From Sedimenticola selenatireducens (GTDB lineage: Bacteria; Pseudomonadota; Gammaproteobacteria; Chromatiales; Chromatiaceae): DNA of 64,000 nt. Location: assembly GCF_007625115.1 (NCBI RefSeq), contig NZ_VMNH01000007.1:62001-126000 (forward strand). Reading direction: 5' to 3'. Positions 1 through 64,000 of this stretch are shown one piece after another. Position numbers and translations under genes: made by a program. The notes under the pieces were generated by a model that was not told the origin of the DNA, did not search any database, and saw nothing but the letters and a program-made list of their open reading frames with translations. Position 1 is the stretch's first letter. Each line of letters opens with the position of its first letter.

Positions 1-282
1 GGCGAAGGTATGCTGACTGAACAAGAGGCGGTTTCGCATCATGATTGTGTCTTTGGTAAGTGGTATTACGCCGAAGGGATGAAAAGTTATGGCCATCTGC
101 CCGTGATGAAGCAGATCGAACCGCCACACGCTGAATTGCACCAACTCATCAAAAAGATTATCCAGGCTAAAGAGGCTGGAAAAGATGCGGAGGCACAACA
201 GCTCTTTACTCGGGTTGAACCACTTTCAGGGCAGATTGTTAGCTTGATTGATCGGCTGGAAGCAGAAATCAATAAAGCCTGA
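1..282 (+). CDS. C-terminal part of chemoreceptor or related sensor with CZB zinc-binding domain (5' end outside window)
   Basis: The frame is open from the first base (Gly-Glu-Gly precede the first ATG at 10), so this is the tail of a longer gene. The visible ~93 residues form a chemoreceptor zinc-binding (CZB) domain: the signature HHDCVFGKWYYAEG, with His and Cys in the first helix, is followed by PPHAELH, which supplies the other two His of the usual 3-His/1-Cys zinc site. In the family this domain ends cytoplasmic chemoreceptors or diguanylate cyclases and senses zinc, oxidants or pH. Which output domain precedes it cannot be seen. It converges on the kinase gene to its right. Confidence 0.85.
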   Translation, partial: GEGMLTEQEAVSHHDCVFGKWYYAEGMKSYGHLPVMKQIEPPHAELHQLIKKIIQAKEAGKDAEAQQLFTRVEPLSGQIVSLIDRLEAEINKA

Positions 283-335
283 GTAATGCATATTCACTTG
301 CTTGTAATATGAGTGGGTGAATATTTTCAACCTAT

Positions 336-1700
336 CTAGCGGGCTGTTTTAAAGCGAAGCGATATGCTGAACTTTGTGGTTTTAGATGCAGGATTGACTG
401 AAACCTGAGCGTTATGAATATCACCGATTCTTTGCACAATAGATAAACCCAGCCCACTTCCACTGGCGCTATTGTCACTGCCCCGTTTGAAGCGTTGAAA
501 CATCTGTGCAACCGCTTCAGGTGGAATACCTTTACCGGTATCCCATACACTTAAAATCACTTCGCCGCTTGTGCTGGAACGGGTTAAGTCAATGCCGGCT
601 TGGGCGGGTGGTGCTGTATAGCGCAGTGCATTTTCCAGGAGATTTCGCAAGGCAATCTCTATCATGGTGGGTTCGCACTCCACATAAATACTTCGTTGAT
701 CAGTAGTAAAATTGAGTTTAATTCCGAGCTGTAGGGCCTCGGCCTTCATTGTTGATAATATGTTTTCTGACAGGCTTACTAAATCCACTCTGCCCATAAC
801 CAGTGTTCCAGCATCCTCTCTATCCGCTCTGGCAAGGGTAAGCAATTGATTGACTAGATGGGTCGCACGATCAATTCCCTCAACAGCCTTTTTCATTGCA
901 TTAGCTTTTTGTTGTGGGTCATCTGCCCTTAATGCAACCTGCAATTGTACCTTTAGACCGGCTAAAGGTGTTCTAAGCTCATGGGCTGCATCGGAAGTAA
1001 AGCGGCGTTCATTCTCTATGGCAAGATTTAATCGCTCCAGCAACTGATTAAGTGCAGTGATGAGAGGTGAAACTTCGCTGGGTGCATCTTCGATATTAAA
1101 AGGTCGGAGTGAATGGGAATCCATTGCACCGGCTTCATCGACCAGTTGTTTAAGTGGCTTGAGACTGCTGCTAATGCCCCACCAGATCAGCAGACCCATA
1201 ACAGGCAGTATCAAGATATTGACAGACAGTGTGTCTTTTATCAGGTAGGCGACCAACTCCTCCCGTGCTTCCAGTTTTTGCGCGGTATGAATTACGAGAT
1301 CAGTCTCTCTGTCCCTTAACGTGAATACCCGCCACTTGCTCCCGTTAAATGTATAATCGCTGAATCCGTCGGGCAGGGCAGTAAGAAACTCTGGTGCACC
1401 GCTTGACTGGATAGTAACTTTCCCAATACTGGCCCAGAATGCAATGTTCAACTCATAGGCGTGCATGCGGTCAGAATTCAATTCAATATCGCTAAGCAAC
1501 TCAAGTTCACCTTCCTTGACCTCCTGCTGCAACAGTCCAAACAGGATGCGTGCGTTTTGTGCAAGACTGGCATCGTAGATCTCTTCCAGTTCATGTGTAC
1601 TGTCTTTGCTAATCAGTACAAACACACCTAACCACGTCACACCAATCAATCCAATGAGGGTGATGAGCAAACGTTTACGGATTGAGATAGGGCTACTCAT
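336..1700 (-). CDS. QseC/PmrB-like sensor histidine kinase
   Basis: Inner-membrane histidine kinase of about 454 aa, close to QseC length. Near the N-terminus is a TM segment (RLLITLIGLIGVTWLGVFVL), then a ~130-residue periplasmic sensor region, a second TM segment (VNILILPVMGLLIWWGI), the H-box AAHELRTPLAGLKVQ, an N-box (NLLENALRY) and ATP-lid glycine motifs (DTGKGIPP, GSGLGLSI). The frame is open upstream to 1805, but ATG at 1700 overlaps the last codons of the regulator gene, gives the normal QseC start and implies translational coupling. It phosphorylates the adjacent regulator. The divergent lipid-modifying genes suggest an envelope-stress or cation signal; this is inference. Confidence 0.9.
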   Translation of the reverse strand: MSSPISIRKRLLITLIGLIGVTWLGVFVLISKDSTHELEEIYDASLAQNARILFGLLQQEVKEGELELLSDIELNSDRMHAYELNIAFWASIGKVTIQSSGAPEFLTALPDGFSDYTFNGSKWRVFTLRDRETDLVIHTAQKLEAREELVAYLIKDTLSVNILILPVMGLLIWWGISSSLKPLKQLVDEAGAMDSHSLRPFNIEDAPSEVSPLITALNQLLERLNLAIENERRFTSDAAHELRTPLAGLKVQLQVALRADDPQQKANAMKKAVEGIDRATHLVNQLLTLARADREDAGTLVMGRVDLVSLSENILSTMKAEALQLGIKLNFTTDQRSIYVECEPTMIEIALRNLLENALRYTAPPAQAGIDLTRSSTSGEVILSVWDTGKGIPPEAVAQMFQRFKRGSDNSASGSGLGLSIVQRIGDIHNAQVSVNPASKTTKFSISLRFKTAR

Positions 1701-2367
1701 GGATATGTGCTTTCTTTGGGATTTTATAACCAATACCACGAACTGTTTCGATGGTTGATTTTCCAAGCTTTTTACGCAAATGGTGGATGTACACCTCAAT
1801 GGCATTACTCTCTACACCATCCTCCCAGCCATACAGGGCCTCTTCAAGACGCTGTCTGGTCAGTGTCTGTCCGGCATTGCGCAAGAGTGTTTCAAGAATC
1901 GCAAATTCTCTGGATGTGCAGGTGATGGGCGTATCCTTGAACTGTACTGTACGACCAGCGGGGTCCAGAGTGATATCACCATACTGGAGTAGTGGTGTGC
2001 TGCGACCTCCTTTTCTACGTGAGATTGCACGGAGCCGCGCAGCGAGCTCTTCAAGGTCGAAGGGTTTACTCAGATAATCATCAGCGCCACTATCCAGACC
2101 CCTAATACGATCATTCAAGCCATCTCGGGCGGTCAATAACAGCACAGGGATATCATTACCCTGGCGGCGCAGTTTGCCCAGCAACGTCAAGCCATCCTGA
2201 CCGGGTAGCGAGATGTCCAAAATGAGCAGGTCCAGTGATTTGTCCTGAAGTGCAGTCTCAGCCTGGTTTCCATCCATGATCCAGTCTACGGTATAGCCCA
2301 TCTGCTGCAATCCGACAGAGAGACCGTCGCCGAGTAATTTGTCATCTTCCACAAGTAAAACGCGCAT
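1693..2367 (-). CDS. OmpR-family response regulator, QseB/PmrA-like
   Basis: 224-aa regulator with an N-terminal receiver (MRVLLVEDD acidic patch, phospho-acceptor in LLILDISLPG, Lys in SKPFD) and a C-terminal winged helix ending in the QseB/PmrA-typical WEDGVESNAIEVYIHHLR. A 12-codon N-terminal extension is possible (to 2403), but MRVLLVED is the family start. It overlaps the kinase gene by 8 nt. Members of this branch bind 11-bp-spaced direct repeats, and such a repeat lies in the divergent intergenic region upstream. Likely target: the two envelope genes on the plus strand, and itself. Confidence 0.92.
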   Translation of the reverse strand: MRVLLVEDDKLLGDGLSVGLQQMGYTVDWIMDGNQAETALQDKSLDLLILDISLPGQDGLTLLGKLRRQGNDIPVLLLTARDGLNDRIRGLDSGADDYLSKPFDLEELAARLRAISRRKGGRSTPLLQYGDITLDPAGRTVQFKDTPITCTSREFAILETLLRNAGQTLTRQRLEEALYGWEDGVESNAIEVYIHHLRKKLGKSTIETVRGIGYKIPKKAHIHE

Positions 2368-2436
2368 AACTGAGCCCCATGTGCTGCTGGGTATTGGGAT
2401 CAAGTAGATCAGATTGTTCTATTGTTGACGAGTTCT

Positions 2437-2453
2437 CTTAAGTTTCCCTTAAT
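2437..2453 (+). promoter_or_regulatory. PmrA/QseB-type operator (two TTAA half-sites, 11-bp pitch)
   Basis: CTTAAG at 2437-2442 and CTTAAT at 2448-2453 are separated by exactly 5 nt, matching the known PmrA box YTTAAK-N5-YTTAAK. A possible -10 (TATTCT, 2464-2469) follows 10 nt later, so the second half-site would take the place of a -35 element, as in activated promoters of this family. The site sits between the regulator gene and the phosphotransferase gene. Confidence 0.6.
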
Positions 2454-2508
2454 TTTACGGGCGTATTCTCCGTGCAATATTTATCACTTATGTACGGGGA
2501 AAGTTCTG

Positions 2509-4440
2509 ATGCAGGCAAAATCACCCAACAGTCGTTTTGCACTAATAGGGTATATGTTATTGATTGCAATAGCCTATTTCTCAGTGACGCGGGGTTTGCT
2601 TACGGCTGTCGCCAACTCGCAAGCGGATTTATCGATCATCTCTATTCCAAAAATCTATTTCGTCGGGCTCATCTATGATCTGGCATTTTATAGCTATGCG
2701 CTGATCCCTGTCACACTCTACCTGCTGTTTGTTCCTGAGCGGTTGTGGCAGACCACATTTCATCGTGGACTTGTTCATCTAGCGATCTTTTCCACCCTTT
2801 ACACCCTGGGCTTTATACTTGCGGCCGAACTTCTGTTCTGGGATGAATTCAGCGTCCGATTTAATTTTATCTCTGTCGACTATCTGGTTTATAGGCGTGA
2901 GGTCACCGACAATATTCGTGAATCCTATCCCTTGCCACTCTATCTTAGTGCCATCTTTCTGGTAACGCTGGTGGTTTATGGATTGTCTTTCAAACGTATC
3001 GCACGCATCCTCAGCGCTCGCCAGCTCTTTCGGCAACGATTGGTTTATGGAATGGGATTGCTGGCGCTTCCCGTGCTGAGCTTTTTCTTGATTAATCAGG
3101 ATTACCGGGAAGTATCCAATAACAGTTATCAAAATGAACTGGCCAGCAATGGGCCGTATCAGTTTATCTCGGCATTTAAGAATAACGAACTAGACTATTA
3201 CAAATTCTATCAGACCTTGCCAGATTCAAAGGCGGCTACATTGCTGCAAAAAGAGATCGGTGATGGTAGTCAGGTGAATGCCAGCTTTGATATCAAGCGT
3301 CAGGTAGATAACCCGGGCAGCGAACGCCACTTAAATATCTTTCTTATCATGGTAGAGAGTTTAAGTGCCAATTATCTGGAGACATTTGGAAACAGTGAAC
3401 AGTTAACCCCAAACCTGGATAGATTGGCCAATGAATCGATGCTCTTCACCAATCTCTACGCAACAGGTACAAGAACAACTCGAGGCCTGGAAGCCGTTAC
3501 GCTCTCTATTCCTCCTACACCGGGTCGCTCTATTGTGAAGCGCATTGGCCATGAAACCAATTTGTGGTCACTCGGAAATGTACTCAAAAAGAAAGACTAC
3601 GATGTAGAGTTTATCTATGGTGGGCGAGGGTATTTTGAAAATATGAATGCCTTCTTCGCGGGAAATGGTTACGGCATTATTGATCAATCCAGCACGCCGG
3701 ATAGTGAGATGGGTTTTAGCAATGCCTGGGGTATGGCTGATGATGATCTTTACAATCAAGCCATCAAGGCTGCCGACAGTGCCCATTCTGCCGACAAGCC
3801 CTTCTTTTTCCATCTGATGACGACAACAAACCATCGGCCCTATACCTATCCTGATGGCCGTATCGATATACCGTCAGGCAGCGGCAGATCAGGTGCGGTC
3901 AAATACACCGATTGGGCCATTGGCGATATGATCGAAAAAGCGCGGACTAAGCCCTGGTTCAAAGATACACTGTTTGTAATTATTGCGGATCATACCTCGG
4001 GTAGTGCGGGTAAATCGGCTTTGCCTGTACAGCAATACCATATTCCGATGCTGGTCTACAGTCCTGCACATATCAAGCCGCAAAGAGTCGACAACCTCTC
4101 CAGTCAGATCGATGTTGCTCCGACCTTGCTGGCACTGATGAATATGGATTATGAATCAGCCTTCTTTGGCAAAAATATTCTGACCATGAAGCTGGCAGAA
4201 CAGCGTGCATTGATTGGCAACTATCAGAAGCTGGGACTGTTTGCGGATAATAAGCTCTCTATATTGAGCCCTAAAAGAGGCATGGATAAACAGTTAAATG
4301 CGGCGTCTGAAACCCCCCAAGAGACCCATCTTGATCTGGTTGATGCTGATCTTGAACGTGATATTGCTTACTATCAAGGGGCAAGTTATATCTTTTCACA
4401 ACATCTCAATGCCTGGGAACAGAAGCCGGTAACCCGATAA
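2509..4440 (+). CDS. LTA synthase/phosphoethanolamine transferase-like membrane sulfatase-fold enzyme
   Basis: 643-aa polytopic protein: about five N-terminal TM segments, then an extracytoplasmic alkaline-phosphatase/sulfatase fold. Visible catalytic features are the metal-binding Glu in IFLIMVES (about residue 283), a Thr-rich nucleophile segment TRTTRG (about 321-326) and the metal-binding Asp-His in IIADHTSG (about 494). The family transfers phosphoglycerol or phosphoethanolamine from phospholipid head groups to glycans or lipid A; the substrate is not determined. ATG at 2509 has an AGGGGAAAG-like ribosome site eight bases upstream and starts just before TM1; upstream in-frame codons lack one. 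Its stop overlaps the start of the PAP2 gene, so they form an operon. Confidence 0.85.
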   Translation: MQAKSPNSRFALIGYMLLIAIAYFSVTRGLLTAVANSQADLSIISIPKIYFVGLIYDLAFYSYALIPVTLYLLFVPERLWQTTFHRGLVHLAIFSTLYTLGFILAAELLFWDEFSVRFNFISVDYLVYRREVTDNIRESYPLPLYLSAIFLVTLVVYGLSFKRIARILSARQLFRQRLVYGMGLLALPVLSFFLINQDYREVSNNSYQNELASNGPYQFISAFKNNELDYYKFYQTLPDSKAATLLQKEIGDGSQVNASFDIKRQVDNPGSERHLNIFLIMVESLSANYLETFGNSEQLTPNLDRLANESMLFTNLYATGTRTTRGLEAVTLSIPPTPGRSIVKRIGHETNLWSLGNVLKKKDYDVEFIYGGRGYFENMNAFFAGNGYGIIDQSSTPDSEMGFSNAWGMADDDLYNQAIKAADSAHSADKPFFFHLMTTTNHRPYTYPDGRIDIPSGSGRSGAVKYTDWAIGDMIEKARTKPWFKDTLFVIIADHTSGSAGKSALPVQQYHIPMLVYSPAHIKPQRVDNLSSQIDVAPTLLALMNMDYESAFFGKNILTMKLAEQRALIGNYQKLGLFADNKLSILSPKRGMDKQLNAASETPQETHLDLVDADLERDIAYYQGASYIFSQHLNAWEQKPVTR

Positions 4441-5156
4441 TGCAAGGTAGTCGAACATTTTTGCGTCACCACTTGGTGATACCTTTTCTGGTATTTATTT
4501 TATTGGTTATCCTTCTGGAATTAACCGGTATCGATCTGTTTATTGCGGATAGGATTTATCAGCCGGGAGCAGGCGGTTGGACACTCCAGAACAATTACAT
4601 AGTCTCAGAGTTACTCCATTCTAAAGGTAAGGTGTTTGTAAGAATACTGGCTGTTATTTTATTCGGTATAGCGATTCTGAGTCAGTTTCTACCGGGTCTA
4701 AAGCCCTATCGAAAAGCGATCTGGTATCTGGCGTTGGTAATGCCCTTGTCAGGCCTGTTGATCGGTATGAGTAAAGAGATCACCCACGTTGATTGTCCTT
4801 GGGATCTGTTGCGCTATGGCGGTGACAATCCTTACCTGAAACTTTTTGAACCTCATCCCGGCGACTATAAATACGGTAAGTGTTTTCCTGCTGCACATGC
4901 CGGTGCCGGTTTTACCTTTATAGCACTCTATTTTTTCCTGGCCATTATTCGCCCAGAATGGAAATGGTACGGACTGGCGGCGGGTGTCACGTTAGGTTTG
5001 GTTTTCGGTATTACTCAGCAGATTCGAGGCGCCCACTTTCTCTCTCACGACCTGTGGACAGCCGCCGTCTGCTGGTTTAATAGTCTTGGCTGGTACTGGT
5101 TCTTCTTCATCAGAGAAAACATGACCCAACAGATACCTGTCACGGTTGAGCAATGA
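4440..5156 (+). CDS. PAP2-family membrane phosphatase
   Basis: 238-aa membrane protein with about six TM segments. The PAP2 signature is present in slightly divergent form: KEITHVDCPWDLLRYGG where KX6RP is usual, CFPAAHAGAGF for the PSGH motif (central His retained) and RGAHFLSHDLWTA for SRX5HX3D. Relatives remove phosphate from lipid A, undecaprenyl-PP or phosphatidylglycerol-P. Its ATG overlaps the preceding TAA by one base (ATAATG arrangement), pointing to coupled translation. Together the pair can transfer a head group and dephosphorylate a lipid, which suits envelope remodelling under the divergent two-component system. Confidence 0.85.
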   Translation: MQGSRTFLRHHLVIPFLVFILLVILLELTGIDLFIADRIYQPGAGGWTLQNNYIVSELLHSKGKVFVRILAVILFGIAILSQFLPGLKPYRKAIWYLALVMPLSGLLIGMSKEITHVDCPWDLLRYGGDNPYLKLFEPHPGDYKYGKCFPAAHAGAGFTFIALYFFLAIIRPEWKWYGLAAGVTLGLVFGITQQIRGAHFLSHDLWTAAVCWFNSLGWYWFFFIRENMTQQIPVTVEQ

Positions 5157-5178
5157 CCCAGAGCGTTAACTCTGGGTC
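5155..5178 (+). terminator. Hairpin at end of the envelope operon
   Basis: Perfect 9-bp arms GACCCAGAG/CTCTGGGTC with a 6-nt loop overlap the stop of the PAP2 gene and lie between convergent genes. No U-run follows on either strand, so it may stall or stabilise rather than act as a classical intrinsic terminator. Confidence 0.45.
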
Positions 5179-5190
5179 AAAGCAGTAACC

Positions 5191-5619
5191 TTACCATCGA
5201 TAGATAATCGTGCCAGAGGGCCGGCTATCACTATGGCCGTACAGATAGCTACGGCTGTAGCCTCGATTATTCCAGTAACCCTTGTCTACGCGGTAGTTAT
5301 CATTATGTTTATAACTGTAGACTCGGTCATTCAGTCGACTTATGCGATTGGAAAGAATCTGCCGCTCTTTTCGTGAAAGATGCCCATCCGCATAAAATTT
5401 CCTTTTCAGTTGGCGAATAGATTGTTGCTGATGCCTGAGGCGATCGGCCTCCCGATGACTGATCTTTCCGGATTTGATGCCCCAATCAACACGCTGATTA
5501 AGATTCTTGATATCTGAGTGTTTTGTATAACCACGATTATGCTCAGAACCTGCTTGGGCCTGTCCAATTGAGACCAGGCAAAGCCCGGTAATTGCGACCA
5601 TCTTGATGAATGTTTTCAT
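5191..5619 (-). CDS. Small secreted helical protein
   Basis: 142 aa with a clear signal peptide (MKTFIKMVAITGLCLVSIGQAQA, cleavage after AQA). The mature part is basic and rich in Arg, His, Ser and Tyr. Two related helical units can be seen: one around KSGKISHREADRLRHQQQSI and one around ADGHLSRKERQILSNRI, each with a Gly-x-[IL]-[ST]-x-[KR]-E-type turn before a helix, followed by a Tyr/Arg/Asn-rich tail. I do not recognise a named family. Periplasmic location is inferred. An 11-bp tandem direct repeat lies in its upstream region. Confidence 0.7.
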   Translation of the reverse strand: MKTFIKMVAITGLCLVSIGQAQAGSEHNRGYTKHSDIKNLNQRVDWGIKSGKISHREADRLRHQQQSIRQLKRKFYADGHLSRKERQILSNRISRLNDRVYSYKHNDNYRVDKGYWNNRGYSRSYLYGHSDSRPSGTIIYRW

Positions 5620-5654
5620 GTCGATTCTCCGTTTGTGGCGCTCTGTTAATTGAC

Positions 5655-5696
5655 GGTTACAGGTTACAACCCAAAGCCTGAACGGAGCCTGAACGA
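5655..5696. promoter_or_regulatory. Tandem direct repeats in divergent promoter region
   Basis: Two adjacent direct repeats: GGTTACA twice at 5655-5668, and AGCCTGAACG[GA] twice at 5675-5696 with an 11-bp unit. An 11-bp pitch puts two recognition elements on the same DNA face, the usual layout for OmpR-family regulators. The repeats lie between the minus-strand secreted protein gene and the plus-strand DUF1244 gene; which is controlled is unknown. Confidence 0.4.
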
Positions 5697-5802
5697 AAAT
5701 GAATCAGAATACAGGCCAAAAACCTTGCACATTCCCTTTTGTTTTGAGCGCATAGAAGGGGTAGATTAAGTCTTTATTTACTGAGACTGGCTGGAGAATA
5801 GA

Positions 5803-6120
5803 ATGGATGAGCTGGATCGAATAAAGCTAGAGGCGGCCGCATTTCGTGGATTGATCGGGCATCTGCAGGAGCGTAAAGATGTACAGAATATCGATATCAT
5901 GAATCTGGCGGGTTTTTGCAGAAACTGCCTGTCGAAATGGTACAAGGCAGCAGCGGATGCTCAAGGTATTGAGTTAACCAAGGATGAGGCACTGGAAGCC
6001 GTATATGGCATGCCTTACAGCGAATGGAAAGATAAGTATCAGAACGAGGCAACCCCGGAGCAGATGGATAAATTCAATGAAACCAAGCCGCTGCATGCCA
6101 AGATAAGTGGACACGTTTAG
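5803..6120 (+). CDS. DUF1244 family protein
   Basis: 105-aa cytosolic, mostly helical protein of the DUF1244 family, full length for the family. The conserved block is NLAGFCRNCLSKWYKAAAD followed by the acidic YGMPYSEWKDKYQ segment; the FCRNC pair of cysteines is typical. The function of the family is not established. ATG is preceded by GGAG with a 6-nt spacer. Confidence 0.85.
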   Translation: MDELDRIKLEAAAFRGLIGHLQERKDVQNIDIMNLAGFCRNCLSKWYKAAADAQGIELTKDEALEAVYGMPYSEWKDKYQNEATPEQMDKFNETKPLHAKISGHV

Positions 6121-6213
6121 CAAATTCGTTATCAGTGTGGCGTAGAATATTAACCATACATTATCTATGACATACTGAGCGTCTTATCACGCTGTGCAGA
6201 TCAAAGGTACGAA

Positions 6214-6831
6214 ATGGCCAAGTCAACACTGGATGAGATTCTTTCCCGACTGCAGACCATGCAGACCGAACTTGAATTGGAGATTGATCGACTTCTCCAA
6301 GAGAAGCGAAGGCAATTTCACTATACTCTCCAACAAGGCAAGGTGCGTTTTGAACAGGGCTTCAAGGCACTGCAGCGTCAACAACGTATCGGCTTGTGGC
6401 GTTACATTCGTGAAGCTCGACTGGTTCATATCCTCTCAGTCCCCATCATCTACAGCCTGATCATTCCGTTGGTATTACTGGACCTGATGATCACCCTCTA
6501 CCAGCACACCTGTTTTAGACTCTATGGCATACCGTTGGTGGTACGAGCAGAATACATGCGAGTAGACAGACTGCAACTCTCCTATCTGAATGCGCTGGAG
6601 AAACTTAACTGTCTTTACTGTAGTTATGGCAACGGACTGGTTGAGTATTGCCGTGAAATCAGTGCACGTACAGAACAGTACTGGTGTCCGATCAAACATG
6701 CCCGACGTACGCCAGACCCGCATCAGCGCATGGATCACTTTGTTGATTTTGGCGATGCCGAGGCCTACAAAAAACGCCTGTCTGAACTCCGCAAGCGTTG
6801 GGATGAATTCAAAGCGGATGGTGGGGTATAA
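6214..6831 (+). CDS. Conserved membrane-associated protein with CxxC motif, function unknown
   Basis: 205 aa. Residues ~1-60 are a charged amphipathic or coiled-coil helix (Gln/Glu/Arg rich), ~73-95 a hydrophobic hairpin (LSVPIIYSLIIPLVLLDLMI), and the C-terminal half is hydrophilic with the motif LNCLYCSYGNGLVEY and then RTEQYWCPIKHA. The three conserved Cys plus His suggest a metal or redox site, but this is inference. It resembles a family of uncharacterised proteobacterial proteins sharing the NGL...RTEQYWCPIKH block. It stands alone downstream of the DUF1244 gene. Confidence 0.7.
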   Translation: MAKSTLDEILSRLQTMQTELELEIDRLLQEKRRQFHYTLQQGKVRFEQGFKALQRQQRIGLWRYIREARLVHILSVPIIYSLIIPLVLLDLMITLYQHTCFRLYGIPLVVRAEYMRVDRLQLSYLNALEKLNCLYCSYGNGLVEYCREISARTEQYWCPIKHARRTPDPHQRMDHFVDFGDAEAYKKRLSELRKRWDEFKADGGV

Positions 6832-7036
6832 AGATCAGTTTGTGAAACTGTATTCTGAAAGGTGTTTTCGTAGGTTGGGGTGAACGAAGAGATGCCCAAC
6901 AACTGCTGTTAGGCTTCGCTATGCTCATGCCATCCTGGCATAAAATAATCCAATGCCAACTTCTTGAATTGATTGGCAGAGGTTTCGGCATGGTTAGGTG
7001 TTGCGCTAATCATAATAACTCACATGGAGTAAGCAG

Positions 7037-7906
7037 ATGAGGCTATTGACCTTTCGCATGGGCGCGGACACACGCTGGGGATTAAGCACAGCTGATGGCG
7101 TACTGGATATTGCCGCTGCCCAGGAGGAGCTTAACGGTGATGCCCGACCATTCACCCCTTCCTGCGACCGACTGGCCGAGCTGAGCGAGTTACTCGAACG
7201 GGCGAAGGGGCACGAAGATCTCTTTTTCGATGAGGCCGATCTGCAGCTGGGTCCCTGCCTGCCTGTCGCCAACAAGATTATCTGCATCGGGCTCAACTAC
7301 CGCCGCCATGCGCGCGAGGCCAACATGGCCGAACCGAAAGCGCCAATCCTGTTCGCCAAATACAACAATTGTCTGGCATCGGCGCACGACAACATCAACC
7401 TGCCAACAACACGTTACCAGTATGACTATGAGTCCGAACTGGCCGTGGTGATCGGCAAACAGGTCAAGCGCGTCAGTCCCGAAGAGGCGCTCGATTGCGT
7501 ATTCGGCTACTGTGTGGCCAATGATCTGAGCGAGCGCGAACTGCAGATGAGTGCCGGTCAATGGACTATCGGAAAGATGCTTGATGGGTTCCTGCCCGTT
7601 GGCCCCTATCTGGTCACTGCCGATGAGGTGGGCGATCCGCAAAACCTGGGTATCCGCTGTTGGGTTAATGGCGAGTTACGACAGGACTCAAACACCTCCG
7701 ATATGATCTTCTCCGTTGCAGAACTGATTAGCTATATCTCCTGTTACGCCACGCTGGAACCGGGCGACATCATCGTCACAGGCACGCCCGAGGGGGTAAT
7801 ATTGGGAATGGAAAACAAAGTCTGGCTCAAACCCGGTGATGAAGTTGTGGTGGAGATCGACAAACTCGGTCGCTTGAGCAACCGTATGACCACCACAGAT
7901 AATTAA
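7037..7906 (+). CDS. Fumarylacetoacetate hydrolase (FAH) family protein
   Basis: 289-aa member of the FAH superfamily (acylpyruvases, 2-oxo-hepta-ene-dioate isomerases, fumarylpyruvate hydrolases). An N-terminal ~70-residue domain precedes the catalytic core: IICIGLNYRRHARE, the metal-ligand block YDYESELAVVIGK (Glu-x-Glu), the downstream Asp in VANDLSEREL, and GDIIVTGTPEGV. The exact substrate is not predictable; no aromatic-degradation genes flank it. GGAG lies 7 nt before the ATG. By eye the gene is clearly richer in G+C, with GCG/GGC/CTG codons, than its neighbours, which may mean later acquisition. Confidence 0.9.
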   Translation: MRLLTFRMGADTRWGLSTADGVLDIAAAQEELNGDARPFTPSCDRLAELSELLERAKGHEDLFFDEADLQLGPCLPVANKIICIGLNYRRHAREANMAEPKAPILFAKYNNCLASAHDNINLPTTRYQYDYESELAVVIGKQVKRVSPEEALDCVFGYCVANDLSERELQMSAGQWTIGKMLDGFLPVGPYLVTADEVGDPQNLGIRCWVNGELRQDSNTSDMIFSVAELISYISCYATLEPGDIIVTGTPEGVILGMENKVWLKPGDEVVVEIDKLGRLSNRMTTTDN

Positions 7907-7961
7907 CAGCGCTCTGCCTCTTTTTACGAGGCAACATTAAATTATTGCCGATAAATTATGT

Positions 7962-8942
7962 ATGATACGCAACAGCGCCTTTAAGCCTGCATGGTGGTTA
8001 TCCAACCCACACGCCCAAACCGTTTGGCCATTCCTTTTTCGCCGCAGACCCGAGCCCAACACCCGTACTGAAAGCGTTGAATTACCAGATGGCGATTTTT
8101 TAGATATCGCCTGGCTGGATAACAATGCTGGCCCCTTCATTCTCATCATGCACGGCCTTGAAGGTTCACTCCAGTCACACTACGCAGCGAATCTACTCAT
8201 GCAACTGGATGCCGTTGGCTATTCTGCCGTCTTCATGCATTTTCGCGGTTGCGGGGGAAGACCCAACAGGAAAGATCGAAGCTATCATTCAGGCGATACA
8301 AAAGATTTCTCTTTCATGCTTGATTATATAGAACGGAAATCAGGACGCAGCGTTGATGCCGCGATAGGATATTCACTGGGTGGCAATGTACTCCTAAAAT
8401 GGTTGGGCGAGACGGGGACAAAGAGCAAACTTACTATTGCCATTGCCATCTCAGTGCCTTTTCTGCTGGGAGATACTGCAACCCGTCTTGAAAAAGGTGT
8501 ATCAAAGCTTTACCAGGCCCACCTCTTATCGAGTCTTAAGCGCAGTTATAAACAACGCTTTAAAGACCGACCTTCCCCACTGACTATTGATATTGAGAAA
8601 CTTAAAACATTTCGAGAGTACGATGACCAAGTGACTGCGCCGCTGAATGGTTTCCGAGGAGTAGATCATTACTATAGTGAATCAAGCTCCAGACAGTATC
8701 TAAAAAATATCCAATCGCCCACATTGATCCTGCACGCAAAAGATGATCCGTTCATGTGGCCCACCACAATCCCAACTCAGGAAGAGCTCTCCGAATATGT
8801 CACGCTGGAACTTACCAAAGGCGGCGGCCATGTTGGATTTGTTTCGGGTACAATTCCAGGACTAGCCCACTACTGGCTTGAGAAAAGAATCATTGAGGAG
8901 CTACAACTGCACATGCCAATCAACCAAAATACACTTGAATAA
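7962..8942 (+). CDS. yheT: YheT-type alpha/beta-hydrolase
   Basis: 326 aa, full length for the YheT/ABHD1-3 family. It carries the family start block KPAWWLSNPHAQTVWP, the oxyanion-hole segment ILIMHGLEGS, the nucleophile elbow GYSLGGN (Ser), an acid in HAKDDPFM and the catalytic His in GGGHVGFVSG. The protein is cytosolic, a probable ester or short-chain lipid hydrolase of unknown physiological substrate. The upstream ribosome site is weak. Confidence 0.9.
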   Translation: MIRNSAFKPAWWLSNPHAQTVWPFLFRRRPEPNTRTESVELPDGDFLDIAWLDNNAGPFILIMHGLEGSLQSHYAANLLMQLDAVGYSAVFMHFRGCGGRPNRKDRSYHSGDTKDFSFMLDYIERKSGRSVDAAIGYSLGGNVLLKWLGETGTKSKLTIAIAISVPFLLGDTATRLEKGVSKLYQAHLLSSLKRSYKQRFKDRPSPLTIDIEKLKTFREYDDQVTAPLNGFRGVDHYYSESSSRQYLKNIQSPTLILHAKDDPFMWPTTIPTQEELSEYVTLELTKGGGHVGFVSGTIPGLAHYWLEKRIIEELQLHMPINQNTLE

Positions 8943-9032
8943 GTGTGGAGTTTTAATGCACGGGAAAGTGTGGGCGCCCTGTTTTACCTATCGGTAGTGA
9001 TAAGCGTATTTTCACAACCTCTATATCTTGGC

Positions 9033-9683
9033 CTATGGAAAAACCGTCGGGGAGTCCTCTGGTTTCCACTGAGGATACTTCACCATAATCGACTGAAAGA
9101 TTGGAGAGGCCTGCCATTGTTGCAACCAGATTCTCAAATGAGGGTAGGGTGCTTCGTTAAACCATTTTGAATCAACGCCTGCAAATTGGCGAATAAAGGG
9201 GAAGATAGCCATGTCTGCAAGTGTGGCGCGTGGGCTGATCAAATAACGACTTTGGCTGAGCCGCTGTTCCAGCTGCCGTAAAAAATATTCACCTTCCAAT
9301 CGATATACTTGCTCCGTCTTTTCAGGATACCCGATTGAATATTTATACCGGTCAAGCAGCGGCTTAAACTGAACATCGTTTTCTTCAATGAGTTGATTGG
9401 TTATCGCACGTTCACCCGGTGACCTGGGTAACCAGTTATCCGGATCATTCTGCTCAAGCGCCCATTCGATAATATCAAGGCTTTCATCGATAATAGCCCC
9501 ACCATTCAATTGCAAGACAGGAACGGACGCTTTCGGTGAACAACGAATAAACTCCTCCGGTCTATCCTTTAAAAACACTTCACGAAGAATGGTTAATTGG
9601 CCGCTGGAAGCAATCGCCAATCGGGCGCGTATGGCGTAGGGGCAACGTCTAAATGAGTAGAGAATCGGCAGTTTGCAGTTCAT
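9033..9683 (-). CDS. Glutathione S-transferase family protein
   Basis: 216 aa with an N-terminal thioredoxin-fold domain whose active site reads RRCPYAIRARLAI (Cys-Pro-Tyr-Ala, as in Grx2/omega-type GSTs), the cis-Pro segment KASVPVLQ, an ESLDII glutathione-binding stretch, and an all-helical C-terminal domain with ATLADMAIFPFIRQF. A Cys-type site favours thiol transfer or deglutathionylation over conjugation. It is a monocistronic gene convergent with yheT. Confidence 0.9.
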   Translation of the reverse strand: MNCKLPILYSFRRCPYAIRARLAIASSGQLTILREVFLKDRPEEFIRCSPKASVPVLQLNGGAIIDESLDIIEWALEQNDPDNWLPRSPGERAITNQLIEENDVQFKPLLDRYKYSIGYPEKTEQVYRLEGEYFLRQLEQRLSQSRYLISPRATLADMAIFPFIRQFAGVDSKWFNEAPYPHLRIWLQQWQASPIFQSIMVKYPQWKPEDSPTVFP

Positions 9684-9887
9684 GGTAGAACTATTTAAAC
9701 ACGTTTTTTATTACCTTGTTTTACCAATCACAATCTTGAAGCGAACTCAGCAAGGTGCTGCATGGGATCGCTTATTGGTTAAACTATATCCAATCAATGA
9801 AGTCAGTAATTTGTAGCACCCTTCATAAAATCAATCCAGTAGCCTTATAATTTATTTAGTATGAAAGGTGCCCGATTTACACCGGTA

Positions 9888-11096
9888 TTATTTTTTAAGA
9901 AGATTGTTTTGTGGAATTCCCGGTGGGGGTTTAATGCCAGGAACATTCGGCTTTTTGCTTTGAGGCACATCTGATGACGGTATGGTGCCAACTGGCTTCA
10001 GCGTTTCGATTCCTGGAATACCTCGTGGAGACGTAACACCAAGGTTCTTAGATTTCAAGCCATGTCCAACAGGGCAATTTATTGAGTAATTTACAACATT
10101 TGAAATAAAATATTTGGGCTCGAATCCAACAACATGTAAACGCCCGGTCTCAAGCCCCGCCTTGTTCTCTACCTTCAATTTATGGTTCCCTATTGCGTTT
10201 CCATTTCGATCAGTTACGACACGATAAACCGTGCTATGGCGTCCCAAGTGATTCTCCAGTGTGTAAGCCAGCGGCTGATTAGGGTGAGTCGTACTGATAC
10301 CCACCTGTGCTGCAATTTCACAGGTTCCATCAGCGCGCGTAACAGGCCTGATCTGAATGGTTGTACGTTTAACATTGAAGCTAGTATCTGCAGCGCAGAC
10401 AATCTCCATAGCGGCTAATCTTTCTGTTGAAGGGAATGAATGCATCTCTACATTGTCGCCTTGGAACGCCTTGTGACCCCATTCTCCCGTTAAAGAAATG
10501 ATGAGTGGCAATCGACGATCTATGGCAAAAATATCAACAGCACGATTACCCATCCCCAGCATCCTTTCTTTTTCTCTATTACATTCTTTGATGGCGAATT
10601 GCGCTATAACATCTCTTGGGATATTAACAGCTGCTGAATCCCGATCTCGGTCCTGATTTGAACCACTATATCTTTTTACCCATTCTAGGGGGTACTCAAG
10701 TGCTGCCCTATCACTGGAACTTGACATTACTCTGAATTTAATAGAGGCGTGGTCAAGAGGAACGCCATCCCCATTTGCCGCAATGCCAAAATTGGCCCTG
10801 AGTTGAACTACACGGCCATTTAGAAGCTCTGTGTATTCTTGATTTCGACTGATTACTGTCAAAGCAGCAGGTGCAACCCTATCGAATGTCAGGTCTTCTG
10901 CATGCCCACTACTTGTCCATGCAAGTGAAGATGTCGGCGAGAGAGCTGTAAAAACCAGCGCTAACCATGGCAAAACAATAACCTTAATTACAGGCGGTAA
11001 ACGAATAGCCCTGGTAATGGGTGTTGGCAGACTGAACAAGTGCCACTTATTTACGTTTAAACTGCGTTTAAATTGAATCAGACTAGATGCAGCCAT
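9888..11096 (-). CDS. Secreted protein of unknown function with Pro-rich tail
   Basis: 402 aa. A basic N-terminal leader and hydrophobic stretch (VIVLPWLALVFTAL) end in a likely cleavage site near SSLAW, so the protein is probably exported. The mature body is mixed beta-rich with several lone Cys (IKECN, VCAAD, GTCEI, NCPVG). The last ~45 residues are Pro/Gly/Lys rich with repeats of the type GIPGIETLKP, NVPGIKPPPGIP. I recognise no domain. The ATG at 11096 is chosen over the one at 11102 because AGGAG (11103-11107) is then 6 nt away instead of touching the codon. Confidence 0.65.
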   Translation of the reverse strand: MAASSLIQFKRSLNVNKWHLFSLPTPITRAIRLPPVIKVIVLPWLALVFTALSPTSSLAWTSSGHAEDLTFDRVAPAALTVISRNQEYTELLNGRVVQLRANFGIAANGDGVPLDHASIKFRVMSSSSDRAALEYPLEWVKRYSGSNQDRDRDSAAVNIPRDVIAQFAIKECNREKERMLGMGNRAVDIFAIDRRLPLIISLTGEWGHKAFQGDNVEMHSFPSTERLAAMEIVCAADTSFNVKRTTIQIRPVTRADGTCEIAAQVGISTTHPNQPLAYTLENHLGRHSTVYRVVTDRNGNAIGNHKLKVENKAGLETGRLHVVGFEPKYFISNVVNYSINCPVGHGLKSKNLGVTSPRGIPGIETLKPVGTIPSSDVPQSKKPNVPGIKPPPGIPQNNLLKK

Positions 11097-11634
11097 TACC
11101 ATCTCCTCATGTGTTTATATTATTGTGAGTCGAGCGAGACATGCCATTGGTTCAATTATTGTGTAATCACTAAAGATTAGTTATCCGAAACCGCCTTCCA
11201 CTATTATTGATGATAGGTTATTTATTGAAATAACCATACCACTTAAAATTTGTGGCCTATATGCCGACATGCATAAAGATACTATCCAACACCAAACCAC
11301 AATTATTCCAGCTAATGTGATTGATGTAACAAATTGCGTCTTTTCGATAAAGCTGAAAAACAAGGTAAGTCCAGCTGCGCTTAATGTCATAAGCTGCGGC
11401 TATGAACGTTGAGTTATCTTCTTTGAATCAATTCTTTCTTGAATATAGTGTTTGTGGAAGGTGTTTATTAATTCAGAAGGTGTTTATTAATTCTTTTTAA
11501 ACCCTAGTTAACGGACACAACTCGTGGTAAGGGGCAGTCGGAGCGGAGCGTAGGCTGTCCCGCACAGGCCGCTCTTTTGCGGTCAGAGTGTACTGACCAC
11601 CTTGTAAGTACTGAGACGGATTTCTTGCTGACAT
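11097..11634. other. Gene-poor interval with tandem repeat and probable debris
   Basis: About 540 bp between the secreted protein and the sulfur-globule genes. A 69-codon minus-strand frame (11181-11390) would encode two hydrophobic segments but has no ribosome site, so it is not called. A 19-bp tandem repeat lies at 11457-11494. The GC-rich piece at about 11520-11600 differs in composition from the AT-rich surroundings and may be a remnant of something inserted. No recognisable gene is present. Confidence 0.5.
11457..11494 (+). repeat. 19-bp tandem direct repeat (2 copies)
   Basis: GAAGGTGTTTATTAATTC followed by A in copy 1 (11457-11475) and by T in copy 2 (11476-11494); the copies abut exactly. 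Origin could be replication slippage. Confidence 0.85.
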
Positions 11635-11667
11635 AAAAAAAGCCCGTGACATGCATCACGGGCTTTT
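11635..11667 (-). terminator. Rho-independent terminator of the sulfur-globule gene(s)
   Basis: Perfect 12-bp arms AAAAGCCCGTGA/TCACGGGCTTTT (11638-11649 and 11656-11667) with a 6-nt loop. On the minus strand the hairpin runs into seven U residues. It lies 30 nt past the stop of the coiled-coil sulfur-globule gene. Confidence 0.9.
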
Positions 11668-11697
11668 GCGTCAGATCTGAGCGTTTCAGATAAAGAC

Positions 11698-12291
11698 TTA
11701 TTTTGCTTTACGCGCTTCCATGGCTTGATGCATGGCTTCGTGACGTGCTTCCACCTGCTTTTCAAATTCGGCACGACGGGCTTCACGCTGTTTTTCCATT
11801 TCGGTGCGACGCTCTTGCATCTGTTTCTGCATTTCTGCACGATGCTCGTCACGCTGCTTGAGCATCTCTTCACGGCTCATGTTCATATCGGGCTGTGCGA
11901 AGGGCGCTTGGCCAGGTGCAGCTTCTTCAAATTGTTTACGCTGTGCTTCCATGGCTTCCATCATGGCTTGATGATGGGCTTCCATGGCTTTCTGCTGTTC
12001 TTCACTCATTGCACCGTATGGGGCAACAGGGGCGGAGCCGTAGCCATAAGGCTGAGCGCCATATCCGTAAGGAGCACCGTAGCCACCGTAGTAGGGGTTG
12101 TTATAGCCGTAGCCATTGCCTCTACCGTACATGTTACTACGACCACTGAAACTCATGTTGAAATCGCCGGATCCGTCTCCAAAACCGTCACCGAGGCCAT
12201 TTCCATTCCAGGGATTACCACCCCACCATGCACTGGCGGTCATTGTTACGGTGGTCAGGGCAATAGCAGCAATCAACTTGGTCATTTTCAT
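11698..12291 (-). CDS. Sulfur-globule-type protein with coiled-coil C-terminal extension
   Basis: 197 aa. A signal peptide (ending TMTASA) is followed by [20 protein letters not shown] and FNMSFSGR, the start block of chromatium-type sulfur globule proteins, then a Gly/Tyr/Pro low-complexity stretch ([20 protein letters not shown]) to about residue 90. Sulfur globule proteins form the envelope of periplasmic S0 inclusions. Unlike classical short members, the last ~105 residues are Met/Glu/Gln/Arg rich, predicted helical, with heptad-like repeats ([20 protein letters not shown]). This could tether or cross-link the globule shell. It is a paralogue of the shorter gene upstream on the same strand and has its own strong terminator. 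Confidence 0.8.
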
Positions 12292-12401
12292 TGTTTTAAA
12301 CCTTAACGTGATTTGCAGAGTACTGCAGCCTGTTGTACTGGCATTATCTGTGTGCGCCAGACACGGAATCTCTGCACGGGTTGAATCATTTACTTTTAGG
12401 T

Positions 12402-12413
12402 GATGTGCACATC
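12402..12413. promoter_or_regulatory. 12-bp perfect palindrome between the two sulfur-globule genes
   Basis: GATGTGCACATC is self-complementary and lies ~115 bp upstream of the coiled-coil sulfur-globule gene; a related TGTGCATC follows at 12417. It could be an operator. No regulator is identified. Confidence 0.3.
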
Positions 12414-12463
12414 CTTGTGCATCGATATCCTTTTAATAGCTCGTTAACTACTTGACGAGACTA

Positions 12464-12790
12464 TTATTGAGCAGGAGCCTGTGGGGCAACTGGCTGGCCG
12501 TAAGGGGCATAACCGTAAGGAGCGCCATAAGCAGGAGCACCGTAACCAGGAGCGCCATAACCGTAAGGTGCGCCATAGCCACCGTAGTATGGGTTGCCAT
12601 AGCCGTAGCCATTGCCATTTCCACGTGAGTAACCGTTACCACGACCACTGAAGTTCATGTTAAAGTCACCAGATCCGTCACCCATGCCATTTCCCATGCC
12701 GTTCCATGGACCACCGCCCCACCATGCAGAAGCAGTAGCAGAAGCAGACAACATAGCGACAACAGCAGCGATTTTTGCAAATTTGTTCAT
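12464..12790 (-). CDS. Sulfur globule protein (Gly/Tyr-rich)
   Basis: 108 aa, typical size for SgpB/SgpC-like proteins. The signal peptide ends SATASA; the mature start [19 protein letters not shown] is followed by FNMNFSGRG and Tyr-Gly-Ala-Pro repeats ([20 protein letters not shown]). The first ~45 mature residues match the downstream paralogue closely; the helical extension is absent. Role: structural protein of the envelope around periplasmic sulfur globules, marking the host as a sulfur-storing thiotroph. Ribosome site AGGAG is 8 nt before the ATG. Upstream are a possible -35/-10 pair and a long inverted repeat. Confidence 0.88.
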
Positions 12791-12811
12791 GAGTATATCT
12801 CCTGAGAAATC

Positions 12812-12840
12812 TTAATAAGTTTTGTATTTTGTTCTGTTAA
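12812..12840 (-). promoter_or_regulatory. Candidate sigma-70 promoter of the sulfur globule gene
   Basis: Reading the minus strand, TTAACA (12840-12835) and TATTAA (12817-12812) are separated by 17 nt. The start point would fall near the AGGAG ribosome site, leaving a very short leader. This is a by-eye match only. Confidence 0.3.
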
Positions 12841-12875
12841 GCTCTTACAGCTTGCCTTAACTGAGATCTACAATA

Positions 12876-12920
12876 TAAGAAATTACTTAAATAGTAAACA
12901 ACTATTTTAGTAATTTCTTA
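12876..12920. repeat. Long AT-rich inverted repeat upstream of the sulfur globule gene
   Basis: Two 20-bp arms (12876-12895 and 12901-12920) are reverse complements with a single mismatch, around an AAACA loop; the core is AAGAAATTACT/AGTAATTTCTT. It lies between the end of the dsrS-like gene and the sulfur globule promoter candidate. It may be an operator or a transcript-end hairpin; it lacks the GC stem and U-run of a standard terminator. Confidence 0.8.
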
Positions 12921-12973
12921 ATTACAAATTAAATCAGTATGTTAGGTGTTATTATTTTAGCTAGAAAGCCACT

Positions 12974-14095
12974 TTAAGTGAGCTTTCGTCCGAGAATTAC
13001 CGAAAGATTAGCCAATAAAGGCTCAGAAACTGGGCGGATTTTTTTGCGCATGACGGTTCCAACGGCATCGGTCAGGCTGAGAATAGGCGTAAGTACAACG
13101 TCGTCGAAATGGGCCAGGAATAGCATGGCACGTATTTCAGGTTGTAAAGCAGGGACACTATTGCACAATTCCTGAAGTGGTCCGCTCTCTTGATTGATGA
13201 GTGAGTCGACCAGGTTTTCTATCTCTTCTATTTTGCGAAGTTCATCCTGGTGTGTACGGATACACTTATAATAATGACCCACGGACTTGAAGAGTGCGGT
13301 GGCAACATCTTGATTGGCCGGTCGCGTTAATGCATCGGCGGCTGTGTGGGCAAAGGTCTGTCCCGTGCTGTGCAACAGTTTCATTAATAATAAAGCATAG
13401 GCATTGTTTTTATCGGCAAGCTGCTGGAGTCTTTCCTGATGCGCTTCCAATGCGTAATGAGGTGGATGTGGATCGGGCAGATCGTCCGGTATGGTTTCAA
13501 GAAAACCAACGCGATAACTCTTTGTTGAGCGTCCTCTGTTCCAGAGTCGTTGTTTAAGCGCGTCATCAATCAGTCCCGGTTGCAGTACCAGTCGTACGGT
13601 TTCCAGCATCATTTGTGGTTCTGTCTCAAAAGGAAGATGTTCCACCAGGTAGGCTGCCAGTTCTGGCCCCAGTGCTCCTGTGGCGACTTCAGGCTGTTCC
13701 AACAGGCGTCTCGCATATTCGGCGTGGGGTTCACACCACCAGGCGAGGCGTGCCAGTTCAGTACTTAGTCCTGGTGAGCAGACCACCGCCATGACCGCTT
13801 CTGGTTCAGCCAGTTTCAATAGACTGGAGAGGCGTGTACTTTCAACTTGGCCAGTGCGAGTCCATCGCTGGATAAAAACGGGATAACCACCGGGTGAATT
13901 AAGCGCAATGCTGGCTAGTACTTCTCGTACTTGCTTGATGTAGCGATCCTGATTACCCGTGGGGTGGAGCTGAGCCTTCATCTCCTTGTCACCCTTCAGT
14001 CCGAATACCTCAAGGGTGTTTTCATTGATGCGTATGGCATCCGCATTAACGGCCAGTACATTTAAACGGAGGAGGTCTTCACTTGTCAGGTCCAC
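12974..14095 (-). CDS. dsrS: DsrS-like sulfur oxidation protein
   Basis: 373-aa soluble protein resembling DsrS, encoded at the end of the dsr (reverse dissimilatory sulfite reductase) cluster of purple sulfur bacteria. Family-like blocks are the N-terminus DLTSEDLLRLNVLAVN, NSPGGYPVFIQRWTR, LAEPEAVMAVVCSPGL, LAAYLVEHLPFETEPQ and RLVLQPGLIDD. It is all-helical and has no known catalytic motif. The start is GTG with an AGGA site ~9 nt upstream; an out-of-frame ATG lies 5 nt earlier. Here it is the last gene after moxR and vwa genes, not beside dsrAB. The assignment rests on remembered family sequence and should be checked by search. Confidence 0.7.
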   Translation of the reverse strand: MDLTSEDLLRLNVLAVNADAIRINENTLEVFGLKGDKEMKAQLHPTGNQDRYIKQVREVLASIALNSPGGYPVFIQRWTRTGQVESTRLSSLLKLAEPEAVMAVVCSPGLSTELARLAWWCEPHAEYARRLLEQPEVATGALGPELAAYLVEHLPFETEPQMMLETVRLVLQPGLIDDALKQRLWNRGRSTKSYRVGFLETIPDDLPDPHPPHYALEAHQERLQQLADKNNAYALLLMKLLHSTGQTFAHTAADALTRPANQDVATALFKSVGHYYKCIRTHQDELRKIEEIENLVDSLINQESGPLQELCNSVPALQPEIRAMLFLAHFDDVVLTPILSLTDAVGTVMRKKIRPVSEPLLANLSVILGRKLT

Positions 14096-14116
14096 TGCAT
14101 CTTTTCCTAAAACGGT

Positions 14117-15367
14117 TCAGCTCAGCTGAATGCGCTGACCCCAGGGCACTTCAGCCCGTCCCTTGACCAACCAGATCACGGGCATACGCGGTTCATGCTC
14201 AGGAAAATGGCCCTGGGCATCAGTGAAGTAGATGAGCAGGTCTGCATTTTCGTCATACTGTTCAACCCACTCGAACACGGGTTTGAAATCAGTGCCGCCA
14301 CCCCCTTTGAATTCACGGGGTAGTTGAAACTGTTCCCAAGGTTCGGTAATCCAGGGGCTGTCCTCCGTGAGGGCCGCATCACAGGCCAGTAGTGTGATGC
14401 GGGCATTTGCCTGACCTTTCAGTGCATCCAGTTCAGAAACAAACTGCTTCATCTCTTCATCGCTGATGGAGCCGCTGGTATCCAACCCGACAATCACTTT
14501 CAGTTCATTACTGCGGAGGCTCGGGAGAATGGCATCGCCTTCACGGCGCGAGGGTCTTGCCCAGTTGTAATCATCTCTTGCGGTTGCTGTCATGTATTGT
14601 GCCAGCAGCATGCGCCAGGGAATCTGCGGCTGTAGCAGATGGCCGATCATGCGCCCCAGTGCGCCACCCATCTTACCGGCTTGTATCGCTTGCTGATGGG
14701 CGCCCGCCAAACGTTGAGTCCACTGGATGGCGAGTTGTTCCTGCTCTCGCTTTGTGAGCGGAGGCGGTTGTTCACCGCCGGATGATCCAGCGTCTTGCTG
14801 TTGTTGCTGACCTTGATGTGGAGTATTGCTGGTTTGGTTTTGTTGTCCGCCCTGACCGGTCGAGGGTTGCTCATTTTCGGCATTGCCACCACCGCTGGGA
14901 CTGCCGCCGGGGTTGGACTCTCCTTGATCATAGATGTGGTGATCATGGGTATTCATATGATCACTCTCATCAATACAGGGATAGATCTCTTCTGCGGTCA
15001 TGCCGTCATACTCGACAACATGCAGTGCGCCAGGGCAGGGTGTCAGGTCTTCCGCGATCAGCAGGGGATTGATGGCGAGGTCACAAGCGATATCCCAGCG
15101 GTATTTATCTCGGTTCATTCTTCGTGCGAAGTGTGAGAGGGCGCAATGCAACGCTTCATGGGCGAGTACAAACTGAGTCTGTTCCAACGTCAGGGCATTG
15201 ATGAAGTCCGCATTGTAATAGAAGCTGCGGGCATCTGTTGCGGTGGTTTGACACCAATCGCCTTCGGCTTCAATCATCGGTAGACGTAATACCAGTGCAC
15301 CCAGGAAAGGCTTATCCAGGATAAGCCGAGTCCTGGCGGCACTGAGTTTGGTTTCGAGTTCACTCAT
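14117..15367 (-). CDS. VWA-like metallopeptidase-domain protein (DUF2201 type), MoxR partner
   Basis: 416 aa. The N-terminal domain has a metallopeptidase-like zinc motif FVLAHEALHCALSHFARR (HExxH) and a third ligand region WDIACDLAIN. A Gln/Gly/Ser/Pro-rich linker (~residues 150-205) follows, then a helical region and a C-terminal VWA-like domain with MIDAS motif GLDTSGSIS and FKGGGGTDF. Such proteins work with a MoxR AAA+ ATPase as chaperones that remodel or insert metal centres. It lies 33 nt downstream of the moxR gene and 21 nt upstream of dsrS, so all three should be co-transcribed. Confidence 0.88.
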   Translation of the reverse strand: MSELETKLSAARTRLILDKPFLGALVLRLPMIEAEGDWCQTTATDARSFYYNADFINALTLEQTQFVLAHEALHCALSHFARRMNRDKYRWDIACDLAINPLLIAEDLTPCPGALHVVEYDGMTAEEIYPCIDESDHMNTHDHHIYDQGESNPGGSPSGGGNAENEQPSTGQGGQQNQTSNTPHQGQQQQQDAGSSGGEQPPPLTKREQEQLAIQWTQRLAGAHQQAIQAGKMGGALGRMIGHLLQPQIPWRMLLAQYMTATARDDYNWARPSRREGDAILPSLRSNELKVIVGLDTSGSISDEEMKQFVSELDALKGQANARITLLACDAALTEDSPWITEPWEQFQLPREFKGGGGTDFKPVFEWVEQYDENADLLIYFTDAQGHFPEHEPRMPVIWLVKGRAEVPWGQRIQLS

Positions 15368-15400
15368 TATAAAGGGTTCATCTGTAGGTTTTAATCAACA

Positions 15401-16447
15401 CTACAGGTCATAAAGCATCACATCGGCAACCGCTTCTGCCCATGGAGCAAACTCTGGAATGCCAAAAAGTTCTGCACCAATAGCCCGATGCATATCAGAC
15501 ACCAACATGATACCCATCTCCCGTTGTGGGAAGCGGCTGGCGTATTCCAATATGCGTCCGTAGATGCTCGCGCCTTCGGCACCCTCTTTATGTTTTACCG
15601 CGCGCCCCACCAGGGCCGAGGCTACGGCATACTGTAGGTCGATCTCGGTAGGTACCACGACCGGCTCGCCTCGCAGGATGGCATCAATATCTGGTAGCTT
15701 GTGCAAGTTGTTAACAAAGGCTGCGAGCTCTATTCCGGCGGCTGGTCCGACACAGGCCTGCAGGGTGTCGGTTAGCAGGTCTGGTATCTGATCAAATTTC
15801 TGTAGCCCACGATGCGCAAATTCCCAGGAGCGTGGGGTGGGAAAGGCGACAGGGTTGTGTGCAGGGTCAAAATCAAATAGCCGTTCGGGTCTGAAGCGCA
15901 AAAATGCAATGACCCGCTCATCGATGCCATTGTTATAGGCCCAGGTTACCCAGTCATCCAGATGGGTATCCACTTCAAAATGGGTGAAACGATTGGCCAG
16001 TGGTGCAGGCATCGTGTAGGTCACACCCCGATCGCCCTGACGATTACCTGCTGCAAAGATGGCCCAGCCTTGAGGTACTTGATACTCACCGAGTCGTCTA
16101 TCGAGAATCAATTGATAGGCGGCAGCGGAAACACTGGGTGGTGCCGAGGTGATCTCATCCAAAAACAGAATACCCCGTTCACCCTGGTTATTGGCATGGG
16201 GTAGTAGTGCGGGCTCTGCCCACTCAACAAGTTCGCCATTGCGAAAAGGGATGCCGCGCAAATCGCTCGGCTCCATTTGGGAGAGTCGAATATCAATGAC
16301 AGGTACGTTGTGGCGTTCACCCACCTGACTTACTAACTGGGATTTTCCCACGCCAGGTGGTCCCCACAGCATTACTGGTGTGTGATGACCTTGCTCAGTA
16401 CTCAGATATTCTCGATCAAGAATGGTTGCGATGGCTGCAGGTCGCAT
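15401..16447 (-). CDS. MoxR-family AAA+ ATPase
   Basis: 348 aa. Walker A GPPGVGKSQ, Walker B GILFLDEI, sensor-1-like AIFAAGNRQGDRG and arginine-containing MPAPLANRFTHFEV mark a MoxR-type ATPase. The C-terminal part is helical. Partnered with the VWA protein directly downstream, it probably forms a ring that matures or activates a client enzyme; the following dsrS-like gene suggests that the client belongs to sulfur oxidation. AAGGAG precedes the ATG by 4 nt. Confidence 0.92.
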   Translation of the reverse strand: MRPAAIATILDREYLSTEQGHHTPVMLWGPPGVGKSQLVSQVGERHNVPVIDIRLSQMEPSDLRGIPFRNGELVEWAEPALLPHANNQGERGILFLDEITSAPPSVSAAAYQLILDRRLGEYQVPQGWAIFAAGNRQGDRGVTYTMPAPLANRFTHFEVDTHLDDWVTWAYNNGIDERVIAFLRFRPERLFDFDPAHNPVAFPTPRSWEFAHRGLQKFDQIPDLLTDTLQACVGPAAGIELAAFVNNLHKLPDIDAILRGEPVVVPTEIDLQYAVASALVGRAVKHKEGAEGASIYGRILEYASRFPQREMGIMLVSDMHRAIGAELFGIPEFAPWAEAVADVMLYDL

Positions 16448-16800
16448 GGGACTCCTTGGGGTTAAACGGATACAAATATGCCCTCATATTACAATAACCT
16501 ACCATAGAAGTGGGAAATACAAGTAATAAGAGATCGTGATGCCTGCTATTATTCAGCTTATGTCGATTCAGTCAAAGCGACATTCATAGACCAGAGGCTT
16601 AAGTCATGGCTGAATATGCCGCTATCATTTATGAATGGGTTCCAATGGTACTATTACATAGGCATCATGACGAGATGCCAAGCGGTCCGCCCGGTATATC
16701 AAAGATAGCCAGCAGCCATAAAGCAAAAATACAGCCAGTTTATTTTGCACTTTTAACGTTGACTGTTCATTAATATGAGGTCTGTTGATTAGGTATAGGA
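16448..16800. other. Divergent intergenic region
   Basis: 353 bp between moxR (minus) and the PAS-GGDEF-EAL gene (plus). AT-rich; it should hold both promoters, but no convincing element could be fixed by eye and no short gene was found. Confidence 0.5.
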
Positions 16801-18921
16801 ATGGCTGAAGTACTCCAGGATCAATACCGTGTGTTATTTGAGCACTCGGCAGATGCGATGCTTATCATCGACGAAGGTAGGTTCGTCGATTGTAATGATG
16901 CAACGTTAAAAATGCTTGGCGATATGAGTCGATCAGAACTTTTTTCGACCCACCCCTCTCAATTGTCACCTTCCTTTCAGCCAGACGGCGTGCCCTCATT
17001 TGATAAGGCCAATGAGATGATCTCAATGGCTATAGAAAATGGATCGCATCGATTTGAATGGGTTCATCGAAAAATTGATGGTACCGACTTTCCAGTTGAG
17101 GTTTTACTGACAGCCATCCCCGCAGATGACCGCACACTGTTGCACGTCGTTTGGCGAGACATTACCCAACGAAAAAAAACAGAAGAAGAGCTGCGACTCT
17201 CCACCTATGTGATGGAATCGACCAGCGAAGGAATTGTTGTTACGGATATGGATTTAAAGATTATTGAAGTGAATCCAGCTTATTGTAAATTATTGGGCTA
17301 TACGCGGGATGAAGTTATAGGGCGTAATGCGGGCTTTGCAAAATCTGGAAGGCATGACGCTGAGTTCTATAAGGCCATTTGGCATTCGATTGATATGACA
17401 GGTCAATGGCAAGGCGAGATATGGGATAGAAAAAAGAGCGGAGAGGTTTTTCCGATCTATCTGCGTTTGAATGTTGTACGAGATGTAACAGGGCAGCCGC
17501 GTTTTTATACGGGGTTATTTTCTGATATCAGCCATCAGAAAAAAACAGAGGAGCAACTGGAGGAGCTGGCATTTTATGATCCTTTGACTAAGCTCCCCAA
17601 TCGCACGTTGTTTCATCAACGGCTCAGGCAAGATTTGAAAAATTGCCGCCGAGCAAAAAAGAAGCTCGCCTTGCTGTTTATCGATCTCGATCGATTCAAA
17701 TATATCAATGATTCGCTGGGTCATAGTAGAGGCGATTTGATGCTGGTCGCAGTGGGAGGGCGCATTCAACAGGCTGTACGCTCAATGGATACTGTGGCGC
17801 GTATGGGTGGTGATGAATTTACCGTGATTATTACTGACTTGACAGATGAATTTACAGCCGGTGAGGTGGCGGCAAAAATTCTTAAAGAGGTCATTCAGCC
17901 AGTCTGGATTGGAGAGCACGAAATTATTCCGCACATGAGTATTGGCATCAGTTTGTTCCCCAAGGATGGTGAGAATGTGGAAGATCTGACCCGCTATGCT
18001 GACATGGCAATGTACCATGCAAAAAATGAAGGGGGTGATAATTTTTATTTCTTTCGTGAATCAATGAATAAGGAAAGCCAGAAAAGATTAGTGCTTGAGA
18101 ATGACATGAACAATGGACTGTGCAATGCGCAGTTTGTGCCTTACTATCAGCCAATAGTTGATCTACGGTCTGGCTGGATAGTGGGAGTAGAGGCATTGGC
18201 GCGTTGGCATCATCCGGATCGTGGTCTGGTAATGCCCGATGAATTTATACCGCTGGCAGAAGAGAGCGGTCTAATAACAACCCTTGGCCAGCAGATTTTG
18301 CAACAGGCCTGCTTACAGGTAAAACAGTGGATGGATCAGCATTCGCAAGAATTAACGCTGGCAGTTAATCTTTCTGGACGTCAGTTTAATTCAAAAGAAT
18401 TAGTTCAGGATATTCAGGGTACGCTGGAAGAGGCTGGATTTTCTCACGGTAATTTAATCCTGGAAATTACAGAAAGCATGATGATGGGGCATGTCGATCG
18501 GGTGCGTAATCAGCTTGATCAGTTGCATGCTACCGGAATTAAATTAGCGATAGATGATTTTGGTACGGGTTACTCTTCATTGAGTTATCTCCAGCATTTT
18601 CCATTAAATTCACTCAAGATCGACCGCTCTTTTGTTACGCACCTGTTGAACGATAGAAATAAACGGGCAATCGTAAAAGCCATAATCTCTATGGCCAATG
18701 CGATGGATTTAGATGTCGTTGCAGAAGGAGTGGAGAGTCGGGAACAGGCGCTCTATCTAAAGCAGCTGGATTGTAAGAAAGTGCAAGGTTATTATTTCAG
18801 TAAGCCACTGCCAGCAATACAGTTTGAAAAACTGCTAACTAACGAAAATTCCCGATTCAACTTTAATTGTACGGACAATGATTTTGTGGATTCCGATCAA
18901 ATAAACTCGCTATTTCAGTAG
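16801..18921 (+). CDS. PAS-PAS-GGDEF-EAL c-di-GMP signalling protein
   Basis: 706 aa, no TM segment, so a cytosolic sensor. PAS1 ~5-130 and PAS2 ~135-250 each end in a PAC-type DI(T/S) segment; GGDEF ~255-420 with intact RMGGDEF and an RxxD inhibitory site (RSMD) five residues before it; EAL ~430-690 with EALARW, NLSGRQF, EITES, DDFGTGYSSL, KIDRSF and EGVES. Both diguanylate cyclase and phosphodiesterase sites look functional, so the net output is unknown. Its stop overlaps the convergent HDOD gene by 12 bp. Confidence 0.95.
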   Translation: MAEVLQDQYRVLFEHSADAMLIIDEGRFVDCNDATLKMLGDMSRSELFSTHPSQLSPSFQPDGVPSFDKANEMISMAIENGSHRFEWVHRKIDGTDFPVEVLLTAIPADDRTLLHVVWRDITQRKKTEEELRLSTYVMESTSEGIVVTDMDLKIIEVNPAYCKLLGYTRDEVIGRNAGFAKSGRHDAEFYKAIWHSIDMTGQWQGEIWDRKKSGEVFPIYLRLNVVRDVTGQPRFYTGLFSDISHQKKTEEQLEELAFYDPLTKLPNRTLFHQRLRQDLKNCRRAKKKLALLFIDLDRFKYINDSLGHSRGDLMLVAVGGRIQQAVRSMDTVARMGGDEFTVIITDLTDEFTAGEVAAKILKEVIQPVWIGEHEIIPHMSIGISLFPKDGENVEDLTRYADMAMYHAKNEGGDNFYFFRESMNKESQKRLVLENDMNNGLCNAQFVPYYQPIVDLRSGWIVGVEALARWHHPDRGLVMPDEFIPLAEESGLITTLGQQILQQACLQVKQWMDQHSQELTLAVNLSGRQFNSKELVQDIQGTLEEAGFSHGNLILEITESMMMGHVDRVRNQLDQLHATGIKLAIDDFGTGYSSLSYLQHFPLNSLKIDRSFVTHLLNDRNKRAIVKAIISMANAMDLDVVAEGVESREQALYLKQLDCKKVQGYYFSKPLPAIQFEKLLTNENSRFNFNCTDNDFVDSDQINSLFQ

Positions 18922-19749
18922 TTCGCTTAAATCCTCTTCAATATCGCTGTACTCAAGACTGCTAATTCCTAGGGTTTCCAGCACGCTTGTTTGGAGTATG
19001 TCCCATCGATAAATTTCACGGAATCGTCTGGTTCGATCAATGATGTTTTCAGCCATCTTGAGTATGGCGTAAGTGAGTTGATCACTCTGCCCCGTGATGT
19101 GATCCAGGTAATCATATTCGTGGTGCTGAAGGATGATGTCGCAGAGTGACTGCGGCAGGTTCCAGGATGTGGCGATAAAGTATCCCACTACCGCATGATT
19201 GGTGTTGTACCTGATGTCTTCTAATGCGGTAAGAGTCTGATCGGAGCTGTCATTGGCTTCTATCAGGGTGCTTCGGTAATCTGGGAAGCGGATTGCCATG
19301 GCGGGTATCCCACAGTCATGAAATAGGCCGACCGAGTAGAGGGTCTCCTGTGATACTTTTATACTGAGTTTGCTCTCGATATAGACCATGGCATTGGCAA
19401 CGTCCGTGGCATTGTCCCAAAACCGTTCGAGTGAGATACAAGCATTGCCAGTTAAGGAACGCTTCAACTCGATTGATGCAACCAGATTGTTGATGCTTTT
19501 CAGTCCCAGCAGGGACACAGCCTGGTTTATGTTGCTGATGCTCCGGGACATGCCGTAGAAGGGAGAGTTGACGGTTTTTAGAATGGCTGAAGAGAGACCG
19601 ACATCCGATGAAACCAGATCGGCTACATCACGCAAAGAAGGGTCGTCGCTGTTGTTGATGGCTTGCAGGCGTACCAGTGTTTCAGGTTTTGGCGGAATCT
19701 GAAAGCCATGTGTCAGTACATTAGCAACGGATTGATCTATCGTTATCAT
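18910..19749 (-). CDS. HDOD domain protein
   Basis: 279 aa, a single HDOD domain (metal-dependent phosphohydrolase-like fold) spanning most of the protein: IPPKPETLVRLQ, VADLVSSDVGLSSAILKTVN, NQAVSLLGLKSINNLV, then VGLFHDCGIPAM and LCDIILQHHEYDY. HDOD proteins often lack catalysis and act as scaffolds in signalling. The His-Asp in GLFHDCGIPAM is retained. Convergent with and overlapping the GGDEF-EAL gene. Confidence 0.92.
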   Translation of the reverse strand: MITIDQSVANVLTHGFQIPPKPETLVRLQAINNSDDPSLRDVADLVSSDVGLSSAILKTVNSPFYGMSRSISNINQAVSLLGLKSINNLVASIELKRSLTGNACISLERFWDNATDVANAMVYIESKLSIKVSQETLYSVGLFHDCGIPAMAIRFPDYRSTLIEANDSSDQTLTALEDIRYNTNHAVVGYFIATSWNLPQSLCDIILQHHEYDYLDHITGQSDQLTYAILKMAENIIDRTRRFREIYRWDILQTSVLETLGISSLEYSDIEEDLSELLK

Positions 19750-19879
19750 CAGTGGCTTCTCACTATAAATTTCGTTTGATACTAACCGAGTTTTCTGCGG
19801 GAGTTAAGTAAACAGGGCTTTAGGTTGTTGATCTATGCCAACTAAACGACAGATGAGGGTGCGAAGGGTAATATGGTGT

Positions 19880-20788
19880 TTAAAGTTTATTCGTCGAAAA
19901 GGTATCACACGCTTTTATATTGCCACTGCTGAGGCCGACTTTGAACCAGTTAACCCGTTGCGAAGAGCTGCCATGTGTGAACGAGTCCGGCGTGACATGG
20001 CCTTGTGCCTGTTTTTGTAGGCGGTCGTCACCGATGGCACTGGCTGCGGTGAGTGCTTCATCAACATCACCCTGTTCCAACAGTTGGCGAGAACGATCGG
20101 CATGATGTGCCCAAATCCCGGCAAAACAGTCGGCCTGGAGTTCTTGCCGTACTGAGAGTTGATTGGCCTGTACTTTACTCAGGGAACTTTTGGCCTTGTG
20201 AACTTTACTGGATATGCCGAGTAGAGTCTGGACGTGATGACCGACTTCATGGGCGAGAACATAGGCCTGGGCAAAATCCCCCGGTGCCTTGAAGCGGCGC
20301 TTCAGATCATCGTAAAAGCTGAGATCGATATACACTTTTTGATCTGCTGGACAATAGAAGGGGCCCGTGGCCGCCTGTCCCAGACCACAGGCCGATTGCA
20401 CGGCATTACGAAACAGTACTAAACGGGGTTCTTTGTAATTCCCGCCCATCTCTTTAAACAGGCCTTGCCAGGTGGCTTCGGTATCAGCCAATACTACAGA
20501 TACAAAACTGACCAACTCTTTCTCCGCAGCGTTTTGTTGGACGGTTTGTTGTTTGTTGGTGGTTTGGATATTGCCGGTTCCCAGCATGCTGCCGAGATTT
20601 CCACTGAAAAGACCATAGGCGCCAAGTGCGAGGACGGCGATTAGCCCACCTTTAAAACCAAGCACTTTAAACACCATAGGGAGCAGATTGAGCATGCCAC
20701 CCCTGCCACCCAGTCCACCTAAGGCAGGTCCGGAGGCACCCCGACGATCCTCAACATTGCGACTCTCTTTCCGTCCGCGCCAGCGCAT
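19880..20788 (-). CDS. ypfJ: YpfJ-type neutral zinc metallopeptidase family protein
   Basis: 302 aa. N-terminal basic/Gly-rich segment (RWRGRKESRNVEDRRG), one TM helix (GGLIAVLALGAYGLF), then an extracytoplasmic domain with FYCPADQKVYID, the zinc motif AYVLAHEVGHHVQ (HExxH) and the downstream ELQADCFAGIWAHH providing a further acidic ligand. Full length for the YpfJ/KPN_02809 family. Physiological substrate unknown. Confidence 0.93.
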   Translation of the reverse strand: MRWRGRKESRNVEDRRGASGPALGGLGGRGGMLNLLPMVFKVLGFKGGLIAVLALGAYGLFSGNLGSMLGTGNIQTTNKQQTVQQNAAEKELVSFVSVVLADTEATWQGLFKEMGGNYKEPRLVLFRNAVQSACGLGQAATGPFYCPADQKVYIDLSFYDDLKRRFKAPGDFAQAYVLAHEVGHHVQTLLGISSKVHKAKSSLSKVQANQLSVRQELQADCFAGIWAHHADRSRQLLEQGDVDEALTAASAIGDDRLQKQAQGHVTPDSFTHGSSSQRVNWFKVGLSSGNIKACDTFSTNKL

Positions 20789-20888
20789 AGCCTCACTCCA
20801 TTTTTTCTATCGGTGTTGTGTAGATTCTATCAGCTCTCACAAGAAGCGCGTCAGATACAACCGGCGAATATCGTAAATCTTTGTTAAA

Positions 20889-22073
20889 TCAAACGGCAGC
20901 ACGGCGCAGTTTTGTCTCGTGTGAGACCAGATAGAGCACCAGGATCAGGCCGATCGCCATTATGATGGCGGCCAAATAGAGGGAGCCGTTATAGGTGCCT
21001 GATGTTTCTGCAAGTGTCCCGGCCAGGGCTGGTGCGGCAATCTGTGCGACGCCATAGCTGAGGGTCAGTTTTCCCATCGGCTTGGCGGGTTTGGTGGGGT
21101 AAAATTTGCCGATCATGGTCAGCATGAGACTGACAATACCAATGAACGTGCCGCCATAGAGTGCTGCACTGAACATCACCACCACTAGACTGGGATCAAA
21201 AGTAGGAAGAATGATGCCGACTATCTGTAGTGCAAAGGCATAGGCCAGTGCCTTGAGTTCACCTGTCTTTCGGGCGATGCGATCCCAGATGAAACAGGCA
21301 GGTGCTGCCGCAAGCCCAACAACCAGCCAGGCCGGTTCACCATAACCGTTCAGGGCAGGCTCGGCTTCCACGATGACTACCAGAAAGGTGGCGCTAATGA
21401 CGTAGCCAAAACCGGCACAGAAGTAGCTGGTAAATAATATAATCATCCATTTGGTTTCTGGCGGCCGATCCTCCATTTTAACGCCACTGGTCGTGAAAGG
21501 ACTGGTGTCTGGTCTGGGGAGCCAGTTCCAGGCGGGAATAATCAGGATCATTCCAATAGCCGTCAGTGCCAGCCACTGCTGGCTCCAAGTCAGATGGGTT
21601 GCCATCAAGTCTACGGCCACTGCACTTAGAACAATACCCAGTCCCAGTCCACTGAAGTGAATGCCCAATTCCATGCGATGGTTATGTCGAATCAGCCAGT
21701 TCAGAATCAAACCTGAACCGATTAGGAGACCGGCTGCGCTGCTCAATCCAGCGAAAAAGCGCATGATGCCCCACAGCCAGAGACTTTCACTCAGCGCCAT
21801 GCCCGCTGTCGTAACCAGTGCCAGGATCAAGCCGATACGATAGAGGGTGTCTTTCAATTGCAGATTACTGATCATGGCAGCGGTCAGGGCGCCGCACATG
21901 TAGCCCATATAGTTAAAGGTGGCAAGCCATCCCCCCGTGGCGTCTCCCAATAGGGTCTGTGCCTGCATGATGGGTAACAGGGGGGTGTACGCGAAACGCG
22001 CAATGCCGAGGGTCAGAATGAGGCTCATGATGCCTGCAAACAGGACTTTAAAATGGGATGGGGCTTGTGGCAT
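20889..22073 (-). CDS. YbfB/YjiJ-family MFS transporter
   Basis: 394-aa major facilitator with 12 predicted TM segments. The N-terminal block GIARFAYTPLLPIM and ATFNYMGYMCGAL are typical of the YbfB/YjiJ branch; the first-loop GxxLxR-type signature is weak. Substrate unknown, presumably a small organic ion or drug. Monocistronic on the minus strand. Confidence 0.9.
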   Translation of the reverse strand: MPQAPSHFKVLFAGIMSLILTLGIARFAYTPLLPIMQAQTLLGDATGGWLATFNYMGYMCGALTAAMISNLQLKDTLYRIGLILALVTTAGMALSESLWLWGIMRFFAGLSSAAGLLIGSGLILNWLIRHNHRMELGIHFSGLGLGIVLSAVAVDLMATHLTWSQQWLALTAIGMILIIPAWNWLPRPDTSPFTTSGVKMEDRPPETKWMIILFTSYFCAGFGYVISATFLVVIVEAEPALNGYGEPAWLVVGLAAAPACFIWDRIARKTGELKALAYAFALQIVGIILPTFDPSLVVVMFSAALYGGTFIGIVSLMLTMIGKFYPTKPAKPMGKLTLSYGVAQIAAPALAGTLAETSGTYNGSLYLAAIIMAIGLILVLYLVSHETKLRRAAV

Positions 22074-22180
22074 GTGTCCTGTCCAGTGTCGTGTGATCGG
22101 TCATTATACCGATATGAATCAGGACTGTGATTATTTTTGTATCAAATGAAACGTTATTTGACCCAATAAAAAATGCGGTT

Positions 22181-23179
22181 TTAGCTAGGCTCGATCCAGA
22201 TTCGCCGTAACATGTCGGGGACCCGGTCCCAACTTCTTGGCATGATTATCCGCTTATCCGTTGATGGTATGGGATGTGGATTGCTGATCGTGCCAACCGT
22301 GAAGCTAAAGACATAGTCGGGTTCTGCGCCCATACGCAGATCGGTCATGGTAATGGTGCCCTTGAGATTTTCAACCTTGTAAAAGCCCTTGGTAAACCAG
22401 GCCAGACGTTGAACGGGCCAATGCTGTTGCAGGTCATCAAGCAGATGGGTTGCACTCGCATAGCGAATAAAACTGATCGTTGGCTTTTCATCGAGTAGCG
22501 AGTAGTAGCCTTCATGGTAACCCTTGTTATCCATGGCAACGATTCGCCACAGAATTGTATTAAAAGGTGCTGGGGTTACCAGCAGTGCTGTGGGCGTCAG
22601 GTTGGCATTGGACAGACTCTCTTCCGCAATCTGTTTGACATGAAACTGTGCCGTGAAGCTCCAGCCCAGGTAGAGTGTGCTGATTACCAGTCCTGCCTGA
22701 TTGAATCGCTGTGCCAGTCTGGGGCGGTGGTGTAGTGAGAGTGCGGTAATGACGCCTATCAGTAGCGGTAGGGTATAAAGGGGGTCAATTATAAAGATAC
22801 TGCCAAGACCTATGGGTGTCTCCACTATAGGCCAGAGCAGTTGTGTGCCATAAATGGTGAAGCTGTCCAAGAGGGGGTGTGTGGTCAGTGACAGGAAGAC
22901 GAGCCAGAGCCAGCTCCTGCGATATAACTGTGTTGCAGGGTGGATCTTGATGATCAACCAGGTGATTACGGGCGTGATGAGAGTGAGTACCAGCAGAGAG
23001 TGACTAAAACTACGGTGATAGGTGAAGTCAGCTACCGGCCCCCCCATGCTGATAAACACATCAAGATCTGGCAGTGTGCCGCAGAGTGATCCCCAGAGTG
23101 CTGCACGATAGCCAACGTGACGACCCAGAACAGCGTGGCCGACCGCTGCACCTAATGCAATTTGCGTTATAGAATCCAA
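22181..23179 (-). CDS. DUF457/YdjM-like membrane-bound metal-dependent hydrolase family
   Basis: 332 aa. Starts MDSITQIALGAAVGHAVLGR and continues with GTLPDLDVFI, HRSFSHSLLV and LTTHPLLDSFT: conserved Asp/His that form the putative metal site within several TM helices, as in the DUF457 (YdjM/YfhO-type) family. The C-terminal ~130 residues form a non-membrane domain. The biological role is unclear. It is 16 nt downstream of the FrnE-like gene, so the two are probably co-transcribed. Confidence 0.88.
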   Translation of the reverse strand: MDSITQIALGAAVGHAVLGRHVGYRAALWGSLCGTLPDLDVFISMGGPVADFTYHRSFSHSLLVLTLITPVITWLIIKIHPATQLYRRSWLWLVFLSLTTHPLLDSFTIYGTQLLWPIVETPIGLGSIFIIDPLYTLPLLIGVITALSLHHRPRLAQRFNQAGLVISTLYLGWSFTAQFHVKQIAEESLSNANLTPTALLVTPAPFNTILWRIVAMDNKGYHEGYYSLLDEKPTISFIRYASATHLLDDLQQHWPVQRLAWFTKGFYKVENLKGTITMTDLRMGAEPDYVFSFTVGTISNPHPIPSTDKRIIMPRSWDRVPDMLRRIWIEPS

Positions 23180-23195
23180 AGGAACAGTACCCGCT

Positions 23196-23861
23196 TTATT
23201 GCCCTGCTGATGAATTATCTTCAGAGACCACTTCTCTCAATGTGGTTTTAAATGTCTCAACCGGATGACCGCCCACAATACTGTAGTGATCGTTGATGAT
23301 GATGGTTGGTACTGAGTTGATTTCCAAAGAGCGGAAGTGTTGTTCCTTTTCCCGAACGCGCTCTGCATACTCATCAGAATCTAATATCGCTTTAGCGGCT
23401 TCAACCGGGAGCCCGACACGCTCCACACACTTGAGCAGATCGCTCTGTTTGCTCGGGTTGCCGTTGTCGGTGAAATAGAGTTTGAACAGAGCCAGCTTCA
23501 GATCAGTTTGATTGCCTTCATAACGGGCCCAATGCAATAAGCGATGGGCATCAAAGGTATTATAGATGCGTCCATTTTGTTGGAAATTGAACTGAAAACC
23601 TAGTTCAGCACCCCGCTGGGTGATCATCTGGTGATTCTCATCAATCTGTTTCAGGGTGGATCCGTATTTTTCCTGGAGGTGTTGATGAATATCCTGGCCT
23701 TCTAAAGGCATATTAGGATTCAGTTCGAAGGGTTGCCAGGTAATATCGGCCTCAATCTCGCCGGATAATTCCCGTAGTGCTTGTTCCAGTGATTTATAGC
23801 CGATCACACACCAGGGACAGGAGACGTCCGAAACAATATCTAGTTTGAGAGGGTGTGCCAC
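23196..23861 (-). CDS. FrnE-like DsbA-family oxidoreductase
   Basis: 221 aa with a thioredoxin fold and redox site SCPWCVIGYKSL, the long helical insertion of DsbA/FrnE proteins, cis-Pro loop INSVPTIII and GGHPVETF. No signal peptide, so cytosolic, as FrnE usually is. The frame is open to ATG 23906, but GTG at 23861 is preferred: AAGGAG ends exactly 6 nt before it and homologues start just before the first beta strand. Likely thiol-disulfide isomerase or chaperone activity in stress protection. Confidence 0.9.
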   Translation of the reverse strand: MAHPLKLDIVSDVSCPWCVIGYKSLEQALRELSGEIEADITWQPFELNPNMPLEGQDIHQHLQEKYGSTLKQIDENHQMITQRGAELGFQFNFQQNGRIYNTFDAHRLLHWARYEGNQTDLKLALFKLYFTDNGNPSKQSDLLKCVERVGLPVEAAKAILDSDEYAERVREKEQHFRSLEINSVPTIIINDHYSIVGGHPVETFKTTLREVVSEDNSSAGQ

Positions 23862-24089
23862 TTGATGCTCCTTGTTCGCAACATGGATTCTAAGGTATCT
23901 GTACAAGTATGGCCGATTGGAGCGGCATTTGTTCCTGATTATGTTGTGATTGAGTAAGAAATTTCCATCAGGATTGAAGAAAAGAGTTTGCCCCTGTTTC
24001 TACAGTATCAGCTATTCTCTATGTAAGTAGTTAACCCATATAGATATGTCCAGTGGTGTGTGAGCTCACTTGACACAGAGTAGTGACTT

Positions 24090-24830
24090 ATGAACTTTCT
24101 TGAATTTAACCATGCGCAGTATAGGGATACTTTCAACGAGGCAGTGGCAGATCTTTCACTCAGCCTGACCTTGGATGAGAGCCAACAGGCTCAACATGCC
24201 CTGCAAGGGATTGGTGCCATGCAGGGCTATATCGACATTATGCGGCGTCTTGATTCAGATCGGGAGCAGGGTAATGTCAGTCGTTCAGATGCCACGGATG
24301 CAAGCCAGATAGGCGACATGATGCTGCAACTGCTCGATGAACTCGGACATGTGGCGGTAAGCCGGGGTTTAACCGAGACCATGCATCAGATGCATCGACT
24401 GTCCTTGCCGGTAGCGCTGTGGATTGTGCAGCATGAAGGCACTATTGAACGGCTGGATATCATTGTTAATGCTGTTGCGTCTTTTGCCAATAATGTGAAA
24501 GGCCAAGAACAGTTGACGGCACTATGCCACGTGATAACACAAGTTCAGTCTGCCGTGTCAGAGACGATACGCCGTGATTTGGAAGTCAGTGACCCGATGC
24601 GTCCGTGGCGGATTCTTAATCTCAATTGGGGCATTATCGCCACTCGGACACTCAGTCCACAACTTATGGAATCTGTATTTGATCAATTGATCGATGCAAT
24701 TCCAATTGATGCCAAGGCATTTTTTCAAGAGGGTATGCAACAGATGGATATCGTGGGATATCCTGATTCAGTACGGGCTGTGATGGCGCGTTATAACAAT
24801 CTGCTTGGCGCAAGCGGAAGTCTGCACTAA
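24090..24830 (+). CDS. Helical protein of unknown function
   Basis: 246 aa, soluble, almost wholly helical, no Cys-rich or catalytic motif recognised. Regions such as RGLTETMHQMHRLSLPVALWIVQHEG and RILNLNWGIIATRTLSP look conserved-domain-like but I cannot name them. It sits between the FrnE-like gene (divergent) and the c-di-GMP regulator (convergent). Codon use matches neighbours, supporting a real gene. Confidence 0.7.
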   Translation: MNFLEFNHAQYRDTFNEAVADLSLSLTLDESQQAQHALQGIGAMQGYIDIMRRLDSDREQGNVSRSDATDASQIGDMMLQLLDELGHVAVSRGLTETMHQMHRLSLPVALWIVQHEGTIERLDIIVNAVASFANNVKGQEQLTALCHVITQVQSAVSETIRRDLEVSDPMRPWRILNLNWGIIATRTLSPQLMESVFDQLIDAIPIDAKAFFQEGMQQMDIVGYPDSVRAVMARYNNLLGASGSLH

Positions 24831-24860
24831 CAGTTGGGCGAACGTCTTATAATCCGGCGG

Positions 24861-24883
24861 AAAAGGCTTAAGTGTAGCCTTTC
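24861..24883. terminator. Bidirectional terminator-like hairpin between convergent genes
   Basis: AAAGGCT (24862-24868) and AGCCTTT (24876-24882) pair across a 7-nt loop; U-rich ends follow on both strands. It overlaps the stop codon of the minus-strand response regulator. Confidence 0.5.
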
Positions 24884-27075
24884 TTCAGAAACAGCCCGAC
24901 ATGTTCTTTCGGCATCGGTCGACCAAACAAAAATCCTTGTGCGTTCGGACAACCCAGTCGCTTCAATTGTTGATGCTGAATCTCTGTTTCTACACCTTCA
25001 GCAACGATATCCAGTCCCAGCTCTTTGGACATGGCAATAATGGCCGTCACGATGGAGTTGCGGCTACTGGATGCACGTATACCGCTGATAAAGGAGCGGT
25101 CAATCTTAAGCGTGCTCAGTGGTAATGATTGCAGATACCCCAACGAGGAGTAGCCTATGCCGAAATCATCAACGGCTATGCGCACACCATTGGCGTGAAG
25201 TTTACGCAGCTGATTGACCACTTGATCCATGTCTTGGATCAGCACGTTTTCTGTTATCTCCAGTTCAAGTGAAGAGCCAGGGATACCATGTTTGGTCATG
25301 ATGTTGAAAACGTGGTGTTCGAAATCTGTCTGTGCCAGTTGCTTTGAGGAGACATTCACGGCCAGTCTGATGTTGCTGTGTCCGGCTTTGATCCATTTGC
25401 TCAGTTCTGCGCAACCACTGTCCAAGACCCACATGCCGATCTCATTGATAATGCCATTCTCTTCGGCAACGGGGATAAATTCGGTAGGGCTGATGATCCC
25501 GGCTTCAGGGTGTTTCCAGCGGAGCAGTGCCTCCATTCCAGAGATCATGCCGCTCTGAATATCAATCTGCGGTTGAAAATAGAGTTGCAGTTGCTCTTCA
25601 TCCAGTGCACGGCGGAGACCGGTATCATAAGAGAGATGCTGATCAGCAGAGCCTTTCATACTATTGGTGAAGAACTCGTAACCATCTTTGCCGTGGCGCT
25701 TGACGTGGTACATGGCAATGTCGGCATGCTTGATCAGCGAGTCCATTGATTCGCCATCATCCGGGAAAATCGCGATACCGATACTGAAGCTGACAAAGAC
25801 CTCGACGCCATCGATAAAGATCGGGTCTTTCAGATTGGCCATGACCTTTTCTACCAGCCTTATGGCGTCCACACGGCCTGATACTTCAGGGACCAGTAGG
25901 TTGAATTCATCACCACCAACACGGGCCAGTGTGTCACTGTCACGCAAGCAGTTACGCAAACGGTTGGCTACCGTTTGCAGCAGTTGATCTCCCGCGACAT
26001 GACCGAGTGAGTCATTAATGACCTTGAAACGATCCATGTCGAGATACATTAAGGCGAGCTGAGTGCCACTGCGTTTTGCTTGTGATATGGCAAGTCCGAG
26101 ACGATCTCGAAGTAGGGCGCGATTGGGCAGTTGTGTGAGTAGATCGTGATAGAGCTGGAAATTGATGATCTCTTCGGCGCGTTTACGTTCACTGATGTCA
26201 CGTGCAACACCATAGGTACCCACAAAGCATTTATCGTTGCTTCCAGTCTCCTGATAGATACCCATTGAGTTCAGTTCGATGGAGACCGTGCGGCTCTCGA
26301 AATAGCGGCTGGGTTGTGTGTTGTCTTTACAGCGGAGGCGAAACTCTACGTTTCGACTGGCTCTGTCACCCGTGCGTCGTTCGGCAAAGGCGTACTTGGC
26401 TTTTTCGACATCCTCTTCATGGACTATCTCTGAGAAGTGATGCCCTATGAGGTCATTCTGTTTGTAATCGAGGAGTTGGCCAATGCGGTCATTTACAAAA
26501 CAGAAATAGCCCGCCTCATCCAGCATATAGATGATGTCAGGTGAGTTGTCGACGATAAAACGATAACGGTATTCAGAGGCTTCAAGTTTTTGATGTACTT
26601 GTTTGATATCTTTTTCTAGCGTGCGCTTCTTAAGTACATTTTCAATAATCCCTAACAGCTCAACCGGGCTATAGGGTTTACGCAGAAAGTCGCTGACACC
26701 TTGGCGTAGGGCTTCAGTGGCATTGGCAAAGGTCGCTTCACCGCTGACGATGACCACATCGACATCTGGGAAATCCTCTTTGACCAAATCGAGAAACTCT
26801 AAACCGGTGACTTCCGGCATATTGAGATCAAGCAGAATCAGTTCAATCGGATGCTCACGCAATATCTCCAGCGCAGCATAGCCATTGGCCGCAATGAGAC
26901 TGGCGTGTCCATAGGCTTCGAGGAGGTCGCGCACACTTTCCCGCATGCGGATTTCATCATCCACGACCAGGATTCTGGCTGGCATAGTTGCTGCGGTTGT
27001 GGCAACGTTTTCCCTACTGCCGGTTGACTGGGAGATGAATTCACTCCCAAGCCAAGACTCCGTGGACTTCATCAT
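24868..27075 (-). CDS. Response regulator REC-PAS-GGDEF-EAL
   Basis: 735 aa. Receiver domain ~35-150 (VVDDE, phospho-Asp in ILLDLNMPE, Lys in LRKPYS), PAS ~170-300, GGDEF ~310-470 with RVGGDEF and an inhibitory RDSD five residues before it, EAL ~485-730 with EALLRW, NVSSKQL, EITEN, DDFGIGYSSL (Gly-Ile for Gly-Thr), KIDRSF and EGVET. It makes and/or degrades c-di-GMP under phosphorylation control. The HDOD-GAF-histidine kinase gene ends 15 nt upstream and is the obvious partner. Confidence 0.95.
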   Translation of the reverse strand: MMKSTESWLGSEFISQSTGSRENVATTAATMPARILVVDDEIRMRESVRDLLEAYGHASLIAANGYAALEILREHPIELILLDLNMPEVTGLEFLDLVKEDFPDVDVVIVSGEATFANATEALRQGVSDFLRKPYSPVELLGIIENVLKKRTLEKDIKQVHQKLEASEYRYRFIVDNSPDIIYMLDEAGYFCFVNDRIGQLLDYKQNDLIGHHFSEIVHEEDVEKAKYAFAERRTGDRASRNVEFRLRCKDNTQPSRYFESRTVSIELNSMGIYQETGSNDKCFVGTYGVARDISERKRAEEIINFQLYHDLLTQLPNRALLRDRLGLAISQAKRSGTQLALMYLDMDRFKVINDSLGHVAGDQLLQTVANRLRNCLRDSDTLARVGGDEFNLLVPEVSGRVDAIRLVEKVMANLKDPIFIDGVEVFVSFSIGIAIFPDDGESMDSLIKHADIAMYHVKRHGKDGYEFFTNSMKGSADQHLSYDTGLRRALDEEQLQLYFQPQIDIQSGMISGMEALLRWKHPEAGIISPTEFIPVAEENGIINEIGMWVLDSGCAELSKWIKAGHSNIRLAVNVSSKQLAQTDFEHHVFNIMTKHGIPGSSLELEITENVLIQDMDQVVNQLRKLHANGVRIAVDDFGIGYSSLGYLQSLPLSTLKIDRSFISGIRASSSRNSIVTAIIAMSKELGLDIVAEGVETEIQHQQLKRLGCPNAQGFLFGRPMPKEHVGLFLKKGYT

Positions 27076-27090
27076 TATTATAATCCCCTG

Positions 27091-29217
27091 TTATTCGTCA
27101 CCTAAGCGACGAGGCAGGTGGATAAGAAACTCGGTTCCACCTCCCGAACGTCCTCTGCAGCTAATGCTCCCTTTCAGCTCGTCTATGAGGTTTTTAACAA
27201 TGGTTAATCCTAAACCAGAATGGCTACTGCCTTTTGTACTTTCTAATGGATTAAACAACTTGCCCATTATTTCGGGGGGAATGCCTGGGCCACTGTCTGC
27301 AATGCTGAGTTCAACGTATTCACGTCCCCCGATGTTGATATGGTCACGCGTCTGTAGCCATATCTCCCCGCCATCGGGCATTGCTTCAACGGCATTCTTG
27401 ACCAGATTGGTGATCACCTGTTTTAGGCTTGCCCTGCTGATCAGAATTGCCGGTAATTTCTTATCGAGTTCTACATGCTCGGTGATGTTATGTGTCTTGA
27501 AATAGGATGCCTGAAAAATCTCGGTCAGATCACCGATAACCTCATTAATATCCACCGATAAGGAGGCAATGTGGTGCGGGTCACCGATATCATGCATACG
27601 CAGGGCGATATCACCCACGCGTTGAATCTCTTCTTTGATAATCTTCAGGTGGTCAGCAATGGTCGCATCGCCCTGGAATTTTGCTGAGAGCACATGCAGA
27701 TAGTTATTGATAATACCCAGCGGATTATTGATCTCATGTATGATGCTTCTGGCTTCACGCTTGTGCCATTGACGGGCATTTTCCAGCTTCTCTTCCGTTT
27801 TAGAATTCATCAAGCGGCTGGTGTAAATGCTCTGGGCAGCGGTCGCAGAGAAAAGCGGCAGAAATTCCATCATCTGTTGCAGGTTTTCTGGGCTTGATGA
27901 TCTCAGTCCAACCACGATCACACCGATGCGGTCAGTACCCGCAATGAGCGGAATGCAGAGGATATTTTCTCTATCGAGCGTTCGGGACAGCTGTTGATCG
28001 ACTAATGATGTTGGATTGTTGTCCTGCGGCTTGAAGGGGCCTTGAACTTTTGCATCAATCAGGGCTTGCGATACAAGACTGCGATCCGGTTTGATCGGTA
28101 TATTAAATTCAGCTATTTGCACATTGCTAACGGCCCGGGAGGCCACACCCGTCAGATGCTTGTTGTCGGCGTCTACCAGGAAAAGGATACTTCGATCCAT
28201 CTCGAACAGAATATTTAACTCAGCCAGCACGGATTGTAAAAATGCCTGCAGGTCGGTTTCGCTTCCCGGTTCCAGATTAACGCCACCGAGCAGGGCAAAT
28301 TCGCGAACCCGCTTAGCAAGCTCCAGGCGAACGGATTCTGTTTCAACCTGTACATTGATTGCACCCGTATCGGCTTTATCGATTCGAATACCCAAGCCGT
28401 CAGCCGCCTTCTGAACTTGCTGCCCAATATCTTTCTGCATGGCATCGACCACCGATGGCGTCAATCCAAACAGTAGATCGGCCTCAGCGTAGAGCGTATC
28501 CATATCGATACAGGGATCACTCAACTTATGAGTGAAGTTGGTCAATCTGACCAAGCGAGGTGCTTCCAGAAGCCTGTCTGCCGGCTCGTTTTGATAGAGC
28601 AGGGCATCACTGATGAATGACTTGATATCCCATTCCTGAACCAATATGGAGCTGACTTCGTGATAGGCCACACCAAACAGCTCTTTTTCCAGACCCGTCA
28701 GGATTAAATCGGAATGCTGTTTTAGTAGCAGTTCGTTGTAGGCCTCTGGCTGATTGTTCAGGAAGACCAGTTGCCCCAGCTTGTGCAGAAGCCCGGCCAG
28801 ATAGGCCTCGTCCGGGAATTCATAGCTGGTGAGTTTTGCCAATGATTTCGCGGCATGGGCACACCAGAGTGACTTATACCAGATGCCGCCCAGGCTACTG
28901 CCGGTTTTGACATCAAACCGCGAGAAGAACTGGTGCACTGCCGCATTGATGGCAATGGTCTTGATGTTATCCAGACCCAACACCACCAGGAGTCGGTTGA
29001 AGTCTTTCGACTCGTTCCACTGGGCATAGGCGGGGGAGTTGCCCACGGCTGTAATCTTCGCGGTCAGCCCTACATCCTGCTGAATTATTTCTGCTAAATC
29101 TTCAAAACTGACGTCGACTTGATGACAGGCTTCGATTAATCTGAGCAATACCTGAGGGACAGAGGGAAGCCTGCCCAGGTTCAATTTTTCGATGCTGGCA
29201 CGTGATGCGTCATTCAT
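27091..29217 (-). CDS. HDOD-GAF-histidine kinase
   Basis: 708 aa, soluble. HDOD domain ~10-270 (VGLTAKITAVGNSPAYAQ, LLHKLGQLVFL), GAF ~300-460, then a kinase module with H-box SIIHEINNPLGIINN, N-box TNLVKNAVEAMPDGG, and DSGPGIPP plus SGLGLTIV in the ATPase. An intracellular ligand- or protein-sensing kinase. It is the first gene of a two-gene operon with the REC-PAS-GGDEF-EAL regulator, 15 nt downstream. Its promoter region is shared with the divergent MinD/FlhG-like ATPase. Confidence 0.93.
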   Translation of the reverse strand: MNDASRASIEKLNLGRLPSVPQVLLRLIEACHQVDVSFEDLAEIIQQDVGLTAKITAVGNSPAYAQWNESKDFNRLLVVLGLDNIKTIAINAAVHQFFSRFDVKTGSSLGGIWYKSLWCAHAAKSLAKLTSYEFPDEAYLAGLLHKLGQLVFLNNQPEAYNELLLKQHSDLILTGLEKELFGVAYHEVSSILVQEWDIKSFISDALLYQNEPADRLLEAPRLVRLTNFTHKLSDPCIDMDTLYAEADLLFGLTPSVVDAMQKDIGQQVQKAADGLGIRIDKADTGAINVQVETESVRLELAKRVREFALLGGVNLEPGSETDLQAFLQSVLAELNILFEMDRSILFLVDADNKHLTGVASRAVSNVQIAEFNIPIKPDRSLVSQALIDAKVQGPFKPQDNNPTSLVDQQLSRTLDRENILCIPLIAGTDRIGVIVVGLRSSSPENLQQMMEFLPLFSATAAQSIYTSRLMNSKTEEKLENARQWHKREARSIIHEINNPLGIINNYLHVLSAKFQGDATIADHLKIIKEEIQRVGDIALRMHDIGDPHHIASLSVDINEVIGDLTEIFQASYFKTHNITEHVELDKKLPAILISRASLKQVITNLVKNAVEAMPDGGEIWLQTRDHINIGGREYVELSIADSGPGIPPEIMGKLFNPLESTKGSSHSGLGLTIVKNLIDELKGSISCRGRSGGGTEFLIHLPRRLGDE

Positions 29218-29275
29218 ATCCTGACATCCTGCACCAGTTATCGACTATAAGTCAATGAGATAGAAGGGAATTCTG

Positions 29276-29281
29276 TATAAT
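29276..29281 (+). promoter_or_regulatory. Candidate -10 element for the MinD/FlhG-like gene
   Basis: A consensus TATAAT occurs in the divergent region. No good -35 is visible at 16-18 nt upstream. Transcription would start around 29288, giving a ~55-nt leader to the ATG at 29343 and making the alternative GTG at 29292 nearly leaderless. Confidence 0.3.
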
Positions 29282-29342
29282 ATTTGGACAGGTGAGAACG
29301 ATTAAAGCGGCTATAGAGGGAACCTTTGGTCATAATTCGGGT

Positions 29343-30578
29343 ATGAATGCGCCGAAATGTGACCAGGTTAACAAAATGATTGTGATCGCCAGCGGTAAAG
29401 GCGGTGTGGGTAAAAGCACCCTTTCGGCCAATCTGGGCATCGCGCTAGGCAGCATGAATCAGCAGGTGTGCCTGTTCGATGCGGACACCAATCTGGCCAA
29501 TATCAATATCCTTTTCGGACTCAAGCCAAAATATACGCTTCAGGAGTGTCTTGCCGGTGAAAAAAGCCTAGAGGATATTTTACTTCCTGTTTCCGGTCGT
29601 CTTGATATAGTCCCTGCGGCCAGTGGAATTGCCGAGTTCATCGAAATGACTGCTGACCAGCAGCAACGCTTGATCACCGGGCTGAAGGGTATTGAAAGAA
29701 GCCATGATCTGATTCTGGTCGATTGTGCAGCGGGCATCGGTAACAGCCAGCTTAGTTTCTTTCTGGCCGCCTCTTGTTCTGTACTGGTCATTACACCCGA
29801 GCCAACCTCGCTTACAGATGCCTTCTCATTTCTGAAGATGGCCAAACGCTACGGCTTTAATCGCACGGTCTATATCCTGGTTAACATGACATCTGACTTG
29901 CATGCTGCCCGATCTGCCTTTAAGCGCTTCAAGCATGCGACAGAGCAGTATCTGCAGCTGGATGTTGGGTACCTGGGTTATGTGCTGTCTGATCCACATG
30001 TCCCGGAATCGGTCAGAAAACAGAAACCTGTCATGCTTTACAAGCCAGAGTGCCTGGCCAGTCGTTGTATCAAGGTGATTACAGAGCGACTGGTCCGCTT
30101 GATGCAACACGAGAAGACCGATGCGACGTTGTTTAGTCGGTATCTGGAGGAGATGAACCGGCCATTTGGCATAGATCTGACCGTATCCGGTGAGACGCAA
30201 GATTCAGCATCTGCTGAATTGGCTTCTGACCAGGATTGGCAACAACAATCACTGGACTATTTGCGTAAGATGGATCGAGACGAAGTGGGCCTTTATCTCC
30301 GCCATGCTGTCAGTGAATGGGCAGCATGGCATAATGCAGATGCGACTGAACTGATTCGAGACCACCTCGATTTTTCGGCACATGGAGTAACACAGGCCGA
30401 TAATCTTGATGCTGGCAATAGGCTCTCTAATGTCACGCTGTTTAGTCGCGCGTCTGGTGATACATTCAATCAATCAGCATTGCCATCACTCCGGTCTTTT
30501 TCAGAACAGGTGTCCGAGAGCGAATACTGTGCGGCCGTGCAGTTTGCAGATTTATTGGCCAGAAGTGGAAAGACATAG
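29343..30578 (+). CDS. MinD/FlhG-like P-loop ATPase with unusual C-terminal extension
   Basis: 411 aa. Residues ~10-255 form a MinD/ParA ATPase with deviant Walker A GKGGVGKST, switch I FDADTNLANINILFG and switch II ILVDCAAGIGNS. FlhG proteins set flagellar number and place protein complexes at poles. After the ATPase there are ~150 residues with no recognisable domain and no clear amphipathic membrane-targeting tail. ATG 29343 fits the MinD start; in-frame GTG 29292 would add 17 residues. No flagellar genes are present here, so a role with neighbouring c-di-GMP proteins is conceivable. Confidence 0.82.
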   Translation: MNAPKCDQVNKMIVIASGKGGVGKSTLSANLGIALGSMNQQVCLFDADTNLANINILFGLKPKYTLQECLAGEKSLEDILLPVSGRLDIVPAASGIAEFIEMTADQQQRLITGLKGIERSHDLILVDCAAGIGNSQLSFFLAASCSVLVITPEPTSLTDAFSFLKMAKRYGFNRTVYILVNMTSDLHAARSAFKRFKHATEQYLQLDVGYLGYVLSDPHVPESVRKQKPVMLYKPECLASRCIKVITERLVRLMQHEKTDATLFSRYLEEMNRPFGIDLTVSGETQDSASAELASDQDWQQQSLDYLRKMDRDEVGLYLRHAVSEWAAWHNADATELIRDHLDFSAHGVTQADNLDAGNRLSNVTLFSRASGDTFNQSALPSLRSFSEQVSESEYCAAVQFADLLARSGKT

Positions 30579-30671
30579 CTAATCCGCTCCTCTGCGTGTA
30601 TTAATACTTATGACGCGTGCTAGATTTGGCGGATGGGTTAGATACACGAAGTTAGACAGGTAAATCTGAAA

Positions 30672-31781
30672 ATGAAAACCTACAGTTGTCAATGCGGTGT
30701 ACGACTGCATTTTGAGAACACCTTGTGCGTGAGTTGTCAGCGTGAATTGGGCTTTCTTCCTGATATCCGCTTACTCAGTGCTTTAGAGCCACGGGGTGAT
30801 AATTTATGGCAAGCGACTGCCAATAAGTCCAGCTATAGAAAGTGTAGAAACTATTCAGATCATCATGTCTGCAACTGGATGGTGCCAGAGTCAGATAATC
30901 ATGCTTATTGTTACTCCTGCCGGCTCTCTGAAATTATTCCTGATCTGAGTAATCCGAATAATCTTAAATTATGGGGCCTCATTGAAAATGCCAAGCGCCG
31001 TTTGCTTTACAGCCTCTTGTGGCTGGATCTGCCCATCGTAAACAGAGAAGAAAATCCACAGTTAGGCTTGGCGTTCCACTTGATGGAAGATCAGGGTTAT
31101 TCAGAATTTGCACAAGATATGCCGCTACAAGATGCAGTTTTCACGGGGCATAGAAATGGCATTATTACGTTGAATATTGCTGAAGCCAATCCTGTCTCTC
31201 GTGAACAGACACGCGCCCATATGGATGAAAATTACCGTACATTACTCGGCCACTTCCGGCATGAATCCGGGCACTATTATTGGGATGTGTTACTGCGCAA
31301 TTCTCCCCGCATAGATGAGTTCCGTGCCCTGTTTGGCGATGAACGCATTGGTTATGGTGATGTGATGCAGGGTTACTACGCGAATGGCCCGGTAGCTAAT
31401 TGGCAGACAAACTGGATTAGCGGTTATGCCAGTGCGCACTCCTGGGAGGATTGGGCAGAGACCTGGGCCCACTATCTGCACATGATCGATAGCATGGAGA
31501 CAGCGAATGACTACGGATTTGATCTGGGTTCTACAAATGAACACACACCGCGGATGCAACAGTTCAATGCGGACTATTTGGCTTCAATTTCGATCCATGA
31601 TCTGGTGAATGAGTGGAGTCACTTTACCGTTGCACTGAATGATATGAATCGCAGTATGGGTTTGCCGGACGCTTATCCCTTTGTGCTGACCGACACTATT
31701 ATCCAAAAACTGGCTTTTGTGCACTCGGTAATTATTGATCAGAGCCGCAGTGGGCGAGAGAGCAAGTCGATATCGAATTAA
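30672..31781 (+). CDS. Putative zinc-binding metallopeptidase with N-terminal zinc ribbons
   Basis: 369 aa of the COG4307-type family. The N-terminal ~110 residues contain Cys pairs (CQCG, CVSCQ, then CRNY..HHVCNW and CYSC) forming zinc-ribbon-like knuckles. The C-terminal domain has GHFRHESGHYYWD (HExxH) and the glutamate-bearing SWEDWAETWAHYLHM helix expected of a gluzincin-like site. Cytosolic. Function unknown. It often neighbours Anbu-type clusters, and it does so here. A strong terminator follows. Confidence 0.85.
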   Translation: MKTYSCQCGVRLHFENTLCVSCQRELGFLPDIRLLSALEPRGDNLWQATANKSSYRKCRNYSDHHVCNWMVPESDNHAYCYSCRLSEIIPDLSNPNNLKLWGLIENAKRRLLYSLLWLDLPIVNREENPQLGLAFHLMEDQGYSEFAQDMPLQDAVFTGHRNGIITLNIAEANPVSREQTRAHMDENYRTLLGHFRHESGHYYWDVLLRNSPRIDEFRALFGDERIGYGDVMQGYYANGPVANWQTNWISGYASAHSWEDWAETWAHYLHMIDSMETANDYGFDLGSTNEHTPRMQQFNADYLASISIHDLVNEWSHFTVALNDMNRSMGLPDAYPFVLTDTIIQKLAFVHSVIIDQSRSGRESKSISN

Positions 31782-31794
31782 TAGTCATTCCCCA

Positions 31795-31832
31795 ATATGT
31801 AAAAGCCATCCTTTCTGGTGGTTTTTACATAT
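31795..31832. terminator. Terminator between metallopeptidase and Anbu genes
   Basis: ATATGTAAAAGCCA (31795-31808) pairs with TGGTTTTTACATAT (31819-31832), with one G-U pair; the inner part CCATCC-TTTCT-GGTGG followed by TTTTT resembles a classical terminator. It separates convergent genes and may work both ways. Confidence 0.75.
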
Positions 31833-31863
31833 CTCTGATCAACAGCCCCTTTAATTAATCGTG

Positions 31864-32595
31864 TTATTCCCAATCAAATTTCGGCAGCCTGGAAAAAGCC
31901 CGCTTGAGTCCCTCATTCCAAGATTTCTGTAGCGTTTTATAATAGGGCGATGCCAGTTTCAGTGACATCTGTCTTGGCTCTTCCAAGCTGTCGCCGTTAT
32001 ACAGGGTAAGTTCAAAGGGTGGGCCAACAGAGATATTACTACGCATGGTTGAGTCCAGTGACACCAGTGCGCAGCGCGCTGCATTATTCAGGGATGAATC
32101 CATGCTGATCACACGATCAAGCATGGGTTTGCCATATTTATTTTCGCCAATTTGCAGGTAGGGTGTTTCGATTGAGGCGCTGATATAGTTTCCTTCCGGG
32201 TAGATAAGATAAATATCGTGCTCATGGCCTTTTATCTGACCACCCAAAATAAAGCTAGCCCCGGCGCTACCACCATTTTTTTCGATGGCAGGGCCGTGGT
32301 GATGTTGCTCTTTCTGGCTGAGGTCCCCGACATAATCAGCAATATCAAACAGGTGTTTGGCCTTTAGGAGATTAAATTTTGCCTTGGGATCATCCAGGTC
32401 ACGCTGTACGGCATTCACTACGGCCTGAGTTGTAGCCAGATTACCCGCAGACAGAAGTACGATAATACGGTCTCCCGGCCAGAAAAAACGATGCATCTTT
32501 GAGCAGGTACGGATGTAGTCAACACCGGCGTTGCTGCGTGAATCGGATGCGAACACAATGCCATCATTGACACTGATCGCCAGACAATATGTCAT
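31864..32595 (-). CDS. Anbu (ancestral beta subunit) proteasome-type peptidase
   Basis: 243 aa, the normal Anbu length. The chain begins MTYCLAISVNDGIVFASDSRSN; removal of Met exposes Thr2, the expected N-terminal nucleophile of a proteasome-fold Ntn hydrolase. Later blocks IIVLLSAGNLATTQAVV, GGSAGASFILGGQ and YPEGNYI fit the family. Anbu forms helical or ring assemblies in the cytosol. GGAG is 6 nt before the ATG. Divergent from the circularly permuted ATP-grasp and alpha-E genes, its usual partners, across a 136-bp promoter region carrying a spaced direct repeat. Confidence 0.93.
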   Translation of the reverse strand: MTYCLAISVNDGIVFASDSRSNAGVDYIRTCSKMHRFFWPGDRIIVLLSAGNLATTQAVVNAVQRDLDDPKAKFNLLKAKHLFDIADYVGDLSQKEQHHHGPAIEKNGGSAGASFILGGQIKGHEHDIYLIYPEGNYISASIETPYLQIGENKYGKPMLDRVISMDSSLNNAARCALVSLDSTMRSNISVGPPFELTLYNGDSLEEPRQMSLKLASPYYKTLQKSWNEGLKRAFSRLPKFDWE

Positions 32596-32613
32596 TCTTT
32601 ACTCCAGGCGGAA

Positions 32614-32644
32614 AATACCAGATTTAGCGGGAATAATACCAGAT
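32614..32644. promoter_or_regulatory. Spaced direct repeat in the Anbu/ATP-grasp divergent promoter
   Basis: AATACCAGAT occurs at 32614-32623 and again at 32635-32644, start-to-start 21 bp (two helical turns). In a 136-bp region this is unlikely by chance and suggests an operator for co-regulation of the divergent units. Confidence 0.45.
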
Positions 32645-32731
32645 ACTCGAATGCCACAAACGGGATATTTTGGCCATTTTACCTTAACTAGGCTAGAGTA
32701 TTTAGCATGAGCAACTGATTACAGAGACTGT

Positions 32732-34189
32732 ATGACTATTCGTTGGGGCAGTTATAAAGTAAAAGGATTCTACGACGAGTTGATTCGAGTGGCTGGGAAG
32801 CCACGACCTTCAGCCGAGGCGCTTTGCCAATATCTGCGCAATCTTTCAGATCGTGAAATTGAAGAGTATAAAACGGCCTCGGAAATGGCCATCAGCGTGA
32901 TGGGCATTACCTTTACGGTGTACTGTGAGGAAGAGGGCTCAATCGATCGTGCATGGCCGTTTGATATTATTCCTCGAATCATCCCAAAGTCGGAATGGAC
33001 CCAGGTTGAGAAGGGACTTAAGCAGCGTGTTAAGGCACTCAACTGCTTTATTGACGATATTTATCATGATCAAAATATTGTCAAGGCGGGCATCTTTCCC
33101 GCGGGGTTGCTGGAAAATTCTGTCAATTTCCGCCCACAGTGTGTCGGTATCGATCCACCGGGCGGCATATGGGCGCATATCTGTGGATCTGATCTTGTTC
33201 GCGATAAAGATGGCGTGATCTATGTACTTGAAGATAATCTGCGTGTTCCGTCAGGTGTCTCCTATATGTTGGAAAACCGTCAGGTAATGAAACGGGTTTT
33301 TCCTGATCTGTTTGAAAATCAAAACATTCTTCCTGTAGATGATTATCCCTCCAAGCTTTACGACATGCTTGCCGCCATATCTCCAAGGGTTATAGAGCAG
33401 CCTGAAATTGTCGTGCTTACCCCGGGTATCTACAACTCGGCTTATTTTGAACACGCTTATCTGGCGCAACAGATGGGGGCAGAACTGGTCGAAGGTCGTG
33501 ATCTCGTTGTAGAGAAAGATAACTGTGTCTATATGCGAACGGTTGATGGGTTGTCCAGGGTGGATGTAATTTATCGTCGCATTGATGATATGTTCCTGGA
33601 TCCAGAGGCCTTTCATCCAGACTCTCATCTCGGTGTGCCGGGTCTGATGCGTGCCTGGAAAGCGGGCAATGTTGCTTTAGCCAATGCGCCGGGTGCAGGG
33701 GTTGCCGACGACAAGGTGGTCTATGCTTTTGTGCCGGAGTTTATTCGTTACTATCTTAACGAGGAACCGCTTGTACGCAATGTGCCGACTTACAAATGCG
33801 TTGATAAGGACGACAAGGCGTATGTGCTGGAGCATATCGCTGAACTGGTGGTCAAGCCGGCCAACGAATCGGGTGGTTACGGGATGCTGATTGGTCCCCA
33901 TGCCTCGGTAAAGGAGCGGGAACAGTTTAAAAAGCTGATCAGAAAGGATCCGCGCAATTACATTGCGCAACCGATGCTGATGTTATCAACAGCGCCCACC
34001 CTGGTAAATAATCGGGTTGAGCCACGCCATCTTGATTTGCGGCCGTTTATTCTCAGTTCACCAAATGATGCTTATGTCACGACAGGTGGTCTTACGCGCG
34101 TTGCGTTAAGAAAAGGTTCTATCGTTGTGAATTCTTCCCAGGGTGGCGGTAGTAAAGATACCTGGATTGTGGACGACGAGGGACGCTAA
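32732..34189 (+). CDS. Circularly permuted type-2 ATP-grasp protein
   Basis: 485 aa (COG2308, formerly DUF404/407). Typical blocks: KGLKQRVKALNCFIDDIYHDQ, GVIYVLEDNLRVPSGVSYM, RRIDDMFLDP, VVKPANESGGYGMLIG and SNDAYVTTGGLTRVAL. ATP-grasp enzymes ligate carboxylates to amines, and this branch is proposed to build or attach a peptide-like tag; the product is unknown. One nucleotide separates its stop from the alpha-E gene, so they are translated together. Confidence 0.93.
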   Translation: MTIRWGSYKVKGFYDELIRVAGKPRPSAEALCQYLRNLSDREIEEYKTASEMAISVMGITFTVYCEEEGSIDRAWPFDIIPRIIPKSEWTQVEKGLKQRVKALNCFIDDIYHDQNIVKAGIFPAGLLENSVNFRPQCVGIDPPGGIWAHICGSDLVRDKDGVIYVLEDNLRVPSGVSYMLENRQVMKRVFPDLFENQNILPVDDYPSKLYDMLAAISPRVIEQPEIVVLTPGIYNSAYFEHAYLAQQMGAELVEGRDLVVEKDNCVYMRTVDGLSRVDVIYRRIDDMFLDPEAFHPDSHLGVPGLMRAWKAGNVALANAPGAGVADDKVVYAFVPEFIRYYLNEEPLVRNVPTYKCVDKDDKAYVLEHIAELVVKPANESGGYGMLIGPHASVKEREQFKKLIRKDPRNYIAQPMLMLSTAPTLVNNRVEPRHLDLRPFILSSPNDAYVTTGGLTRVALRKGSIVVNSSQGGGSKDTWIVDDEGR

Positions 34190-34190
34190 C

Positions 34191-35111
34191 ATGTTGTCAC
34201 GGGTGGCTGAAAATATCTATTGGATGGCGCGATACATTGAACGCGCAGAGAATACTGCACGTTTGGTTATGGTCAATACCAACCTTCTGTTGGACTTGCC
34301 CAAAGGACTACAGCCCGGCTGGCAACCCATTGTTGAAATACTGGGTACAGAAGAGAACTATCTGCAAAACAATGTGGATTTTACTGAGCGCGCGGTACTC
34401 AAGTTTCTGATTGCGGATCCACAGAGTCCCAGTTCTATACTGTTTTCGCTGCAAATGGCCCGGGAAAATGCGCGTACCATTCGTGACATCATACCGCGGG
34501 AAGGGTGGGAGCAGGTCAATGATCTATACCTGATGGCCAAGAGCAATAGCGCGAGTGGGTACACGAAAAAAGGCCGTTATGACTACCTGAAAAATATCAT
34601 TCTTGGCGCACAAACGATTACCGGTCTGCTTGCCGGTACGATGCTGCATGATATCGGTTATGACTTTCTGCGTATGGGACGCAATTTAGAACGGGCCGAA
34701 ATGACAACTCGCATTATCGATGTACGGTCAGCCAATCTGCTGGAGGAGCACGAGGGACTGACACCGTATGAAAATATTCAGTGGATGAGTGTACTGAAAT
34801 CGTTGACGGCGTATCAGATGTATCGCCGGACCATTCAGGTTCGCGTGCGCCGAAAGGATGTACTCAAGTTTCTACTTAAAGATAAAAAGTTTCCGCGTTC
34901 GTTTTTCCATAGCCTTCTGGAAGTTAAAAGTTGTCTGCAGGATCTTCCTCGAAATGAAGCGGCTATTACCCAACTGAATGAGGTTGGAAAAAAAGTACTG
35001 CGCGCCGATCAGGCGATTCTTCAACAGAATGAGTTACACCAATTTATCGATGAATTGCAATTGGGCCTGGCCCAGATTAACCAGGCCATTACCCGTACCT
35101 ATTTTCAGTAG
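34191..35111 (+). CDS. Alpha-E domain protein (COG2307)
   Basis: 306 aa. Starts MLSRVAENIYWMARYIERAENTARL, the invariant N-terminus of the alpha-E family, and is all-helical with NARTIRDIIPREGWEQVN and GRNLERAEMTTRIIDV. ATG 34191 is chosen because it follows the preceding TAA by one base and matches the family start. It accompanies circularly permuted ATP-grasp proteins and Anbu in many genomes. The transglutaminase-like gene that usually completes the set is absent in this window. Confidence 0.93.
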   Translation: MLSRVAENIYWMARYIERAENTARLVMVNTNLLLDLPKGLQPGWQPIVEILGTEENYLQNNVDFTERAVLKFLIADPQSPSSILFSLQMARENARTIRDIIPREGWEQVNDLYLMAKSNSASGYTKKGRYDYLKNIILGAQTITGLLAGTMLHDIGYDFLRMGRNLERAEMTTRIIDVRSANLLEEHEGLTPYENIQWMSVLKSLTAYQMYRRTIQVRVRRKDVLKFLLKDKKFPRSFFHSLLEVKSCLQDLPRNEAAITQLNEVGKKVLRADQAILQQNELHQFIDELQLGLAQINQAITRTYFQ

Positions 35112-35152
35112 ATTGTGGGTTCTTGTGCAGTCTGAACCGTTCTAAAGTGATC

Positions 35153-35998
35153 CTAACGTAGCAACAATACCGGGACTGAGGCATTACGAACAACGCTGGT
35201 CGTTGTGCTACCCACCAGAAAACGACGGATAACTGAGTGGCCATATGCGCCCATGATCAGCATATCGATATCATGCGCTGCTCGGTAATCACACAACACC
35301 TTTTCAACCTCTCCGCTCAGCAGCGTGGCCGGTGTGTCAAAGCCTGCGGCTTCAAGGGTGTGCTTTGCCCATTGCAACTGTTCACGATTGCTATGGTTGT
35401 CGGTACCGACCATGATGAGATGGCAGGGCATGTCACGAAACAGTGGGCTGGTCGCAACCATCTCAACCCCTTTGCGTGTGGTTGCACTACCATCAAAGGC
35501 AAGCATGACCTTTTGCGGTAATCTGTAGTCAGCTGCTGTTGTGATCAAGATAGGGCGGTGCAGGGTGCGTACCACGTTCTCTAAACGGCTGCCGATATGC
35601 TCACTGAGATGATCATCGTGTTTCCCCAATACCAGCAAACGGATTGACGTTTCCATTTCGTTCAGAGTCTCTACCAGGCTGCCATGACGTTGGCGGGTGG
35701 TAGGGTTTTTTATGGCGCTGTCGAGGGCCCGACTTTTTGCCGCCTCCAGCATTAGCTTGCCTTGTTCCAGGGCGAGTTTGCCCCTTTTTTCATCCAGTGC
35801 GGCCAGTTCATCAAGAAGGGCCTCGCGACTACCAAGCCCAATATTGCCACTGAGGTTAGTATCGGTTGGGTATTCTGATTTATCCAGGACATGCAGAAAC
35901 TCCAGCGGGGCATCCATACGCAGGCTGGCCCAGACGGCGTAGTCACAAACGGTCGTGGATACGTCGGTTCCGTCAATACAGGCAATCACTTGGGTCAT
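35153..35998 (-). CDS. Universal stress protein, two UspA domains
   Basis: 281 aa: two tandem UspA folds (~1-150 and ~155-281). The second carries the nucleotide-binding signature GAYGHSVIRRFLVGSTT; the first has GKHDDHLSEHIGSRLENV, a degenerate version. Cytosolic. AGGA precedes the ATG, and the gene starts 16 nt after the SulP transporter gene ends, so they share a transcript. USP partners are often found with SulP carriers and may regulate them. Confidence 0.93.
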   Translation of the reverse strand: MTQVIACIDGTDVSTTVCDYAVWASLRMDAPLEFLHVLDKSEYPTDTNLSGNIGLGSREALLDELAALDEKRGKLALEQGKLMLEAAKSRALDSAIKNPTTRQRHGSLVETLNEMETSIRLLVLGKHDDHLSEHIGSRLENVVRTLHRPILITTAADYRLPQKVMLAFDGSATTRKGVEMVATSPLFRDMPCHLIMVGTDNHSNREQLQWAKHTLEAAGFDTPATLLSGEVEKVLCDYRAAHDIDMLIMGAYGHSVIRRFLVGSTTTSVVRNASVPVLLLR

Positions 35999-36013
35999 TG
36001 TTGTTATCCTTCC

Positions 36014-37492
36014 TCAGTGGTCCATGAGCTTTTCTACAGCATCCGGGTTGTCATGAACAGCAAAACGATCAACAACCGTAGCACTGGCCTCGTTGAGCCC
36101 AATCAGTTTTACTTCAGTACCTTCACGGCGAAACTTAAGTACCACTTTATCCAGTGCTGCTACAGCCGTGATATCCCAGAAATGAGCCTGGTAGAGATCG
36201 ATCACCACCTTGTCGACCACCTCTTTGAAATCAAAAAATTCGACGAACTTATCTGCTGAAGCGAAGAATACCTGCCCGACCACTCGGTATGTACGTTGTG
36301 AGCCATCTTCGCTGATTTCAGAGGTGACGTGTTTGAAATGGGCCACCTTGTTGGCAAAGAAAAGGGCGGCCAATAACACGCCAACAAAGACACCGTAGGC
36401 CAGATTATGAGTGGCAACCACGACCACGACAGTGGTGGTCATGACGATGTTGGTGCTGAGTGGATGCTTTTTCAGATTAATCAGGGATTCCCAGCTAAAG
36501 GTGCCAATGGACACCATGATCATTACCGCAACCAGTGCAGCCATAGGGATCTTGGCGACCCAGTCACCTAAAAAGACTACGAGCAATAGTAAAAATACGC
36601 CTGCCGTTAGTGTCGACAGACGCGACCGGCCTCCCGACTTAACGTTGATAACTGACTGGCCAATCATGGCACAACCCGCCATGCCACCAAGTAAACCTGC
36701 CGTAATATTGGCTACGCCTTGCCCTTTGCATTCGCGGTTTTTATCGCTCCCAGTATCCGTTAGATCGTCAATGATGGTTGCGGTCATCAATGACTCAAGC
36801 AAGCCTACAATCGCCAGTGACAATGAATAGGGGAATATGATGGTCAGGGTTTCCCACGTGAGTGGTACATTTGGCCAGAGAAAAATAGGCAGTGTATCTG
36901 GCAACTCGCCCATATCACCAACGGTACGAATATCGAGATCCAAGCCCATAGCAATGGCGGTAAGCGCAATGATGGTCACGAGTGGCGAAGGCACCGCTTT
37001 GGTCAGATAAGGGAACAGATAGATGATTCCCAAGCCGCCAGCCGTCATGGCATAGACATGCCAGGTGACACCGATCAGCTCAGGTAATTGGGCCATGAAG
37101 ATAAGAATGGCCAAGGCATTCACAAATCCGGTTACTACGGAGCGCGAGACAAAACGCATGAGTGAACCGAGCTTCAGATAACCGGCGCCTATCTGCAACA
37201 GACCCGTCAGGAGTGTGGCGGCCAGCAGATACTCCAGCCCATGCTCCTTGACCAGCGTGACCATCAGCAGTGCCATAGCACCTGTGGCGGCCGAAATCAT
37301 CCCTGGTCTACCCCCTACAAAAGCAATCACTACCGCAATGCAGAACGATGCATAGAGACCGATCTTGGGGTCAACGCCCGCGATGATGGAGAAGGCGATC
37401 GCCTCTGGAATCAATGCCAGTGCAACGACAGTTCCAGCCAGCAGATCACCACGAATGTTACTGAACCAACTATTTCTTAACGAGACGACCAT
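36014..37492 (-). CDS. SulP-family anion transporter with STAS domain
   Basis: 492 aa, inner membrane. About 10-14 TM segments starting [20 protein letters not shown], including [17 protein letters not shown] and the [19 protein letters not shown] block of SulP proteins, then a cytosolic C-terminal STAS domain (from about residue 390; [19 protein letters not shown]). Members carry sulfate, bicarbonate or dicarboxylates; in a thiotroph either sulfate export or bicarbonate uptake is plausible. First gene of an operon with the USP. Confidence 0.93.
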
Positions 37493-38094
37493 AAAACTTC
37501 CAAGTCATATACTAACGCTACATGTCAGCCGCTTGTTCAATCGCTAACCTGACAGTTCGGAAAATTCCAGGCACTAACAGTAAAAAAGACAATGACAACG
37601 TCTTAAGCAGGCATGAGCGTGTTGCTAAAAGTTAGGCTGACTGGATTAACTACAGAATCGCAGGGGATTTAAAATAATTTCCCTAGAGAGGAGGGGTGTA
37701 TTGGCCGGTTCACATTGAAGCGTTCCGAAAAGACGACATCCCAAAAACTACTCGTGTATCTGAAGGAGCGCGATATTAACATGGTTTGTAGTGGCGTGCA
37801 TCTCGTAAGTGGAGAGCGGGGTCATGAGTAACATAGGGTGGGGTGTATTATGGGTTAAAGCCAGGAGCAGGAATATAAAGCGTATATCGGAATGTTCAAT
37901 TCGTACCCAAATATATCGATAATGCTGCGAGCTGTTTTCCCGTGACTGTCAGATAGATTGGCATCAAAAAGGGATGTTGCATTGTATGGTGTGATCTGGT
38001 GATTTTTGAATCAATGCTATACGATTTGACACGCTCACAAACGATTAATATTGATGGATAATCATCGGGTATTGCCACACAAACGCCCAATTTC
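37493..38094. other. 602-bp divergent intergenic region
   Basis: Between SulP (minus) and the GAF-PAS kinase (plus). A GGGGTGTATT decamer occurs twice (about 37693 and 37845). A 38-codon frame from TTG near 37717 is open but has no family or ribosome-site support. No RNA gene or riboswitch recognised. Confidence 0.45.
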
Positions 38095-40836
38095 GTGCCT
38101 AAGCACCAACTGTTAGAAGAGGACAACGCTATCTCTAGTTCAATGGCTGTTCAGCTTAAGGATCAGTTAAACATCCTGGCAAAAGCGAATTATCGATTCA
38201 ATAATAATCTAGCGCCAGAGATGATGATGCGCAGTCTGGTTACCTATGGTATGGAATTAGTTGCTGCAACTGCTGGTGCGTTCAATCTCTATAGTAAAGG
38301 TATGCCGGCACTCAATGAGTACTGTATTACAGGGGAGTGGACATCAGTTCAACTTCCATGGATCAGTAAGTCAGGCCGTGCCACTGGCTTCGCCACCGAG
38401 CAACCAAAGCCTTCTATCTGTAATACTTGTGGAAAGGACTCACAGATCATTCCAGAGAATCAGCAAGCACTGAATATTCACGCAAGGGTTGCCATCCCCA
38501 TAGTAAGATCACCTGAGGGTGAAGTGCTGGGCTGGCTTGAGCTTTATAATAAAGCGAATGGTTTGAACTTTGATGATCAGGATATAGCGATACTCGAGGT
38601 GCTTACTGCGAGTATGGCTACTGCCCTTGAGCAGTACCGAGTAAGGCAAGCTTATCAAAACAGACAGAACACACTGGACATTAATGTTGATCGTTTCATA
38701 CGCAGCCAACAATTAGCCAATATAGGCACCTGGGACTGGAATATTCAAACGGATGATCTCTACTGGAGTGATCGTATCGGGCCCCTGTTTGGTTATCCCC
38801 TGGGTGAACTGGAAACCACTTATGAAAACTTCTTGATGGCCGTTCACCCGGATGATCGCACGATGGTCATTGATGCGATTAATGCGTGTATTAATCAAGA
38901 AAAAGGATATCAGATTGAACACCGCGTAGTTTGGCCAGACGGCTCTGTGCACTGGGTCTTGGAGTGTGGCGATGTGCAGCGTGACCAAGCGGGTAAGCCG
39001 CTGCATATGCTTGGTGTGGTAAAGGATATTACCCGTCGAAAGGCGGCTGAAGCAGCGCTTCAAACCGAACGGGATTTTGCAGAAGTACTGATTAATACTG
39101 CGCAGGCCATTGTATTGGTGCTCGATAATGATGGGAATATTGTCCACTTTAATCCCTATATGGAGGAGGTCAGCGGGTACTCTTTGGGTGAAGTAAAGGG
39201 ACGAAACTGGTTTGAATCCTTTTTACCTAAGGAGGATGTGCAAAAGATTCGCGAGCTTTTTAATCGTGCCATAAACGATAATCCGCTTCATGGAAATACT
39301 ATTCCCATTGTTACCAGACGTGGCGAGTTACGTACCATCGATTGGTATGACAAAACGCTAAAAAATGTCGAAGGCAATACTGTGGGTTTGCTCGTGATGG
39401 GGTATGACATAACCCAGCGACTAGAAACTGAAGCGGCCCTTCGTGAGAGCGAAGACCGTTTTCGTAATTTGGTCGAGAGTGCAAGTGATTGGATCTGGGA
39501 AATTGATCAGGAGGGTCGTTACCAATATGTCAGCCCACATGTGCAGGATATATTGGGATATGAGCCTGAGTCGCTGATCGGCAAATCGCCATTCCATCTC
39601 ATGCCAATTGAGGAGGCTGAACGAATAGGGGCGATTTTTCAAGAGATTATTCGGCATCGTTCACCCATCAACAAACTGGAAAATATCAACTTACACCGAT
39701 CAGGCCGGAGAGTGATCCTGGAGACCAGTGGTGCCCCCTTTTTTGATAGTGACGGTGTTTTAAAGGGTTATCGGGGTATCGATCGTGATATCACTGAGCG
39801 CAAGACAGCGGAACTGGCGCTTATGGAACAGACGCTGCGTAATAAATTCATTCTGGACAACACCCATGATGGATTTGTCATTGTTACACTGGATGGCCGG
39901 TTGCGGGAGGTTAATGATGCCTACTGTAAATTGGTTAAGTACGATCGAGATACATTGCTACGCATGCGGATTGCAGATTTGACTGTTAGCGGTGATCCGA
40001 AAGAGGTAGAACGAAGCATAAAAAAAGTCATGGAGCTTGGCCATTATCGTTTTGAATCCAGTCATAGGTGCAGCGACGGTAGCATCGTAGATCTGGATGT
40101 CAGTACCAACTTGGCAGCGGTGGGTGAAGATTGGTTCATTTTTGCGTTTGTTAGAGATGTCACTGAACATAGAATTAATGAGCAAAAAAGACTTCTGGAG
40201 GTTAGGGCGCAGCGCGATACCCTGGTAAGAGAGGTGCATCATCGGATTAAAAATCATCTCCAAGGTATTATCAGTTTGTTGCGAAATCATATTACTGAGA
40301 GACCAGAAATTGCAGAAGCAATGGAGTCAGCCATTGGGCAGGTGGATTCTATTGCGATGATACATGGGCTGCAAAGCAGAATGCAGGAGGGTAGGATTGA
40401 ACTTGCAATGCTTGTGGGGGTGATCTGTAAGGCGGTAGGCAGCTTGTCATCAACGACCATTCAATTGGATACGAGCCGATTAAGAATGGGTGTCATCATA
40501 AGGCCAATGGATGGGGTTCCTGTGGCACTCATAATCAATGAGCTGCTACAAAATGCGCTCAAACACACCCCAGCATTATCCCAAAAAGATATAACTAAAG
40601 TAGAACTTTATGCAGAAGATTCGCACGTGGTCCTGCATTTATCCAATCCATCACCGGTCCCGCTCCCTGATGGATTTGATCTTATAAAGGGAACGGGATT
40701 GGGGACAGGCTTGACGTTGGCAAGAGATCTTTTGCCACACCAAGGGGCTGGGCTTTCAATCTCCTGGGATGGTGATCAAGTGATAACTCGATTGACGCTC
40801 AATAGCCCTGTTATTGCCTTGGAGGAAAAGGAATAA
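38095..40836 (+). CDS. GAF-multi-PAS sensor kinase of HisKA_2 type (PdtaS-like)
   Basis: 913 aa, soluble. GAF ~20-190 (with a CNTCGKD cysteine pair), then four PAS/PAC units (~200-320, 330-450, 455-580, 585-700), and a HisKA_2 dimerisation domain with LVREVHHRIKNHLQGIISLL followed by HATPase (INELLQNALKHTPA, GLGTGLTLARDL). HisKA_2 kinases of this kind normally phosphorylate ANTAR regulators, and one lies just downstream on the opposite strand. The GTG start at 38095 has no good ribosome site; ATG 38143 is an alternative. Confidence 0.9.
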   Translation: MPKHQLLEEDNAISSSMAVQLKDQLNILAKANYRFNNNLAPEMMMRSLVTYGMELVAATAGAFNLYSKGMPALNEYCITGEWTSVQLPWISKSGRATGFATEQPKPSICNTCGKDSQIIPENQQALNIHARVAIPIVRSPEGEVLGWLELYNKANGLNFDDQDIAILEVLTASMATALEQYRVRQAYQNRQNTLDINVDRFIRSQQLANIGTWDWNIQTDDLYWSDRIGPLFGYPLGELETTYENFLMAVHPDDRTMVIDAINACINQEKGYQIEHRVVWPDGSVHWVLECGDVQRDQAGKPLHMLGVVKDITRRKAAEAALQTERDFAEVLINTAQAIVLVLDNDGNIVHFNPYMEEVSGYSLGEVKGRNWFESFLPKEDVQKIRELFNRAINDNPLHGNTIPIVTRRGELRTIDWYDKTLKNVEGNTVGLLVMGYDITQRLETEAALRESEDRFRNLVESASDWIWEIDQEGRYQYVSPHVQDILGYEPESLIGKSPFHLMPIEEAERIGAIFQEIIRHRSPINKLENINLHRSGRRVILETSGAPFFDSDGVLKGYRGIDRDITERKTAELALMEQTLRNKFILDNTHDGFVIVTLDGRLREVNDAYCKLVKYDRDTLLRMRIADLTVSGDPKEVERSIKKVMELGHYRFESSHRCSDGSIVDLDVSTNLAAVGEDWFIFAFVRDVTEHRINEQKRLLEVRAQRDTLVREVHHRIKNHLQGIISLLRNHITERPEIAEAMESAIGQVDSIAMIHGLQSRMQEGRIELAMLVGVICKAVGSLSSTTIQLDTSRLRMGVIIRPMDGVPVALIINELLQNALKHTPALSQKDITKVELYAEDSHVVLHLSNPSPVPLPDGFDLIKGTGLGTGLTLARDLLPHQGAGLSISWDGDQVITRLTLNSPVIALEEKE

Positions 40837-40837
40837 A

Positions 40838-41431
40838 TTAGGACTTGTTGGCACCAAAATCATTAATATAATCTACCGCTTTTAGAATTTCGCTCGCTAT
40901 ATCCTTAACCTTGCGCCGCTCAGAGCGGGCTCGATCGCGAATTAAATCAAATGCCTTGTGCCGGTCGATTCGATGACGCTCTGCGAGGATGCCGACGGCA
41001 AAATTGACGGTGTTGGCCGTATCCAGTGCTTTGCCTAATCGTGCTTCAGTTTCCTGTAGCTTGAACATGTCATCTGCCCGTTTCAGGGCGGTTTCAATAG
41101 TGGGAACGGCCTTTGCGACATCAATGGGCTTGACCAGATAGCCAAGTGCGCCGCATTCCAATGCGCCTTCCAATGTATCTTTGTCATCATAGGCAGAAAG
41201 ATGGATGACAGGAATGCCAATGGCATGGAGTTTTTTTGATGCTTCGATGCCGGAGAGTTCAGGCATCATGATGTCCAGAATCGCAAGATCAATAGCGTTA
41301 TTCGCAGCGATCTCCACGGCCTCTTGTCCGTTTGAAGCCACAAGTACAGTATATCCGGCATCACGTAGTCCACGACCAAAAGTGGCCAGTACCAGTGCGT
41401 CATCATCGGCAAGAAGAAGATTTTTACTCAT
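40838..41431 (-). CDS. ANTAR-domain response regulator (PdtaR/NasT-like)
   Basis: 197 aa. Receiver domain ~3-120 (LLADDDALV, phospho-Asp in LAILDIMMPE, Lys in LVKPID), short coiled coil, then an ANTAR RNA-binding domain ~140-195 (NFAVGILAERHRIDRHKAFDLI). ANTAR proteins prevent termination by binding paired hairpins in leader RNAs. Of two adjacent ATGs, the second (41431) gives a 7-nt spacer to GGAG. Convergent with the HisKA_2 kinase, one base apart. Confidence 0.92.
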   Translation of the reverse strand: MSKNLLLADDDALVLATFGRGLRDAGYTVLVASNGQEAVEIAANNAIDLAILDIMMPELSGIEASKKLHAIGIPVIHLSAYDDKDTLEGALECGALGYLVKPIDVAKAVPTIETALKRADDMFKLQETEARLGKALDTANTVNFAVGILAERHRIDRHKAFDLIRDRARSERRKVKDIASEILKAVDYINDFGANKS

Positions 41432-41942
41432 CATGGTACTCCAGACAAAACCTTTATTATTTTGGGTTTAATCTACCAGCTCGCGCATAATCTGACCCTT
41501 GCTTTAAATCAAGTGTCAAAGGTTTGCATCCTGCGTGCTATGAATGAGAGGTCTTGTAAACTCAACGAATAAGTCAAAAATTACTTGAAATATTTCTGAC
41601 CTATGTTATAGATATTATCGGTAGACAAGATTTGATTAAAATCAAAAACACAATAATAATGAAACAAAGAACAGCAGGTTTGGCTCTTCCAATACTGCCA
41701 TATTCAGCTGATGTAAAATACCGCCCTACCCATGCGGATTGTATATAATTAAGAATCCCTTGTAAGTCATATTTTCAGTCATTTCTGAAAATTCAGGCCG
41801 TTTATCCCGCCTCTATAATTCAATCGCTCCAAATAGTCACCGCACGGATGATGTTGGCATGTTTAAGCGTTGTGGTATTTCGGGTTCAATTAATGAGTCC
41901 CTAAATATATTAAATAGTTAACGTGGTCGGGTGGTATAGCGC
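41432..41942. other. ~510-bp AT-rich divergent region
   Basis: Upstream of the ANTAR regulator (minus) and DUF3135 gene (plus). Holds a perfect 8-bp inverted repeat at 41771-41792. No coding capacity with a ribosome site was found. Confidence 0.5.
41771..41792. repeat. Inverted repeat ATTTTCAG-N6-CTGAAAAT
   Basis: Perfect 8-bp arms around TCATTT, ~150 bp upstream of the DUF3135 gene. Spacing suits a dimeric repressor or activator site or a small hairpin; no regulator known. Confidence 0.55.
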
Positions 41943-42242
41943 ATGAAAGAGAACCAAAATGGTTTTGATGTATTGGATTTCGACCAATGGGCGGTATTGG
42001 CAAAAAACGATCCGGAGGCCTTTGAACTGCACCGGGCCCAAATCCTAAATGAGGTGATTGCCCAAGCCCCGGCTCACTCGGCACGCCGACTGAAGGGTAT
42101 ACAGTTTCACGTTGCTATGCTGAGAGATCATGCCAAGCATCCCTTGGGTGCCTGTATGAAAATAAGTAGCATGATGCTTGATAGCTTGTTCAGTGAAATG
42201 CCGCAAGCCGTGAGTGTATTGACACAGAACGAAGAACCCTAA
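41943..42242 (+). CDS. DUF3135 family protein
   Basis: 99 aa, soluble and helical. Family pattern: DFDQWAVLAKNDPEAFELHR, then APAHSARRLKGIQFHVAMLR and HPLGACMKISSMMLDS. Function unknown; frequent in gammaproteobacteria. Followed by a hairpin and the GGDEF-EAL gene on the same strand, so they may be linked. Confidence 0.85.
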   Translation: MKENQNGFDVLDFDQWAVLAKNDPEAFELHRAQILNEVIAQAPAHSARRLKGIQFHVAMLRDHAKHPLGACMKISSMMLDSLFSEMPQAVSVLTQNEEP

Positions 42243-42268
42243 ATCGACAATTATCCATCGACTCATAA

Positions 42269-42291
42269 GGTTGTGCCATTCAATGGCAACC
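42269..42291 (+). terminator. Hairpin between DUF3135 and GGDEF-EAL genes
   Basis: GGTT[GT]GCCAT-TCA-ATGGC-AACC: nine base pairs with a 2-nt bulge. No U-run follows (CGCTTAAAC), so attenuator or RNA-processing roles are equally possible. Confidence 0.4.
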
Positions 42292-42327
42292 GCTTAAACA
42301 AAATTGAATCCTGATGAGGATTGGGCA

Positions 42328-44637
42328 GTGAGTATAAATGAGGAAAAAAATCAGTTGCCACCGACTGTGTCAAATTTCACTGGGGATGCCACAATAGCCG
42401 AGTTTAGTAATTTGGCTACCTATGATAAGACCGCCTATCTGGAATACATACTTAATGCGCCGTCAACATATGCATTAATAGCTACAAATCTTGATTTCCG
42501 TATCACCCATTACAACCCTGCAGCGCAGCGCCTTTTCAGACTTGAAGATAAGGCGCTTATGGGTAAGAGGGTAACGGAATTTCCGCAGTTGGGATTATCT
42601 GTGCAGGGAGAGTTCAGTAAAGCGATCAATAAACTTAAATTGATGGGAGAGTATCGTCATACTATTTGCAGTGTAGCTAACACCTGTTTTGTGGAATGCG
42701 TAATATCGGGTATCTATGACAGCAGTGAAAACCTGATAGGTTATTTACTGACTGGGCAGGATGTTACCAGTCGTAATATACAGCAGGAACGTGCAACGAG
42801 AAAAGCCGCTGAAGAGCAGTGTCTGGGAAAGTTACTCCGCCTGTCATTAAATGAATCGAGTGTGGATGTTTTTCTGCAACAGTCACTTGAGGCGATTCTT
42901 CAGTCAATCCCTTGGCTCAATTTGCTCCCCAAAGGGGTTATATTTCTTGCCGAAAAAAATGACCAAAAAGATATGCTAAAAATGGTGGCCAGCTATCAAT
43001 TAAACAATACGATAAAGCAAGTTTGTAAGCAGGTTGACTTTGGATATTGTGTATGTGGTCGTGCAGCTGCGCATAAAGAAGTGCTATTTATTGCAGACAG
43101 TCATGACGACAGGCACGATGTCCAATACCCGGGAATGGAGCCGCATGGTCACTATTCGGTGCCTATTATTCTTAATGAAACAATACTTGGAATCTTAACA
43201 CTCTACCTGCCTCCTGGACATACGAAGATGGAGAGTGACAAGTCATTCCTAATGCGTGTCGCAAATGTATTAAGTATAGGTGTGTCAAAAAGGAAAGCTG
43301 AAAAGGCATTGGAATACCAGGCGCAATACGACGCTTTGACCAAACTTCCTAACCGTAGTCAGTTAATGCGCCAACTTGATCAGGCATTAGCCAAAGCTAC
43401 ACGTCACGACCACTATGGTGCGGTGATGTTTATAGATCTGGATCATTTTAAGAATATTAATGATTCATTAGGGCATAATGTAGGGGACGAAATATTACAG
43501 GAAGTATCAGTTCGCCTGATAAATATATTACGAAAAGAGGATGTGGTAGCGCGACTTGGTGGTGATGAGTTTGTTGTATTACTTACTGAAGTGGGTAGTT
43601 GTCCAAAAGAGGTTGCAAGGCAAGCACAATTAGTGGCCGAAAAGATACGGGATTCACTCTCTGAAAATTACCTTATAAATGGCTATTCACTAAACATTAC
43701 ACCGAGTATTGGCGTGGCACTATTTCCGGATAATAACGAAAACTCTCATCAGGTATTACAACAAGCTGATACGGCTATGTATCGTGCCAAATCAGATGGT
43801 AGAAATTGTATACGCTTTTTCTTGCCTGTAATGCAGATGATAGCCAATGAACGATTGGAGATAGAGCAAGATCTTCGCTGGGCACTCGATACAAATAAGT
43901 TCCAGCTCCATTATCAACCCCAAGTAGATTTCAACGGCCGTGTTGTTGGTGCCGAATGCTTGTTGCGGTGTCCCAATTCTATGGGCGAGTTTAGGCGAGT
44001 AGATTTATGCATTGATGTTGCCGAAACGACGGGCCTGATACTGCCTATTGGCGAGTGGGTCTTACGGGAGGCCTGTCTGAATTTGAAAGCGTGGATTGAT
44101 AGCGGTATTGCAACATCGCTACAGCACCTCTGTATTAACATCAGTCCAAAACAGTTTCTTCAAAGAGATTTTGTGTCATTAGTACAAAGGGTTATCCTTG
44201 AAACGGGTGTTGATCCATGCAAGGTGGTCCTCGAGATTACTGAGAGCACCTTGATTGATACGAATTTAGATGCAATATCAACAATGTCGGCGCTCAAGGA
44301 ATTGGGCGTACGAATCGCTATTGATGATTTTGGCACCGGCTACTCATCACTGTCCTACCTTACCCGGTTGCCACTGGATATCCTCAAGATTGACCGCTCA
44401 TTTGTATTAGGAGTTAATAATAATCAGAAAAATGCGGCCGTTGTAGAAGCGCTTATGGCGATGGCGCGTCAGCTTGGATTGGATATCGTTTCAGAAGGGG
44501 TCGAAACAAAGGACGAAATCAACTTTCTCCTTGAAAAGGGTTGCGAATGCTTCCAGGGATTTTATTATAGCAAACCCCTGTCAATGGATGCTTTTTTGGA
44601 TTATCTGCGTGACCCGCTCGTGTTGATCGAACATTAG
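42328..44637 (+). CDS. PAS-GAF-GGDEF-EAL protein with variant EAL (ECL) motif
   Basis: 769 aa, soluble. PAS ~40-150, GAF ~170-330, GGDEF ~340-500 with RLGGDEF and an RKED inhibitory site five residues earlier, EAL ~510-765. The EAL signature is GAECLLRCPNS (Cys for Ala, Cys for Trp) and the usual EFIPxAE reads DLCIDVAET, while NISPKQF, EITES, DDFGTGYSSL, KIDRSF and EGVET are normal. Metal-binding residues remain, so activity is possible but substrate binding may be altered. GTG 42328 is preferred: GAGGA lies 7 nt upstream; TTG at 42304 has none. Confidence 0.92.
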   Translation: MSINEEKNQLPPTVSNFTGDATIAEFSNLATYDKTAYLEYILNAPSTYALIATNLDFRITHYNPAAQRLFRLEDKALMGKRVTEFPQLGLSVQGEFSKAINKLKLMGEYRHTICSVANTCFVECVISGIYDSSENLIGYLLTGQDVTSRNIQQERATRKAAEEQCLGKLLRLSLNESSVDVFLQQSLEAILQSIPWLNLLPKGVIFLAEKNDQKDMLKMVASYQLNNTIKQVCKQVDFGYCVCGRAAAHKEVLFIADSHDDRHDVQYPGMEPHGHYSVPIILNETILGILTLYLPPGHTKMESDKSFLMRVANVLSIGVSKRKAEKALEYQAQYDALTKLPNRSQLMRQLDQALAKATRHDHYGAVMFIDLDHFKNINDSLGHNVGDEILQEVSVRLINILRKEDVVARLGGDEFVVLLTEVGSCPKEVARQAQLVAEKIRDSLSENYLINGYSLNITPSIGVALFPDNNENSHQVLQQADTAMYRAKSDGRNCIRFFLPVMQMIANERLEIEQDLRWALDTNKFQLHYQPQVDFNGRVVGAECLLRCPNSMGEFRRVDLCIDVAETTGLILPIGEWVLREACLNLKAWIDSGIATSLQHLCINISPKQFLQRDFVSLVQRVILETGVDPCKVVLEITESTLIDTNLDAISTMSALKELGVRIAIDDFGTGYSSLSYLTRLPLDILKIDRSFVLGVNNNQKNAAVVEALMAMARQLGLDIVSEGVETKDEINFLLEKGCECFQGFYYSKPLSMDAFLDYLRDPLVLIEH

Positions 44638-45051
44638 TTTGTCATTTTTTAGGTATAATATATATAAAGGATTTCTAAGGTCTGTCGCTACAGTTAATCA
44701 ACAAGAATAATATCAAGATGATGTAGCGATTAGCGCATAGGTATCACCCTTCAAATATGTGATATGTATGTGAATTGTAACGTGGCATAAAGGTATTCGT
44801 CAGTCGATAGGTTTGGTTGATTTAATACTATGTAGTAAGGCCTTTCTCCCGCCTTTGAATTACGCTTTTTCTCATGAAATACCCATGTGACCAATATTTG
44901 AAGATCACCTGGGGTGTCTACATGCATTGAAAGCGTGCTCAAAAAATAATCTAACCTTTGTCGTAGTTATCAGTGATGCCCTACATAGATTAAATATGGG
45001 GATAACATTAACTAATAACGGATTAAATAGGCACCAATTGGAGATTGTGAG
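44638..45051. other. 414-bp intergenic region before the chemoreceptor
   Basis: TTGTCA (44639-44644) and TATAAA (44663-44668) are 18 nt apart and could be a promoter, but the leader would be ~380 nt. A 63-codon minus-strand frame inside has a TTG start and no ribosome site and is not called. Confidence 0.4.
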
Positions 45052-47076
45052 ATGAAGAATATTTTGCTGCCAGCCATGTATTTGATGGAACGGCTTCGCT
45101 ATCCACTTAAGTTTGGTTTGATTTTTCTTTTTGTACTGATACCACTGGTACTACTGTCAGCTAATCTGATTACTTCTCTCAACGAGAACGTACGGTTTCT
45201 TGAAAATGAACGCCATGGATTGGCTTATATTAAAGCTATTAGGCAGCCTATTGAGCATATTCAACAGCATCGTGGAATGATCAGTGCATTTCTTAATGGA
45301 GCCAGTGACTTCCGTGAACGCATCTTAAGCAAGCGCGCCGATATCGATAAGCGAATAGATGAACTGTTGGTGGTAGACAGGGAGTTGGGCGATGAACTTG
45401 AGACGGCGGGTAAGATTGCTGCCATATTGCAGAAGTGGAATAACATAAAAGCCAACGCCATGAACCAAGAATCTTCGGTTGCGATTAAGGCTCATACCGA
45501 ATTGCTCGCTGATATGATTGATCTTATGAATCAGATAGCCGATGCCTCAGAAATTACCCTTGATCCAAAACTTGATACCTATTATATGGGTGATGCAGTC
45601 GTTAACACGCTTATTAACCTTACTGAAAGCATGGGTCAGGCTAGGGCTGTGGGATCTGGTGTTGCTGCAAAGGGATCGCATACACAAGAAACATTTGTCC
45701 GGCTGTCTGTATTAGCAAATAATATTAATGCTTATGCAAAAAAATCTAATGCAGGATTGAATGCTGCAATTGGCGCCAATGAAAAGCTTAGAAATGAATT
45801 AGTATCAGCCACATCGTCCAACAAACGGGCAATTAATGATATGCAAGTATTGCTTGGAAAAGTACTAGAAGAATTTGAAAGTATAGGTGTCACTGATAAA
45901 GCCGTTTTTGATACGGCAACGGCCGCAATAACGGACACATACCAACTCTATGATGCTATTGCCGATAAGCTAGACAAACTGTTTATAGAGCGTATTGAGT
46001 CTGGTAGTGACATTAAGAATCTGACTTTAACTGTTGTGATTTCTATCCTGGTCCTGGTTATTTACCTTTTTGCGGGTTTATATTTCTCGGTGGTTGACAG
46101 TATCAATTACATTGGTTTGACGACTAAAAAACTAGCCCAAGGTGACCTGAATACCCGATTGGTATTGAATACGCGTGATGAGCTGCAAAGAGTCGCCACT
46201 GACTTTAACGATATGGCCTCAACTTTCCAGGATGTGGTAAAACAAATTACCAGTGCAACAACACAGTTAGCCACAATATCTGAAGAGACGGCTGTTATAA
46301 CAGAGCAAACCAATCAAGCGATACACACACAATTGAATGAAACCACCCAAGTGGCTACAGCAATGAATGAGATGAGTGCTACGGTTCAAGAAGTGGCATC
46401 AAGTACCAGTCGATCCGCGCAGGCCGCAAATGAGGTGAATGGTCAAGCCGCTGAAGGACAGCGTGCAATGCATGAAACAATTGCACAAATTCAACAGCTT
46501 TCCGAAAAGGTTGAGATTGCCGGTGCAGTCATTCAGCAACTAGAACAGCATAGTGTTGAAATTGGAGGTGTTCTTGATGTGATCAAGGGGATTGCAGAAC
46601 AAACCAATCTATTAGCGTTGAATGCTGCAATTGAAGCGGCCCGTGCTGGTGAGCAGGGGCGAGGTTTTGCCGTCGTTGCAGATGAAGTACGTAATCTTGC
46701 CAGTAAAACACAGGTTTCAACGGAAGAAATCAATCAAATGATTGAGAAGTTGCAGAGTGGCTCAGCACAGGCAGTTGCCGCTGTTAATAGCAGCCAAATG
46801 TTAGCGCGCTCGGCAGTAGAGCAGGCGTCGAAAACTGGGGATACTCTGGCAAATATCAGTATTTCTATTGATCGTGTAAATGATATGAGCACTCAAATTG
46901 CAAGCGCCGCCGAAGAGCAAAGTGCTGTCACTGAGGAGATTAATCGCAATATTACGCAGATCAATGAGATGACAGAGCAGACAGCAATAGGTGCAAAACA
47001 GAACTCTGCGGCGAATATGGATCAAACAAGATTGGCTGCAGAACTGGAGAGTTTGGTAGGACGTTTTAAGGTATAG
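45052..47076 (+). CDS. Methyl-accepting chemotaxis protein
   Basis: 674 aa, inner membrane. TM1 ~18-40, a ~285-residue periplasmic all-helical sensor region, TM2 ~326-348 ([20 protein letters not shown]), HAMP ~350-405 ([10 protein letters not shown]), then the cytoplasmic signalling domain with hairpin tip [35 protein letters not shown] split here only for reference as the standard MCP tip. No C-terminal CheR-tether pentapeptide. Ligand unknown. GGAG lies upstream of ATG. Confidence 0.93.
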
Positions 47077-47392
47077 ATTCATCCGTGCAAGACGTTATCA
47101 GGTGACATCCGCACTACTTTGCAGGCATGGCGGTTAGCACGTTTACTGCTAGCTGCCATGTTATTCTGACTGCTTGGCATTTTCCCCTTTACTTTGTTTG
47201 GTGATGAGTAAGGGGGCTTAATGCCATAATTCTTCGTTCATTTTATGGATTGTTGATGGCATGGCTGTTCCCGGGTATATTTCGGTACCTTACCATCGCA
47301 AAAGCATCGATTCAGCATGCCAACTGTTGTTGGTTTTTCGTTGCCCGTGTGGTCGGTGCCGAGTTGATGTTCATTATCTGGGATAGGGGCTA
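47077..47392. other. 316-bp intergenic region
   Basis: Between the chemoreceptor and PPK2. Contains the large hairpin at 47126-47160; otherwise nothing coding or recognisable. Confidence 0.5.
47126..47160 (+). terminator. Large hairpin downstream of chemoreceptor
   Basis: CATGGCGGTTAGCA and TGCTAGCTGCCATG pair over 14 positions (two G-U) with a 7-nt loop, 50 nt past the MCP stop, followed by TTATT. Probable transcription end, though the U-run is short. Confidence 0.55.
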
Positions 47393-48277
47393 ATGACAAA
47401 AATAAATGTGAAAGAATTTCTTGTTGAAGGTAAGGAAAAAATCACCCTTTCCAAGATGAATCACAAAGTCCCGTTACTCTATGACGGTAAGAAAGACTAC
47501 CAAAAACAAATTAATGCGTTACGTGAAGAGATCGACGAGCGGCAACGTATGATGTATGCACATGACCGCTATGCCTTGCTCTGTGTGTTTCAGGCCATGG
47601 ATGCGGCTGGCAAGGACAGTACGATCCGCGCAGTCTTTTCTGGAGTCAATCCTCACGGTTTGCAAGTTACCGCCTTTAAACAGCCCAGTGATGAAGAGTT
47701 GGATCATAATTATCTCTGGCGTACGACTAAAGCGATGCCAGAGCGCGGCCGTATTGGCGTGTTTAATCGATCCTATTATGAAGAGGTGTTGGTTGTCCGC
47801 GTGCATCCCGAAATTCTTACCCGCTACCAACGACTCCCCAAAGAATCTGTTGAGGATCTGCAGCAAGTGTGGACGCAGCGCTATGAAGCTATCCGTAACT
47901 TTGAGCACTATGCGCATCAAAATGGTACCCGGGTGTTAAAGTTTTTTCTCAATGTCTCAAAGCAGGAGCAGCGGAATCGATTTATATCACGTATTGATGA
48001 AGCGGAAAAAAACTGGAAGTTTTCTGAAGCTGATGTAAAGGAACGTGGCTACTGGGATGATTATATGCAAGCCTATGAGGATTGCATCAATCATACCGCG
48101 AGCAAATATGCACCCTGGCATATTATCCCCGCCGATGATAAGCGCAATATGCGTCTGATCGTGTCACACATCGTATTGGATACATTAAAACGCATGGACG
48201 TGCATTATCCCAAGATCAGCAAAGCAAGACAAAAAGAGTTACAGGCGATGCGATCCGCGCTGGAAACAGACCTTTAG
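47393..48277 (+). CDS. ppk2: Polyphosphate kinase 2 family protein
   Basis: 294 aa, single PPK2 domain. Walker A AMDAAGKDSTIRAVFSG, the SGVNPHGLQVTAFKQPS lid region and Walker B-like RIGVFNRSYYEEVLVVRVHPE, resembling the class that phosphorylates AMP/ADP from polyphosphate. Cytosolic. AGGGG precedes the ATG. It may recycle nucleotides from stored polyP in a storage-granule-forming bacterium. Confidence 0.93.
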   Translation: MTKINVKEFLVEGKEKITLSKMNHKVPLLYDGKKDYQKQINALREEIDERQRMMYAHDRYALLCVFQAMDAAGKDSTIRAVFSGVNPHGLQVTAFKQPSDEELDHNYLWRTTKAMPERGRIGVFNRSYYEEVLVVRVHPEILTRYQRLPKESVEDLQQVWTQRYEAIRNFEHYAHQNGTRVLKFFLNVSKQEQRNRFISRIDEAEKNWKFSEADVKERGYWDDYMQAYEDCINHTASKYAPWHIIPADDKRNMRLIVSHIVLDTLKRMDVHYPKISKARQKELQAMRSALETDL

Positions 48278-48299
48278 TATCCTGAGTTTACCTGTCTAA

Positions 48300-48962
48300 C
48301 TAAAGGCTCAATTGGTGACAAAGAAACCGAGCGATATCCTCAATCTCTTCGAGGCAGACTGAGTGATCCATGGGGTAGGTGGAATATGCGGGCGCATATC
48401 CCATGGATTCAAGTTGTGTCTTGGCTTTTTGTCCGAGTAATTCGGGGACAACGGGATCAGCAGTGCCGTGATACAGGTGGATAGGCAGTTTTGCGTTGGC
48501 TCGATGGGTTTTGATAACATCTGCGGTTGCAAAATAGGTCGACATACCGATCAACCCACCCAGGGTGTGCGGGCAGGTTAGAGCGACCTGATAGCCCACA
48601 GCTCCACCTTGAGAAAAGCCGGCAATGATGATTCGATTGCTGTTGATACCCCGGGATATCTCCCGATCAATAATAGCCGATACCGCGTTTGCTGAAGCCA
48701 GCAACTGCTTTTCATCAATCTGCCGATCAATATCCATCGATAGAATGTCATACCAAGCGGGCATGATGTAACCGCCATTCACAGTGACGGGAATTTCTGG
48801 CGCATTGGGAAAGATGAAGCGCACACCGACACTGTTAGGTAACCTTAACTCGGGAACAATGGGGACGAAGTCTTCTCCACTGGCACCTAGGCCATGAAGC
48901 CAAATTACTGCAGCATCCACAGTATCGTTTGTTTCAATTTCTATGCAGTTCAGTTCGGTCAT
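48300..48962 (-). CDS. Carboxylesterase/phospholipase-type alpha/beta-hydrolase
   Basis: 220 aa of the acyl-protein thioesterase/EstB family. VIWLHGLGASGEDF (oxyanion region), GFSQGGAVGYQ (nucleophile Ser), HGTADPVVP (Asp) and YPMDHSVCLEE (His) form the full triad. Cytosolic esterase. Convergent with ppk2, with 22 nt between stops. Confidence 0.92.
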   Translation of the reverse strand: MTELNCIEIETNDTVDAAVIWLHGLGASGEDFVPIVPELRLPNSVGVRFIFPNAPEIPVTVNGGYIMPAWYDILSMDIDRQIDEKQLLASANAVSAIIDREISRGINSNRIIIAGFSQGGAVGYQVALTCPHTLGGLIGMSTYFATADVIKTHRANAKLPIHLYHGTADPVVPELLGQKAKTQLESMGYAPAYSTYPMDHSVCLEEIEDIARFLCHQLSL

Positions 48963-49399
48963 GTTTTTAAGGTCTCATAAACATAAACAGCCTACCCTGT
49001 TGTGGTGGGCGGTGGGCCTACCGAAAAGCGGTCATAACTAATTGAAAACTAGCTAATAAATAACGCAATCAACAATTGCTGGATGTTGAGTTTGATATAA
49101 AGCCACAGCATATCATAATGCACCCAAGTGAGATTCCTGCATTAATTGTGACTCTTAATGGTTTCTTGATCTTAAGAATTTAATCGCAAATTGTCTTAAG
49201 ATACCTTTGTGTAAAAATCTGATACCTTAATAAAGTCGGAACGGCTGCCTGTTCCAGACTCACATAATAAAAAAATATTACCTAACTGATTGATCAATGT
49301 GCAACGGCTAGGATTATAAATACCATGTTTCTCGGGAACGCACCTGGCTTGTAGGCAAGGTGTCACCCTGGCTGGGTTAAGGTGGTTCTGGAGGATGTA
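48963..49399. other. Leader region of the three-component sensor operon
   Basis: 437 bp between the esterase and the binding-protein gene. It contains a 9-bp inverted repeat ATCTTAAGA/TCTTAAGAT (49169-49202) and a GGAAC-type hairpin (49238-49255). No short gene called. The promoter of the sensor operon must lie here but was not resolved. Confidence 0.5.
49169..49202. repeat. Inverted repeat ATCTTAAGA ... TCTTAAGAT
   Basis: Perfect 9-bp arms 16 nt apart; inside, ATTT/AAAT pair again, so a long AT-rich stem is possible. It lies ~200 bp upstream of the binding-protein gene, and could be an operator. Confidence 0.6.
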
Positions 49400-50221
49400 T
49401 TGAGGAAATTCTTTCACTGGTTTGTATTGATTCTGCCATTTGTTTACAGCACTACTTTGTATGCAGAATCTGGTCACAAACACCTTCGCTTTGGTGTATT
49501 ACCCTTGCAAAGCCCAACAAAACTGGCCGGTATGTTCCTGCCTTTGACCGAGTATCTGGGTAACCATCTAGGACGTCCGGTGCAGTTTGTCACCAGTAGC
49601 AGTTTTACCAGCTTTATGGAAAAGGTCGCACAGCGTAAGTATGACATCATCTATCTTAATCCGATGCTCTATAGTCAATCCCGCCCTTATGGCTATAGGG
49701 TTATAGCCAAAGTAGCGTCTGAACCCTTCACCGGTATTCTGGTAGTGCGTAAGGCAGGGCCAATTCAAACACTCTCAGCCGATTCACTTCCAAATGGACT
49801 GCGCATTGGATTTCCCGATCCGGGTGCCTTTGCGGCAACGGTGTTGGTCCGTGGATACCTTGATTCTATTGGTATAAATGTAGACAGACAGATGCAAGTA
49901 CAGTATTTCGGTTCGCAGGATTCTGCAATATTGGCGCTCTATAATGGGCTGGTTGATATTATCGGGACATGGCGTCCTTCACTACGTTCGATGCCCGCGT
50001 CAGTACGCGCGGATCTGCAGATCATAGCAGAGACCCCACCTCAGCCACAGATGCCCATCGCGGTAAGGGATGACCTGCCACCGGAAGATGTTAGACGGCT
50101 CTATCTTGCGTTGACGGGGCTTGCAAAAACAGAGCAGGGACAATCGATTGTCCGGCGCATGGGTTTTAAGCGAGGCTTTGAGTTTGCTGCAGATGAAGAG
50201 TATCTGGAGGTGGGCCAGTGA
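49400..50221 (+). CDS. PhnD/AioX-like periplasmic binding protein, sensory
   Basis: 273 aa. Signal peptide (FFHWFVLILPFVYSTTLYA) then a PhnD-like substrate-binding fold: LRFGVLPLQSPTKLAGMFLPL, YDIIYLNPMLY, GILVVRK, GFPDPGAFAATVLVRGYL, VDIIGTWRPSLRS. No ABC transporter genes follow; a kinase and sigma-54 regulator do, as in AioX-AioS-AioR, where the binding protein senses an oxyanion. TTG 49400 is preferred: GGAGG is 5 nt upstream; the GTG at 49382 has no such site. Its stop overlaps the kinase start (GTGA). Ligand unknown, perhaps a sulfur oxyanion, by context. Confidence 0.85.
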   Translation: MRKFFHWFVLILPFVYSTTLYAESGHKHLRFGVLPLQSPTKLAGMFLPLTEYLGNHLGRPVQFVTSSSFTSFMEKVAQRKYDIIYLNPMLYSQSRPYGYRVIAKVASEPFTGILVVRKAGPIQTLSADSLPNGLRIGFPDPGAFAATVLVRGYLDSIGINVDRQMQVQYFGSQDSAILALYNGLVDIIGTWRPSLRSMPASVRADLQIIAETPPQPQMPIAVRDDLPPEDVRRLYLALTGLAKTEQGQSIVRRMGFKRGFEFAADEEYLEVGQ

Positions 50222-51681
50222 CAGGTATCTGCTTGCACTCTAATACGCCCGTGGTTGGTCAGGGTAGGAGCTGGTTTCCCCGGGCCTTTCATACCCTACG
50301 TGTACGGTTAATCATTTCGGTAGCGCTGGTTCATGTGGTGCTGATGGGGCAGTTTACCTGGGAGGCTGTTGACCGACAGTCACATGAACTGCGTCAGGAG
50401 ATGGTCAATCAGGGGCGCTCGCTTGCCAGTCTAATGGTGGTAGCCTCTACCAACGCCTTGTTGTCAGAGGATCTTGCCTCACTCGCAGAGGTTACGCGCC
50501 GGGTGGGTGAGCGAGAAGATGTCTCTTATGGTGAGGTGGTGGATGTTCGGGGATTTGTCATGGCTAGCACGCGAGAGGGGCGGGTAGGCCGAAAGGTAGG
50601 TCCCATGATTGAACAAAATGATCAGTTTCCACTGAATGAAGATGATCGGATACTTGATCTGCGGGATGAAGTTATTATTGATAGTAGTCGGGTGGGACTG
50701 ATCCGGTTGGGTTTATCCACTAAAAACCTTGAGAATGCACTTGCTGAGACCCGTAATCGCGGTATTCAGTATATTCTGTTGGCATTGGTCATAGGTAGCA
50801 TCGCGGCATGGCTTTTGTCTCTTGCTGTTACCCGAAATCTGCACGATCTGACTTTGGCGGCGAAGCGGATCGGTGAGGGTGATCTGAATGCTCGGGTGGA
50901 TGTTCGTAGTCAGGATGAAACCGGAACCCTGGCACGTGCTTTTAATCTGATGGCTGCTTCACTGCATCGTTCTTCCCGTGAAATAGAGTTGGAGCACCGC
51001 AAGCGCACGGATGCTGAACGCTTGGCTTGTGTTGGAGAGATGGCGGCATCAATCGCACATGAGATTCGTAATCCGATGGTCGCACTGATTAATTCGGTAA
51101 AACTGCTAGGCAACGAACAACTCTCAGCTGAAGATCACAAGGCGGTATCTGATATCGTCAATACGGAGTCTAATCGTCTGCAACGAATTCTGAACGATTT
51201 TCTAATGTTTTCCCGGTTGCCTGATGCAAAGTTGGAACAGGGTGATCTGAAGGTGTTGATTGAGCAAACCATTGGGCTGGTCAGTCAAGATCCTCTCTAT
51301 GCAGATGGTATATCTTTCGATTGTCGGTATGAGGATGATAACAGCTGCCTGTTTGATTCTGACCTAATGCGTCAGGTGTTAATCAATTTGATGTTGAATG
51401 CGATGCAGGCGATATCGGGTGAAGGGAAACTGACAATCCGGTTGCAGCAATTAAACGGTCGGCTTAATGTGAGTATTGTGGATAACGGTCGAGGCATACC
51501 CGCCGAGGTGATGCCTGAGATAAATAAACCCTTTTTTACCAGCAGAAAAGAGGGTACGGGTCTGGGCTTACCGGTAGTGCAGCGGATTCTGGCGCAACAT
51601 GGCACGGCGCTCACCATCACCAGCCGGGAAGGCTCTGGCACTGAAGTGGCATTTGACTTGGACGTGGAAAGCAATGGGTAA
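50218..51681 (+). CDS. Membrane sensor histidine kinase (AioS/NtrB type)
   Basis: 487 aa. TM1 ~23-42 (LIISVALVHVVLMGQFTWEA), periplasmic sensor ~45-175, TM2 ~180-200 (YILLALVIGSIAAWLLSLAV), HAMP ~200-255, H-box ASIAHEIRNPMVAL, N-box LINLMLNAMQAI, and DNGRGIP plus GTGLGLPVV. The GTG start overlaps the stop of the binding-protein gene, so the sensor pair is made in step. Its stop overlaps the regulator start by 8 nt. The kinase likely reads the loaded binding protein across the membrane. Confidence 0.92.
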   Translation: MTGICLHSNTPVVGQGRSWFPRAFHTLRVRLIISVALVHVVLMGQFTWEAVDRQSHELRQEMVNQGRSLASLMVVASTNALLSEDLASLAEVTRRVGEREDVSYGEVVDVRGFVMASTREGRVGRKVGPMIEQNDQFPLNEDDRILDLRDEVIIDSSRVGLIRLGLSTKNLENALAETRNRGIQYILLALVIGSIAAWLLSLAVTRNLHDLTLAAKRIGEGDLNARVDVRSQDETGTLARAFNLMAASLHRSSREIELEHRKRTDAERLACVGEMAASIAHEIRNPMVALINSVKLLGNEQLSAEDHKAVSDIVNTESNRLQRILNDFLMFSRLPDAKLEQGDLKVLIEQTIGLVSQDPLYADGISFDCRYEDDNSCLFDSDLMRQVLINLMLNAMQAISGEGKLTIRLQQLNGRLNVSIVDNGRGIPAEVMPEINKPFFTSRKEGTGLGLPVVQRILAQHGTALTITSREGSGTEVAFDLDVESNG

Positions 51682-53011
51682 TGTATTGATTGTTGATGAT
51701 GAGTTTTCCATTCGCAAGACCGTAAGTCTGCTGTTGAAGGCAGAGGGTTTTGTCCCATTCGAAGCGGCTGGAATTGATGAGGCGCTGGCTTATTTTGATA
51801 CTCAACCCATTGATCTGATGATCACTGATCTTCGATTGGGTATGGAGAGTGGAATTGATCTGTTGGTCAAGCTGCAAGAGCGTGGACTGAATACTGAAAG
51901 TATTATCATGACAGCATTTGGGACAATCGAAACAGCCGTGAAAGCGATGCGCCTGGGAGCCTATGATTACCTGACCAAACCGATCAACCCAGATGAACTG
52001 ATGTTGCGAGTCAGAAAAGTGCTAGAGCGTAAGGCACTACAAGAGGAAGTTAGACGGCTGCGTCAGGCTCTTGATGGTCGAGAGCATATCCGCTCTATTG
52101 TTGCGGCCAGCGCTGCTATGCAACAAGTGCTGGATGTGGTGGCCCGTATTCAAGAAAGAGATATACCTGTTTTGATTACGGGGGAAACGGGTACTGGAAA
52201 AGAGGTGATTGCTCAAGCTTTACACCGCACCAGTGTTCGAGCTGAAAAGCCGTTCGTGCCGATTAATTGTTGTACGCTACCTGAGGATATCCTCGACTCG
52301 GAACTGTTTGGTCATGTGAAGGGGGCTTTTACCAGTGCGAACGGTAACAGGGAAGGGCTGTTTCAACAGGCGGATGGAGGAACGCTGTTTCTTGACGAGG
52401 TAGGCGACGTCAGTCCGCGTCTGCAGGCGAAGCTATTACGAGCTCTTCAGGAAGGGGAGATACGCCCGGTTGGTGGTAATAACATAATAAAGGTAAATGT
52501 CAGAGTAATAGCGGCAACAAACCGGGATTTGGAACAGATGGTGGACAAGGGTGAATTTAGAAGTGACCTGCTATTTCGACTCAATGTGCTACCGATCCAT
52601 CTGCCTGCCTTGCGTGACCGGCGTGACGATATCCTGCCGTTAGCTTGGCATTTTGTAGATCAACTTCGTGAGCGTCTTGGTCGTGATGATCTTGGCCTCT
52701 CGTCTTCTGCACAAGAAAAACTTCAACAGTATGATTGGCCGGGTAATGTACGGCAGTTGGAAAACATTATCGAAAGAAGTTTTGCACTGTTCCCTGGGCC
52801 GCTGCTGGATGCAAATCAGATTATCATTTCCACACCAGGAAAGGCGCTCATCAGCGATGTACGAGAAGAGGCTACATTGACCATTGCGGATCTTGAGGCC
52901 AGACATATCCGTGCGGTGCTGGAAGCAAATGATCATAATCAAGTCGCTGCTGCACGTGTCTTAGGTATCAGTCGTTCGACCCTTAGGCGCAAAATGAGTC
53001 AAATGATGTGA
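51674..53011 (+). CDS. Sigma-54-dependent response regulator (NtrC family)
   Basis: 445 aa. Receiver ~1-120 (LIVDDEFS, phospho-Asp in LMITDLRLG, Lys in LTKPINP), AAA+ ~145-375 with Walker A GETGTGKE, Walker B GGTLFLDEVG and the sigma-54-contact loop GAFTSA (canonical GAFTGA, Gly to Ser), R-finger region LRDRRDDI, and a Fis-type HTH at the C-terminus (NQVAAARVLGISRSTLRRK). ATG 51674 is the family start inside the kinase 3' end. A -24/-12 promoter with palindromes lies ~100 bp downstream, in front of the sulfur operon. Confidence 0.94.
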   Translation: MGNVLIVDDEFSIRKTVSLLLKAEGFVPFEAAGIDEALAYFDTQPIDLMITDLRLGMESGIDLLVKLQERGLNTESIIMTAFGTIETAVKAMRLGAYDYLTKPINPDELMLRVRKVLERKALQEEVRRLRQALDGREHIRSIVAASAAMQQVLDVVARIQERDIPVLITGETGTGKEVIAQALHRTSVRAEKPFVPINCCTLPEDILDSELFGHVKGAFTSANGNREGLFQQADGGTLFLDEVGDVSPRLQAKLLRALQEGEIRPVGGNNIIKVNVRVIAATNRDLEQMVDKGEFRSDLLFRLNVLPIHLPALRDRRDDILPLAWHFVDQLRERLGRDDLGLSSSAQEKLQQYDWPGNVRQLENIIERSFALFPGPLLDANQIIISTPGKALISDVREEATLTIADLEARHIRAVLEANDHNQVAAARVLGISRSTLRRKMSQMM

Positions 53012-53017
53012 TTCATT

Positions 53018-53073
53018 TTGCAACAGGCCTTGTTCAAATTAGATCAGAATAAGTACTTGTTAAAATATTTAAC
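53018..53073. promoter_or_regulatory. Candidate activator binding palindromes upstream of the sulfur operon
   Basis: Two dyads: TTG-CAAC-AGGCCT-TGTT-CAA (53018-53037) and GTTAAA-ATA-TTTAAC (53059-53073). Relative to a start near 53138 they are centred about -110 and -72, the normal reach for a sigma-54 enhancer protein. The first also overlaps the zone where the regulator transcript might end. Confidence 0.4.
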
Positions 53074-53110
53074 CGCATGTAATCCATAGTAAATATCGAT
53101 CAATCCTGTT

Positions 53111-53126
53111 TGGCATTTACCTTGCA
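53111..53126 (+). promoter_or_regulatory. Sigma-54 (-24/-12) promoter
   Basis: TGGCAT-TTACC-TTGCA matches TGGCAC-N5-TTGCW with one change; the invariant GG (53112-53113) and GC (53124-53125) are exactly 10 nt apart. Transcription should start near 53137-53138, ~27 nt before the first yeeE ATG. The sigma-54 activator gene is immediately upstream. Confidence 0.8.
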
Positions 53127-53164
53127 ATCCTCCCTTTAAAATAATAACTGCAGCGGAGGAGTGC

Positions 53165-53656
53165 ATGGAATTTTTCAAGAAAACCTTCGACCCGGTAATT
53201 TCGCTAGCGATTATCTCGGTTCTGAATATCTTTCTATTTCTAACAGTGGGTGCCTGGACCGTGGGCGGTGGCGAAACCATGATGACGGGCCTTATCGCAG
53301 AGTTTTTTCTGGGCGATGAGCTGGCTCGCATCCCTTTCTGGGATCTTGTGTTTAAGCCGGATGCGGGTTACTGGAAGATATACATCAGCCTCGGCATGCT
53401 TTTCGGTGCACTGATTGGAGCGCTGTTGAGTAAGGAGTTTTATTGGCGCGTACCCAAACATCTTTCTGAGTGGGTCATGATCACGATCGGTGGCTTGCTT
53501 ATGGGTGTGGGTATCCGCCTCGCTTTTGTCTGCAATGTGAGTACCTTTTTTGGCCTAACCCCTCAAATGAACCTCGGTGGTTATTTATCGATGACCGGCA
53601 TTATTGCTGGTGCCTGGGTGGGTTCAATCATTTACAAAAAAGTACTGGAGAGTTGA
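53165..53656 (+). CDS. YeeE/YedE-type sulfur transport protein, first half
   Basis: 163-aa membrane protein with about four TM segments. Half-size member of the YeeE/YedE (sulfur transport, DUF395) family: GGLLMGVGIRLAFVCNVSTFFGL holds the position and one Cys of the family's GxxxxGGC-type pore segment, here divergent. Full-length relatives (TsuA) import thiosulfate through a chain of cysteines. GGAGGA is 4 nt before the ATG. It is the first gene after the sigma-54 promoter; the next gene supplies the second half. Confidence 0.85.
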   Translation: MEFFKKTFDPVISLAIISVLNIFLFLTVGAWTVGGGETMMTGLIAEFFLGDELARIPFWDLVFKPDAGYWKIYISLGMLFGALIGALLSKEFYWRVPKHLSEWVMITIGGLLMGVGIRLAFVCNVSTFFGLTPQMNLGGYLSMTGIIAGAWVGSIIYKKVLES

Positions 53657-53657
53657 T

Positions 53658-54302
53658 ATGTCGGTAGTTGGTCAATGTCTTGCGGCGTTTATATTCGGCT
53701 CTATTGTTGGTTTTCTGGTGCAACGCTCGCGCTTTTGTAATACAGCAGCCCTGCGTGATGCCATGCTTTTTAAAACCTATCGCAATACAAAAGCGTTGCT
53801 GGTCACTATGATGATCCTCACGGTTGGCTTTACCACTTTCATGACCTTTGGAGATGGCCATCCCCTACAGTTTGATGTGGGAATCAATCAGGTTATCGGC
53901 CTATTCTTGTTTGGTATCGGTATGGTTTTAGCTGGGGCATGCACTGTTTCTACCTGGGTTAAGGCGGGTGAAGGTAACGTGGGTGCCATCTGGGCGCTGC
54001 TGTTTACCTTTATCGGTATGTTCCTCTTCTCCCTTGTCTGGTCTTACACCTATTGGCCGCCGGCGTCGGCTACCATGACTGGCGAGCCCAATTTGACGGG
54101 TCTTCAGTTTGGTTTTGCCAATGCAGCGACTTTGCAGGAAAAGACCGGCATACCGGCACTCTTCTTTGGTCTAGTGCAAACAGCGGTGCTCTACGCGATC
54201 TATCAGGCTATTTTGCGCAAGGAACGCAGGATCGCTGAACAACGTGCACCCGCCAGTAAGTCGGTATTGGAAACTCATATAGTCGTTGAAAGTAAATCCT
54301 GA
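53658..54302 (+). CDS. YeeE/YedE-type sulfur transport protein, second half
   Basis: 214 aa, about five TM segments. Contains SRFCNTAALRDAML near the N-terminus and GMVLAGACTVSTWVKAGEGN mid-chain, the Cys-bearing motifs of the family, then a hydrophilic tail. ATG 53658 is one base after the previous stop. Together with the first half it should form one split thiosulfate/sulfane-sulfur channel (PmpA/PmpB-like). The following TusA is the classical acceptor of imported sulfur. Confidence 0.88.
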   Translation: MSVVGQCLAAFIFGSIVGFLVQRSRFCNTAALRDAMLFKTYRNTKALLVTMMILTVGFTTFMTFGDGHPLQFDVGINQVIGLFLFGIGMVLAGACTVSTWVKAGEGNVGAIWALLFTFIGMFLFSLVWSYTYWPPASATMTGEPNLTGLQFGFANAATLQEKTGIPALFFGLVQTAVLYAIYQAILRKERRIAEQRAPASKSVLETHIVVESKS

Positions 54303-54328
54303 ACACTACTCAACAGGAGAAAAATAAA

Positions 54329-54640
54329 ATGGGACTTTTTGGACGTAAAAAAGATAAAGATGCGGAGCCTGCAGGCCCAACGGGTGAAGTGACACTTGAT
54401 GATGGCAATACCTATGCTGTCAGCCAGATTGTGGATTGTATTGGTGATTCCTGCCCAAGGCCGCAGTTGATGACCAAAAAGGCGTTGTCAAATGCAGCAG
54501 CTGGAGACGTCATTGAGGTGCGTATTGACAATCCTACTTCAATGGAGTCGATACCCCCAATGATGCCTGAGCTTAACAGTACGCACTTGGGTACCCTCAA
54601 GGACGATCGCTATTGGCGTGTCATCGTTCGTCGGCAATAG
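54329..54640 (+). CDS. TusA-like sulfurtransferase with N-terminal extension
   Basis: 103 aa. The TusA fold starts at about residue 30 (VSQIVDCIGDSCPRPQLMTKKAL), with the active Cys in the CPxP motif and a second Cys five residues before. It has ~25-30 extra N-terminal residues (MGLFGRKKDKDAEPAGPTG), basic then acidic, which might bind the membrane or the transporter. TusA passes persulfide sulfur in the cytosol. GGAG lies 8 nt before the ATG. Confidence 0.88.
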   Translation: MGLFGRKKDKDAEPAGPTGEVTLDDGNTYAVSQIVDCIGDSCPRPQLMTKKALSNAAAGDVIEVRIDNPTSMESIPPMMPELNSTHLGTLKDDRYWRVIVRRQ

Positions 54641-54649
54641 GATTATTCG

Positions 54650-54859
54650 ATGACAAGGGACTACATAATAATGCTGGCATTCTCGATTTTGGTGGGCGTA
54701 ATTTCAATTGTTTCGCTCTCTTATATCGCTATAGCACAGCCAGATTATCTCCGTTCTGATCGTGATGGGGTGCCATTCTTCACGCCTCAGGTGGTTAATC
54801 CTGAAGGCGGAGAACCGCTGGATATGGGTGAGCTGATTCGCCACTACAAGGGGGAATGA
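54650..54859 (+). CDS. Small single-TM protein (sulfur operon)
   Basis: 69 aa. One N-terminal TM helix (~5-28, IIMLAFSILVGVISIVSLSY), then a ~40-residue tail probably in the periplasm, ending EPLDMGELIRHYKGE. The tail motif [ED]-L-[IV]-x-[HY]-Y recurs in the 88-aa protein two genes on. No family recognised. Sited 9 nt after tusA and 1 nt before the 30-aa gene. Confidence 0.75.
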   Translation: MTRDYIIMLAFSILVGVISIVSLSYIAIAQPDYLRSDRDGVPFFTPQVVNPEGGEPLDMGELIRHYKGE

Positions 54860-54860
54860 T

Positions 54861-54953
54861 ATGTCACTTGATCTACAAACCTGGATTCAACTGGGTATGT
54901 TTGTACTTTCAATGACCGTGCTTTATTTCAGCATGATCAGCGATTCATCTTGA
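54861..54953 (+). CDS. 30-aa single-TM microprotein (sulfur operon)
   Basis: Encodes MSLDLQTWIQ followed by LGMFVLSMTVLYFSM and ISDSS: a single hydrophobic helix with short polar ends. GGGGGA lies 5 nt before the ATG, and the neighbours on both sides are 1 nt and 12 nt away, so it is a regular operon member that standard gene callers may miss because of its length. Probably a small subunit or stabiliser of a membrane complex. Confidence 0.65.
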   Translation: MSLDLQTWIQLGMFVLSMTVLYFSMISDSS

Positions 54954-54965
54954 GGAGGTCACAGC

Positions 54966-55232
54966 ATGCGTCGAGAGATAGTGGTTTTTAATGTACTCAG
55001 CGTATTGGTTACGTTGGGCATCAGTGCAGTGCTTTTTTCCTATGCAGCCATACCGGAGGAGAAGCGTCTTGCCGCCAGTCAACCCAAGCCAATGGAAGAT
55101 TTTGCCGATGTGGATCTGGGCGCGGACTTTGGGCAGATTCCTGTCGTTGATCTAGTGGGTTATTACCTTGAGAACCCACCCGTAAAAGCCACGGGTTCGG
55201 CACCGGTTAAAAGACATTTTGGCGGATGTTAG
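54966..55232 (+). CDS. Small single-TM protein with C-terminal Cys (sulfur operon)
   Basis: 88 aa. N-terminal TM helix (~6-28, FNVLSVLVTLGISAVLFSY), an acidic tail, PVVDLVGYYLENPP (compare ELIRHY in the 69-aa protein), and a terminal GGC. The end cysteine could carry sulfur or a lipid/thiol link; this is inference. GGAGG is 6 nt upstream. No family recognised. Confidence 0.75.
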   Translation: MRREIVVFNVLSVLVTLGISAVLFSYAAIPEEKRLAASQPKPMEDFADVDLGADFGQIPVVDLVGYYLENPPVKATGSAPVKRHFGGC

Positions 55233-55236
55233 GGCG

Positions 55237-56082
55237 ATGAAACGGTTTATTCAGATAGGCCGATTATGTCTATTTGCTGGCTTGATAACAGTCACACTTC
55301 AGGCAACAGCAAGTAGTGTGCAGTTTATTGAGCAAATACCGAATGGTGACGGATTACGGGTGATTGATACGCGCCCGGTTGCAGAGTGTGAGCAACAGAG
55401 TATTAAGGGGGCGCGCTGTTTCTCCGTCGGTGATTTACTTGGTCATAGTGGTCGTTTGCCAAGCCAGCGCGACATAACCTGGATGTTGGGAACACTGGGG
55501 CTAAGCGGTTCTGAAACGGTTGTAGTCGTCGGTTACCCGGGAGATGCACGCGATTTTATTGCCGGGGTACTCTATCTCGCTGGTCAGAGAAAGGTATTGA
55601 TTCTGAGTCCTTCGATGAATCAGATGATTACCTCAAAGAGTATCCCGCTGGCGTCAGGTCAGCGGCGTAGTATGAGTCGTGAATTGCACTATATCGCTCA
55701 TCCACGTGATGCACAGATCGTTCTTTTGCGGGAGTTACAGCAACGTTTAAGCGGGAACCAATCCTTGCGTCTGTTAGATGTACGTAGTCATGAGGAGTAC
55801 TGGGGAGAGCTTATAAAGGGCTGGCGTGGCGGCCATATACCAGGAGCAGAGCACTGGTCGCAAAAAAATACGCAACCGATTCGGTTGACACGTATGGATG
55901 TTGACACGGTTGTTTATGGACGCGGGCCACTCGATTCGATTGCTTCCTTTGTGCGGTTGCAGACGCAATGGACGCAACCGGCGCAAGTTTTTATAGAGGG
56001 TTGGCGTGCCTGGAGTGCTGATAGTCAACTGCCAGTTGATGCAGAAAGTTTTAACGAAAAAAAGATGCTGACTGATTCCTGA
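55237..56082 (+). CDS. Periplasmic tandem rhodanese-like protein without catalytic Cys
   Basis: 281 aa. Signal peptide (LCLFAGLITVTLQATAS), then two rhodanese folds. Domain 1: LRVIDTRPVAEC ... TVVVVGYPGDARDF; domain 2: LRLLDVRSHEEYWGE ... DTVVYGRGPLDSIA. At both positions where an active rhodanese has Cys (pattern CxxGxR), no Cys is present. It may bind sulfur compounds or act as a scaffold, not as an enzyme. ATG 55237 follows the previous stop by 4 nt. Confidence 0.75.
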   Translation: MKRFIQIGRLCLFAGLITVTLQATASSVQFIEQIPNGDGLRVIDTRPVAECEQQSIKGARCFSVGDLLGHSGRLPSQRDITWMLGTLGLSGSETVVVVGYPGDARDFIAGVLYLAGQRKVLILSPSMNQMITSKSIPLASGQRRSMSRELHYIAHPRDAQIVLLRELQQRLSGNQSLRLLDVRSHEEYWGELIKGWRGGHIPGAEHWSQKNTQPIRLTRMDVDTVVYGRGPLDSIASFVRLQTQWTQPAQVFIEGWRAWSADSQLPVDAESFNEKKMLTDS

Positions 56083-56136
56083 TAAGTGACAGGTTGGAAG
56101 CACAATAAGCCTTTTGGCATAAGAAAGGAGGTATGA

Positions 56137-56427
56137 ATGAGTTTGCTTTTTATAGTATCGACACCAGGAGCGGCCCGGTTACTGTTGCCACTTATTTCGG
56201 CGTGTAAAAGGAAGGGTACACGCTGGAGTTGTTTTTTTACTAATGATGGCGTCAATAATTTATCTGAGCCGGGAATGAAGGAAGCGGCCTGCTGCGCGGA
56301 ACGGGTGGTGGTATGTGAACATTCATGGGCTCGGTTTATGGGCGATACACCTTGTCCGGTAGAACTGGGCAGCCAAACCCAAAACAGTATTATGGTGGGT
56401 GAGGCAGATCGGATTGTGAGTCTGTAA
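56137..56427 (+). CDS. Small DsrE-like protein
   Basis: 96 aa, soluble. Begins MSLLFIVSTPG, a beta strand and loop of DsrE/TusD type, then CKRKGTRWSCFFTNDGV (fits the FFxxDGV strand) and further Cys (EAACCAERVVVCEHSW, DTPCPVEL). Six cysteines in 96 residues is high. By analogy it may carry persulfide. AGGAGG precedes the ATG. Membership in the DsrE superfamily is judged from pattern and from the next two genes. Confidence 0.65.
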   Translation: MSLLFIVSTPGAARLLLPLISACKRKGTRWSCFFTNDGVNNLSEPGMKEAACCAERVVVCEHSWARFMGDTPCPVELGSQTQNSIMVGEADRIVSL

Positions 56428-56437
56428 GGGGATATAT

Positions 56438-56710
56438 ATGTCGAACAAGAACCTCGTTGTACTGGCGCGACGTGATCATGCTGAGGCCATGCGTGTGGCA
56501 GCAGGACTGACTATTGCAGGCCATGGCGTTCGTCTGATCTTTATGCGTGGTCCGGTGGAGGAGTCAGCGGAAAACATTGAGCAGGCGGAAACACTGGAGT
56601 TGTGTGATATCGAACCAGAAACGACGGTTCCAGGTCAGGAGATTCAGTACATCGACAGTGCAGGGCTTTCTCTTGCACTGTTAAAAGCAGACAGTGTCAT
56701 CAATCTTTGA
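56438..56710 (+). CDS. Small DsrE/DsrF-like protein
   Basis: 90 aa, soluble. KNLVVLARRDHAEAMRVAAGLTIAGHGVRLIFM is a typical DsrE-fold start (strand, helix, strand), here written in part only as the pattern VVLARxD..EAMRVAAGL; a single Cys (LELCDIE) follows. Likely partner of the genes on each side in a DsrEFH-like heteromer; not shown by sequence alone. Confidence 0.65.
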   Translation: MSNKNLVVLARRDHAEAMRVAAGLTIAGHGVRLIFMRGPVEESAENIEQAETLELCDIEPETTVPGQEIQYIDSAGLSLALLKADSVINL

Positions 56711-56726
56711 GGAGGCTGATTAAATA

Positions 56727-56912
56727 ATGAATATAGCTGTACTAAAGACAGGTTTGTTTCCCGATGCTGAAACGGTTGAAGCGGGAATAGATCATCTTTT
56801 ATCAAGTTGTAATCTGTATCTTTATGATGCAACACGTGACGACCTGACGGACAGTGATTGGGATCGAGTGCTTGATGAGATTTTGGTTGCCGAACGTCTG
56901 ATTGTTATCTAA
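56727..56912 (+). CDS. 61-aa DsrH/TusB-like protein
   Basis: 61 aa, soluble, much shorter than DsrH/TusB (~95-100 aa). MNIAVLKTGL, NLYLYDATRDDL and WDRVLDEILVAERLIVI suggest a shortened alpha/beta unit. One Cys (SSCNL). GAGGAGG lies upstream. Third of the trio, which gives the order E-like, F-like, H-like as in dsrEFH; the assignment is tentative. Confidence 0.55.
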   Translation: MNIAVLKTGLFPDAETVEAGIDHLLSSCNLYLYDATRDDLTDSDWDRVLDEILVAERLIVI

Positions 56913-56930
56913 AAAACCAGGAGGATGTAT

Positions 56931-57854
56931 ATGAATATTACAAAAAAAATCATGGGTGGGCTGGTACTGTTCGGTTTTTCTTCCATAACCTGGGGTGCTA
57001 CACCCTTGGTTGATGTGGATTGGATGAAAGCCAATAGCTGCAATGCTGATGTACGTGTACTGGATCTCAGAAACCCACTCGATGGAGGCTCTAAAACAGA
57101 TTATCTGCGGGCACATATACCCTGTGCAGTTCACACAGATTATCTCAAGGGTGGTTGGCGTACCGAGGTCAATAAAATACCGGGTCAGCTTCCCCCGACT
57201 GATAAACTGGAAAAATTAATTGGAGATCTTGGAATCGACAATCAGACCCATGTTGTGGTCTACCATGCGGGTAAAAATGCATTGGATCTTGGTAGTGCAA
57301 CCCGTGTCTACTGGACATTCAAGGTGCTAGGCCATGAAAACGTCTCTATCCTTGATGGCGGTCTGGCGGCCTATACCGCAGATAAAAAAAATCCATTGGA
57401 AAAGGGTAACATTACTCCTGATCCAAAAGCCTTCAAGTCCAAGTTGAATGAGGCACTACTGGCAACCAAGGACGATGTCAAAGTAGCATCAGGCAATGGC
57501 ATAACATTGATTGATAACCGTCCTACACACCAATATCGTGGAATTAATCGGCATCCCAAGTCAAAACGAAACGGTACCATTCCACAGGCCAGTAGTCTTC
57601 CTGAGAGCTGGTTGACGGTGAATGGTGGTGGTAAATTCCGTGATGTAGAGACCCTGAAGAAACTTTACCAGATTGCCAATGTGCCCGCCGAGGGTGAGTT
57701 CATCAACTTCTGTAATACCGGCCACTGGGCATCAGTCGGTTGGTTTGTCGGTAGTGAATTGATGGGTAATAAAAAATCACGCTTATATGATGGTTCAATG
57801 GTTGAGTGGAGTTCAGATGAAACTCTGCCGATGACTGAGGAAATCAAGCTCTAA
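56931..57854 (+). CDS. Periplasmic rhodanese (thiosulfate sulfurtransferase)
   Basis: 307 aa. Signal peptide (MGGLVLFGFSSITWGA), a non-catalytic rhodanese domain (VRVLDLRNPLDGG, HVVVYHAGKNALDLGSATR) and a C-terminal catalytic domain with FINFCNTGHWASVGWFV, the loop Cys intact, and SRLYDGSMVEW. Resembles SseA-type enzymes moved to the periplasm. ATG 56931 is chosen over 56925, since GGAGG is then 6 nt away. Its stop overlaps the cytochrome start by one base. Confidence 0.88.
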   Translation: MNITKKIMGGLVLFGFSSITWGATPLVDVDWMKANSCNADVRVLDLRNPLDGGSKTDYLRAHIPCAVHTDYLKGGWRTEVNKIPGQLPPTDKLEKLIGDLGIDNQTHVVVYHAGKNALDLGSATRVYWTFKVLGHENVSILDGGLAAYTADKKNPLEKGNITPDPKAFKSKLNEALLATKDDVKVASGNGITLIDNRPTHQYRGINRHPKSKRNGTIPQASSLPESWLTVNGGGKFRDVETLKKLYQIANVPAEGEFINFCNTGHWASVGWFVGSELMGNKKSRLYDGSMVEWSSDETLPMTEEIKL

Positions 57855-58483
57855 TGAGCCGATGGCTTATAGGATGGGTGGCCGGAATTATCTTGCTTTT
57901 TCCGGCCACTGTTTTTTCTGCAGGAGAACATCAGAGGCGATTCTCCGTGGAGATAGCCCTTCTCGCAGGTGATAGCAGGCTATTTCTCGAGGATGGTCTA
58001 TCAGCGGAAAAGCGTCAATGGATAGAAGGACGAATAATCAGCAGCAAAAATGTATTACCTCTGCTTGCACGTTACTATCTACAAGAGTCAGGGTATGAAG
58101 ACCCAGGTATATTGGTGCAGGCTGAAGCATTAAGTGGATATCCCGTTGGGTCCGATACATTGCAGCGGGCGATCAAGGAGATGAGTGAACGCTTTCCTAT
58201 CCAGTTCGCAGTTGATCTGAATAAACCGCTGGACTCATCGAGTAAGAGGCAAGTGAAATCAGACTATGAGGAGATGTGTCTGGGTTGTCATATTACGACT
58301 GCACAGGAAAGGTCTGTTGTCATAGGTGAATTTGGCACCTTTGCACGCTCTATGACGGATGATGAATGGTTGGCACGACTACTGGGTGGGTTACGAGGCG
58401 ACAGTTATACTGCGCTGGAAAACCCGTTCACTGATACTGAAATTGCGCGTTTTTTTCGTTATGTTAGAGACGAATTGCCCTAG
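57854..58483 (+). CDS. Periplasmic monohaem c-type cytochrome-like protein
   Basis: 209 aa. Signal peptide (WVAGIILLFPATVFSA), then ~120 residues with no known domain, and a single haem motif EMCLGCHITT (about residues 141-145); Met in RSMTDDEW may be the distal ligand. The haem sits in the last third, unlike short cytochromes c. Last gene of the operon, translated with the rhodanese (overlap of 1 nt), so it may take electrons from sulfur oxidation there. Confidence 0.75.
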   Translation: MSRWLIGWVAGIILLFPATVFSAGEHQRRFSVEIALLAGDSRLFLEDGLSAEKRQWIEGRIISSKNVLPLLARYYLQESGYEDPGILVQAEALSGYPVGSDTLQRAIKEMSERFPIQFAVDLNKPLDSSSKRQVKSDYEEMCLGCHITTAQERSVVIGEFGTFARSMTDDEWLARLLGGLRGDSYTALENPFTDTEIARFFRYVRDELP

Positions 58484-58566
58484 ACAAATAAAGCTACCCG
58501 TCAACTTTACCAATACAGTGTGTTTAGGCAGTCAGTCGAAAAAGCGGAAGGTTTTCTCGATACGTT

Positions 58567-59010
58567 TTATATCTCTCGCAAGCACCCCCGCTGCTTTGGC
58601 ATGTGCACGCCAGTTTTTTTTACCGACCCCGCCACCTCTCGTAACAGTGTCATGGCCTTGGCTTTCTTAAAGCCCGCTGTTTGTCCAAAGGTGAGTAGAT
58701 CTCCAATTTCAAAATTATCACGTTTTCCATTCAGGCTCATCTGATGTCGGCTGGTCCATGCGCCACTAGGGTTGTAAGAGTAAGCCACATCAAATGCGGG
58801 TGAGGGTCGCCATTCGCCCTGTTTATTCATCAGAAAAGCGATGTTCTTCACGTGATCGTCGTGGTTGCGTGCCAGCACATTGAGGAAGGTACGGCGAATC
58901 TGTTGTTCGATATCTTCGATGGGTAGTGCAAGCAGTTGAATGGTCTGCACGGCCTGTTCATAGGCGTTGGCACCTGCCTGGTTAAAATCATGCAGCACAC
59001 GATCCGCCTC
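58567..59010 (-). pseudogene. Remnant of HipA-type kinase (C-terminal part)
   Basis: About 145 codons similar to the C-terminal domain of HipA serine/threonine kinases: VLARNHDDHVKNIAFLMNKQ (catalytic DDHxKN), PSPAFDVAYSYNP and HQMSLNGKRDNFEIGDLL. The N-terminal ~270 residues, including the P-loop, are missing, and no HipB-like gene is near. The homology breaks at ~59010 against a different gene fragment on the other strand. Confidence 0.8.
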
Positions 59011-59202
59011 TTAGCGCCGGAATATTTTATAGCAACCAAACTAGAAGCTTACCAAGGCAGGGGAAATAACGACCCTCTGCTCAGTCATGATTTGGAAGAT
59101 ATTATCAACCTGGTTGATGGGCGGGAAGAGTTGCTGGGGGAGATAGGGCAGTTGCAAACAAGTGTACGCACATACATTGCCCAACAATTTGCTGAACTAT
59201 AG
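59010..59202 (+). pseudogene. Remnant of AbiEii-type nucleotidyltransferase
   Basis: About 63 codons (LLAPEYFIATKLEAYQGRGN, HDLEDIINLVDGREEL, YIAQQFAEL) match the C-terminal end of nucleotidyltransferase AbiEii/AbiGii-type toxins. The active-site part is gone and the frame begins at the junction with the HipA remnant. Two toxin-type genes have thus been joined by a deletion. Confidence 0.7.
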
Positions 59203-59571
59203 AAGCATCAGCGTTTTGACTACGCTGTACAGGGTAACTTGCAGGACAACCAGCGAACAAACCTGTTTATAAATCGGTGGCAGATAATCAGTGAGATGGT
59301 TTAGCGAGTAGCATTAGGATGCCTCTCTTTATGCAGATTGATAATAAGCAAGTACTAGGAAAGGGAGGGAAAAAATGACCCCGCCACTTTTTAGCTTTCG
59401 GCACTGGTTGTTATTCGAATGTGCCCCCAGGGCGGATGGAATCGGAAGAGGAATTATTTTCTCCAACCAAGGTTATTTAAGTTTATCCTTTTAATGTCGA
59501 TACTCCGTAATATGGAATGACCCATTTTACTTCAATCTGGAGTAAGTAACTGGTACAGGGATGATTTAATA
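59203..59571. other. 369-bp intergenic region before the helicase
   Basis: No recognised gene. A 39-codon frame (59375-59494) with a good AGGGAGGGA ribosome site has no known relatives, and is left uncalled. Possible debris of the toxin-type deletion to the left. Confidence 0.4.
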
Positions 59572-61437
59572 TTGGCTAACCTAATCCCCTCACTCACAAG
59601 TTGCGTTCGCCGTATGCAAGCGGGCGAAAAACGCTTTGCATTTAGAATCGGCACTCACCTGGAAGATGACTATCTCTGCTGGTATGAGTTGCCGGTAGGA
59701 AAGCGCCAGCGCTATTCAGATTTCATTATTCTTCACCCCTTGCGCGGTCTTTTGTTGCTGGAGGTTAAAGATTGGAAGCTGGAGACTATCCAAAAGATTG
59801 ATAAGGTCTCTACGACCATCATTACGCCCCGGGGTCTCAAGACAATTAGTAACCCGCTGGAGCAGGTGCGTCAATGCACTTACCAATTGATCAACCGGCT
59901 TGAAAAAGATCCCCAGTTAGTTAATCAGTCTGGACAATATAAGGGGCGCTTGGTCTTGCCCTACGGCTATGGGGTGGTGTTGAGTAATATTACCCGTAAT
60001 CAATTTGATTCAACCGATCTGGGTGAAGTACTGCCTGAACATCAAACCATCTGCAAAGACGAGATGACTGAAAGTGTTGACCCTGAAGCTTTTCAGGAGC
60101 GGCTGTGGAATATGTTCAATGTGCAATTTCCTAAAGCGCTGACGCTGCCACAAATAGATCGTATCCGTTGGCACCTGTTTCCTGAGGTTCGTATCAATAC
60201 GGGTGATCAAGCAAGCCTGTTTGCAGCGGAGCCCGATGAAGCGAGTGTAGAAACCCTGGTGCCAGACATCGTCAAAGTGATGGACATGCAACAGGAGCTG
60301 CTGGCTAGAAGTCTTGGGGAGGGTCATCGCGTCATCCACGGTGTTGCGGGATCGGGTAAGACGCTGATTCTGGGATACCGTTGTCTCTATCTGGCTAAGC
60401 TGCTGAATAAGCCTATCCTGGTACTCTGCTACAACATTACCCTGGCGGCCAGGCTTCGTGAATTGATGCTGCAACGAGGTGTTAACGACAAGGTCCATAT
60501 CTACCACTTTCATGATTGGTGTGGTGAACAGCTTCGAACCTATAACATAGATCGACCCAAGCCGGGTGATGGTTATTTTGACCGAATGGTTGAGTCCGTT
60601 ATTACGGCGGCTGAAAAGGGTGGTATACCCAAAGGGCAGTATGGGGCCGTCATGATCGACGAAGGCCACGATTTTGAACCTGAGTGGCTGAAACTGGTGG
60701 TCAGTATGGTGGATGAGGACACCAACTCACTGCTGTTGCTGTATGACGATGCCCAATCGATCTACGCCAAGAAAAATCAACTGGACTTCAGTCTTTCCAG
60801 TGTTGGGGTGCAGGCTAGGGGTCGCACGACGGTGCTCAGGTTGAATTATCGAAATACGGATGAGATTTTGAATTTCGCCTATCGTTTTGCCAGCCGGTAT
60901 TTAAACCATGATGTGAAGGATGAAGATCATGTGCCCCTGGTAGAGCCAGAAACAGTCGGGCGGCATGGTCCTCCACCAGTCGTGAAAGTATTCGATTGTT
61001 ATGAAAGTGAGGCGGGTTATATTGCCCGTATTTTTCACCGCATGCATGATGAGCAGCAGGTTCCATGGTCTGATATGTGTGTGACGTATCGCAGTAACTG
61101 GATGGGTGAAAAACTTAATAATATTTTTGCCCGAGAGGGTGTGCCGTGTCAGTGGCTTGGTAATCAAGAAGCGAAAAAGCATTTCAAGCCGGGTGAAGAG
61201 CGTATCAAGTTGATGACCATGCATAGCAGCAAAGGCCTGGAATTTCCTGTTGTAGCGGTATCAGGTGTGGGTTATATGCCAGCCAAAGGTGCTGAGCCTG
61301 TATCAGAGGCTAAGTTATTGTATGTGGCGATGACCCGCTCAACAGAGAAACTGTTGATAACGAGTCATAAAGAGACAGCGATTTTAGCGCAGCTCCAAGA
61401 GCCTTATGAGCCATTGGATGAAAGTGCCTCCAGCTGA
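59572..61437 (+). CDS. NERD-domain UvrD/Rep-like helicase
   Basis: 621 aa. NERD nuclease-related domain at ~15-130 (RYSDFIILHPLRGLLLLEVKDWK: Asp, and the E-V-K core), then SF1 helicase: Walker A GVAGSGKT, MIDEGHDFEPEW (Walker B), RLNYRNTDEIL, TMHSSKGLEFPVV and YVAMTRSTEKL. Start is TTG, kept because homologues begin MANLIPS at this place. The family is common in defence and accessory islands. A large antisense frame at 60010-60669 is a shadow. Confidence 0.92.
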   Translation: MANLIPSLTSCVRRMQAGEKRFAFRIGTHLEDDYLCWYELPVGKRQRYSDFIILHPLRGLLLLEVKDWKLETIQKIDKVSTTIITPRGLKTISNPLEQVRQCTYQLINRLEKDPQLVNQSGQYKGRLVLPYGYGVVLSNITRNQFDSTDLGEVLPEHQTICKDEMTESVDPEAFQERLWNMFNVQFPKALTLPQIDRIRWHLFPEVRINTGDQASLFAAEPDEASVETLVPDIVKVMDMQQELLARSLGEGHRVIHGVAGSGKTLILGYRCLYLAKLLNKPILVLCYNITLAARLRELMLQRGVNDKVHIYHFHDWCGEQLRTYNIDRPKPGDGYFDRMVESVITAAEKGGIPKGQYGAVMIDEGHDFEPEWLKLVVSMVDEDTNSLLLLYDDAQSIYAKKNQLDFSLSSVGVQARGRTTVLRLNYRNTDEILNFAYRFASRYLNHDVKDEDHVPLVEPETVGRHGPPPVVKVFDCYESEAGYIARIFHRMHDEQQVPWSDMCVTYRSNWMGEKLNNIFAREGVPCQWLGNQEAKKHFKPGEERIKLMTMHSSKGLEFPVVAVSGVGYMPAKGAEPVSEAKLLYVAMTRSTEKLLITSHKETAILAQLQEPYEPLDESASS

Positions 61438-61587
61438 GTAGTGATAGCAGGTAACTTCATGATCTAGGATCTGTTGATTGACGCGTTCCATAAAGTAATT
61501 TTGTTCTATATTGCCGGGATTAGAAATGGAGCGAATCCCAAAATCTTTTCCACATAAGGCCAGTAGCGCGGGAAGCAGGCAATAAAA

Positions 61588-61613
61588 AACCCCAGCTGAT
61601 ATCAGTTGGGGTT
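61588..61613 (-). terminator. Terminator following the tmRNA/tRNA-like 3' end
   Basis: AACCCCAGCTGAT/ATCAGTTGGGGTT arms pair over 13 positions with one G-U; read on the minus strand the hairpin ends in TTTTTT. It lies 7 nt past the CCA end of the RNA fragment, as expected for a natural small-RNA terminator. Confidence 0.8.
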
Positions 61614-61620
61614 CCGTATT

Positions 61621-61635
61621 TGGTGGAGGCGGGGG
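61621..61635 (-). other. tmRNA/tRNA-Ala-like 3'-end fragment, probable attachment core
   Basis: Minus strand reads CCCCCGCCTCCACCA: T-stem strand CCCCC, acceptor strand CGCCTCC, discriminator A and CCA. With a 5' GGGGGCG it would form the G3-U70 pair of alanine acceptors, fitting tmRNA or tRNA-Ala. The rest of the RNA is absent here. Such duplicated 3' ends mark tyrosine-recombinase integration; the intact gene should be at the other end of the element, to the right. Confidence 0.55.
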
Positions 61636-61695
61636 CTACCGAAAAGATCAAATAACTGTATGATAATTAATGTTTATATCTAATCGCAGTATTGC

Positions 61696-61717
61696 AGTTA
61701 CCCCTATAGTTACCCCT
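61696..61717 (+). repeat. Paired decamer AGTTACCCCT, possible integrase arm sites
   Basis: Two copies 12 bp apart (61696-61705, 61708-61717), 60 bp inside the presumed element next to the attachment core. GCAGT occurs at both outer ends. Typical layout of integrase arm sites, though not proof. Confidence 0.45.
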
Positions 61718-61828
61718 GCAGTCATTTTGTCTGATTTATTTAGTTATGCGGTTATTTAGCGAAGACAAAGAAGCCCTCGCTTCAGCAAGGGCTTCGGACC
61801 GCCATCGTCAGGGAATAATTCCCAAGGG

Positions 61829-61853
61829 CCTTTCGGCTTCAGGTCAGGGTCTA
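61829..61853 (+). repeat. Dispersed direct repeat, copy A
   Basis: CCTTTCGGCTTCAGGTCAG followed by GGTCTA; copy B is at 63215-63239 in the same orientation. 22 of 25 bases identical. Confidence 0.6.
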
Positions 61854-62020
61854 TCCAAAAAGGTACTCTTCAAGGCGGATCTTGTCAAAAAACATGGTTG
61901 CGTGGATGATTGAACGCCCTTGCTCTTTAGTGTGAATCCTTCTAAGCCTGATGTGGTGGTTGATAGCATATTTGATACCGGCCGGAACATTTATTGAGGC
62001 AAGGGATTATAATAAAACCT

Positions 62021-62218
62021 ATGAAACTGGAAATGAAAACAATCAACGGAAAGCCAACGATCCTCTACAACGGAAAAACAGCCGAGGAACGCTTGCGGGA
62101 ACGCCCGGAATACAAGGGTCTTTCTCCCGAGGAATTCAAAGCGAAGGTGCGAGAAGAAACAAAGGCCATGGTCGAGCAAGTTTTTCGGGAACAAGCCGGT
62201 CAGAGAGTAGATCATTAA
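62021..62218 (+). CDS. Small charged protein of unknown function
   Basis: 65 aa, rich in Lys/Glu/Arg: KTINGKPTILYNGKTAEER, then a long predicted helix (SPEEFKAKVREETKAMVEQV). The frame looks coding in character, but no good ribosome site is present before this ATG or the next one (62033). Lies within the presumed mobile element. No family recognised. Confidence 0.4.
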   Translation: MKLEMKTINGKPTILYNGKTAEERLRERPEYKGLSPEEFKAKVREETKAMVEQVFREQAGQRVDH

Positions 62219-62339
62219 AGGGATACCTCTAGTTCCGTAAGCGACTTTATGTGCTATTAATTACAGCATAGTTAGCCACCACTCATGCCAATAATCGTGA
62301 GAGCGTCTAAATAATCTACGCAAACTGTCAAAGCCCTAC

Positions 62340-62735
62340 CTATATTTTTTTAAATGCTTTTAAAAAATTTACTGGATGCTGGTGGAATCGAATATGGCCT
62401 TTGGCATTCAATTTTTTACTATTCTCCCTAAAAGGGCGAATGATGTATCCCCAGTTTCCAGTTTTTGAGAAATAGATAATAAAATCGATAGCAACATCTC
62501 CCCACATGTTAGATACAACAACTTCCTCGTTGTTTGTTTCAAGAGACTTTATTTGTATGCGGTAATAATTCAAGTCATCCGCCACAACCAGGTCTGTTTT
62601 CTTTCCATGATCTATCACAGGCAAAAGGACTTCCCAGCCGTCACTAGTTAACCAGCTGGTGGCTAATGTTTCGTAGGAAACGGATTTGAAGTGAGCTTGA
62701 GTTGGTAGTGGGGGTATTGCATTCATTCTTGGCAT
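62340..62735 (-). CDS. PD-(D/E)XK-like nuclease-fold protein
   Basis: 131 aa. N-terminal helix (SYETLATSWLTSDGWEVLLP) followed by KKTDLVVADDLNYYRIQIKS, which fits the PD-(D/E)XK core with Asp and a Q-x-K pair, as in group I-intron-linked or Holliday-resolvase-like nucleases. A strand pair with WGDVAIDFIIYFSK and GYIIRPF follows. Possibly a mobile-element nuclease; Gln for Glu may weaken catalysis. AGGTG lies upstream of the ATG. A CAAGTT-A-AACTTG dyad sits ~100 bp upstream (62836-62848). Confidence 0.55.
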   Translation of the reverse strand: MPRMNAIPPLPTQAHFKSVSYETLATSWLTSDGWEVLLPVIDHGKKTDLVVADDLNYYRIQIKSLETNNEEVVVSNMWGDVAIDFIIYFSKTGNWGYIIRPFRENSKKLNAKGHIRFHQHPVNFLKAFKKI

Positions 62736-63646
62736 AGTGACACCTACGTAATAATTGACGTCGTATGCCAGGTTGTGGCTTCCTGTTTACGAACCGGACA
62801 ACCTTAAAGGTTAGTCCCCAATTAATATCACTATACAAGTTAAACTTGATATCGAATGACAAAGGCTGCCGGCCTCGACTCAGCCTTAGAAAGACCTATT
62901 GTCGTTGATGCCATTATCAGACTCTCAGAGCCGTAATATGTTGAAGGTTAAAAATAGCTTTTGATTAATGCATTGTCAATGCCTGTCAAATAGATAAGCC
63001 GTTAAAAAATCGAGTAAATTGAAAGCCTATTAATTAATGATCCGAGAGTCGCCTATTGTCAAAACATTCATGGGGTCTCAATTAATCCGCGGATTGTAAT
63101 AAATCAGTATTTAAGTTTTTGATTAGTTTTATACGTGCGGCAAACCCGGGCATTGAAATCCGCACAAAGAAATCATGTTGAGCGGTTAGTTTCTTAAAGG
63201 TATTCCATTTAAGACCTTTTGGCTTCAGGTCAGAATCTAAGGCCGTGCCTCGCGCGCGCGCGTAATACTCCTGTTTCCTATGCTATTTCACTAGGTGAAC
63301 CGGGCCATTATGGGAAAGTCGCTCACTGGTCTCGCTCACGAATTGGAAGCTGTCCGTTTCATTATATCGACGCCCATTTAGCTCCGTTCTCAAAACTATT
63401 CGAAATATAACAAGAGAATACCTTTGTTGGCGTGCCCGCTAGGTTTAAATTCATTAATTGAAAAACCAAAAGTACTCTTCATTGCCATTCGTGTGGCCTC
63501 TAACGTTATTGCCTTAGGCACTGGGTGATGCAGAAGAATGTAACATGCCGGTTTTTACCCTGGATGATCCGCGTATATCATGGACAAGAAATGCGTCAAA
63601 TAGATCAATAATTCTCAAGAGTGCACCTTGTTTGAGATGAAGATTA
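62736..63646. other. 911-bp gene-poor part of the element
   Basis: AT-rich, no supported gene on either strand. It holds the CAAGTT dyad (62836-62848), repeat copy B (63215-63239) and an alternating (CG)6 run (63251-63262). Probably decayed DNA. Confidence 0.5.
63215..63239 (+). repeat. Dispersed direct repeat, copy B
   Basis: CCTTTTGGCTTCAGGTCAG followed by AATCTA; partner of the copy at 61829-61853, ~1.39 kb away. Confidence 0.6.
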
Positions 63647-64000
63647 TTATTCATGATTGTGGTGGTCATAAGGCCATACCTCTGCCGCTTGTTTGAAGCC
63701 ATGGACTTTCCCCACTATCTTCCGTGCATTGTTCAGGTCGCTTCCTCTGGCTATTAGGGTGAATGTCTTACCGGGATAGTCGCGTAGGGTATAGTGGTAT
63801 GCGCCGCTCCATGGAAGATTATCATGTCTCTCATTTTCAATCTGAGGTAATCCCGATGGCAGGGGAGTGGCTCCTGTAATCAGTGCTAAAATTTCCGGTT
63901 TACGGCTTTTTAGAATGGCAATTATGTCGGTAGTTAGCGCGTTTATTTGACCTGTGATCTTCAGGTAGCCACCCTCAGCCCGGATGAAAAGACCTAGGCT
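63647..64000 (-). CDS. C-terminal part of a mobile-element protein with docking-type motif (cut by window edge)
   Basis: An open frame of 117 codons enters from the right edge without a start and ends at TAA (63647-63649). The first visible part, GLFIRAEGGYLKITG followed by LTTDIIAILKSRKPEILALI, resembles a TubC-type N-terminal docking domain often fused to plasmid- and phage-borne proteins. Later, LPWSGAYHYTLRDYPGKTF and TLIARGSDLNNARKI appear. Name and function unknown. Confidence 0.55.
   Translation of the reverse strand, partial: SLGLFIRAEGGYLKITGQINALTTDIIAILKSRKPEILALITGATPLPSGLPQIENERHDNLPWSGAYHYTLRDYPGKTFTLIARGSDLNNARKIVGKVHGFKQAAEVWPYDHHNHE

Follow-up and report, generated by a model that had tools for sequence, protein, structure and literature searches.

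A conserved twelve-gene module with a split YeeE, TusA and exchangeable regulators as a candidate route for sulfane sulfur across the inner membrane

Results

A regulated run of twelve genes in Sedimenticola selenatireducens

A run of twelve genes, preceded by a sensor trio and a −24/−12 promoter-like site, was found in the 4.03 Mb genome of Sedimenticola selenatireducens, within a stretch of 64,000 nucleotides that was analysed as a whole (hereafter the window). As far as can be read from sequence, a conserved module with a regulated route moving sulfur across the inner membrane, a route put forward in the original prediction, is the best reading of this run, because its split YeeE keeps the three cysteines of TsuA, a TusA gene follows, and the genomes that carry it have reverse Dsr (rDsr) and Sox. 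Features are listed in Table 1. The sensor trio and the run all lie on the (+) strand; the run spans 53165-58483, with −1 to 54 nt between neighbouring genes (1, 26, 9, 1, 12, 4, 54, 10, 16, 12 and −1 nt in gene order). Genes, order, strand and spacing were confirmed, as first described, when the window was read again.

Table 1. Features of the sensor trio, the promoter-like site and the twelve-gene run (positions in the window)
Feature	Position	Strand	Description
sbp	49382..50221	+	periplasmic oxyanion-binding-type sensor protein, PF12974; in relatives likewise next to the module, together with hk and rr
hk	50218..51681	+	membrane histidine kinase; HAMP, HisKA, HATPase_c; two TM-like windows
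rr	51674..53011	+	sigma-54-dependent response regulator; receiver, Sigma54_activat, HTH_8
sigma-54 (−24/−12) promoter-like site TGGCATTTACCTTGCA	53111..53126	+	10/11 consensus positions
yeeE_N	53165..53656	+	163 aa, C-terminal half of split YeeE/TsuA; C123 = TsuA Cys293
yeeE_C	53658..54302	+	214 aa, N-terminal half of split YeeE/TsuA; C27 = TsuA Cys22, C95 = TsuA Cys91
tusA	54329..54640	+	TusA-family sulfur carrier, MxLFG-like N-terminal extension
m69	54650..54859	+	small single-TM protein, Cys-free, without family
m30	54861..54953	+	single-TM, 30 aa; place conserved in relatives
m88	54966..55232	+	single-TM, Cys as last residue (GC-COOH)
rhd2	55237..56082	+	double rhodanese-like, N-terminal hydrophobic segment, without catalytic Cys
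dsrE-like	56137..56427	+	sulfurtransferase subunit, invariant C60
dsrF-like	56438..56710	+	alpha/beta model, pLDDT 95.9
dsrH-like	56727..56912	+	name based only on size and position; alpha/beta model, pLDDT 90.4; without conserved Cys
rhdA	56925..57854	+	tandem rhodanese, catalytic Cys in CNTGHWA, signal peptide by eye
cytc	57854..58483	+	cytochrome c, one CXXCH, signal peptide by eye

Conservation of the module

Named genomes were scanned, and 80 of 112 relatives were kept as loci. All twelve genes stood in the same order in 51 of the 80, and in 74 the genes present stood in order when partial loci were counted. The module was complete in records of Sedimenticola selenatireducens, Sulfuriferula multivorans, Maritimibacter, Magnetovibrio blakemorei and Thiorhodococcus mannitoliphagus. 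Synteny in other genomes, on which the original prediction had been made to depend, was found, and since it extends over three classes, a chance run of open reading frames is ruled out. Among flanking genes (18 loci inspected by eye, 10 proteins scanned) no recurring partner was recognized except dsrC and a ribbon-helix-helix (RHH) regulator; dsrC lay 0.4-2.7 kb from the module in 9 of 67 loci having the yeeE end. The rhdA gene was missing on the module strand in 10 of 67 loci, 2 of which had a rhodanese on the opposite strand. Plasmid-borne spread was rejected, as neither dsrF nor yeeE_N found a match in the plasmid collection. No published description of the 12-gene module was found in the open-access full-text journal papers searched.

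Split YeeE and TusA

The YeeE halves are encoded in swapped order, the C-terminal half first. They gave two Sulf_transp matches (5.8e-21 and 4e-25), and both matched TsuA structures. C123 of yeeE_N was kept in 78/78 homologs, and C27 and C95 of yeeE_C in 80/80 and 81/81; all three TsuA cysteines (Cys22, Cys91 and Cys293 equivalents) are retained across the split protein. TusA matched PF01206 at 4.6e-17, its homologs having CPxP in 83 of 83 cases and F4 in 80 of 83. Its best NCBIfam match was YedF, and that of both YeeE halves YedE/FdhT, all far under cut-off. With curated TsuA models the halves scored 27.4-67.2 bits for cut-offs of 400-645, which, being set for full-length proteins, a half-protein is hardly able to reach. 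TusA scored 17 bits with the curated TsuB model (cut-off 147.5), and its match to the TsuB/YeeD model NF041048 (0.0036) was weaker than those to YedF and TusA models. The S. thermophila YeeE-YeeD fusion was matched by the YeeE halves together with TusA.

The DsrE/F/H-like trio

Profile comparison of the trio with canonical DsrEFH gave weak results, the dsrE-like profile matching canonical DsrE in its N-terminal part only weakly (prob. 34). The dsrE-like protein scored 17.6 bits with PF02635, under the cut-off of 22.7, and 15 of 45 homologs matched this family at E<=0.1. Its C60, present in 91/91 homologs, stands in a VVC context that by eye is shared with canonical DsrE, and by description can be likened to the functional Cys67 of cable-bacterial DsrE. 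The dsrF-like and dsrH-like proteins matched no Pfam or NCBIfam family, and the latter has no conserved cysteine, C28 occurring in only 9/85 homologs. When the dsrF and dsrH models were compared using Foldseek, no DsrEFH chain was among the best 50 matches, which were generic alpha/beta proteins, none at E <= 0.001. Among PDB sequences, the dsrE profile matched no DsrE chain and the dsrF profile no DsrF chain.

Rhodaneses, cytochrome and small membrane proteins

In a Pfam scan the rhodanese family was matched twice, by rhd2 and by rhdA. Rhd2 lacks both catalytic cysteines but is not devoid of cysteine, as had been stated: C11, C51 and C61 are present, and C51 and C61 were kept in 81/82 homologs. 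The catalytic C263 of RhdA was kept in 78/78. A single CXXCH was found in 84/86 cytochrome homologs, a protein for which neither a recognizable family nor a significant relative was found.

m88, which matched no known family, has homologs ending in Gly-Cys in 82/82 unique sequences (xGC, most commonly FGGC, 53/82); it is possibly a tethered sulfur-carrying arm. SoxYZ, the periplasmic swinging arm, has its conserved cysteine in the SoxY motif GGCGG, on a C-terminal end that is flexible. A conserved cysteine at the C-terminal end and a periplasmic location would be common to both, whereas in m88 Gly-Cys are the very last residues, the GGCGG motif is not found, and the protein is predicted to be membrane-anchored. 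m69 is weakly similar to m88 and likewise matched no known family; for m30, with 74 unique homologs, the sole Pfam match was sub-threshold.

Promoter and exchangeable regulators

Sbp matched the phosphonate-binding family PF12974 at 3.6e-48 in a Pfam scan, and HtxB, ArrX, PtxB and PhnD are among its relatives. Domains of this type sense tetrathionate or thiosulfate in TtrS/ThsS (PMC5408782, in part), and a PF12974-type binding domain serves as the sensor in ArrX too and probably in Sbp; here, by contrast, a separate binding protein goes with a kinase and a sigma-54 regulator. A sigma-54 promoter-like site was present between the sensor genes and the run, as predicted: TGGCATTTACCTTGCA lies 38 nt 5′ of the start codon of the first run gene. 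Such sites were found at 20/22 trio loci vs 2/35 RHH loci, and in 29/4620 background windows. This co-occurrence of trio and sigma-54 site links the sensor to the module, in support of the original prediction. The sensor is nevertheless no fixed part, as 34 of the 49 trio-free loci have a divergent RHH regulator. Trio and RHH regulator occurred together in 0/67 loci; the sensor trio is one of two exchangeable regulators of the module.

Ties to rDsr and Sox

Among 50 carrier genomes tested, dsrA was found in 45, soxB in 46, canonical (type I) dsrE in 44 and DsrE2 in 47. In the class sample, dsrA was present in 10 of the 11 genomes with a rhd2-type module (6 complete) vs 118/369 overall (Fisher p 7e-5, uncorrected for kinship), and 108 of these 118 dsrA genomes were without a rhd2-type module. 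A complete genome of 3.4 Mb in 8 contigs contains the module in full and the trio but lacks dsrA. In the window genome dsrA adjoins canonical dsrEFH, an oxidative-type arrangement. Since carriers already have type I dsrE and DsrE2, the module is not essential for rDsr; that it replaces type I DsrEFH or DsrE2 was rejected, as they co-occur in carriers.

Discussion

The passage of periplasmic sulfane sulfur into the cytoplasm, and its sensing, are described as poorly understood (PMC11582611, in part). The module is a compact, conserved and testable candidate for this transfer, and offers for study a terminal-cysteine protein family and two alternative candidate sulfur sensors. It is probably an inducible route from periplasmic sulfane sulfur to the cytoplasmic reverse-Dsr pathway. 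From the observed gene set and order, cysteines, co-occurrence with dsrA and soxB, and link between trio and sigma-54 site, we infer the following transfer steps. Thiosulfate, polysulfide or carriers of the SoxYZ type would give up a sulfane atom to periplasmic RhdA, after which either RhdA or the catalytically dead Rhd2, the latter via Cys51/Cys61, would load m88, tethered to the membrane, at its C-terminal cysteine. m88 would swing the persulfide to the split YeeE channel, whose three cysteines would hand the sulfur on to TusA, a carrier that its N-terminal extension may keep at the membrane. From TusA the sulfur would go to Cys60 of the DsrE-like subunit and further to DsrC and DsrAB. Electrons from oxidative loading of the arm, or from re-oxidation of its thiols, might go to the single-heme cytochrome, a removal of electrons that is purely conjectural. 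Transcription would be switched on via sigma-54 by the oxyanion-binding sensor, with thiosulfate or tetrathionate as the most likely ligand; in other lineages the cysteine-containing RHH regulator would control it instead. We also propose, quite tentatively, that m88 may represent a sulfur carrier of a new kind, a periplasmic arm tethered to the membrane, with a persulfide on its C-terminal Cys, acting between the periplasmic rhodanese pair and the split YeeE gate, and that the module may form a complete trans-membrane persulfide relay, which would link sulfur on the periplasmic Sox side with rDsr in the cytoplasm and be served by dedicated sensors that are exchangeable.

Alternatively, whole thiosulfate ions might enter via the split YeeE and be cleaved on TusA in the way put forward for TsuA/TsuB; the periplasmic proteins would then serve only to concentrate or protect thiosulfate, with the sulfur still reaching rDsr. 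The three TsuA cysteines, the position of TusA after the transporter and the match of both parts to the S. thermophila fusion are consistent with such an entry, which however does not account for the two rhodaneses in the periplasm, the cytochrome or m88 with its terminal Cys; TusA, moreover, is closer to YedF/TusA models than to TsuB/YeeD, and we consider this rather unlikely. A function in sulfur disproportionation or sulfane-sulfur detoxification, and not in energy-yielding oxidation, seems improbable for a module whose carriers are proteobacteria with soxB (46/50) and dsrA (45/50), the more so as a disproportionation role is argued against in PMC13293266 (in part); on the other hand, the YTD cluster has been proposed as a marker of disproportionation (PMC12998232, PMC8780430, both in part), and cysteine-rich RHH regulators would suit a sulfane stress response. 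The YedF and YedE/FdhT matches, far under cut-off as they are, and the selenate respiration of Sedimenticola selenatireducens announced in the title of a reference could point to an assimilatory or selenium-related system of the YedE/YedF type, but this is very hard to reconcile with a tie to dsrA and soxB that holds across classes, a DsrE-like trio and dsrC neighbours.

Among described systems the YTD cluster (yeeE-tusA-dsrEFH type II) comes closest, and the module appears to be an expanded proteobacterial version of it. The original view that it matches no described system is not supported, as its core appears to be of this kind: a YeeE/YedE transporter, TusA and a DsrE-like protein with one functional cysteine in one run, with two small proteins whose sequences hardly resemble canonical DsrF/DsrH (PMC13293266, PMC13047784, PMC12998232, all in part). 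Both a yedE-related gene and a tusA gene are present, as in YTD clusters, and position and size of the two small trio proteins fit CHP1/CHP2. Judged by published descriptions of type II, the putative functional DsrE cysteine and the synteny with yeeE/yedE and tusA are those of DsrEFH type II. The type II DsrH-like subunit is described as being without the conserved Cys20 of type I, and such a cysteine is likewise missing from the dsrH-like protein here; predicted type II monomers resemble A. vinosum DsrF and DsrH (PMC13293266, in part). According to the same source, type II usually co-occurs with reductive dsrAB (73.9%, not strictly defining), which is not the case in the oxidative-type window genome, and subtype 1, which includes Pseudomonadota, is more often found with oxidative dsrAB. 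It also reports that TusA loads DsrEFH type II, and this in turn DsrC, in vitro, and that thiosulfate did not persulfidate TusA and DsrEFH II from cable bacteria. Should the trio be type II, clusters of this kind would belong to Sox/rDsr sulfur oxidizers as well as to sulfate reducers and disproportionators. The module differs from YTD in its split and swapped YeeE, in the addition of a cytochrome c, a pair of periplasmic rhodaneses and three small membrane proteins, in its own regulators, and its hosts, proteobacteria with Sox and rDsr that mostly keep type I DsrE too.

In Desulfurivibrio dismutans, YeeE/YedE genes are co-located with periplasmic sulfurtransferases, and rhodanese-type proteins are proposed to supply a YeeE in the inner membrane with sulfur that then reaches TusA, as proposed here; the gene set differs, since the available part of PMC12142623 gives no DsrEFH, and a porin in place of the cytochrome and small proteins. 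SoxT1/TsuA (YeeE) and PmpA/PmpB resemble the module by YeeE-family sulfur import with a TusA-like acceptor, PmpA/PmpB being separate halves too, each of roughly 130 aa with a single Cys and, in the accessible part of PMC11582611, no shown role in sulfur oxidation. The module halves have 163 and 214 aa and one and two conserved TsuA-type cysteines, and identity with PmpAB was rejected on length and cysteines. In Allochromatium vinosum, Rhd-TusA-DsrE2 and type I DsrEFH reportedly form a persulfide relay toward DsrC and rDsrAB, with no split YeeE or periplasmic parts; type I dsrE and DsrE2 of such a relay were found in addition to the module in most carriers.

Conservation and spread of the twelve-gene run

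The original prediction described twelve same-strand genes, namely a split yeeE, tusA, genes for three small membrane proteins (69, 30 and 88 aa), a double rhodanese, a DsrE-, DsrF- and DsrH-like trio, a second rhodanese and a cytochrome c, preceded by three sensor genes and a sigma-54 promoter. All were recovered. The twelve genes share one strand and are spaced -1 to 54 nt apart, the sensor trio comprises a binding protein of the PF12974 family, a HAMP/HisKA histidine kinase and a sigma-54-dependent regulator, and the −24/−12 site agrees with the consensus at 10 of 11 positions. The window takes up positions 62001-126000 of its contig, and the host genome (4.03 Mb, 99.99% complete) has Sedimenticola as its closest named relatives. 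Its DsrF-like protein is 92% identical to that of an S. thiotaurini MAG and 89% to that of S. selenatireducens DSM 17993. The latter strain is also the closest neighbour, at 93% identity, in the tree built from four concatenated module proteins. Directly after the module, a 143-aa reading frame aligns to the latter half of the HipA_C domain (1.6e-22), and is apparently the remnant of a HipA-type protein.

The module is real and conserved. Within the family, the double rhodanese used as query gave matches in 29 of 116 genomes. In 8 genomes, the host among them, the match covered almost the full length; the other matches were short, weak and to different rhodaneses. In 5 of these 8 genomes contigs span the run (L034-L038), and the twelve-gene order is identical, including the 30-aa protein; L005 and L039 each retain nine genes, in the same order as far as the contig ends. 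A DsrF-like profile matched 19 of 369 genomes class-wide, and 2 of 398 in a phylum sample, both of the same class and one being the host itself. Scanning named genomes gave 112 relatives, and 80 of them were kept for locus analysis. With profiles of all genes (at most 8 sequences each, and a loose threshold of E 0.05 for the smallest proteins), the complete ordered set was found at 51 of the 80 loci, and genes in order at 74, partial loci counted. Of the six remaining loci, four have a rhodanese moved or extra (L118, L144, L154, L172), L148 has an additional yeeE match and no dsrE match, and L153 is a short YTD-like cluster. At the 67 loci that include the yeeE end, the second rhodanese is absent from that strand in 10 (two with an opposite-strand rhodanese), a recognizable 30-aa gene in 3, and the cytochrome on that strand in 2.

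Carriers, many of them MAGs, belong to the Gamma-, Beta- and Alphaproteobacteria, and include Sulfuriferula multivorans, Thiorhodococcus mannitoliphagus, Magnetovibrio blakemorei, Rhodobium orientis and Maritimibacter. The module of L133, a Rhizobium sp. MAG, falls inside Thiobacillus modules at very short distance in the module-protein tree, so its label or binning may be wrong. Short YTD-like clusters with full-length YeeE, TusA and DsrE/F-like genes also occur in the class (L083, L085, L086, L088-L091, L153), some with yeeE flanked by two tusA genes. Just downstream of the T. mannitoliphagus module lie genes for a flavocytochrome c sulfide dehydrogenase flavoprotein and for a protein that has nine CXXCH motifs and a cytochrome b561 domain (see table).

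Coordinates of the module and of neighbouring features
Feature	Locus	Position	Strand
Sensor trio	window	49382-53011	
−24/−12 site	window	53111-53126	
Twelve-gene module	window	53165-58483	
HipA_C-matching frame	window	58567-58998	-
RHH_4 regulator	L135	6538-6843	-
RHH_4 regulator	L137	6640-6942	-
RHH_4 regulator	L158	4529-4822	-
dsrC near module	L123	5668-6003	+
dsrC near module	L137	14187-14513	+
Second dsrA	L052	10145-11392	-
Second dsrA	L053	9111-10388	+
Flavocytochrome c sulfide dehydrogenase flavoprotein	L098	8174-9469	-
Nine-CXXCH protein with cytochrome b561 domain	L098	10105-12111	-

Two regulator options

The sensor trio was found on the module strand at 18 of the 67 loci with a yeeE end, upstream at 15 and downstream at three (L100, L101, L118). 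A ribbon-helix-helix (RHH_4) gene was found at 34 (the four that were scanned are PF13467), one of these loci also having dsrC; the remaining loci had dsrC alone (8) or none of these (7). The RHH_4 gene stands divergent beside the module at 34 of the 49 trio-free loci, and its products share three invariant cysteines (37/37). Trio and RHH gene never occur together (0/67; chance of no overlap 1e-7 assuming independent loci, which these are not). A strong sigma-54 site precedes yeeE at 20 of 22 unique trio loci, 2 of 35 RHH loci and 10 of 20 loci that have neither regulator, against a background of 29 in 4620 windows taken at random from these loci. This distribution links sensor and module, as had been proposed, and the survey shows that the sensor is one of two regulator options. 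On the four-protein module tree, once rows with no regulator are omitted, regulator type must have changed at least 4 times, and regulators have therefore been exchanged.

The closest solved relatives of the binding protein are named phosphite, arsenate-respiration (ArrX) and phosphonate binding proteins. In TtrS this type of domain senses tetrathionate, and it has been argued that thiosulfate fits it (PMC5408782).

Conserved residues of the module proteins

The YeeE halves align to the solved TsuA of Spirochaeta thermophila, the second gene to residues 6-128 and the first to 240-324. Equivalents of the three TsuA cysteines (numbered after PMC11582611, with Cys22 counted from the alignment) are C27 and C95 in the second gene and C123 in the first, kept in 80/80, 81/81 and 78/78 homologs respectively. 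The TusA-like protein keeps CPxP in 83/83 homologs and F4 in 80/83.

The 88-aa protein, with a single TM-like window, ends in Gly-Cys in 82/82 unique homologs, no other residue being invariant. Neither it nor the 69-aa protein matched a Pfam or NCBIfam family, and the two weakly resemble each other (hhalign probability 46.5). A putative terminal-cysteine arm formed by the 88-aa protein is the boldest part of our reading, based on one very strong conservation pattern. At its catalytic positions the double rhodanese has Gly in 78/82 and Ala/Gly in 74/82 homologs (Cys in one), and C51 and C61 are kept in 81/82; in the second rhodanese the catalytic Cys is kept throughout (78/78). The cytochrome carries a single CXXCH in 84/86, and a search for its relatives returned none recognizable. 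Signal peptides were assigned by visual inspection of the N termini.

The DsrE-like protein falls below the PF02635 threshold (15 of 45 homologs match at E ≤ 0.1), and its C60 is invariant (91/91). When profiles were compared with canonical DsrE/F/H from reverse-Dsr (rDsr) operons, its best partner was DsrE (probability 34, first 42 residues only), that of the DsrF-like protein was DsrF (probability 28), and the DsrH-like protein had none, the canonical DsrH set being 40 sequences from 20 loci, with strays possible. The DsrF- and DsrH-like proteins gave confident AlphaFold2 models (pLDDT 95.9 and 90.4), and Foldseek returned no DsrEFH chain among their best 50 matches and no match of any kind at E ≤ 0.001. 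The trio would thus be DsrEFH-like on account of its position, the DsrE cysteine and the weak profile matches.

Relation to described clusters

The module is an expanded proteobacterial version of an already known kind of cluster. The YTD cluster comprises yedE, tusA and dsrE plus two or three hypothetical proteins, and is complete only in Desulfobacterota and Nitrospirota among the strains of that study (PMC12998232). Its last three proteins have been identified as DsrEFH type II, with in vitro sulfur transfer from TusA to DsrE Cys67 to DsrC; type II occurs in 985 genomes, mostly with reductive dsrAB, and its subtype 1 includes Pseudomonadota (PMC13293266). The same trio, and a DsrH without Cys20, are described in PMC13047784, and SoxT import and PmpA/PmpB in PMC11582611. 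Periplasmic sulfurtransferases co-located with YeeE are proposed as its sulfur donors (PMC12142623), and in clam symbionts a divergent soxY adjoins YeeE/D and dsrAB (PMC11237559). In the parts of these papers that were consulted, no mention was found of these regulators, or of a split YeeE combined with rhodaneses, a cytochrome and small membrane proteins. We infer the module's putative mechanism from cysteines, gene order and co-occurrence.

Co-occurrence with dsr and sox genes

In the host genome dsrA is followed by canonical dsrEFH in the oxidative rDsr arrangement, the rest of the operon being read by eye, and a DsrE2 is also encoded. Among 50 carriers selected out of the 80 loci because their modules were long or intact, 45 have dsrA, 44 canonical dsrE, 46 soxB and 47 DsrE2, the last two as carrier counts from which no enrichment is claimed. 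In the class sample dsrA is present in 118 of 369 genomes, in 15 of the 19 DsrF-positive ones, and in 10 of the 11 with the double-rhodanese type of module (Fisher p 7e-5, in a test that ignores kinship); 6 of these 11 modules are complete, and 5 are cut by contig ends or lack the second rhodanese or more. The exception among complete modules is G376, a complete genome with sensor trio and full module in which dsrA is absent. Neither dsrA nor canonical dsrE is present in four of the 50 carriers; in three of these four, dsrC lies near the module.

The module-near dsrC products of L123 and L137 keep the first C-terminal cysteine (KQACK/QVCK) and end in WSTG, where DsrC of the host's rDsr operon has the second cysteine. 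Finally, the host and a same-genus relative each carry a second dsrA with similar neighbours and no adjoining dsrB seen, as read by eye.
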